Of a DNA stretch of 32,182 nt, positions 1 through 32,182 are shown piece by piece; position 1 is the stretch's first letter; each line of letters opens with the position of its first letter. Source of the DNA: a virus; the IMG/VR virus record IMGVR_UViG_3300048135_000414, positions 1 through 32,182 of that record; one strand, written 5' to 3'. Position numbers and translations under genes: made by a program. The notes beneath the pieces were generated by a model. It was not told the DNA's origin. It made no database searches and saw nothing but the letters and a program-made list of their open reading frames with translations.

Positions 1-1809
1 CAAAATGATCTAACAACATACAAATGGACATTTTATCTTGTTAAGTCAAATATTTGGAATCAACCAACAGTATTAGAAAATGACGACAGTGTAACTAGAC
101 AAGGTGATGCAGTTGTAATAGCTGAAAGCGGTGTTGAGACTGCCTTTGCTATTGAAAATATGTTAATGCTGAGTAAACTTGTTGGTGGTACAGGTGCAGT
201 TGGAACATTCCAATTTGACTTGTATGAGCCATATGGATTTACATTTATGGATCGGTTAGTAAAACTACAACCAAATTTTTATGGACAAATGGGATTGCAA
301 AGTGCATTATTTGTTCTTAAATTGGAATTTTTAGGAAGAGATCCTGACACTGGTGTAGAAGTAAAATGGCCAGGAAAGAGTTTTTTCTATCCTTGTACAA
401 TACGAGAAATGAAAGGCAATGTTGATGCTAGCGGTAGTAGATATAATATTGTGGCTTTCAATACAAAACAAAGTGCAGAAGCTAATGTTACAGTTGTAAC
501 TGATATTAAGTATACAGATGTTGGTAATGTAGAGAGTTTAGCATCCTCATTACAGACAGCATTAAATGAACATGAAAACGATATTAGGAATGGTGGTAGA
601 GATCCTGCAGATATCCCACCAAATGCCACTGCTCAACCTATTAAGCAATGGGAAATTATATTTGCGCCAAGTGCAACAGGACAAGAGTTTAATTTACCCA
701 AAGCCGCATTCAGTAGTACTGAAGATCAAGCTATGGCTGCAATGCTCAGTGCAAGTAATGAAGATCCAAATCTAAGAGATGGTACTGTTGGTAATAATAC
801 AAATATGAAAGTATTTTTGGAAAGATTAATAACAGCTAACGTTCCTGAGTTTGCACGTTTTGCAGCAGAGCATCGTGAACAAGGATACAGAGTTCCATAT
901 ATACATGTTGACACAAACACAGTAGTTGGTGATGGTGTAGACCCAGCAACAAATAATAGACAAGCAACAGAACAATTAATTGTTGAGATTAAATGGACTT
1001 ATACTAATATTAATAATGATCCGGAAATTGCCAGACAACAAGCCACAAATCCAACATTCCAAAATGGAAGATTTGATGACTTGCCAATTAGCAAAGTGTA
1101 TAGATACCTGTACAGCGGAGAGAACACACAGCTAGTTAATTTTGACTTGACATTTGATACATATTTCTTTAATGTTAGAGATCCAGGACTAGCTAATACA
1201 TATGCAGAACCATCTGGAGTTGTTCACCCTGGTGCAGGAGTAGTAAGTAATAATACATCAGCACCAAGAGATATTGTTAATAGTGGACCTATCGGACAAG
1301 TTAGAGTTGGTAGATTTTTAAGCGACATTAAAGTTGATCAAGATGACATGGCGATACAAATACCAAGTTATGGCTTTGCTGCTTTAGGTAGTGCAGCACA
1401 ACAAGTGTCAGACATTAAAAATGGAAATGTTGATACAGTGGATGCGGTTCGTGATGCGGCACTTGTTGGCAGAGACATGGATTTTATGACTGCTAGTTTT
1501 GAAATAGTTGGCGATCCATTTTGGATGGGTGCGCCGGGTGCAGTTATAGCAGGAGATCAAGACTTGCTAATTGAATATGCAGATGCAGATACAATGATTG
1601 TTTTCATTAATTACCTAGGTAAAGAAGAAATGTATGAAGCTGGATATTCAGGCAAAGCAGATATGGATCTTGTTAGTAGCGGAGTATATAGAATTACAGA
1701 TATTGAAAGTAAATTTAGTCAAGGACAATTTACACAAATCCTAAAAGGATATAAAGATACAAGAACAACACCAAGTATTGTTAAAAACAAACTGGAGAAT
1801 ATTGGATGA
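1..1809 (+). CDS. Baseplate/tail structural protein, 5' end outside window
   Basis: The reading frame is open from base 1 with no stop, so the gene begins upstream of the window. The ATG at 160 is internal: the 53 codons before it read as ordinary protein in the same frame. At least 602 residues are present. The protein is soluble, rich in Asn, Thr, Asp and aromatic residues, with no signal peptide or membrane segment. Segments such as KVYRYLYSGENTQ followed by VNFDLTFDTYFF resemble large structural proteins that precede the gp5 hub in marine T4-like phages. The stop overlaps the next start (ATGA), so the hub gene is probably translationally coupled. By position it could be a gp27-type hub component or another baseplate protein; I do not recognise it well enough to choose. 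Confidence 0.6.
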   Translation, partial: QNDLTTYKWTFYLVKSNIWNQPTVLENDDSVTRQGDAVVIAESGVETAFAIENMLMLSKLVGGTGAVGTFQFDLYEPYGFTFMDRLVKLQPNFYGQMGLQSALFVLKLEFLGRDPDTGVEVKWPGKSFFYPCTIREMKGNVDASGSRYNIVAFNTKQSAEANVTVVTDIKYTDVGNVESLASSLQTALNEHENDIRNGGRDPADIPPNATAQPIKQWEIIFAPSATGQEFNLPKAAFSSTEDQAMAAMLSASNEDPNLRDGTVGNNTNMKVFLERLITANVPEFARFAAEHREQGYRVPYIHVDTNTVVGDGVDPATNNRQATEQLIVEIKWTYTNINNDPEIARQQATNPTFQNGRFDDLPISKVYRYLYSGENTQLVNFDLTFDTYFFNVRDPGLANTYAEPSGVVHPGAGVVSNNTSAPRDIVNSGPIGQVRVGRFLSDIKVDQDDMAIQIPSYGFAALGSAAQQVSDIKNGNVDTVDAVRDAALVGRDMDFMTASFEIVGDPFWMGAPGAVIAGDQDLLIEYADADTMIVFINYLGKEEMYEAGYSGKADMDLVSSGVYRITDIESKFSQGQFTQILKGYKDTRTTPSIVKNKLENIG

Positions 1810-3020
1810 GCGGTTATAGAAACACTAACATAAACAACATGCCAGGCAGAGTACAGCAGGGCGGTAGAGATGGTGTGAATACCATTGCTGGAGTGTATCC
1901 AGCAGTTGTTGTAAAAAATAATGATAGTACGATGATGGGTAGAATTGAAGTTCGTATACCAGAATTTGGAAACCCAACATCAAAAGCAACACGTATGATA
2001 TCATTAGTTTCTCCAATGGCTGGTATTAATAATTTACCAAATGTTGAAGATGATTATAAAACTGATTCAGGTACCGCTAGTAGTTACGGTATGTGGCCAC
2101 AACCTCCAGCAGTTGGTACAGAAGTATTAGTAGGATTTAGTAGTAGCCGAGAGGAAGGCTTTTATTTAGGCTCGTTTATGAGCAAAGACAGAAATAGCAT
2201 GATGGGCGGACATGCAAGTACTGAAGCATATGATCCAGATACTGGAGAATCAAGTTTTGGTCCAACACTAGAAAAAAACCCAAATGACGGACAGGACTCA
2301 ACTACTAGACCTATGAATAGCTTTAATGATGCAAAGTTAAAGCAACAAGGACTTGCAGGAGATCTTGTACGTGGACACAGTCAAAGTACAGCTAGAAGAG
2401 AATCTCCAAGTAAAGTTTTTGGTATGACTACAGCAGGCGGACATGTATTAACAATGGATGATGGCGCCGCTGATGGTAGCGGAAGTCAAAATATTAGAAT
2501 CAAGACTATGAGCGGAGCTCAGATACTAATGGATGATACTAATGATTTTATTTTTGTTTCCAATAGCACAGGCAGTGCATATATTGAAATTGACAGTGAA
2601 GGAAATATTGACATGTATAGTGCTAAAAATGTAAGTGTACATGCAGAAGAAGATATAAACTTCCACTCAAAACAAAATATTAACATGCAAGCAGACCAAG
2701 GAGTTAATATCAAAAGCACAGGTGCAGAAGGTATAAAAATGGAAGCAAGTGTTGGCGGCATACACCAAACAGCCAAAGATATATGGTCAGTAAAAGGACT
2801 CACATCAAACATCACAAGTAACCATCACAAAGAGACAGCAAGTAGGATTGACATGAATGGTCCTACAGCAACTATACCTACTGAAATTACAATGCAAAGT
2901 CAAGTAGCAAATAGAAATATCTTAGAGAGTGCAGCTAGTCGTGTTCCAGAACATCATCCTTGGCAAGGTGTAACTGCGGTACAAGAAAGATTTAAAACAG
3001 GTGAAGGAAATATTACATAA
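1806..3020 (+). CDS. gp5: gp5-like baseplate hub / central spike protein
   Basis: Residues about 29-125 read as the OB-fold domain of T4 gp5/VgrG-type hub proteins (AGVYPAVVVKNND, then GRIEVRIPEFG, MWPQPPAVGTEVLVGF and FYLGSF). Residues about 205-330 carry short regular repeats (GNIDMYSAKNVSVHAEEDIN, NINMQADQGVNIKS) typical of the intertwined beta-helix that forms the membrane-piercing spike. T4 gp5 has a lysozyme domain between these parts. Here the linker at about 130-200 is short, polar and has no lysozyme motif; a lysozyme-fold protein is instead encoded immediately downstream. The start overlaps the preceding stop by 4 nt and the stop overlaps the next start by 1 nt. The expected site is the centre of the baseplate at the tail-tube tip. 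The fold is clear from motifs; exact length matching was not tested. Confidence 0.85.
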   Translation: MSGYRNTNINNMPGRVQQGGRDGVNTIAGVYPAVVVKNNDSTMMGRIEVRIPEFGNPTSKATRMISLVSPMAGINNLPNVEDDYKTDSGTASSYGMWPQPPAVGTEVLVGFSSSREEGFYLGSFMSKDRNSMMGGHASTEAYDPDTGESSFGPTLEKNPNDGQDSTTRPMNSFNDAKLKQQGLAGDLVRGHSQSTARRESPSKVFGMTTAGGHVLTMDDGAADGSGSQNIRIKTMSGAQILMDDTNDFIFVSNSTGSAYIEIDSEGNIDMYSAKNVSVHAEEDINFHSKQNINMQADQGVNIKSTGAEGIKMEASVGGIHQTAKDIWSVKGLTSNITSNHHKETASRIDMNGPTATIPTEITMQSQVANRNILESAASRVPEHHPWQGVTAVQERFKTGEGNIT

Positions 3021-3748
3021 TGGCTGACATTACTTTACCAAATAAACTTACCGATAAAGACTTAGTTGAATTTGAATTATTTACAGTAAAAAATTCAGAA
3101 TACGTAAACAATCAGATCCCATTAAAAAATTTAGAGGCTAGTGAAGAATTATTAAACTTTATGCTTCGTCAAACACAGTGGCGAGGATACAGTTATGTGG
3201 TTCCTGGAACCACTACTACTCTTATTGGATACGGCACTAGTGAAAATTTAAATTCAATATCTGGATTAACAGAAAGCCAAGCATATAGTGATTGGATTTC
3301 TAAAGTAAAAAATAGTGAAAAAAAATTAAAAAGACAATTCCCTCTTGACAAACTAACACAATCACAGTATGATGGACTAGTGAGTTTATTCCACACTACT
3401 GGTAGTTTCACGAGTGTTGGCTCTGATGTTAGGAAGTTCCAAATTGGTAATTATATCAAACAAGAGGAATGGAATTATGTTGCCACTGCACTAATTAATA
3501 GTGGTACTAACAGAGCAAGGCGCCAAGCAGAAGCTAAGATTATTATGCTAGGCGACTATGGAATTTACAAAGATAGAAGTCTAATGAAAGAGGCAGGCAT
3601 ACAGGATATTAGACAACAATATCCAGACGGCTTTGCAACAACAGTATCTAAAAAACAAGCAGAAGTGGTATACTATGCTGAAACAGGATTGTTCCTACCA
3701 CAATTAACTATGTCTAGAATGAGAGAATTAGTTAAGTTAAATAGCTAA
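3020..3748 (+). CDS. Lysozyme-fold (GH24-like) baseplate protein, probably catalytically inactive
   Basis: The segment MLRQTQWRGYSYVVPG...TLIGYGTS (residues 48-74) lines up without gaps on the start of T4 lysozyme. LTQSQYDGLVSLFHTTG and RRQAEAKIIMLGDYG match the middle and end of GH24 enzymes. In that alignment the catalytic Glu11 position is Gln53, Asp20 is Pro62 and Thr26 is Leu68, so all three key residues are replaced. About 45 N-terminal residues precede the fold. The start overlaps the hub stop by 1 nt (TAATG), with an AAGGAAA ribosome site upstream. Known family role: T4 gp5 carries this domain internally to cut peptidoglycan during tube penetration. Inference: here it is a detached structural domain or binds without cutting. 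A shifted alignment restoring a Glu cannot be excluded by eye. Confidence 0.65.
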   Translation: MADITLPNKLTDKDLVEFELFTVKNSEYVNNQIPLKNLEASEELLNFMLRQTQWRGYSYVVPGTTTTLIGYGTSENLNSISGLTESQAYSDWISKVKNSEKKLKRQFPLDKLTQSQYDGLVSLFHTTGSFTSVGSDVRKFQIGNYIKQEEWNYVATALINSGTNRARRQAEAKIIMLGDYGIYKDRSLMKEAGIQDIRQQYPDGFATTVSKKQAEVVYYAETGLFLPQLTMSRMRELVKLNS

Positions 3749-3771
3749 ACTAAAAGAAGGAACACCATGTT

Positions 3772-4326
3772 TTGCCCAGTGTCTTATTATTAAATGCAGA
3801 TGCTCAACCACTAAGTTACATGCCTTTGAGCACCATTAGCTGGCAGTCAGCAGTAAAGGCAATATTCCAACAAAAAGCCAAAGTACTTGCAAACTACGAA
3901 AATAAATTTTTACGTAGCGCAAACTTTTCTATGCCACAGCCAAGCATTGTTATGCTACATGCATATCACAAGCATCCAACCAAAGCAAAATTTACAAGAC
4001 GTAACTTGTATATTAGAGATAACTTCCAATGTCAGTATTGTGGAGACAAATTCCATTACGGCGATTTGACTATAGATCATGTTATACCTAAATCACGAGG
4101 CGGCAAGTTAACCTGGGAAAATAGTACCTCTGCATGTATGCCATGTAATGTTGCTAAAGGTAAACGTATGATTAATCCATTATCAAAACCTCACAAGCCA
4201 ACTTGGCATGAAATTAACAATGCAGCAAGGAATTATAAGCTATCAATTCCAGATCCAGCTTGGCAGGACTACATTAACTGGCCAGAAGAGCTTTTATCTA
4301 TAAATTTGCTTCCTGAATACACTTAA
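3772..4326 (+). CDS. HNH endonuclease
   Basis: The protein has 184 residues. The zinc-supported HNH core is complete: C87xxC90, then IDHVIPKSRGG with D102-H103, WEN with N117, and C122xxCN with C125-N126 and K129. The N-terminal VLLLNADAQPLSYMPLS is characteristic of the widespread bacterial/phage HNH family beginning with VLNA...PL. It should nick or cut DNA and may act as a free-standing homing-type nuclease, as it sits between virion genes. The start must be TTG at 3772, because no in-frame ATG covers the conserved N-terminus. AGAAGG at 3755-3760 is 11 nt from it. An ATG at 3767 has better spacing but opens an 8-codon frame ending in TAA at 3791-3793. The nuclease call is firm; the biological role is inferred. 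Confidence 0.85.
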   Translation: MPSVLLLNADAQPLSYMPLSTISWQSAVKAIFQQKAKVLANYENKFLRSANFSMPQPSIVMLHAYHKHPTKAKFTRRNLYIRDNFQCQYCGDKFHYGDLTIDHVIPKSRGGKLTWENSTSACMPCNVAKGKRMINPLSKPHKPTWHEINNAARNYKLSIPDPAWQDYINWPEELLSINLLPEYT

Positions 4327-4348
4327 AGAAAAAACGTTGATTTTTCTA

Positions 4349-4356
4349 GATAAATA
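4349..4356 (+). promoter_or_regulatory. Possible T4-type late promoter, GATAAATA
   Basis: The octamer GATAAATA differs from the T4 late consensus TATAAATA only at its first base and lies just upstream of the gp25 gene. With T4 spacing (last A at -6), transcription would start at 4362, the A of the gp25 ATG, giving a leaderless message. No ribosome-binding purine run is visible between the octamer and the ATG, which fits. The one-base mismatch in an AT-rich genome keeps this tentative. Confidence 0.35.
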
Positions 4357-4361
4357 TCTTT

Positions 4362-4745
4362 ATGGACAAGATAATTGGATATACAACAGTAGATCAACTT
4401 AGAAGCGCAAAATACCTAACTGATATTGATCTGGCAAAGCAGGATCTAAAGAATCACTTTGGTATTCGTAAAGGTGAGAAGTGGACAAACCCAGAGTTTG
4501 GTAGCGACTTGCCTTTATATGTATTTGAACCACTAGACGATTCTACACTTGACTTAATTAACGATGATGTTAATCAAGTAGTAAGCTACGATCCTAGATT
4601 TGAACTAGCATCACAGCAAGCAATAGTAAATCGCGATCAACATACTGTTACAGTATTAGTTAAATTAATATACTTACCTACTACTACGCCAACTGATCTT
4701 GTACTTAAATTCGATGACGAATTTGGTGAAACAGTAGAGTTTTAA
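4362..4745 (+). CDS. gp25: gp25-like baseplate wedge subunit
   Basis: The protein has 127 residues, close to the 132 of T4 gp25. The order of motifs fits the gp25/GpW-type baseplate family: IGYTTVDQL at the N-terminus, DIDLAKQDLKNHFGIRKGEKW, NPEFGSDLPLYVFEPLDD, then a C-terminal strand region. The Pro-Glu-Phe-Gly and Phe-Glu-Pro elements are hallmark positions. It is an inner baseplate wedge protein that joins the wedge core to the sheath initiation ring and partners gp6, encoded next with only 2 nt between. ATG at 4362 is the natural family start, although no clear ribosome-binding site precedes it. It follows the HNH gene after a 35 nt gap. Confidence 0.85.
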   Translation: MDKIIGYTTVDQLRSAKYLTDIDLAKQDLKNHFGIRKGEKWTNPEFGSDLPLYVFEPLDDSTLDLINDDVNQVVSYDPRFELASQQAIVNRDQHTVTVLVKLIYLPTTTPTDLVLKFDDEFGETVEF

Positions 4746-4747
4746 CA

Positions 4748-7700
4748 ATGGCACAAAAAATTAGACAAGCAAAATTATTCGCGGCTGAGGATTATACTAC
4801 TGTATATGAATCATATGTACAGGCGGATTTAAAATCGTACGATTACGATACCATACGAACTGGTATGGTTGAATATATCAGAACAAATTATCCAGAAAAT
4901 TATAACGATTGGGTTGAGAGTAGCGAATTTGTCGCACTACTTGATTTGATTGCACAGTTTGGACATAACTTAGCGTTCCGTGTAGACTTAAACAGTCGTA
5001 ACAATTTCTTATCTACTGCAACCAAACAAGAGAGTGTCTTAAAGTTAGCTGACTTTTTAGCATACCAACCAAAACGAAATGTGCCAGCATTTGGTTTGCT
5101 AAAACTCGTAAGTGTAAAAACTAACGAAGCAGTTATTGGTAGTGATGGTTCGAGCTTAGGCGGTAAAGAAATCCGTTTTGAGAACACCAGCTCTCCTGAT
5201 AACATTGATGACTTTACGGCTGTTATTAACAGTGTGTTTAATAAAAGTAATCCTTTTGGTAGCCCACAAAAACAGTCAATTATTGACGGCGTAATGACAG
5301 ACTTTTATGCACTAAACAACACAAATGATCAGGTATACTTTTCATTTAGTGGTGCAGTTCAAGGCATTTCAAGCTCGTTCAACGCAGTTAGTGTTACAAT
5401 AGAAAATGGACAGCTTGCAGAAAATTCACCAAATCCAAACGGATCATTTAACGTTGCATATAGAAATGATAACCTAGGTATCACAAGTAACAATACCGGG
5501 TTCTTTATGGGCTTTAAACAAGGACAATTACAATTTAAAGACTTTGAAATTACAGACACTATTAGTAGTCAGTCTTTAGATGTTAATATTTCAAATATTA
5601 ACGAAAGTGATGTTTGGGTACAAACAGTTACCAGTGATGGCGAAGTTCTTAAAAACTGGACTAAGGTAGATAAAAATGTTATCTACAATACAGTACCTTC
5701 AGGTGTACGTGATGTGTTTGCAGTTAAAACAAGAGCTACTAATCAAATTAGTATTATGTTTGCAGATGCTGCTTTTGGTAATGTACCTTCAGGTATTATA
5801 CGTGTTTGGTATCGTACAAGTGCCAATGACACTTATGTACTACGTCCAGATGATATTACCAACAAAAAATTTAGTATACAGTATACAGGTGCTGATGGCA
5901 ACCCATACACAGTTGTTTTTGAAGGACAGCTTAGACAAAGTGTATTAAACGCAAGTCGTAGCGAAACTGTTTCTGAGATAAAAGAAAACGCTCCTCGCAC
6001 CTTTGCATCACAAAATCGTATGATTACAGCAGACGATTATAACAGTTTACTGGCAACACAAAGTACATCAATTAAGAAAATTAAAAGTATAAACCGCACA
6101 CACAGCGGACACAGCCGTTATTTAGATATTAAAGATCCAACAGGTGCATACAGTAACTTACATCTTTATTCATTAGACGGTGTTCTTACTAGAGAACAAA
6201 TTACAAAAGAAAAAACAAGTGCTTCTAGAACACCAAGTAGTGTGTTTAGTAACTATATTGTTCCTATGTTAAATGATGATGAAGTAATTAACTTGTATTA
6301 TGATTTACACAGAAATCAATTCAATGCACTAAAAACAACCGATGCTGCATTTAACACACTAACATGGCAGGCGGCGAATGGTATTGAAGGCACAAGTGGT
6401 TACCTTACAGATGCATCTAACAATATTGCTAGAACAGGATTAGTAAGTTCAATTTATTCAAAATATATTAGAGATGGTGCTTTAGTAAAATTTACAAAAA
6501 ATAGTAAAACAGTATGGACAAAAGTATCAAGCATCTATAATAATGGATTAGGTGTTGACGATACAAGTGGTGCACCTACTGGGCTACGTGCAAATGGCGA
6601 CGGTGCTATTATTACAGACAGTGTTATTCCTAATGGATCGTCTGTAGAAATTATTTACCCTGCAATTAATAGAACATTTACAAGTGAAGAACGTTTTGCT
6701 ATTAATACATTCTTAACTGCAAAAACTGACTTTGCTCTTACATATGATTTTATTAACGGCGGATGGAATATATTAGAAACACCGACAGCAAAAACATCGG
6801 CGTTTGATATTATATCTTTCTTTAGTACACCAAATAATAATTGGATTTTACATGTAGATTTTGACACACTAGTAAATTATGGAAAATATAATATTACTAC
6901 TCGTGTTTCAAGATTTGTCTTAGAAAGTCAATTAATTGAGTTTAGTAATATTAATAATCAAGAAAAATTAGAAGAAGAAAGTAAAAAAGCAAGTCGAGAT
7001 CAAATTGAAATTATTGACTTAGGTGCTGGTACTACTGGTAACTTCTATGTTTATGGATACACATTCCAAGGACTAAACGGGCAGCAAGCTGGCGTTTATA
7101 ATCCTAATCGTGTTATATTATCACTAAAAGATAAAAATAAAGATGGACGTCCAGACGATCCAGATGCAGTATATAATATTTTAGGAAACAGTTCAAGTTT
7201 AGTTGATTTAAGAATTGAATGGAAACATATTCCAGATAAGAATGAAATTATTGATCCTAGCTTCAGTAATATTATTGACACATTTGTATTAACAACATCT
7301 TATGACAGCAATTATAGAAATTGGTTAAAAAATAACGACAAAACATTAGAGAGTGAACCTAACCCACCAACAATGGACATGTTAAATTCACAGTTTGGTC
7401 AGTTTATGGATAAAAAAGCAATGAGTGATACTATCATTTATCGCCCAGTAAAATATAAAGTTTTATTTGGTCCAGAAGCAGAATCAGAACTACAAGCAAA
7501 ATTTAGAGTTGTTAAATTACCAAACACAAGTTTAACAGACAACGAAATTAAAAGTAAATTAGTAGATGCAATTACTGAATTCTTCCATATTGATAATTGG
7601 GATTTTGGTGAAGAGTTCTTCTTTACAGAATTAGCAGCACACGTACACCAATCATTAGCTGGTGTAGTTAGTAGCTTTGTAATTGTACCTATGAGTTCAG

Positions 7701-7819
7701 ACAGTGTATTTGGAGATTTATTCCAGATAACACCACAGACAGACGAAATTTTTATTCCAGATGTGAGTATTTCAGATATAGATATCATTACAGATGCAAC
7801 ACAAGCAACAACGGTTTAA
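4748..7819 (+). CDS. gp6: gp6-like baseplate wedge subunit
   Basis: The protein has 1023 residues, longer than T4 gp6 (660) and in the style of marine T4-like phages. The N-terminus carries the gp6/GpJ-type core: LLDLIAQFGHNLAFRVDLNS, then RNNFLSTATKQESVLKLADF and YQPKRNVPAFG. A second recognisable block at about 410-440 (APRTFASQNRMITADDYNSL) is also typical of J-like wedge proteins, which arrange as a ring of dimers around the hub. The C-terminal 100 residues contain the family-like ELQAKFRVVKLPNTSLTDN and helices around a hydrophobic core. It directly follows gp25, the same order as in many contractile systems. The 9 nt gap to the giant gene suggests co-transcription. The identification is strong; the role of the extra middle region is unknown. 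Confidence 0.88.
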   Translation: MAQKIRQAKLFAAEDYTTVYESYVQADLKSYDYDTIRTGMVEYIRTNYPENYNDWVESSEFVALLDLIAQFGHNLAFRVDLNSRNNFLSTATKQESVLKLADFLAYQPKRNVPAFGLLKLVSVKTNEAVIGSDGSSLGGKEIRFENTSSPDNIDDFTAVINSVFNKSNPFGSPQKQSIIDGVMTDFYALNNTNDQVYFSFSGAVQGISSSFNAVSVTIENGQLAENSPNPNGSFNVAYRNDNLGITSNNTGFFMGFKQGQLQFKDFEITDTISSQSLDVNISNINESDVWVQTVTSDGEVLKNWTKVDKNVIYNTVPSGVRDVFAVKTRATNQISIMFADAAFGNVPSGIIRVWYRTSANDTYVLRPDDITNKKFSIQYTGADGNPYTVVFEGQLRQSVLNASRSETVSEIKENAPRTFASQNRMITADDYNSLLATQSTSIKKIKSINRTHSGHSRYLDIKDPTGAYSNLHLYSLDGVLTREQITKEKTSASRTPSSVFSNYIVPMLNDDEVINLYYDLHRNQFNALKTTDAAFNTLTWQAANGIEGTSGYLTDASNNIARTGLVSSIYSKYIRDGALVKFTKNSKTVWTKVSSIYNNGLGVDDTSGAPTGLRANGDGAIITDSVIPNGSSVEIIYPAINRTFTSEERFAINTFLTAKTDFALTYDFINGGWNILETPTAKTSAFDIISFFSTPNNNWILHVDFDTLVNYGKYNITTRVSRFVLESQLIEFSNINNQEKLEEESKKASRDQIEIIDLGAGTTGNFYVYGYTFQGLNGQQAGVYNPNRVILSLKDKNKDGRPDDPDAVYNILGNSSSLVDLRIEWKHIPDKNEIIDPSFSNIIDTFVLTTSYDSNYRNWLKNNDKTLESEPNPPTMDMLNSQFGQFMDKKAMSDTIIYRPVKYKVLFGPEAESELQAKFRVVKLPNTSLTDNEIKSKLVDAITEFFHIDNWDFGEEFFFTELAAHVHQSLAGVVSSFVIVPMSSDSVFGDLFQITPQTDEIFIPDVSISDIDIITDATQATTV

Positions 7820-7828
7820 GGTAAAAAA

Positions 7829-10800
7829 ATGAGCAAGTATAAAAGTAATAAGCCAACTACACCAGGTAGGAAAAAACGTGCAGGTAGCTATAAGGGTACT
7901 GAAATTAAAAGTAGTGACTTTTTACCAAGTGTTTTCCAAACTAACGTAAATAAATCATGGCTTAATGCAACCTTTGATCAAATGATTAGTAAATCAGATC
8001 TTAAAGATATTGATGAGCTAGTTGGTACAAGGGATGGCAGATACTTTGATAAAAATGACATTTATATGACAACATCTGAACATGATGTACGTGGTGTAAA
8101 GCAATTTGAACCAGCAATTGTAAGTAGAGACAAATCAAAAAATCTAACTAACCTTATAGGCATAGACGATATTTCAAACTCTATAAATGTTGATTTTGAT
8201 CAATATAATTATAATGCCGCTTACCAAACTCGTGCTTCAACATTCTTACCACCGATTGATGTTGATAAATTTATTAACTATGGACAATATTATTGGATAG
8301 AAAATTTACCAGTATATGAAAGTTTTAATACAAATATCACATATACAAACGTTGTAAGTGAAATTAATGGTGAGATTGAATATACATTCAAAGACGATGA
8401 GAATGAGTTCCCGTTAATGGATGGTATGATTATAGAATTTACCGCAGGTTATGGACAATGGGATGGCTGGCAGTTCTTAGTAACTGGTGTTGGTGATTTT
8501 ATTAAATTAAGACCATATAGATCTAACACAGGAAAAAATGAATGGAACGCACTTACATCTTACAATGGTGCAATACGAGGATACTGGGACAAGGGTGATG
8601 TTAAGCTATATGAGCGAGGTGCTATTTCTCAAGACTTATGGGATTATATTAAAGACCACAATGCAAATAAAACATTACCATTATTAAAACTTAGAGATAC
8701 TGGATTAGTTAAAAAAGTAAATCCTGATGGCACATCTGTAAATGGTGTAGACACATATATTAGCGGCAGAGTAATTGCTCGCTTTGATGAAGATTGGAAC
8801 TTTCAAAACAGCACAGGATCATATCCTTTTGCTAAAAACTTCCAGCCTTCTAATTTAGATGAATATAAAGTGTTTATTATTGATACAGACACAGATGGTG
8901 ATATTGAAGTTACATGTATTATTGACGCAAGGCTAACTTCTAATAATGAAATAGAACAATTTATTCCAAGCAACATTAATAAAGAGTTTGCGATGATTGC
9001 AGAGAATTTAGAAAACTATGACATCATTGGTTGGGACAACGACTTTAAACTTAATTCTGAAAAAGATTATATTGTTATTGACAGAGCAGACCCAATTGCA
9101 AGTGCATGGAGTCGTGTTAATATGTGGATACACAAAGAAGCATTATTCACTATTGCAGCAATGACAAATACATCAGACCAATATCTACTAAACAGAAAAG
9201 ATTTTCAAGCCAAACGTCCTATTATTGAATTTAATAAAAACATGTGGCTAACAAATCACGGCTATAGTGAATACAAATATGACTTTGTATGGCAAGGTAA
9301 CATTGATTTTATTATGTTAAGTAAAACAGTCGCAGAGGCAGAACTTTCTGTAGGAACAACATTTGTTGTGGTTGGTGACGATAAAGTTTATGAAGTAACT
9401 GCAACAGGTAGTCAAGTAAATGCCACACTTACAGCTGGTGACACAATGTTTATTATGTCAGGCGGCATACAGTCGCTTGTTGACAAATATCAATACCAAG
9501 ACGTATGGTTCACTGAAGATGGTGAATTTATGGTTGCGCAAAAAAAGAAGCGTGTAAACTTTGCACCTTACTTTAAGTTGTATGATGAAGATCAAACTTT
9601 ATTATCAGACACAAACAAATACCCTAACAGTACTGATAGAGGAAGTAAAATATTTGGATACAAACCTGGTACAGGTAAAAAGGATCCAGAGTTAAATTTT
9701 GCATTAACATATCAAGATACTGGATTTAAGGCAGAGATTGTATTTGAGAATTTTTTAGATAATACAGAAGTTACATACAGCAAAACATTATCTTCAGGAA
9801 GCCAATTGGCTGTACAAAGTAATATACCTGGATACTATTATTACAAACAAGGCATACATTATAAGTCAAATTATCAGACAAGTTATAAGCCTATTGGATC
9901 TTTAACTGATTACCAAGTTGTTGTTAGTGACCCAAGTGTTGCATTAGAAATTCCAGTAGGTAGTGACTCATGGGAAACAAATAAAGAATTCTTATTTTAT
10001 GAAGCAGACGATTGTTTTGCAGTACGTGAGCTTTATATGAAAGGTATATATCATGATTATGGATACCTAAAGCCACAGCTTATTATGCAACGAAATAAAA
10101 AATATGAATTCCATGATCTAGTTGGCGATTTAGAAATATATGATAAAGATTATAATGTTGAAACAAACTACACAACAATTAGTTTAACAGCACCATATAC
10201 ATATGACATTGAGTTTGACTCAAACGCAAATGATTATTATTACTATGGTTGTCCTCATTTAGGCACTGGAAGAATTATTGTTGTTGATGATATTAATCAA
10301 GTATATCATAAACTTTATATTGATGGTAAATTTGTACCATGCAGTAAGTATACCATTACAAACAACCAAATTATTGTGCCAAGCACATTATTAGAAACTG
10401 ATAGTGTAGTTGATGTACAATATTATACAAGTGAACTTCGTTACACATTGGATACTGAAATTCCAGAAGTACACAAGCACAATGCTACAAACGAAACTAT
10501 TGATACTTTTACATTCAGTGAAACATTGGATCACTGGAAAAGCATTATTGAAAGTGCAGTAGAGTTTGACGGGCAAGGCGATGGTAATAATAACTCACAC
10601 CGCAAGTTCAGTGTACAAACAAATGGCGGTACAATATTTAGACATGATGATATTAGTGTAATGCAAGACATTACATTAAGTGAAGATTCATTAAATGTAT
10701 CAGCTGGGCTAGTTGAACAAGGTAGAGAATGGGATAACTTTAAACAAAGATTTATTGCTCAAGTTAAAAAATTATATAAACAACAAAGTTGGTCAAGCGT

Positions 10801-13800
10801 TAAAGACATTGTAAACCAAGCGGTTGATAATATCACAGTTACACGCAAAGGCACATTACTGCATGCAGATAGTAATATGATATACACTGGAGAAGAAAAC
10901 TTTGATCGTATCGAACTTACAGGTAACAACCAAACTTTTACAACCAAATTTACATTTAACTCGGATAGAACTAAACAAGATCATTACTACATATATCTAA
11001 CAGATGATAAAAATGGTCTAGGATATATGACTACTCGAATTTTACATAAAGATTCAGACTACACAGTTAACGGAAGTGAAATTACTTTACTAGTAAATGC
11101 AATAGAAATACCAAGCCAACTTCCATACGTAACAGTTTACTATCACGAAATGGACAAAGTAAGTCACGTACCTGCAAGTATGACAAAACTTGGATTAGAA
11201 TTTCCAAGATTTATCCATATTGACAACGGCAAGTTTGTAGGACATGATGGTGCAATGATGCAAGTAGGTAATCAAAACTTTGACTTGTATAATATGAATA
11301 GCCAAACTTTTGATCCAGTAGTTGCATGTTTATGGGATCTTGAAACAAGAATTTATAACAACCTTGCTGAAACAGAACATTATATTTCAGCAAACAAATA
11401 CTTACCAAGTCAACACAGAGACACCTGGTATACACTAAACGATGTTAATAACTCTATGGAAAAATATTTCCGTAAATGGATGAACAAGAATAATATCTGG
11501 AATATTGATAAAGAAGATGAATATGATCCTGCAAATTCAAATACTTGGAATTATAATTCAATGGACTTGCATGGACACATGGAGCACCTTACAGGAAATA
11601 AACTGCCAGGATCGTGGCAAGGAAATTACATCATCTTATTCGGTACAGAGCGTCCAGATTGTATGCCTTGGATAATACTAGGCTTTGCTTGGAAGCCAGC
11701 TTGGTGGGATGACCATTATAGTTGGACTGATCCAATCAAACGTGCTAGCTTAATAGAAGCACTAAGAACTGGACAACAAAAAATGATCTGGCATAACTTA
11801 GGTGTGTCAGAACAAAGTGTAGCACATGCTCGTTATTATTGGGATTGGGATAATCATTGTCCAGTTAAAACAGACGGCACATTAGAGGATCCAGAAGTTG
11901 TACTAGGTACACCAGATCCTATTGATGCCGCAGTACCATTTGAGTGGGGAGACTATGGTTATATCGAAAGACGTTGGAGACATAGTGGTGAAGGTATTGG
12001 CGCATTAGTTGGTTCAATTGTTAAACTAAACAGAACAAAGGCGTGGACAGACTTCTTCCAACCAGGGTTTATTGTAGACAAACACAGCTTAGTGAACAAC
12101 AAAAGAATATCTCCTAGTGCATTACATTACCATGGCGGATTATATGGAGAGACAGTTAAGTCTATTAACGTAATTGATAGCTCAACAGGGTTAGGTACAA
12201 ATAGCACAGTAGATATCATATCACCTGCAAGTTCATTAGGCGCATCAGCAATAGCAAATGTTAATGCTTCTGGAGAACTTACACATGTTTCATTAACAAC
12301 CAGAGGTAATAACTTTGATCAGGATGCAGCCAAACATGTTGAGAATGTTGGCGGGCAAACGTTTAGTTATGCAAATGTTGATATGGTAAAGCAAGTTATA
12401 CCTTTCCATGCTAATGGTATTAATGTAACACAATTAAATAAAATTAAAAGAAATAATGAGAGCATTGACTTAGAGCAACTATACAAAAGTATAGACACAC
12501 AGTTGCTAATTAAAATGGGCGGCTTTACTGATAAGTCATTATTAAACATTCAAACTGAGAGTGGTATAAGCGGCGCATTTAAAATTAATGACAATGATTA
12601 TGAGATTGTATTACTTGAAGGTAAACCAACAAGAGTAGATGTAGCAAGCCAAATTTACATTGAAAAATTAAGTCAAGGTTTCCGTATAAAAGGTATCAGT
12701 AACGCACAACAGCGTTTTACTTTTAATGAGCCACTTATACAAGGTGCTAATGCATACAAAAATCTAAAGCTAGATAACAACGGTGTAGTTAGACAATATA
12801 CCAAGCACAGTGCAAAAGAAAGTTATATTGAATATGGTGCAGTACTTTCAAGAGTACAAGACACATATAATTTTATTAGAGGCTATGATCACTATTTAAA
12901 ATCAAGAGGTGTACTAGCAACAAACGATATTGGTAGCTCTGCATTTGGCTTTGCAAATTGGACAACACATGCACAGATTGGCGAAGTATATATTATTGAC
13001 ATCGGTTCAGGTGTTGGTTACCAATCAGACCATGGACACATTTTAGAATTTGGTGCTGCTCCAGAACATCAAAACGAATTATTAGACCCGCAAGGTAAAA
13101 AGATTGAAGCTGACGATTTAAGAGTAGTTAGAACTGAAAACCAACTTAGAGCGATTACAGCTGATGGCAGTTTAATAGGCTCAGCAGGATTTTCAGAAGT
13201 AGATTACGAACATGGATTGTTACTGTCAAATAAAACACAGTTTAACAGTACTATTTTTGATGACATTTCAAATGTTAGACATCAACGCTTACACATTAAA
13301 GGCAAGCGTACAGATGGCTGGAAAGGTCATAAATCTGCAAAAGGATATATCGTAAAATCAAATGGAATTAATCCAAACTTTGATTCTAGTGTTAACCAAA
13401 TAGACTACTATTATAAAACAGATATTAAAATTGACAATAGCGACATTAGTAAAATGGAAAAACTTACTAACGGAAATATTGATAGGGACTGGAGCAAAGG
13501 ATTTAATTTAAGCGACAATGTATTAAGTAACTTCTATCGCGAAATGATTAAAGACAGAGGTACTACTGGTATTGCAACAAAGCTGAATCGTAGTACATTA
13601 ATTAATTTAGGAAACAGTAACCTTACTACCAAAGAAGAATGGATGTTTAGAAATGGTTACATGGGTGATCCAACAAGAAGAAAAACAACAGAGATTGAAT
13701 TAAAAAGATCTAACAATGCAAGTGACATTAGACTGATTGACTTCTTTAATGATTCACCAGTTTATGTAAACAATGAGATACAAGTAGACTTTCCAAAAGT

Positions 13801-16800
13801 TACAATGGAAAAACAATACCCAATGTTTGCGGGTGATTGTCTAGAAACAGAAGTTGATTACGTAGTACCAAAACTTCCTGATTTAGATACACTATATGAT
13901 TCATTAGCAGACTATGCTAACATTCCAACATGGAATGGTACTACTAGTTACAAACGTGGCGACAGAGTTAGACGTAACGGTATGTTACTAAAATGTAATA
14001 CTAACTTTATTGGATATACAAGTGAAGTTTCAAACAATGACCAGACAGGTAGTGTAAGTAACCCAACATTTAGCTTCCGTCAAAGTGGAACACCTAGTGC
14101 AGTTATTGATGGTGTAAGTGTTTACTTCAATAAAACTACAACATTGTATAGTGCAATTGCTGTAACTGGATCAAATCAATCAGTACAAAGTCCTAAAACA
14201 TTAAACATTGACAATACATCAGTTAGCTTAGTAGTAACATCACAACAACAAATTATTGATACAACACAACCGTTTTCAGGTAACCCACATGTAAATTCAA
14301 ATGCGTTAGGTACTGGTACAGTTATCGTTGACAATTATGGAAAAACTTTAGAGATTGAAGGCACAACAATTAACCTTTGGGATCCAGCAGATGAAACACC
14401 AACAGTAACAACGACACCAAATCCAGATCAGTCAGAAACTATTACTGGCGATTCTACAACAACAGTTTGGCCATTAACAATACCAGCTAACGTTGATACT
14501 GTCACTGTTACTGTACCAGCAGGATATACTGAAGTGGTTGATCTTGTTAATGCAGAAGTTACAATTACACCAGCATTGCCATCACCACCTGATGCAGACT
14601 CAGAAGCTACAGTAACATATACAATTCAAGATACTGTTACTAGTGGGCCTCCTATTACAGGTGTTAATATTGATGCAGATGATGTTGTTGCATTTATTAC
14701 TGCGGCAAACATTCCAAATGTAACAGCTCAAAAGGATAGCAACGGTGTTATCTCAATAATTAAAAACGTAAACGGAAACACTACTGGTGCATTATTTGTA
14801 AGTAACGGAACAGCAAATGCAGATTTAGGAATAGCTGCAGGTAGTTTCCCACCAGCAGTAGATAATATTACAGTAAACGAACCTATTAGTACAGCAATTG
14901 CTCGCAACTTAATTAATGCAGCAAGTATTCCTAATGTAACAGCTTCACTAGATGCAAATCAAAATCTAGTGCTTACTAAAATAATTGGTAGCTCTATTGA
15001 CCCATCACAAGACACATTAGATATTAGTGGTAATGCTAACTTAACATACGGCTTTCCAGTACAAACCGGATATCCTTCATCTATAAGACAGGATTCAAGT
15101 ACTGTATCAGATGCGAGAGATTTTATTAACAGCGCCAATATTCCAGGCATAACTGCAAGTGTAGTACAAAATGGAAGACTAGTTGTACAAAGTTCTAATG
15201 GTACACTAGTTATTGGAGACAACACCGAGTTACAAACTGAAGCAGGTATTAATGCAGGCACATACTATTCATTATCAACGCCAGTTGAAAATGATTTTAA
15301 TGACCAGAAAACGTTCTGGGATGTAGACAGTTTCAATGATCCAGCATTGTTTAATATTTTTGTATTAGATGACACTGATTATGAAAAAGTTCAAACAGAC
15401 AGTATTGACAGTAAGTTTTGGGATTGGAATGTATTATCAGTTCAAGACTTTGGACTATACACGTTTGACGAAGGAAAAACTGAATGTAGTATTTGTGCAG
15501 GTGTAGATAGCCCAGAAGGTAACGATGCTCGTGTTACAGTACAAAAAGCACACAACCTTGAAGTTGGTGATTATGTAATGCTAGTTAACACTACTACGCA
15601 ACCTAGCTGTGATGGTATACACAAAGTTACACGTGTTGGTGATATTACAGAGCCTAATAGCTTCTATATTGATATGTATATTGAAGATTGCGGAAGTTCG
15701 CCATCAGTATTTGTTTTACGTAACTCTAGATTCTTTAGAACAAACGACAGAACAGCAAGTGTTAGCAGTGATTATTATAATCCAAAATTACAAGAGCTGG
15801 CTTGGACATCTAGAGATGGACAAAGTCGAGTAAGTACAAGTGTACACCGCTGGGCTGGAGGACAAGGCTATAAACCAGTGTCTGGTAGATACAGCAATAA
15901 GCGTATTACACATACCAAAGAGTCTGGATATAACAAAGTAATCGGTGCATCAATTTATGATGGACGTAAGCAATCAAGTTTAGTAGATTTAGAAATTTAT
16001 GATCCAGCAAGAGGATTATGGCCTGGTGTTGCTATGCGTGAGTTAGATAACATTAGTGAATATGATTTAGCACAGTATACTAACAGTACAGATTTATTAT
16101 TCGAAGGCAACGAAAGAAATGCATGGGGCGAAGAAAGAGTAGGTACTACTTGGTTTAATACTTCGTCAATCAACTATTGGGATTATGATCAAGGTGATTA
16201 TAATTACAGAAAAGAGCATTGGGGTAAACTAATTACTGGCAGTGTTGTTGAAGTTTATGAATGGACCAAGTCATCAGTACCACCAGACGAATATAAAAAT
16301 GCAGTACTTGAAGGTAAAGAAATTTATGGCACAGTTGCCACTGGTGAAGTATTTAAAGAGTTTGATGCAAGTGTTGGTGAGGACATTTATTACTATACAC
16401 AGGATCAAATTTGGAACGATTCTACAAGTGACTATGATGTTGTTTATTATTTCTGGGTTAAAGAAAAACTATATGTTCCAAACACAGATAGAATTTATAG
16501 CACACAACAGCTAGCAACCATTCTACGAGATCCAACACAAGCTGGTATCGCTTGGATGGCATTAGTAGACAGCAAGCAAATTATTATTGCTAACGCACAA
16601 CACTATCTAAATGACGATACAGTGTTGCAACTAACATACGAGTCAGAAATGAATCACAACAATTGGTTCATCCTAAATGAAGGTACAGATACAATTCCTG
16701 AGTACTGGTTTGTAGGACTTAGAGACAATGTTACTGGATTGCAAAGTGGTTATGATAGAGAATTACCAAATGAAACATTGCACCCATATAATAGATTTGG

Positions 16801-18517
16801 TGATGATAGAAAGATTGGACAAACTTGGTATAAAGACAAATATGAAACTAGACGCCAGGCACTAAGTGTTGCTAACCGCATGCTTAAAGAAATGAATTTA
16901 TTTGAAGACTTACCATACAAGTGGGATAGAACTCTTACAGATAAAAGTAGAATTATTGACTTTGGTGTAAATGCAGATCTAGTACCTGAGTGGATTGCAT
17001 CAACATCATATACTATTGGTGACAGAGTAATTTCTAATAGGATTGTATATGAAGCATTAAGTTCATTTACAAGTGGTACAGACGAATTTATTGATATTAA
17101 TACTAATGACTGGGTAATGATTAGTCAACTATATGATATGACTAGAGTTTGGGAGTATGCAGATTACGTACACCCAGCACACCCAAGTTATAAACGTGCA
17201 ACAATCTTAGTTGACAACAGAGTACAAGCATTGGCAGTAGATCCAACACAGCACCAAACTGTTGGCATTAATATCTACAATGCATCAAAGCAATTAGATG
17301 AGAGTGAAATATTTAATTGGATTAACGATAAGTGGATACTAACACACAAGAGAAATGCTACCATAGAGTTTAATGACTTTATTAGTAATAAAGATAACGA
17401 CATGGGTTGGGATTTTGGATCATGGGATCAGGGTGGTTGGGATCAGAACACAGCTATCTATGCATACCATGTTATTGAAGCCTTACGCAACGATATATTC
17501 ATCCAAATGCATAAAGATAACTTTAACAAGTTCTTCTTTGCAATGGTAAAATATGCAATTAGTACACAAAAACAGGTTGACTGGGTATACAAAACAACGT
17601 ATATTCAAGCAGAAATAGAAAACAAACTTGACGAACAACCAAAGGTATATAAAAAGAATACAGTAAATGAAGTTGTAGGATATTTGGAATCAGTAAAACC
17701 ATTCCATACTAAAGTAAGAACAGTGTTTGATAAGTATACAGTAGATGAGAATTTAAATTTAGCTATAAACGATTCGCACATCTTTAATATTACAATCGAC
17801 TCACAGCAATTGGATCCTAAAGAGACATTCCAAATTGAGTACTTAGGAGATGAGATTTCACTGGACTTTGGTGGCGATACCGAAGACACATTCGCCGCAC
17901 CATCATTTACAGACACAGCATCAACAGACACACTAACAGGTGGTGGATTTAATAACAGTTATGATTGGTCACTTACTGGAACAGATGTTGGTGCTGTTGG
18001 TAGACGCAGAGCAATATATTATTTCGATACACAAGAACATTTAAGTGTTCGTGTATTAACTAACACAGCAGGTAACACTGTTGATGCAGATAGCCGTACA
18101 TATCAATATCTGCAAGACAATAATGGGTATATAAGTGTATATGCCCTAGAGGATGCAATGACTGCAACAGTAGATGCCGACACAGAAAGTGACGACACTA
18201 GCATTATCCTATCGGTAGGCGAGGGACTAAAGTTTATTCCGACAGGAGGCTTTGCATTAATTAATAATGAAGTTCTACAATACGGCAGAGTAGACGGTGA
18301 CACACTACTTGATGTCACACGTGGCGAGTATGCCGCAAAAATAGTATCAGGAGATACGATTATAGATGTAACAAACAATAAACTAGATACAATTGAATCA
18401 ATTATAAGAGATTCTTCTCTAAGATTAAACGAGATTGGCAAGAGTATACTAGATAATACAAGTTCAAGCCTTGATGCAAAAACATTACAAGCTAATGGCC
18501 AAGGCACGGCCTTTTAA
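7829..18517 (+). CDS. Giant (3562 aa) baseplate/tail structural protein
   Basis: One uninterrupted frame, with AAGG 6-7 nt before the ATG. The N-terminus is basic and polar, then FLPSVFQTNVNKSWLNATFDQ and FINYGQYYWIENLP, a pattern I associate with very large structural proteins placed after gp6 in marine T4-like phages; by position it is a gp7-like wedge/outer baseplate candidate. There is no signal peptide or membrane segment. Two copies of a W-x5-Y-x2-GDRV module (W2035 and W3055) resemble small carbohydrate-binding modules. Residues about 2275-2480 hold three roughly 71-residue repeats. A Trp-Asp cluster (W3194, W3198, W3203) lies nearer the C-terminus. It may combine a wedge scaffold with surface-binding domains. 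The structural class is likely; the gp7 assignment is inference. Confidence 0.7.
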   Translation: MSKYKSNKPTTPGRKKRAGSYKGTEIKSSDFLPSVFQTNVNKSWLNATFDQMISKSDLKDIDELVGTRDGRYFDKNDIYMTTSEHDVRGVKQFEPAIVSRDKSKNLTNLIGIDDISNSINVDFDQYNYNAAYQTRASTFLPPIDVDKFINYGQYYWIENLPVYESFNTNITYTNVVSEINGEIEYTFKDDENEFPLMDGMIIEFTAGYGQWDGWQFLVTGVGDFIKLRPYRSNTGKNEWNALTSYNGAIRGYWDKGDVKLYERGAISQDLWDYIKDHNANKTLPLLKLRDTGLVKKVNPDGTSVNGVDTYISGRVIARFDEDWNFQNSTGSYPFAKNFQPSNLDEYKVFIIDTDTDGDIEVTCIIDARLTSNNEIEQFIPSNINKEFAMIAENLENYDIIGWDNDFKLNSEKDYIVIDRADPIASAWSRVNMWIHKEALFTIAAMTNTSDQYLLNRKDFQAKRPIIEFNKNMWLTNHGYSEYKYDFVWQGNIDFIMLSKTVAEAELSVGTTFVVVGDDKVYEVTATGSQVNATLTAGDTMFIMSGGIQSLVDKYQYQDVWFTEDGEFMVAQKKKRVNFAPYFKLYDEDQTLLSDTNKYPNSTDRGSKIFGYKPGTGKKDPELNFALTYQDTGFKAEIVFENFLDNTEVTYSKTLSSGSQLAVQSNIPGYYYYKQGIHYKSNYQTSYKPIGSLTDYQVVVSDPSVALEIPVGSDSWETNKEFLFYEADDCFAVRELYMKGIYHDYGYLKPQLIMQRNKKYEFHDLVGDLEIYDKDYNVETNYTTISLTAPYTYDIEFDSNANDYYYYGCPHLGTGRIIVVDDINQVYHKLYIDGKFVPCSKYTITNNQIIVPSTLLETDSVVDVQYYTSELRYTLDTEIPEVHKHNATNETIDTFTFSETLDHWKSIIESAVEFDGQGDGNNNSHRKFSVQTNGGTIFRHDDISVMQDITLSEDSLNVSAGLVEQGREWDNFKQRFIAQVKKLYKQQSWSSVKDIVNQAVDNITVTRKGTLLHADSNMIYTGEENFDRIELTGNNQTFTTKFTFNSDRTKQDHYYIYLTDDKNGLGYMTTRILHKDSDYTVNGSEITLLVNAIEIPSQLPYVTVYYHEMDKVSHVPASMTKLGLEFPRFIHIDNGKFVGHDGAMMQVGNQNFDLYNMNSQTFDPVVACLWDLETRIYNNLAETEHYISANKYLPSQHRDTWYTLNDVNNSMEKYFRKWMNKNNIWNIDKEDEYDPANSNTWNYNSMDLHGHMEHLTGNKLPGSWQGNYIILFGTERPDCMPWIILGFAWKPAWWDDHYSWTDPIKRASLIEALRTGQQKMIWHNLGVSEQSVAHARYYWDWDNHCPVKTDGTLEDPEVVLGTPDPIDAAVPFEWGDYGYIERRWRHSGEGIGALVGSIVKLNRTKAWTDFFQPGFIVDKHSLVNNKRISPSALHYHGGLYGETVKSINVIDSSTGLGTNSTVDIISPASSLGASAIANVNASGELTHVSLTTRGNNFDQDAAKHVENVGGQTFSYANVDMVKQVIPFHANGINVTQLNKIKRNNESIDLEQLYKSIDTQLLIKMGGFTDKSLLNIQTESGISGAFKINDNDYEIVLLEGKPTRVDVASQIYIEKLSQGFRIKGISNAQQRFTFNEPLIQGANAYKNLKLDNNGVVRQYTKHSAKESYIEYGAVLSRVQDTYNFIRGYDHYLKSRGVLATNDIGSSAFGFANWTTHAQIGEVYIIDIGSGVGYQSDHGHILEFGAAPEHQNELLDPQGKKIEADDLRVVRTENQLRAITADGSLIGSAGFSEVDYEHGLLLSNKTQFNSTIFDDISNVRHQRLHIKGKRTDGWKGHKSAKGYIVKSNGINPNFDSSVNQIDYYYKTDIKIDNSDISKMEKLTNGNIDRDWSKGFNLSDNVLSNFYREMIKDRGTTGIATKLNRSTLINLGNSNLTTKEEWMFRNGYMGDPTRRKTTEIELKRSNNASDIRLIDFFNDSPVYVNNEIQVDFPKVTMEKQYPMFAGDCLETEVDYVVPKLPDLDTLYDSLADYANIPTWNGTTSYKRGDRVRRNGMLLKCNTNFIGYTSEVSNNDQTGSVSNPTFSFRQSGTPSAVIDGVSVYFNKTTTLYSAIAVTGSNQSVQSPKTLNIDNTSVSLVVTSQQQIIDTTQPFSGNPHVNSNALGTGTVIVDNYGKTLEIEGTTINLWDPADETPTVTTTPNPDQSETITGDSTTTVWPLTIPANVDTVTVTVPAGYTEVVDLVNAEVTITPALPSPPDADSEATVTYTIQDTVTSGPPITGVNIDADDVVAFITAANIPNVTAQKDSNGVISIIKNVNGNTTGALFVSNGTANADLGIAAGSFPPAVDNITVNEPISTAIARNLINAASIPNVTASLDANQNLVLTKIIGSSIDPSQDTLDISGNANLTYGFPVQTGYPSSIRQDSSTVSDARDFINSANIPGITASVVQNGRLVVQSSNGTLVIGDNTELQTEAGINAGTYYSLSTPVENDFNDQKTFWDVDSFNDPALFNIFVLDDTDYEKVQTDSIDSKFWDWNVLSVQDFGLYTFDEGKTECSICAGVDSPEGNDARVTVQKAHNLEVGDYVMLVNTTTQPSCDGIHKVTRVGDITEPNSFYIDMYIEDCGSSPSVFVLRNSRFFRTNDRTASVSSDYYNPKLQELAWTSRDGQSRVSTSVHRWAGGQGYKPVSGRYSNKRITHTKESGYNKVIGASIYDGRKQSSLVDLEIYDPARGLWPGVAMRELDNISEYDLAQYTNSTDLLFEGNERNAWGEERVGTTWFNTSSINYWDYDQGDYNYRKEHWGKLITGSVVEVYEWTKSSVPPDEYKNAVLEGKEIYGTVATGEVFKEFDASVGEDIYYYTQDQIWNDSTSDYDVVYYFWVKEKLYVPNTDRIYSTQQLATILRDPTQAGIAWMALVDSKQIIIANAQHYLNDDTVLQLTYESEMNHNNWFILNEGTDTIPEYWFVGLRDNVTGLQSGYDRELPNETLHPYNRFGDDRKIGQTWYKDKYETRRQALSVANRMLKEMNLFEDLPYKWDRTLTDKSRIIDFGVNADLVPEWIASTSYTIGDRVISNRIVYEALSSFTSGTDEFIDINTNDWVMISQLYDMTRVWEYADYVHPAHPSYKRATILVDNRVQALAVDPTQHQTVGINIYNASKQLDESEIFNWINDKWILTHKRNATIEFNDFISNKDNDMGWDFGSWDQGGWDQNTAIYAYHVIEALRNDIFIQMHKDNFNKFFFAMVKYAISTQKQVDWVYKTTYIQAEIENKLDEQPKVYKKNTVNEVVGYLESVKPFHTKVRTVFDKYTVDENLNLAINDSHIFNITIDSQQLDPKETFQIEYLGDEISLDFGGDTEDTFAAPSFTDTASTDTLTGGGFNNSYDWSLTGTDVGAVGRRRAIYYFDTQEHLSVRVLTNTAGNTVDADSRTYQYLQDNNGYISVYALEDAMTATVDADTESDDTSIILSVGEGLKFIPTGGFALINNEVLQYGRVDGDTLLDVTRGEYAAKIVSGDTIIDVTNNKLDTIESIIRDSSLRLNEIGKSILDNTSSSLDAKTLQANGQGTAF
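14650..15265 (+). repeat. Three ~71-residue tandem protein repeats inside the giant structural gene
   Basis: The motif N-I-P-(N/G)-(V/I)-T-A recurs at residues 2295, 2367 and 2438 of the giant protein (bases 14711, 14927 and 15140), spaced 72 and 71 residues. Each is preceded by a helix-like I-N/T-x-A stretch and followed by a strand such as NGVISI, NQNLVLT or NGRLVVQ. The pattern resembles 'IN'-type repeats of flagellar and phage fibre proteins. DNA identity between copies is low, so the duplication is old. A weaker related unit may precede them near 14100-14250. Confidence 0.6.
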
Positions 18518-18518
18518 G

Positions 18519-18538
18519 TATAAATACTACTAGGAGAA
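18519..18538 (+). promoter_or_regulatory. T4-type late promoter plus strong ribosome-binding site
   Basis: TATAAATA at 18519-18526 matches the T4 late consensus exactly and continues as CTAC, close to the extended form TATAAATACTATT. It starts 2 nt after the giant gene's stop. With T4 spacing, transcription would begin near 18532, so the message would open directly at the AGGAGA ribosome site (18532-18537), 5 nt before the ATG at 18543. In T4 such promoters are read late with gp55 and gp33 and the gp45 clamp; those genes are not in the window. It should drive the three fibre-like genes to 21134. Confidence 0.8.
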
Positions 18539-18542
18539 TATT

Positions 18543-19133
18543 ATGAACAACAAACAAATAGCTGACTACGCAACAGCAGGTATCGACGGTCATGTTCTTG
18601 TAAAAGATTATGAAACTGGAGAAATTCTGTTAGACAAGCACAATGCCATTAACTATGTTAATATGGCAGTTGCTCTTGCCAGCTTGCTAGCTAATGAGTT
18701 GGAAGAAGAATCAAATGCAACATGGAACATTACAAATATTGCTTACGGTAACGGAGCAAGTACTGTTGATGTTTCAGGAAGTGTCGCATATAAAACACCA
18801 GACGTTCAAACAACAACGGGTGAACTATACAATGAGACATATAGAAAGTCTGTTGCAGATGTTGACTCTGAAAACAAAATTGATGTAGTAAAATACGCAG
18901 GCAAAACATTTGCTGATGTTGTTGTTACAAGTACACTAGATTACGCAGAGCCAGCAGATGCTGATACTTTAGACCAAGCATCAGATTTTGCTGACGATTA
19001 TATTTTTGACGAACTTGGATTAGTTACAGACAGTGGTCATTTCTTGACTCACATTGTCTTCCATCCAATACAAAAAAGTATGAACCGTAAAATTCAAGTA
19101 ATCTATACATTAAGAATTAGCGCAGGAAGTTAA
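18543..19133 (+). CDS. Virion structural protein, fibre/baseplate-attachment candidate
   Basis: The protein has 196 residues, is acidic, and lacks membrane segments or a signal peptide. The N-terminal DGHVLVKDYETGEILLDKHNAINYVNMA is the kind of segment found in small phage tail proteins placed before fibre genes. The C-terminus (LVTDSGHFLTHIVFHPIQKS, then IQVIYTLRIS) reads as beta strands and resembles conserved C-termini of marine T4-like structural proteins. It is the first gene after the late promoter and has an AGGAGA ribosome site at ideal spacing, so high late expression is expected. The next gene starts 2 nt after its stop. The exact role (fibre connector or collar) is not determined. 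Confidence 0.55.
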   Translation: MNNKQIADYATAGIDGHVLVKDYETGEILLDKHNAINYVNMAVALASLLANELEEESNATWNITNIAYGNGASTVDVSGSVAYKTPDVQTTTGELYNETYRKSVADVDSENKIDVVKYAGKTFADVVVTSTLDYAEPADADTLDQASDFADDYIFDELGLVTDSGHFLTHIVFHPIQKSMNRKIQVIYTLRISAGS

Positions 19134-19135
19134 AC

Positions 19136-20023
19136 ATGGCATATACAGTAAATCACAAAGATCCAGCAAACGGCCAAATCATTGTTAACGACGGCACACT
19201 AAACACATCAACAAGTTTAACCTTAGTAGGTAAAAACTTTTATGGGTATGGTGAACATATTGCAGAGAACCAACTAGGGCTTCTTGAAAATTGGGCAAGC
19301 GGTACAGCACCAGCTAACCCAGTACAAGGGCAATGGTGGTATGACAATAACGAAGCCGAAATGAAGTTTTACGATGGTAACAAGTGGGTTTCAAGTCCAC
19401 ATCACGTTATTGGTCAAGAGGATATTCAAGACGCTACTGGTGCAGATAAACCAGTAACAAAAATTAAAGCAGATTCAGGAAACGGTTCAGAAACTATTGC
19501 AGTAGTAAGTGACGTTGCATTTAATGTAAATGCAAATGATCCAGAGTTTACAGGCTTTACGGCGATTGGTGTAGGTATTACACTAGCCGCAGGTGCAAAA
19601 TTATTTGGTACAGCAACAGAGGCATTATATGCTGACCTTGCAGAAATGTATTCAAGTGATGCAGAATATACACCAGGCACAGTGGTAAAAATTGGAGGCG
19701 AGGCAGAAGTAACACAAACTACTGACGCTTTTTGTCCGGAAGTTTTTGGCATTGTATCAACTGAACCAGCACACTTAATGAACAGTGCATTAGAGGGAAC
19801 AGGTGTAGCAGTTGCATTAGAAGGTCGAGTACCATGTAAAGTTATTGGACCTGTACGTAAAGGACAACGACTTGTGTCAAGTGAGACACCTGGAGTTGCA
19901 CGTGCAGTAAGTGACTATGAACGTCAAGAAGCCTTAGATTGGTATCGTATCGTTGGTAGAGCTTTAGCTGATAAAACTACAGAGGGTGAAGGCCTATTAG
20001 AAGTTGTTGTAGGAGCAAAGTAA
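19136..20023 (+). CDS. Tail-fibre-like virion protein
   Basis: The protein has 295 residues. The N-terminal half has GQWWYDNNEAEMKFYDGNKW, a Trp/Asp-rich motif common in marine phage fibre proteins. The C-terminal part from about residue 160 (ALYADLAEMYSSDAEYTPGT, VVKIGG, then EVFGIVSTEPAHLMN, VALEGRVPCKVIGPV and KGQRLVSSETPG) is a frequently shared C-terminal domain of phage fibres, related in style to the chaperone/peptidase-G2-like ends that help fibres trimerise. I cannot see a confident catalytic Ser-Lys pair. AGGAAG lies 6 nt before the ATG. It is the middle of three co-transcribed genes behind the late promoter and probably contributes to host recognition or fibre assembly. Confidence 0.65.
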   Translation: MAYTVNHKDPANGQIIVNDGTLNTSTSLTLVGKNFYGYGEHIAENQLGLLENWASGTAPANPVQGQWWYDNNEAEMKFYDGNKWVSSPHHVIGQEDIQDATGADKPVTKIKADSGNGSETIAVVSDVAFNVNANDPEFTGFTAIGVGITLAAGAKLFGTATEALYADLAEMYSSDAEYTPGTVVKIGGEAEVTQTTDAFCPEVFGIVSTEPAHLMNSALEGTGVAVALEGRVPCKVIGPVRKGQRLVSSETPGVARAVSDYERQEALDWYRIVGRALADKTTEGEGLLEVVVGAK

Positions 20024-20024
20024 C

Positions 20025-21134
20025 ATGTCTCTTACACCGCGTCAAGTTGGAGAAATAATTACAGCAGAACAGTTCAATGAACTGATTACCGAGTACCAAA
20101 AGTACTGGGGTGATAATTATCCAGCGAGTACATTTACAGATGCGGATAACACTACACACAGATTTGGTTGGGGCATTGCTCCAGTAGATGCACCAGTTGC
20201 TATTGGTGTTCTTATTGAAGCTAATCACATCAACAAACTAACAAGACAAGTTAACGCTGGATTATATCATATTGATGAAACCAGTAGCTTAATTGGTACA
20301 TATAAAAATGTAGGCGATGTTGTAACTGCACAAGCCTATAATGAAATAATCAACAAACTAAACTTTATTGATACTAATCGCTTTGGCATTAATAGTATTG
20401 ATATTGATGACCAGGGCGGAGTTATACTTGAAGATAACCTTACAGGTTCTAATCCTCTTTCATGGACAGACTATGCTCAAGTTGGAGTAAAAGCTACATT
20501 CACAGATTACACTGAAGCTAGACACTTCTTTAATAGTGGAGGTACAATTACATTTAACCTTGACGCAACACCAGGTACTGTAATTGATAACTATTGGGAT
20601 TATATGTTTAATGCTATTAGTGAAATTAGATTTGGTGCAATACAAACAGCAAACGTAGGTGGTGCTGCACACAGACTTACTATACCACGTGGATTTTATA
20701 ATATTAGACCAACACAGCAATGGACTAATATTTTTACATACCACGGATACATTGCTAGTGATAAAGATACATTCGGCATTACTACAGGTGATGCATATGG
20801 TGGATACGGCGGCTATGGTGGTTATGGCGGTTACAATGCAGACAGACTACTGTTGCTACAAGCAAGAGGTGAAAGCGATGCAAACGGTTTCCATCTTGAA
20901 CTTAGACTAATTGTTAACGAATTACCACAAACACAAGGCTCAGTTGTACAAACTGAAATGGAATTGGATGTTGGTTTTATTAGACCTATCCTAAGTCCTT
21001 CTAATTCAGTAATGGCTACCAGTACAGGATCATATATGAAAGATCCACTAAACACTCCACCAGCTTATGAGTACCAATTTCTTGACAGAAATGGTCCAGT
21101 TTTAACATTGCTAAATACGTGGCAACAGTTATAA
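20025..21134 (+). CDS. Fibre/adhesin-like virion protein with Gly-Tyr repeat
   Basis: The protein has 369 residues. The N-terminal 130 residues contain two similar helical units (GEIITAEQFNELITEYQKYWG and GDVVTAQAYNEIINKLNFID). The centre holds ARHFFNSGGTITFNLD, a motif I associate with marine T4-like phage tail proteins (FFNSGG). Residues 258-270 are Y(GGY)4, a flexible aromatic-glycine loop. The C-terminus reads as beta strands ending in VLTLLNTWQQL. AGGAG lies 9 nt before the ATG. As the last gene of the fibre group and the one with a glycine-rich tract, it is the best receptor-binding candidate here; T-even gp38 adhesins also use glycine-rich loops, but no homology to them is claimed. Confidence 0.6.
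   Translation: MSLTPRQVGEIITAEQFNELITEYQKYWGDNYPASTFTDADNTTHRFGWGIAPVDAPVAIGVLIEANHINKLTRQVNAGLYHIDETSSLIGTYKNVGDVVTAQAYNEIINKLNFIDTNRFGINSIDIDDQGGVILEDNLTGSNPLSWTDYAQVGVKATFTDYTEARHFFNSGGTITFNLDATPGTVIDNYWDYMFNAISEIRFGAIQTANVGGAAHRLTIPRGFYNIRPTQQWTNIFTYHGYIASDKDTFGITTGDAYGGYGGYGGYGGYNADRLLLLQARGESDANGFHLELRLIVNELPQTQGSVVQTEMELDVGFIRPILSPSNSVMATSTGSYMKDPLNTPPAYEYQFLDRNGPVLTLLNTWQQL
20796..20834 (+). repeat. Y(GGY)4 tripeptide repeat
   Basis: Four Gly-Gly-Tyr units follow a Tyr at residue 258. Gly is written as GGT, GGA and GGC, and Tyr as TAC or TAT, in varying combinations. The tract is therefore conserved at protein level more than as a fresh DNA microsatellite. Confidence 0.85.
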
Positions 21135-21142
21135 AACCGTTG
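21123..21142. other. Inverted repeat over the fibre-gene stop and early promoter
   Basis: The arms CAACAGTT (21123-21130) and AACCGTTG (21135-21142) pair at 7 of 8 positions around ATAA, which holds the last bases of the stop codon of the preceding gene. The right arm overlaps the first three bases of the -35 box (21140-21145). Only a short, interrupted T stretch follows, so this is a poor intrinsic terminator. An operator for the downstream promoter is an alternative. Confidence 0.35.
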
Positions 21143-21186
21143 ACTTTCCTATAAAAATAAATTATAATCGTTAAAAATAGAGGAGT
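21140..21186 (+). promoter_or_regulatory. Sigma70-type promoter and ribosome-binding site for the accessory operon
   Basis: TTGACT (21140-21145) and TATAAT (21163-21168) are separated by exactly 17 nt: 11 of 12 bases match the bacterial vegetative consensus. Transcription should begin near 21175. AGGAG at 21181-21185 lies 6 nt before the ATG at 21192. This is the kind of host-polymerase promoter used early in infection by T4-like phages and marks the switch from late virion genes to the accessory gene string. Confidence 0.85.
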
Positions 21187-21191
21187 TTTGT

Positions 21192-21539
21192 ATGGACGAG
21201 CGTCTGGAACGGGCATTGGCCTTTAGTAACTATAGTGTTACAGTAAACAATCAAAAGGCAAACTTAAAGAACAGATTACACCAAGTACAAATCGTACACC
21301 ATGGTGGCGGTGTATTTAAAGCAAATCATGAAACTATTGCATTTGTCAAGACACTAATTGACTTGGAAAATGAAGATGCAATTATATTAGATTCTAAAGA
21401 GAACACGATACCAATTAAAGACTTAAATCTTTTCTTGGAAAAACTTGTCACAGCATATAAAGACGGTATTGAAGAATACGACAGAGAGATGCAAAAGTTA
21501 AAGCGTAGCCGAAGCGTTAATAAAATTATGGACATGTAA
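21192..21539 (+). CDS. Small conserved-type hypothetical protein
   Basis: The protein has 115 residues, is charged and mostly helical by composition. A short beta-like core in the middle (VQIVHHGGGVFKAN) is followed by an acidic stretch and a C-terminal helix rich in Lys, Arg and Glu (EEYDREMQKLKRSR) that could form a coiled coil. There is no membrane segment and no Cys pair. It is the first gene after the sigma70-type promoter, with a strong ribosome site, and its stop shares one base with the next start (TAATG). I do not recognise a function. First position suggests early expression; a helper role for the glycosyltransferases behind it is only a guess. Confidence 0.7.
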   Translation: MDERLERALAFSNYSVTVNNQKANLKNRLHQVQIVHHGGGVFKANHETIAFVKTLIDLENEDAIILDSKENTIPIKDLNLFLEKLVTAYKDGIEEYDREMQKLKRSRSVNKIMDM

Positions 21540-22426
21540 TGGCAAGATACGAACAAGAAAAAGGCGTATGCTTTTTTGCTTACAATAACGAACAAATTGA
21601 CTATGGCGCACTAGCTATACTAGCTTCTAGACAAGTTAAACAGAAGCTAGGCTTACCGGTATGCTTAATTACAGACGAAGGTACTGTTAACTGGATAGAG
21701 CAGAGCCGTGGTGTAGACCTAGTTAATGAGTCGTTTGATTATATTATTTCCAAAAATATTGAACATGCAAAAAATGAACGAGGACATTATGATAGTCCAT
21801 GGAGTTCATTTAAAGCACCATTTAAAAACAGCAACAAACATTTTATATACGACTACAGTCCTTTTGAAAAGACTCTATTACTTGATATAGACTATTTTGT
21901 TAACAGCGACTTTTTATTACCATGGTTAGATGTTCCTGGTATTACAATGTATAATGATAGCCTTGACATACAAAATAGACAAGCAAAGCCTGGAGAACAA
22001 TATCTAAACACTAATGGCATACCAATGTGGTGGAGTACTGTTATTGCATTTGATAGAAGTGCAGACAGTAAACTATTTTTTGAAACGTGGGCTCATGTAG
22101 CTGATAACTATAGCTACTATCAAATGTTATACAATTTTCCAGGATCATTATTTAGAACAGACTATTGTGTTAGTGTAGCTACACACCTAATGAATGGTAT
22201 GATGCCTGGTGAAGTAATTAATAACTTCAATGTTCCTATGATAAACATGGAACAAAAGGATGAACTGTTTAAAGTAAAAGATGATTACTGGTACTTCCTA
22301 AGTAACAACAGAGAAGAAAATTGGAAAGATATCGCAGTTAAGATGTCTGATACTGATATGCATCTAATGAATAAAAGAGCTATTATGCGAAACTTTGATA
22401 GCATTATGGAGAATCAAAATGGATGA
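21539..22426 (+). CDS. GT-A-fold glycosyltransferase-like protein
   Basis: The protein has 295 residues. The N-terminal strand-helix (GVCFFAYNNEQIDYGALAIL) and LGLPVCLITDEGT fit the opening of a nucleotide-sugar-binding Rossmann-like GT-A domain. LLLDIDYFVNSD puts a D116-x-D118 motif at the end of a hydrophobic strand, the usual site for metal and nucleotide-sugar phosphates, as in GT8-type enzymes. Later NTNGIPMWWSTVIAFDRS and a C-terminal HLMNKRA segment could supply acceptor and metal contacts. It would transfer a sugar from a nucleotide donor in the host cytoplasm; donor and acceptor cannot be read from sequence. It overlaps its neighbours by 1 and 8 nt. The GT-A fold is moderately secure. 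Confidence 0.65.
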   Translation: MARYEQEKGVCFFAYNNEQIDYGALAILASRQVKQKLGLPVCLITDEGTVNWIEQSRGVDLVNESFDYIISKNIEHAKNERGHYDSPWSSFKAPFKNSNKHFIYDYSPFEKTLLLDIDYFVNSDFLLPWLDVPGITMYNDSLDIQNRQAKPGEQYLNTNGIPMWWSTVIAFDRSADSKLFFETWAHVADNYSYYQMLYNFPGSLFRTDYCVSVATHLMNGMMPGEVINNFNVPMINMEQKDELFKVKDDYWYFLSNNREENWKDIAVKMSDTDMHLMNKRAIMRNFDSIMENQNG

Positions 22427-23246
22427 GATTCCACAACGGGGTTTTGTTATTGCATCAGTTACTGAGTCAGAGCTAATGATGGCACAGGCGTTATGCTATT
22501 CAATTAAACAATCTAATCCCAAAGAGAGTGTTACGTTAGTAACTAACTTGGATGCAGACATTGTTGACGATGTCTTTGATACAGTTGTTCCATTCCCATT
22601 CAATAATACCGACATACTATCACACAAGATGTGGCAAATGTATTGGGCAACACCTTATGAGCATACTATAGTATTGGATCCCAAGTCTTTATTAAATTAT
22701 CCTATGAATGAAACGTGGGAGTATTTAATGGATCATTACGACTTATCATTTATGAATAAGATGTGTAATTTCAGATATGAAGAACGAATTGTTGAAGAAG
22801 AAATTTATGAAAAAAATAAAATAGATTATGTTAATCCAAATATAATTTACTTTAAAAAGGATACACCAAACGCATTAGCATTTTTTAAAATGTATGATGT
22901 ATATACAAAAAACTATCAATTGATTTACAAACAGTTTTTAAGAAAAGAAGACTATGATGACTACCTACAGCCAGAGCTACTATGTAGTTTAGCTATTAGT
23001 CATTTAGGTATATTTGATGATGTAGTACTACAGGATACTTTATTTCCTGTAATAGATATGCAGTTTGTTATTGGCAGTGAACTTAAAACTGAATGGACAA
23101 AGTATCTAAATGTTTGGTTAAACAAAGAAAATATCAAGATGCAAAATTTTATTTTTAATGGTTTAATGTTATATCATACAGCATCATTTATGACTGAAGA
23201 CAATGTCGACATTTTAAAGGATAATTATTTTGAGCGAACAAGATAG
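22419..23246 (+). CDS. GT-A-like protein with degenerate DxD motif
   Basis: I choose ATG at 22419 (275 aa) over the upstream TTG at 22395, because GGAGA lies 7 nt before it and the overlap with the previous stop is then a normal 8 nt. The layout mirrors the preceding gene: an N-terminal strand-helix (GFVIASVTESELMMAQALCY), SVTLVTNLDADIVD, then TIVLDPKSLL where a DxD would be expected. Here the residues are D87-P88-K89, so the second Asp is Lys. Known from GT-A families: loss of this Asp usually removes metal-dependent transfer. It may be an inactive partner of the preceding enzyme or use another site. The similarity is by pattern, not by search. Confidence 0.5.
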   Translation: MDEIPQRGFVIASVTESELMMAQALCYSIKQSNPKESVTLVTNLDADIVDDVFDTVVPFPFNNTDILSHKMWQMYWATPYEHTIVLDPKSLLNYPMNETWEYLMDHYDLSFMNKMCNFRYEERIVEEEIYEKNKIDYVNPNIIYFKKDTPNALAFFKMYDVYTKNYQLIYKQFLRKEDYDDYLQPELLCSLAISHLGIFDDVVLQDTLFPVIDMQFVIGSELKTEWTKYLNVWLNKENIKMQNFIFNGLMLYHTASFMTEDNVDILKDNYFERTR

Positions 23247-24186
23247 TCAAACATGGTGGATTGAATTTCTTCCTGATAGTGGTAAAATTACCAGACTTAG
23301 CAGTAGAGAAATTATTCCAAAAGAAGACAGGCTACTACATGTATCAAGTAACACAGCATTAACTCAAGTAAGCTCTGGTCAACGAGTACGCAGAGATTTT
23401 AAAATCCAGTCTGGTTTCCTTTCCAATGACTGGATTTTAGTTGACAAATTGTCAGATGTTAGTATAGTGGATGAGAGGATTTGGTACAAGGTACCCGAAG
23501 CGGCATCTGCTGAAAATGCAATACATTTTGATCTATATCTAGATAATAATTTGCTACGTGCAACAGTAAACCGCGGAGTTCTAAGAAAAGTAATTAATGA
23601 TGTATCATTACACACAGTTGCTAGTAATGACGAGTTTGTAATGGATGTATATTTAATACAAGACAATAATATGGATAATTTAATTCAAATTATTGAGATA
23701 GACAAGATGGAGTTACTCAAGAATGGTATAGTAGAAGTTGAAGTACCAGGACTGAGAAAATATGTAGAAACAAAAAGTATAAGTATATATGTTAGAAACA
23801 TTGTGCAGACGTATAGTTTTGCTTATCGTGATTCTATAATTTATACTGACGATGTGTTGGAAAATAAACGCTGGTTACAAAGCAACCAACATAGTCATCA
23901 ATCTCATATATTGTTTACAAATATAGATAACAAACTATATGTGAACAGTAAAATATCATCTAATGATAAACACTTATTTAGATCTAAGCCAACTTTTGAT
24001 ATATTAGTTTGTGATGGAACACCTGATAGACTTGTAGGTGATATATCTATACCAAGTGAAGAACTTTATAGCAATGACCAAGAGGTGGTTGTAGAACATG
24101 AATTAGACTGGCCTGAAGATCCATTATTAATTTATCGTAACAGAAACATAAACATAGCTTACAAGGAGACATGCAATGTCAACTAG
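23230..24186 (+). CDS. Hypothetical protein, TTG start
   Basis: The protein has 318 residues and is acidic, rich in Asp, Asn, Ser and Val, with alternating strand-like segments suggesting a mainly beta protein. There are no membrane spans, signal peptide, Cys pairs or known catalytic motif. The only plausible start is TTG at 23230, with AAAGG 9 nt upstream; the next in-frame ATG is well inside. It overlaps the previous gene by 17 nt and the next by 11 nt, so it is part of the same transcript. Lying between glycosyltransferase-like genes, it could be a binding or scaffold component of their pathway, but nothing in the sequence proves this. Confidence 0.6.
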   Translation: MSEQDSQTWWIEFLPDSGKITRLSSREIIPKEDRLLHVSSNTALTQVSSGQRVRRDFKIQSGFLSNDWILVDKLSDVSIVDERIWYKVPEAASAENAIHFDLYLDNNLLRATVNRGVLRKVINDVSLHTVASNDEFVMDVYLIQDNNMDNLIQIIEIDKMELLKNGIVEVEVPGLRKYVETKSISIYVRNIVQTYSFAYRDSIIYTDDVLENKRWLQSNQHSHQSHILFTNIDNKLYVNSKISSNDKHLFRSKPTFDILVCDGTPDRLVGDISIPSEELYSNDQEVVVEHELDWPEDPLLIYRNRNINIAYKETCNVN

Positions 24187-25150
24187 TATCAACGAATTTG
24201 ATATCGTATTCATCAGTTATGACGAGCCCAATGCTGATGAAAACTTTCAGGACCTACAAGAGAAGTGTCCATGGGCTAAACATAGTCATGGAGTAGAAGG
24301 TAGTGACGCTGCACACAAGGCTGCGGCTGATATGGCTGAGACTGACAGGTTCATTACTATTGATGCAGACAACATTGTACGTTCTGACTTCTTTAATGTT
24401 GAAGTAGATATGAATAAAATTGACGATCTAGATGTAATTAGTTGGGCAGGTAAAAATACTATTAACGGTCTAGTATACGGCAATGGCGGCATCAAGTGTT
24501 GGCCAAAGGATGTTGTTTACAATATGAAGACGCATGAGAGTGCGCCAGCAGATGACAAAAGAGCGCAAGTAGATTTTTGTTGGAACATCAACTATGTACA
24601 GATGAATAACATTTATTGTGATGTTATGAACAATGGTAGTCCACTACAAGCATGGCGTGCAGGCTTCCGTGAAGGTGTTAAGATGGGATTAGTTGACGGT
24701 GATGTTGTCGATCCTAAAAACATTTTAAAGATACATGGTAAAAACCTAAAGCGTATGTTGACATGGATGAGTGTTGGCGAAGATGTAACTAATGGACTAT
24801 GGGCAGTATATGGTGCTCGCTTAGGTTGTTACATGACAAACGTGACACGAGAAGATTGGGACTGGCGCAATGTTAGAGATTTTGAATGGCTAAATGCTTT
24901 TTTCCGTGATAATGTTTATCCAGAATTTGATGGCGGCGATGAGCTATGCGTCCGCACAGGAATGAAATGGAACAAAGAACTATTACAAGAAAAGACATTG
25001 GACTTTGGCGTTAAGTTACGTCGAGACTTAAAACTTCCTATTGCTGACTTAGGCGTAGAGGGAAGTGAATTTTTTAAAGCGGTGTATATTAATCCAAGTA
25101 GACTTGCACCACAAGTACGAGAAGACAACGTAGAGGACTCGATCGAATAA
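24176..25150 (+). CDS. Glycosyltransferase-like protein with DAD motif
   Basis: The protein has 324 residues. FDIVFISYDEPNADENFQDL is the opening of a family-2-like GT-A domain, HGVEGSDAAHKAA resembles the segment contacting the nucleotide, and RFITIDADNIV supplies the D63-A-D65 metal motif. WGKNTINGLVYGNGG-like residues (107-118 region) follow as the acceptor side. A C-terminal block with DEL/E acidic residues and Trp (EDWDWRNVRDFEWLNAFF) is of a type I recall in marine T4-like phage proteins. AAGGAGA precedes the ATG by 6-7 nt. It overlaps the previous gene by 11 nt and abuts thyX without any gap. Substrate is unknown; sugar transfer to a glycan or to a modified base are the main options. 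Confidence 0.65.
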   Translation: MSTSINEFDIVFISYDEPNADENFQDLQEKCPWAKHSHGVEGSDAAHKAAADMAETDRFITIDADNIVRSDFFNVEVDMNKIDDLDVISWAGKNTINGLVYGNGGIKCWPKDVVYNMKTHESAPADDKRAQVDFCWNINYVQMNNIYCDVMNNGSPLQAWRAGFREGVKMGLVDGDVVDPKNILKIHGKNLKRMLTWMSVGEDVTNGLWAVYGARLGCYMTNVTREDWDWRNVRDFEWLNAFFRDNVYPEFDGGDELCVRTGMKWNKELLQEKTLDFGVKLRRDLKLPIADLGVEGSEFFKAVYINPSRLAPQVREDNVEDSIE

Positions 25151-25816
25151 ATGAAAGTTACATTAAAAAGCTACACACAGCCTACAGAAGAATCAAAAGC
25201 AGAGGGACTAGACAACGTACAGGATCTAATAGCGTTTTGTGCAAAAGTATCTAACCCAGCTTCACAAATTAATAAAGAGACAAGCGAACGCTTAATTAAG
25301 TATCTAATTAAACACCAACACTGGTCTCCGTTAGAGATGGCAAACGCTGTAATGGAAATTGAAACAACACGTGACATTGCACACCAAATTGTACGTCATC
25401 GTAGTTTTGCTTTCCAGGAGTTTAGCCAACGTTATGCTAACCCTAGTGAGATGGGAGATCAATTTGTATTACGTGAAGCACGTTTCCAAGATGAAAAGAA
25501 CAGACAAAACAGTGTAGAGATTTCTGAAAACAGTGTACTACACAATGAATGGAATATCAGACAACAAAAAGTAATTGATGCGGCGAAAGAAGCATACGAT
25601 TGGGCGATCAATGAAGGCATTGCCAAAGAGCAAGCACGTGTTGTATTGCCGGAAGGTAATACCAAGACACGCCTGTATATGAACGGAACTATACGTAGTT
25701 GGGTACATTATATTGAACTACGTGGTGCTAACGGCACACAAAAAGAACATATGGAAATTGCGCATGCATGTGCAAAAGCCATTGCGGAGATATTCCCACT
25801 AGCTAAGGATCTATAA
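25151..25816 (+). CDS. thyX: Flavin-dependent thymidylate synthase ThyX
   Basis: The protein has 221 residues, normal for the family. The signature RHR-x7-S is present at residues 82-92 in RHRSFAFQEFSQRY. HWSPLEM at 57-63 and ARVVLPEG...TRLYMNGTIRSWVHYIELR supply the other FAD/dUMP-binding elements, including the conserved C-terminal Arg. It methylates dUMP to dTMP with methylene-tetrahydrofolate and NADPH through FAD, feeding phage DNA synthesis in the host cytoplasm. The ATG follows the previous stop directly and the stop shares one base with the next start. It is the only clear nucleotide-metabolism gene in this operon, which shows that the transcript mixes replication support with the accessory enzymes. 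No missing key residue was seen. Confidence 0.93.
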   Translation: MKVTLKSYTQPTEESKAEGLDNVQDLIAFCAKVSNPASQINKETSERLIKYLIKHQHWSPLEMANAVMEIETTRDIAHQIVRHRSFAFQEFSQRYANPSEMGDQFVLREARFQDEKNRQNSVEISENSVLHNEWNIRQQKVIDAAKEAYDWAINEGIAKEQARVVLPEGNTKTRLYMNGTIRSWVHYIELRGANGTQKEHMEIAHACAKAIAEIFPLAKDL

Positions 25817-27372
25817 TGCCTAAAGTTAAAGACCAGAACTGGCAATTAAACAATGCTGGCGGTAAGATTTTAAATCATGAAAACTTATCTACTATGCAAA
25901 ACTTGCTCAACCAAACCGGTGCTGGATTTTGCTTGGCTAAATGGAAACAAGTAACTATTCATCTAGGAACAGGAATGACACACAGTTGTCACCATCCAAG
26001 CCCACATAAGATTCCACTAGAAGAACTTAAAGAAAATCCAAGTGCATTACACAATACTGAACAAAAGAAGCAAGCTAGACGAGAAATGCTACAAGGCGGT
26101 AAGCCTAAAGAGTGTGACTATTGTTGGCGAGTAGAGGATCAGGGAAGTTTTAGTGATCGCACAAACAAAAGTTTTGAGCCTTGGGCGATTAACAATCATG
26201 ACAATGTTGCTGAACTAAATGGAGATGAGAATGTATTTCCAAGTTATCTAGAAGTTAGCTTTAGTAATGTGTGCAACCTCAAATGTACATACTGTGGACC
26301 AGAGTATAGTAGTAAGTGGGTAGAAGATATTAACCACAATGGTCCTGTGAAGCTAATGGAAGGTACTCCACATGAACAATGGAGCCATGGTTGGCAGGAC
26401 ATCAACATATACAAGAACAGAGAACAAAATCCTTATGTAGATGCATTTTGGGAATGGTGGCCTGAAGCATACAAGCACTTGCGAGTATTTCGTATCACTG
26501 GTGGCGAACCATTAATGAGCAAAGAGACATTCCGTATTTTGGATTGGTTTATTGACAATCCAAACCCAGAGATGGAACTCAGCATGAACAGCAACCTGAG
26601 TGTACCAGACAAACTATGGGATCGTTTTATTGAAAAGATTGACAAATTAAAAGACAGTGATAACATTAAAAGTATCACAGTGTTTACAAGTGTAGAGGGT
26701 TGGGGCAAACGTGCAGAGTATGCTCGTACTGGACTTGACTTCCATTTGTTACGCAAACGTTATGAGCAATTAGTTAGCATGGGTAACATACGTTGTGTTA
26801 TCATGAGTACATATAATATTTTTAGCATCAGTAGTTTACAGTTACTATTGGAGTGGCAGTTAAAGTTACGTAAGAAATATAATACAAATCGTGCTCAAGC
26901 AATTATCAAAAGCGAGACTGGGTTTAGTAGTGAACAGTTTGGCAATAAGAACGATTATGATCCTAATTGGAAGCATACACACGTGGTGGGTATTGACATT
27001 CCTTATCTAAGACATCCTACATTCCTAGATGCAAGATACTGTACTACAGACTTGGTAGAGGACTATATGTTGCCTTGTTTGGATTATATGAACAACAACA
27101 CCTGTGATGATCATTGGAGCCAACATAGAGGCTTTGAGGTACTTGAGTATGAGAAGTTTAAACGTATTGTTATGCACCGCATACATTGGATCAAGAAAAG
27201 TGAACCAGAACGAGACACACAGGTTGATGTCACCAGTCAGCGAGCAAAGTTTTATCAATTTGTAAATACAATGGACAAAAGGAATAACACAGATTTCCTT
27301 ACTACGTTCCCTGAGTATGAACCATTTTATAAACAGTGTGAACAGGACTGGAGACATATTAATGAGCAATAG
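25816..27372 (+). CDS. Radical SAM protein with Cys-rich N-terminal (twitch/SPASM-like) region
   Basis: The protein has 518 residues. C153-x3-C157-x2-C160 (NVCNLKCTYC) is the canonical site for the SAM-binding 4Fe-4S cluster, followed by ITGGEPL (GGEP at 229-232), which binds the SAM amino group. Before the core, C58 with HH, C100 and C103 (ECDYCW) form a Cys/His-rich segment like a twitch or SPASM auxiliary-cluster region, unusually placed at the N-terminus. The enzyme would cleave SAM to a 5'-deoxyadenosyl radical; SPASM/twitch relatives often modify peptides, proteins or carbohydrates. The start shares one base with the thyX stop. The next gene overlaps by 11 nt. A second, shorter copy lies at 29506. 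Substrate is unknown. Confidence 0.85.
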   Translation: MPKVKDQNWQLNNAGGKILNHENLSTMQNLLNQTGAGFCLAKWKQVTIHLGTGMTHSCHHPSPHKIPLEELKENPSALHNTEQKKQARREMLQGGKPKECDYCWRVEDQGSFSDRTNKSFEPWAINNHDNVAELNGDENVFPSYLEVSFSNVCNLKCTYCGPEYSSKWVEDINHNGPVKLMEGTPHEQWSHGWQDINIYKNREQNPYVDAFWEWWPEAYKHLRVFRITGGEPLMSKETFRILDWFIDNPNPEMELSMNSNLSVPDKLWDRFIEKIDKLKDSDNIKSITVFTSVEGWGKRAEYARTGLDFHLLRKRYEQLVSMGNIRCVIMSTYNIFSISSLQLLLEWQLKLRKKYNTNRAQAIIKSETGFSSEQFGNKNDYDPNWKHTHVVGIDIPYLRHPTFLDARYCTTDLVEDYMLPCLDYMNNNTCDDHWSQHRGFEVLEYEKFKRIVMHRIHWIKKSEPERDTQVDVTSQRAKFYQFVNTMDKRNNTDFLTTFPEYEPFYKQCEQDWRHINEQ

Positions 27373-28261
27373 CGTAATAAGTTTTGGTGATAGTTTTATC
27401 TATGGACACGAAACAAACTACTTTAACTTTCGCAATGATCCTGGATTCAGCCAAGGCTTTGCTGAGGCTGTGGGCAAACCATTTGAGCTTGCTGATGATG
27501 GCAAGCATGTACGACTAACAGCAGTAGAAGTACAACACTGGTTCAAGTATCTAAAGTCATTGGATGACAATGAAAAGTATAACTGTAACAGTCACAGCAT
27601 TGGCAATCAGTTAGCAAACACACTAGGCTGGAGTGCAAAAAACTTTGCACAGTGCGGTGCTAGTAATAATTACACAATGTATCGTGTAATAAAACATTTA
27701 CATGAGATAACACCTGGAGACATTGTGCTGATTGGATTAACAAGTCCACACAGACGCAGTAGGTATGAATGTAATTATCAGCCTGAAATGACACACTTCA
27801 CAAACATGAACTGGTTTATACAGGGTCATGAAGACGAGCCTACATACCGAGAGCTGGATGTAGAGCTTGGTAACGATCACACAGCCCTGGCTATACAGAC
27901 GTTCAGCTATATGCAAAGCATTGTACAGTTGGCAGAGAACGCTGGAGCAAGTGTTGTGTTTGTAGATCCTTTCAATAACTTTGCCAAGGATCGCTATCAC
28001 ACTGGCAGTGTGTGGAGTTTTGTTAAAGATTGGCTGGAACGTCCACGAGATTATGCACATCACGATGTACTGGGCTTGTTGGATAAGTTTAATGCTGAAC
28101 GTATGGCTCCTGGCATACCACAGGTGTTTGAGGATATGACTGATCCCAACCGTCCTATATATTGTCCTGGAGGACACTACAGCAAATACACATACAATCA
28201 TTATGCCAATGAGGTATTGCTTCCTTACCTTAGAGAGAAAAATGTACTCACACAATCATAA
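27362..28261 (+). CDS. SGNH/GDSL-type hydrolase-like protein
   Basis: I choose ATG at 27362 (299 aa) because it places SVISFGDSFIYGHE at the N-terminus; an in-frame ATG at 27317 would add 15 residues buried in the previous gene. Block I is GDSF at 9-12 with S11 as likely nucleophile. GDIVLIGLTSPHRRSRYE resembles the block II/III region. GGHYSKYTYNHYANEVLLPYL at the C-terminus supplies H272 (or H280) as the likely base. The usual Asp three residues before the catalytic His is a Pro at 269, so a full Ser-Asp-His triad is not evident. Family members remove or transfer acyl groups on sugars and lipids. In this cassette an O-acetyl or acyl esterase/transferase role is plausible, not shown. Confidence 0.65.
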   Translation: MSNSVISFGDSFIYGHETNYFNFRNDPGFSQGFAEAVGKPFELADDGKHVRLTAVEVQHWFKYLKSLDDNEKYNCNSHSIGNQLANTLGWSAKNFAQCGASNNYTMYRVIKHLHEITPGDIVLIGLTSPHRRSRYECNYQPEMTHFTNMNWFIQGHEDEPTYRELDVELGNDHTALAIQTFSYMQSIVQLAENAGASVVFVDPFNNFAKDRYHTGSVWSFVKDWLERPRDYAHHDVLGLLDKFNAERMAPGIPQVFEDMTDPNRPIYCPGGHYSKYTYNHYANEVLLPYLREKNVLTQS

Positions 28262-29513
28262 AACCACAGACAAGAACACAGTTGCCATATTTGGTGCGCC
28301 CAGAAGCGGTAGTACGTTTGCTTTCCACAACTTAGTCACTGGATTAATACGAGAGTATCCTGGATACAATACTGAATTTAACAGACAAAGACGTGGTGGG
28401 GAACCATTTAGAGACACAGTTTGGGGCGGCAACAGCCTAGAAGATAACTGGCGAGACTTTCCAGACGACTATTGGATTGGTAAATTCCATCTACTGGATA
28501 TGATTAATGCAGACAAAGCTGGCTTTGTGAACGATTTACTGGCAAATACTGGATATAAAATACTGTTGTTGCGCCGTAACTTGTGGGAAGGCAGCCTTAG
28601 TATGGCTATCAGCAGTGCAAAGAATCAGTGGATCAACAATTTAGACGACAGACAGATTGAATTAGACCCAGTGCATTTCAGAGACATGCTGGAGTTACAG
28701 CTACGCAATGTTAATCACATGTGGGGCGACAACGACTGGAATATCAGATACGATCAGTTCTGCTACACAGAAGAACTAACTGACAATCCAAGTCAGTGGT
28801 ATCAACGAGCAACCGGCAAATGGTTGGATCAGATAGTCAATCACATAGAGAAGTCGCCTCCCAAAGAACAAATCATAACCAATATAAATGAGATGCGTGA
28901 GATATACCAACAACACCCCAAAGTTATACGTGGTGGTGAGGTTGAAGGCGATATAATCAACTATCGTTTGCCAGAAGGCAGTGAACAGTATGTTGTTACA
29001 TACTGTCGTGGAGACCTGGGCAATCACTTCCTGTGGTTTGTTAATCAACACTTTGGTTATGACAGTCAGTTAACTGACACACCAGATCCAAACTGGATAT
29101 GGGATCCACAACGAGACAGCTGGCAACAACACACATTTGGTAAATCAGTACGCAAGTTTGCCAGTAAACTAACCAAAAGCCAAGCACTATGGGGACTGAC
29201 AGATCGCGAACAGCATGTGACTGGTACGGTACTCAACTTAGTATGGGATAACACTGATCCATCAGCAGTTGATTACTTTACACGCAGATACGCACACCTA
29301 GACTATGGAGAAGTGTTTCGCAACAACAACACCCGTAGACTACAAGCCAGACAGCAATTATCACTTGACATTGTGGACATAGACGTATATCGTTTACTTG
29401 TACTGGCTGACGCTGACGAATACAATCAGCTACTCAATATACTAGGAGTACCCGGTAGAGCAGACTGGCAACAAATGGTGGATACCATACAGGCACACGG
29501 ATTAGATGAGTAA
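28242..29513 (+). CDS. Sulfotransferase-like protein
   Basis: I choose ATG at 28242 (423 aa): an upstream in-frame ATG at 28203 lies inside the previous gene, whereas 28242 has GAGAG just before it. VAIFGAPRSGSTFAFHNLV (P-loop at 18-26) is the 5'-phosphosulfate loop of PAPS-dependent sulfotransferases, which resembles a P-loop kinase motif. LLRRNLWEGSLSMA supplies the Arg (111/112) and Ser (118/120) that contact the 3'-phosphate. The C-terminal 200 residues are an unrecognised extension with many Trp, Tyr and Asp. Such enzymes move sulfate from PAPS to hydroxyls or amines of glycans, lipids or Tyr. It overlaps the hydrolase gene by 20 nt and the next by 8 nt. The acceptor is unknown; a related nucleotide-binding protein without sulfation is possible. 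Confidence 0.7.
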   Translation: MYSHNHKTTDKNTVAIFGAPRSGSTFAFHNLVTGLIREYPGYNTEFNRQRRGGEPFRDTVWGGNSLEDNWRDFPDDYWIGKFHLLDMINADKAGFVNDLLANTGYKILLLRRNLWEGSLSMAISSAKNQWINNLDDRQIELDPVHFRDMLELQLRNVNHMWGDNDWNIRYDQFCYTEELTDNPSQWYQRATGKWLDQIVNHIEKSPPKEQIITNINEMREIYQQHPKVIRGGEVEGDIINYRLPEGSEQYVVTYCRGDLGNHFLWFVNQHFGYDSQLTDTPDPNWIWDPQRDSWQQHTFGKSVRKFASKLTKSQALWGLTDREQHVTGTVLNLVWDNTDPSAVDYFTRRYAHLDYGEVFRNNNTRRLQARQQLSLDIVDIDVYRLLVLADADEYNQLLNILGVPGRADWQQMVDTIQAHGLDE

Positions 29514-30675
29514 GTTTTGTTTATACGCATGGGAAGGCATCTACATAGCACCAACTGGAGAGTACAGTAGTTGTTGTGACATGACACCTGTGGGAGACTA
29601 CACTGGCATTCGTGACTTTTATACAAGCCCTGAAATGAACCAACTGCGACAGCAGTTGCTCGAAGGCGATGAGCCTTCCGCTTGCGAGAGGTGCTGGCGT
29701 AAAGAAAGAGCCGGACTGCCCAGCAGTCGAACAAATATCAATAACAGTAAGCTCAACGTGCCCACGGCGGCACATCTCCAAGCGGCGTCAGCCGCTCCGA
29801 AAATCTCGATGTGGGATATTAGAGACAACAATTTATGCAACATGGCATGTAGAATGTGCGGTACCTTTTGCAGTAGTATGTGGAATCAGGAGGTACTCAG
29901 TAATCCTGATATAACTTTCCGCCACGCTATAGGGGATAGTACAGTGCTTCGTATACCGGATCCCAAGCACAAGGACCTGTTGAAAACCTTTAGTGACAAT
30001 ATAGACACAGTAAAAATGCTGTACTGGGCTGGCGGTGAACCGCTTATCAACCACACACACTGGCAGATATTGAACCAGTTGGTGGAGGCTGGACGTACTG
30101 ATGTGCAGTTACGCTACAACACCAACATGCTAAAGCTGGACTATCAGGGGCAAAATGCCATAGACATGTGGAGAAAATTCACCGGTCACGTTGGCGTAAC
30201 CGTTAGCATGGACTGTACAGGCGATCGTGCTGAGTATGCCCGACATGGAACACGCTGGACCACCCTGGCTGATAACATCAATCACTTGCTGGAATACTTC
30301 CGCGGAGGCACACACGTTAGTATAACCAGTAGCATATACACCATAGCTGCCCTGCCGGACACCCTAAAATGGCTTCACAGTCAGGGAGTAGAACGTATCA
30401 TATACAGTAATGTATTGTACACACCAGAATACCTGTGTGTAGACATACTTCCAGTGGAGGTTAAACAGGATATATTAACTCGACTAGCACCCTATCAGAA
30501 TGCTGATGATGGTTACAATCAGATAAAATATATGCTGGAACGTACTCCAGTGGATGTAGAACAACGTAGAGCTGACTTTGTGGAGTATACTCAACAAATA
30601 GATGCCAGTAGAGATCAGAGTGTACACACTGCATGTCCTGAATTAAGTGAATACATGCACACCTGGAGACAATAA
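29506..30675 (+). CDS. Second radical SAM protein with Cys-rich N-terminus
   Basis: The protein has 389 residues. C111-x3-C115-x2-C118 (NLCNMACRMC) binds the 4Fe-4S cluster and WAGGEPL (GGEP 176-179) follows. The N-terminus has C23-C24 and C60-x2-C63 (ACERCWR), matching the C100-x2-C103 motif of the larger radical SAM protein upstream, including the following Trp and a shared RTN. The two are therefore diverged relatives with the same N-terminal auxiliary-cluster-like region, not tandem identical copies. It overlaps the sulfotransferase gene by 8 nt (ATGAGTAA). Its bases 29641-29796 hold five perfect inverted repeats and are richer in GC than the flanking genes. Action on a peptide or sugar is likely for the family; the substrate is unknown. 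Confidence 0.83.
   Translation: MSKFCLYAWEGIYIAPTGEYSSCCDMTPVGDYTGIRDFYTSPEMNQLRQQLLEGDEPSACERCWRKERAGLPSSRTNINNSKLNVPTAAHLQAASAAPKISMWDIRDNNLCNMACRMCGTFCSSMWNQEVLSNPDITFRHAIGDSTVLRIPDPKHKDLLKTFSDNIDTVKMLYWAGGEPLINHTHWQILNQLVEAGRTDVQLRYNTNMLKLDYQGQNAIDMWRKFTGHVGVTVSMDCTGDRAEYARHGTRWTTLADNINHLLEYFRGGTHVSITSSIYTIAALPDTLKWLHSQGVERIIYSNVLYTPEYLCVDILPVEVKQDILTRLAPYQNADDGYNQIKYMLERTPVDVEQRRADFVEYTQQIDASRDQSVHTACPELSEYMHTWRQ
29641..29796. repeat. Cluster of five perfect short inverted repeats inside the radical SAM gene
   Basis: The stems are CAACTGC/GCAGTTG around GACA (29641-29658); GAAGGC/GCCTTC around GATGA (29662-29678); GACTGC/GCAGTC around CCA (29714-29728); GTGCC/GGCAC around CACGGC (29758-29773); AGCGGC/GCCGCT around GTCA (29781-29796). 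All are perfect with loops of 3-6 nt and fall within 156 bp. Stems 1 and 3 share the core ACTGC/GCAGT. They lie in a part of the coding frame that also spans the conserved CERCW motif, so they are not an obvious insertion. Confidence 0.75.
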
Positions 30676-30677
30676 AT

Positions 30678-31196
30678 ATGTTAGTACGTGTAGATCCACC
30701 AGTACAAGACATACTAGACTTCGCAGTACGTTGTGGTGAACTTGGTTATGGTAATAATGATAGTTTACACAGTATGAAGTATCAGTGGTGTAAAGATGTT
30801 GGTGGTGCTTGGTGGGCGGCATATCAGAACGGCAATATAGTTAGCATAGCTGGATGTCATCCATTCAGAGACGGATATCGTTTTGTATTCCGTGGAGCGC
30901 AAACTGTAGCACATCGTAGGGGATTAAGTAGAGATCACGCTAGTAGCATACCCTGGTGTGTACTAATGCCGGAACAGATAGCTTATTGTGGTGGAGTAGC
31001 AGAGATGAGTACTCCAGCATATATTACTACTAATGTTAGTCATGACAGTAGTGGAAAGATGAATAGAACACATCGTGTACTACATCATTTAAGTCACCGT
31101 GGTACAGTTGATTATGTGGGGGATGACACCATATACAATACACTACAGAGTGTGTGGAGATTAAACGTGGGAAGATATTATGAAACGCTGGTATAA
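30678..31196 (+). CDS. Possible GNAT-type acyltransferase
   Basis: The protein has 172 residues, a usual length for a GNAT domain. The N-terminal helix region leads to WWAAYQNGNIVSIAGCHPFRDG, which reads as the paired strands of a GNAT core. GAQTVAHRRGLSR sits where the acetyl-CoA pyrophosphate loop would be, but lacks the full (R/Q)xxGx(G/A) pattern. The C-terminal NVGRYYETLV resembles a late GNAT strand. There are no membrane segments. GGAGA lies 8 nt before the ATG, which starts 2 nt after the previous stop, and the next gene overlaps its end by 17 nt. If it is a GNAT, it would acylate an amine in the cassette's product. I am unsure; it could be an unrelated conserved phage protein. Confidence 0.4.
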   Translation: MLVRVDPPVQDILDFAVRCGELGYGNNDSLHSMKYQWCKDVGGAWWAAYQNGNIVSIAGCHPFRDGYRFVFRGAQTVAHRRGLSRDHASSIPWCVLMPEQIAYCGGVAEMSTPAYITTNVSHDSSGKMNRTHRVLHHLSHRGTVDYVGDDTIYNTLQSVWRLNVGRYYETLV

Positions 31197-31446
31197 CAGA
31201 CATCATTTACAGGATGCAGGAGTATCATACTTCCAGCATATGTGGGGAAGTTTACAACAGGCTGGAGTACAGTTCATCTTATTCTGGTTAAGCATAGTGC
31301 ATGCCATCTTTCCGTTCATAGGAGACTGGCAATTATTGCGTATAGTGGTGAGACAAGCCATACAGCTACACAGCTTCGTACCTGATAGTCCAGTGTGGCG
31401 AGAGTTAAGAAGTGAACTGGAAAAAAAACCTGACAGCGACCAGTAA
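31180..31446 (+). CDS. DUF6356-like small membrane-associated protein
   Basis: The protein has 88 residues. HHLQDAGVSYFQHMWGSLQQA followed by a hydrophobic helix (about 28-48) with IVHAIFPFIG matches the layout of the DUF6356 family as I recall it: His-Leu, Ser-Tyr, x-Gln/Glu-His, a membrane helix and His-Ala-x-x-Pro-Phe. The rest is a short charged tail (ELEKKPDSDQ). Function of the family is unknown; bacterial members often sit near envelope or capsule genes. The start overlaps the previous gene by 17 nt. It closes the overlapped gene string and precedes a 93 nt gap. One membrane helix next to sugar- and acyl-handling enzymes would fit a membrane anchor, which is inference. Confidence 0.6.
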   Translation: MKRWYNRHHLQDAGVSYFQHMWGSLQQAGVQFILFWLSIVHAIFPFIGDWQLLRIVVRQAIQLHSFVPDSPVWRELRSELEKKPDSDQ

Positions 31447-31508
31447 AAAAATCTGCGCTGCCAGATCATGCCCCCTACAACCATATAGCCCTTTTTTTGT
31501 CTGTCGCT
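31435..31508. other. Possible long-range RNA stem across the last intergenic gap
   Basis: AGCGAC (31435-31440) pairs perfectly with GTCGCT (31503-31508). Inside it seven A (31445-31451) can pair with seven T (31492-31498). Inside that is a small hairpin with ATCTG (31451-31455) and CAGAT (31462-31466); the base at 31451 cannot be in both stems at once. The outer stem covers the stop codon of the DUF6356-like gene. Two G-U pairs are possible between the two main stems. It could be a processing, attenuation or pausing element. The A:T stem is weak and could be chance in this composition. Confidence 0.3.
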
Positions 31509-31530
31509 ACACTCACCCCTATTTTGAGGA
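31497..31530 (+). promoter_or_regulatory. Possible weak sigma70-type promoter and ribosome site before the adenylating-enzyme gene
   Basis: TTGTCT (31497-31502) and TATTTT (31520-31525) are 17 nt apart and match 8 of 12 consensus bases. GAGGA at 31526-31530 lies 9 nt before the ATG at 31540. This is the only gap over 60 nt inside the accessory region, so separate control of the last gene is reasonable. The match is weak. No intrinsic terminator was seen in the gap: the seven-T run at 31492-31498 is not directly preceded by a GC-rich stem. Confidence 0.35.
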
Positions 31531-31539
31531 TTAAGAATT

Positions 31540-32182
31540 ATGAAACAATTTATCGATATTTTAAATCACGGTTGCTGGATGCACACCAGTGGTACAACAG
31601 GAGCCAGTAAACCAGTCTGGCAGAGCCGGGATCGTATACTGGCCGCTAACGATGCCGCCAGAGACCTACAGGGTATAGACCGGCACAGCCGTGTGTTAAC
31701 TGTGTGTGATATAGAACATGCCGGAGGCTTACTAGCACAGACACTACCAGCATATGAGATTGGTGCTCACACAGACATTGCAAAGTTCAACCCCCGAACA
31801 TATATGACTGACATTCGTCTGTATACACACAGCCACTTGACACCACGTATGGCTCGTGCTATAATGAAGACTCGATCGTTTAAGGATCATTCACTCGTAG
31901 GGCGGACCATAACATGTGGTAGCGAACCAGTCACTAGTGACATCATACGGGCATTCACTGAACGTGGTGCCACCTTCATCGCTAACTGGGGGATGACTGA
32001 GTGTGGACCCGTAGCCATCAGTCAGGTATATGATAGGCATACTGACATAGTGGATGATGTCCGTGGGTTAACCGTTATGGGAGACCAGACATTCGTTGAC
32101 TGGACTACGGCTGAAGGCCAGTTGTGGGTACGTGGAGACATATGTAGCTATACTGGATGGTATCCCACTGGCGATCGTGTAG
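31540..32182 (+). CDS. ANL-superfamily (AMP-forming) adenylating enzyme, N-terminally short; 3' end outside window
   Basis: At least 214 residues, open to the end of the window. Motifs are in family order: P-loop A3 HTSGTTGASKP at 15-25; DIEHAGGLL at 57-65 (A4-like); TCGSEPV at 125-131; A5 NWGMTECGP at 149-157; GQLWVRGDI at 193-201 (A6); WYPTGDR at 207-213 (A7, with the ribose-binding Asp212). ANL enzymes activate a carboxylate with ATP as an acyl-AMP and pass it to CoA, a carrier or an amine. The P-loop normally follows 80-190 residues of N-terminal subdomain; here it starts at residue 15. An in-frame TGA at 31525-31527 rules out an upstream extension. It is either a minimal form or needs a partner. 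The substrate cannot be inferred. A3 to A7 are intact, so activity is plausible. Confidence 0.85.
   Translation, partial: MKQFIDILNHGCWMHTSGTTGASKPVWQSRDRILAANDAARDLQGIDRHSRVLTVCDIEHAGGLLAQTLPAYEIGAHTDIAKFNPRTYMTDIRLYTHSHLTPRMARAIMKTRSFKDHSLVGRTITCGSEPVTSDIIRAFTERGATFIANWGMTECGPVAISQVYDRHTDIVDDVRGLTVMGDQTFVDWTTAEGQLWVRGDICSYTGWYPTGDRV

Follow-up and report, generated by a model that had tools for sequence, protein, structure and literature searches.

The gene at the 3′ end of the window, the 32,182-base stretch of DNA analysed here, which is a complete IMG/VR record (G000), belongs to a conserved family of proteins of about 230 residues in uncultured marine phages and a few marine bacteria. 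This family, here called the mini-ANL, retains just the ATP-binding core of the acyl-activating (ANL) enzymes, and is a real reduced family and neither a frameshift product nor a fragment. Because what defines a complete ANL is lacking at both ends, we class the mini-ANL as a shortened derivative of the ANL enzymes, without the standing of a standard member. A sequence-only reading of the window had proposed a truly reduced ANL-type protein that starts at the P-loop and lies within a phage gene cassette, and the relatives support this proposal; that the ORFs also stop at the A8 hinge, and that the gene occurs in Methylophilaceae genomes, had not been foreseen.

Ends and conservation of the mini-ANL

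The mini-ANL frame (31540-32181 in the ORF listing) stays open up to the contig end. As the window is the entire IMG/VR contig, the gene is cut there, and comparison with relatives suggests that 10-20 or so further codons are missing at its 3′ end. No contig overlapping this end was found by exact 41-mer search of viral_contigs, a search that may pass over near-identical records. The encoded protein covers positions 167-377 of the 384 in the Pfam AMP-binding profile PF00501 and is 48-55% identical to its closest complete relatives. The start just ahead of the P-loop and the in-frame stop five codons upstream were confirmed, and the motifs A3, A5, A6 and A7 reported earlier are all present, A6 in an A6-like form, together with an A4-like motif (Table 1). 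The number of residues ahead of the P-loop, given before as 14, is 15. The GAGG at 31526-31529, before the ATG, is a plausible ribosome site.

Table 1. Coordinates of the mini-ANL gene, its motifs and its upstream neighbours in the window
Feature	Position	Strand	Evidence
Mini-ANL gene, 3′ end cut by contig end	31540..32182	+	PF00501, E=2.1e-20
In-frame TGA, 5 codons 5′ of ATG	31525..31527	+	Sequence
A3 P-loop TSGTTGASK, residues 16-24	31585..31611	+	Conserved in family alignment
A4-like HAGG, residues 60-63	31717..31728	+	H, G, G 35/35, A 34/35
A5 motif NWGMTECGP, residues 149-157	31984..32010	+	NWGM, E, G, P 35/35
A6-like QLWVRGD, residues 194-200	32119..32139	+	V 35/35, L 34/35, G 32/35
A7 motif TGD, residues 210-212	32167..32175	+	T and D 35/35
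DUF6356 protein (88 aa) with a single strongly hydrophobic stretch, immediately 5′ of mini-ANL	31180..31446	+	PF19883, E=2.2e-6; hydropathy
GNAT-fold protein, 172 aa	30678..31196	+	Family AF2 model, Foldseek
Twitch-domain radical SAM protein NF033640, neighbour	29506..30675	+	E=8e-94; cassette membership not implied

A profile built from the window protein and L002, a relative recovered with it (a complete 237-aa ORF with the same start, ending GHFYYMGRNNA-stop), retrieved 39 viral contigs. In all, 74 homologous ORFs were collected, some from contigs fetched twice, which fell into 35 clusters with less than 90% identity. The complete ORFs among them span 223-247 aa, and none has the N-terminal segment with A1-A2, only 11-24 residues preceding the P-loop. 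At the other end, every one of the 34 complete distinct members has the A8 arginine (R226), after which the ORF runs on for just 1-12 residues before its stop codon. The sequence-only reading had asked for the 3′ remainder to be checked for A8 and A10; in the relatives, the C-terminal domain with A9 and the A10 lysine is absent from all 34 complete distinct ORFs. Lack of A10 is one half of what that reading had named as a refutation, the other half being lack of any adenylation activity. Because the complete ORFs share the same start and the A8 stop, neither the pre-P-loop segment nor the C-terminal domain occurs anywhere in the family, and the truncation at both ends is fixed throughout it.

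The residues in between are strongly conserved. In the P-loop (A3, [ST]SG[ST]TG..K), the S, the G, the second T and the following G were found in 35/35 clusters, the first T of the pair in 32/35 and the K in 34/35, and both A5 (NWGM.E.GP) and A7 (T.D) were invariant (35/35). The motif residues S20, G21, T23, G24, K27, H63, E157, T210 and D212 were kept in 34-35 of the 35. The gene is under purifying selection, with dN/dS of 0.06-0.24 in all 17 pairs compared (our own Nei-Gojobori script).

That a frameshift, an assembly break or a decaying pseudogene has shortened an ordinary ANL is suggested by the window copy, which ends at its contig end, and is extremely improbable given that 34 other distinct sequences have the same start and stop, that the stop-to-stop frames of members complete at both ends span just 224-256 aa, that dN/dS is low, and that copies lie on bacterial contigs, one of them of 1.35 Mb. 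No normal-length relative with high identity to the family was found among the 74 sequences. A start misread through a frameshift near 31525, raised earlier as a possible refutation, was ruled out, because the relatives start alike and the upstream DNA encodes other conserved genes. Frameshift, mis-start and pseudogene were thus each rejected on the shared ends, the stop-to-stop frames and dN/dS.

Predicted fold and related proteins

An AlphaFold2 model of the mini-ANL from locus L003, computed with 35 sequences, confidently predicted the ANL core fold (pLDDT 93.5, pTM 0.90). In Foldseek, the model matched ANL structures with E down to 1e-13 and TMq of 0.69-0.81 among the best 50 matches, the best being MenE chain 3ipl_C (E=1e-13, TMq 0.76; sequence profile E=1e-9). 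MenE (o-succinylbenzoate-CoA ligase; PDB 3ipl, 6nj0) shares with the mini-ANL the core fold and the order of motifs A3-A8. Unlike the mini-ANL, with which it has only about 22% identity, 3ipl has a long segment ahead of the P-loop (of its 501 residues, the first to be matched by the profile is residue 168), and MenE has a C-terminal domain, which is missing from the mini-ANL. In the short acyl-CoA synthetase of Dyadobacter fermentans (PDB 4gs5, 358 aa), the profile match begins at residue 41, and this protein is, by sequence comparison, a precedent for the N-terminal loss; it is about 130 residues longer than the mini-ANL, a length that leaves room for a C-terminal domain. To our knowledge, no solved ANL naturally lacks both ends. 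Searches of PDB and BFVD likewise revealed no described ANL of this kind. BFVD does contain the mini-ANL-like entry A0A6J5L770, a 214-aa AMP-dependent synthetase/ligase from an uncultured Caudovirales phage, which resembles the mini-ANL in length and fold (TMt 0.77), with 23% identity, and on which the literature search yielded no paper.

Longer ANL genes are found in several of the phages that carry a mini-ANL, some of them a few kb away (L014, L030, L012, L022-L024, L026). These separate ANL-like proteins, of families 16 and 27, are 388-511 aa long (L014:11766-13190, L030:13045-14472, L003:17342-18877 and others). The 388-393-aa forms of family 16, encoded about 5.5 kb from the mini-ANL on some contigs, differ from it in having about 100 residues ahead of the P-loop region and in continuing beyond A8 with an A10-like GQGKINRK, as seen by eye. 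With these longer ANLs in some of the same phages and other phage AMP-dependent synthetases in BFVD, an adenylating enzyme in a phage is not unique; the sequence-only reading had regarded one in a lytic-type phage operon as unusual in itself.

Among 50,697 records of isolate phages, no relative of the mini-ANL of comparable strength was found; the window protein gave one weak match, to the 2-succinylbenzoate-CoA ligase gene of a Staphylococcus phage, and the L003 mini-ANL and the GNAT-fold protein gave none. Our literature search returned no published description of the family, and nothing relevant on DUF6356, phage adenylating genes or ANLs without the C-terminal domain.

Gene cassette and bacterial copies

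The mini-ANL gene was shown computationally to be linked to genes for a DUF6356 protein, a GNAT-fold protein and a third protein, F2. In 21 of 34 distinct relatives, the gene immediately preceding the mini-ANL encodes DUF6356. When the neighbourhood was limited to 3.5 kb and to the strand of the mini-ANL, 25 of the 34 had the GNAT-fold gene, 24 had F2 and 25 had DUF6356; just 17 of 34 clusters had the full set of three, with contig ends truncating some of the loci. Searching independently with the GNAT-fold protein yielded 34 loci, 33 of which also carry a mini-ANL; in the sole exception, L050, the GNAT-fold gene is about 0.9 kb from the contig end. The gene order differs in L034, L037 and L059, yet the cassette genes stay together, and in L051 F2 and the GNAT-fold protein are fused into one protein of 413 aa (L051:7627-8865).

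The DUF6356 proteins at these loci are 67-135 aa long with one hydrophobic 19-residue stretch, and are probably membrane-bound. The AF2 model of the GNAT-fold family (pLDDT 92.2, pTM 0.87) had GNATs as its best PDB matches in Foldseek, with modest scores (E of about 2e-4, TMq 0.43-0.57). Its acyl-CoA loop departs from [RQ]xxGx[GA], with the first Gly in 30/30 sequences and N, S or T in 25/30 and Gly in 5/30 at the second site; as the loop is non-canonical, the activity of this protein itself is uncertain. F2 weakly resembles a family of phage sulfotransferase-like proteins (one pairwise hhalign comparison, against A9, gave a probability of 90.8). A sequence-only profile search gave no convincing PDB match for the GNAT-fold protein or F2.

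Other genes were noted around these loci. The window encodes a second twitch-domain radical SAM protein NF033640 (25816-27372, E 5e-90), a 3,562-aa virion structural protein (7829-18517, phrog_10938, E=1e-192), and a baseplate protein (4748-7819) that shares 36-37% identity with its counterparts in the baseplate wedge of jumbo phages PA5oct and GAP32. By eye, a flavin-dependent tryptophan halogenase-like gene lies between the GNAT-fold gene and DUF6356 in L022, L023 and L024, and TctA- and TctC-like tripartite tricarboxylate transporter genes lie at about 10 kb or nearer in L012, L022-L024, L006 and L036.

A mini-ANL match was obtained in 4 of 31 genomes of one Methylophilaceae genus. The pair of DUF6356 and mini-ANL is present in at least three of these genomes (L074, L075, L077), the fourth match being L079; in wider Pseudomonadota, 1 of 398 genomes was positive, and this was an already known positive. 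On L075 (contig of 125,594 b), the pair is placed among ordinary genes, with dnaB, alanine racemase, a RadA-like ATPase, nucleoside phosphorylase and peptide deformylase on one flank and a glucose/sorbosone dehydrogenase and a Cys/Met PLP enzyme on the other. Two adjacent squalene/phytoene synthase-like genes, identified by eye, lie a few genes upstream of this mini-ANL (L075:3539-5229). On L077 (G050, contig of 1,352,814 b) the pair is flanked by a fasciclin-domain gene and an alcohol dehydrogenase gene, and in L074 it is located near the contig end. In the tree, L074 and L077 formed a clade (99/92) whose sister is the phage sequence L032 (100/100). This placement indicates that the mini-ANL has been transferred between phage and bacterium, in one direction or the other. 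Since the bacterial loci examined carry just DUF6356 and the mini-ANL close by, not every mini-ANL has the GNAT-fold protein as a partner.

Possible function of the reduced protein

The reading that we tentatively favour, though we give it somewhat less than an even chance, is that the mini-ANL is a minimal adenylating core whose adenylate is handed to a partner. The core would correspond to the P-loop-to-hinge part of the ANL N-terminal domain, having lost the roughly 150 residues ahead of the P-loop as well as the swinging C-terminal domain. Its would-be ATP-binding motif residues are conserved across the 35 clusters of the alignment, and it would bind ATP and a carboxylate and form an acyl-adenylate, while DUF6356 would anchor it at the membrane. 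Because the parts that drive thioester formation are missing, the adenylate would pass to a partner, probably the GNAT-fold protein in phages, and not to CoA or a carrier protein, and the cassette would thereby put an acyl or amino-acyl group onto a phage or host molecule. A carrier protein as the partner was rejected, no PP-binding match having been found on 27 phage contigs searched (G005 and G008 included; G029 and G031 left out). While an ANL enzyme adenylates its substrate, its active site is occupied by the A10 lysine, which the C-terminal domain carries; when the thioester is formed, the A8 loop, which follows the hinge, enters that site (PMC8341999, PMC8807600). As the A10 lysine is absent, catalysis by the mini-ANL may be very slow or lost. 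Also counting against the favoured reading are the bacterial loci with only DUF6356 beside the mini-ANL, the 17 of 34 clusters to which the complete neighbour set is confined, and the non-canonical acyl-CoA loop of the GNAT-fold protein. The suggestion that part of the acyl pocket has been lost with the N-terminal subdomain holds only partly: the segment before the P-loop is gone, but the A4-A5 region, where most NRPS specificity residues are generally located, is still present.

Two other readings are each unlikely, and both are less probable than the adenylating core with hand-over. The better placed of them is that the core, while retaining a nucleotide or adenylate site, performs no adenylation and acts as a sensor, scaffold or decoy, as might be expected from the loss of both the A10-bearing domain and the pre-P-loop segment and from how closely it is paired with DUF6356, a hydrophobic protein that is probably membrane-bound. 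Against this, 34-35 of 35 diverse members keep the P-loop lysine, the A5 glutamate and the A7 aspartate, and none of the 34 complete ones lacks the A8 arginine, whereas pseudoenzymes usually lose some such motif residues. Slightly less probable again is a half-enzyme completed in trans, which would borrow the N-terminal segment, the C-terminal A10 domain or both from a full-length ANL that either the host or the same phage encodes. The protein does end exactly at the A8 hinge, a natural joint, several phages have longer ANL genes, some a few kb off, and the bacterial genomes G027 and G028 have their own ANL gene with PF13193. Against it, the mini-ANL is the only PF00501 gene on four phage contigs that may be incomplete (G005, 151 kb; G008, 205 kb; G029, 222 kb; G031, 192 kb), and none of the four has a PF13193 domain. 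On the contigs searched, PF13193 was present only inside longer ANL frames and never as a separate domain, and separate coding of the missing domains elsewhere on the phage was rejected. The earlier idea that another cassette protein supplies the missing part found no sequence support either, the neighbours being GNAT-fold, DUF6356 and weakly sulfotransferase-like proteins, none of which resembles the missing parts.

The fullest version of the favoured adenylating core, in which acyl-adenylates made by a half-size ANL without an A10 domain go directly to a non-CoA GNAT-fold acceptor enzyme at the membrane, the system being exchanged between marine jumbo phages and Methylophilaceae, is improbable as a whole, at roughly one chance in five; if true, it would be a new two-protein route of adenylate-driven acylation. 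The family matters because both lost ends had been thought necessary for catalysis: in current models, adenylation requires the A10 lysine and thioester formation requires rotation of the C-terminal domain. A natural P-loop-to-hinge core that is under selection and confidently predicted to fold offers a test of what the core does alone, and it bears on the minimum size of an adenylating enzyme and on how a missing domain may be replaced. Beyond the enzyme itself, the family draws attention to an as yet uncharacterised modification cassette that marine jumbo phages carry and that has a foothold in Methylophilaceae.
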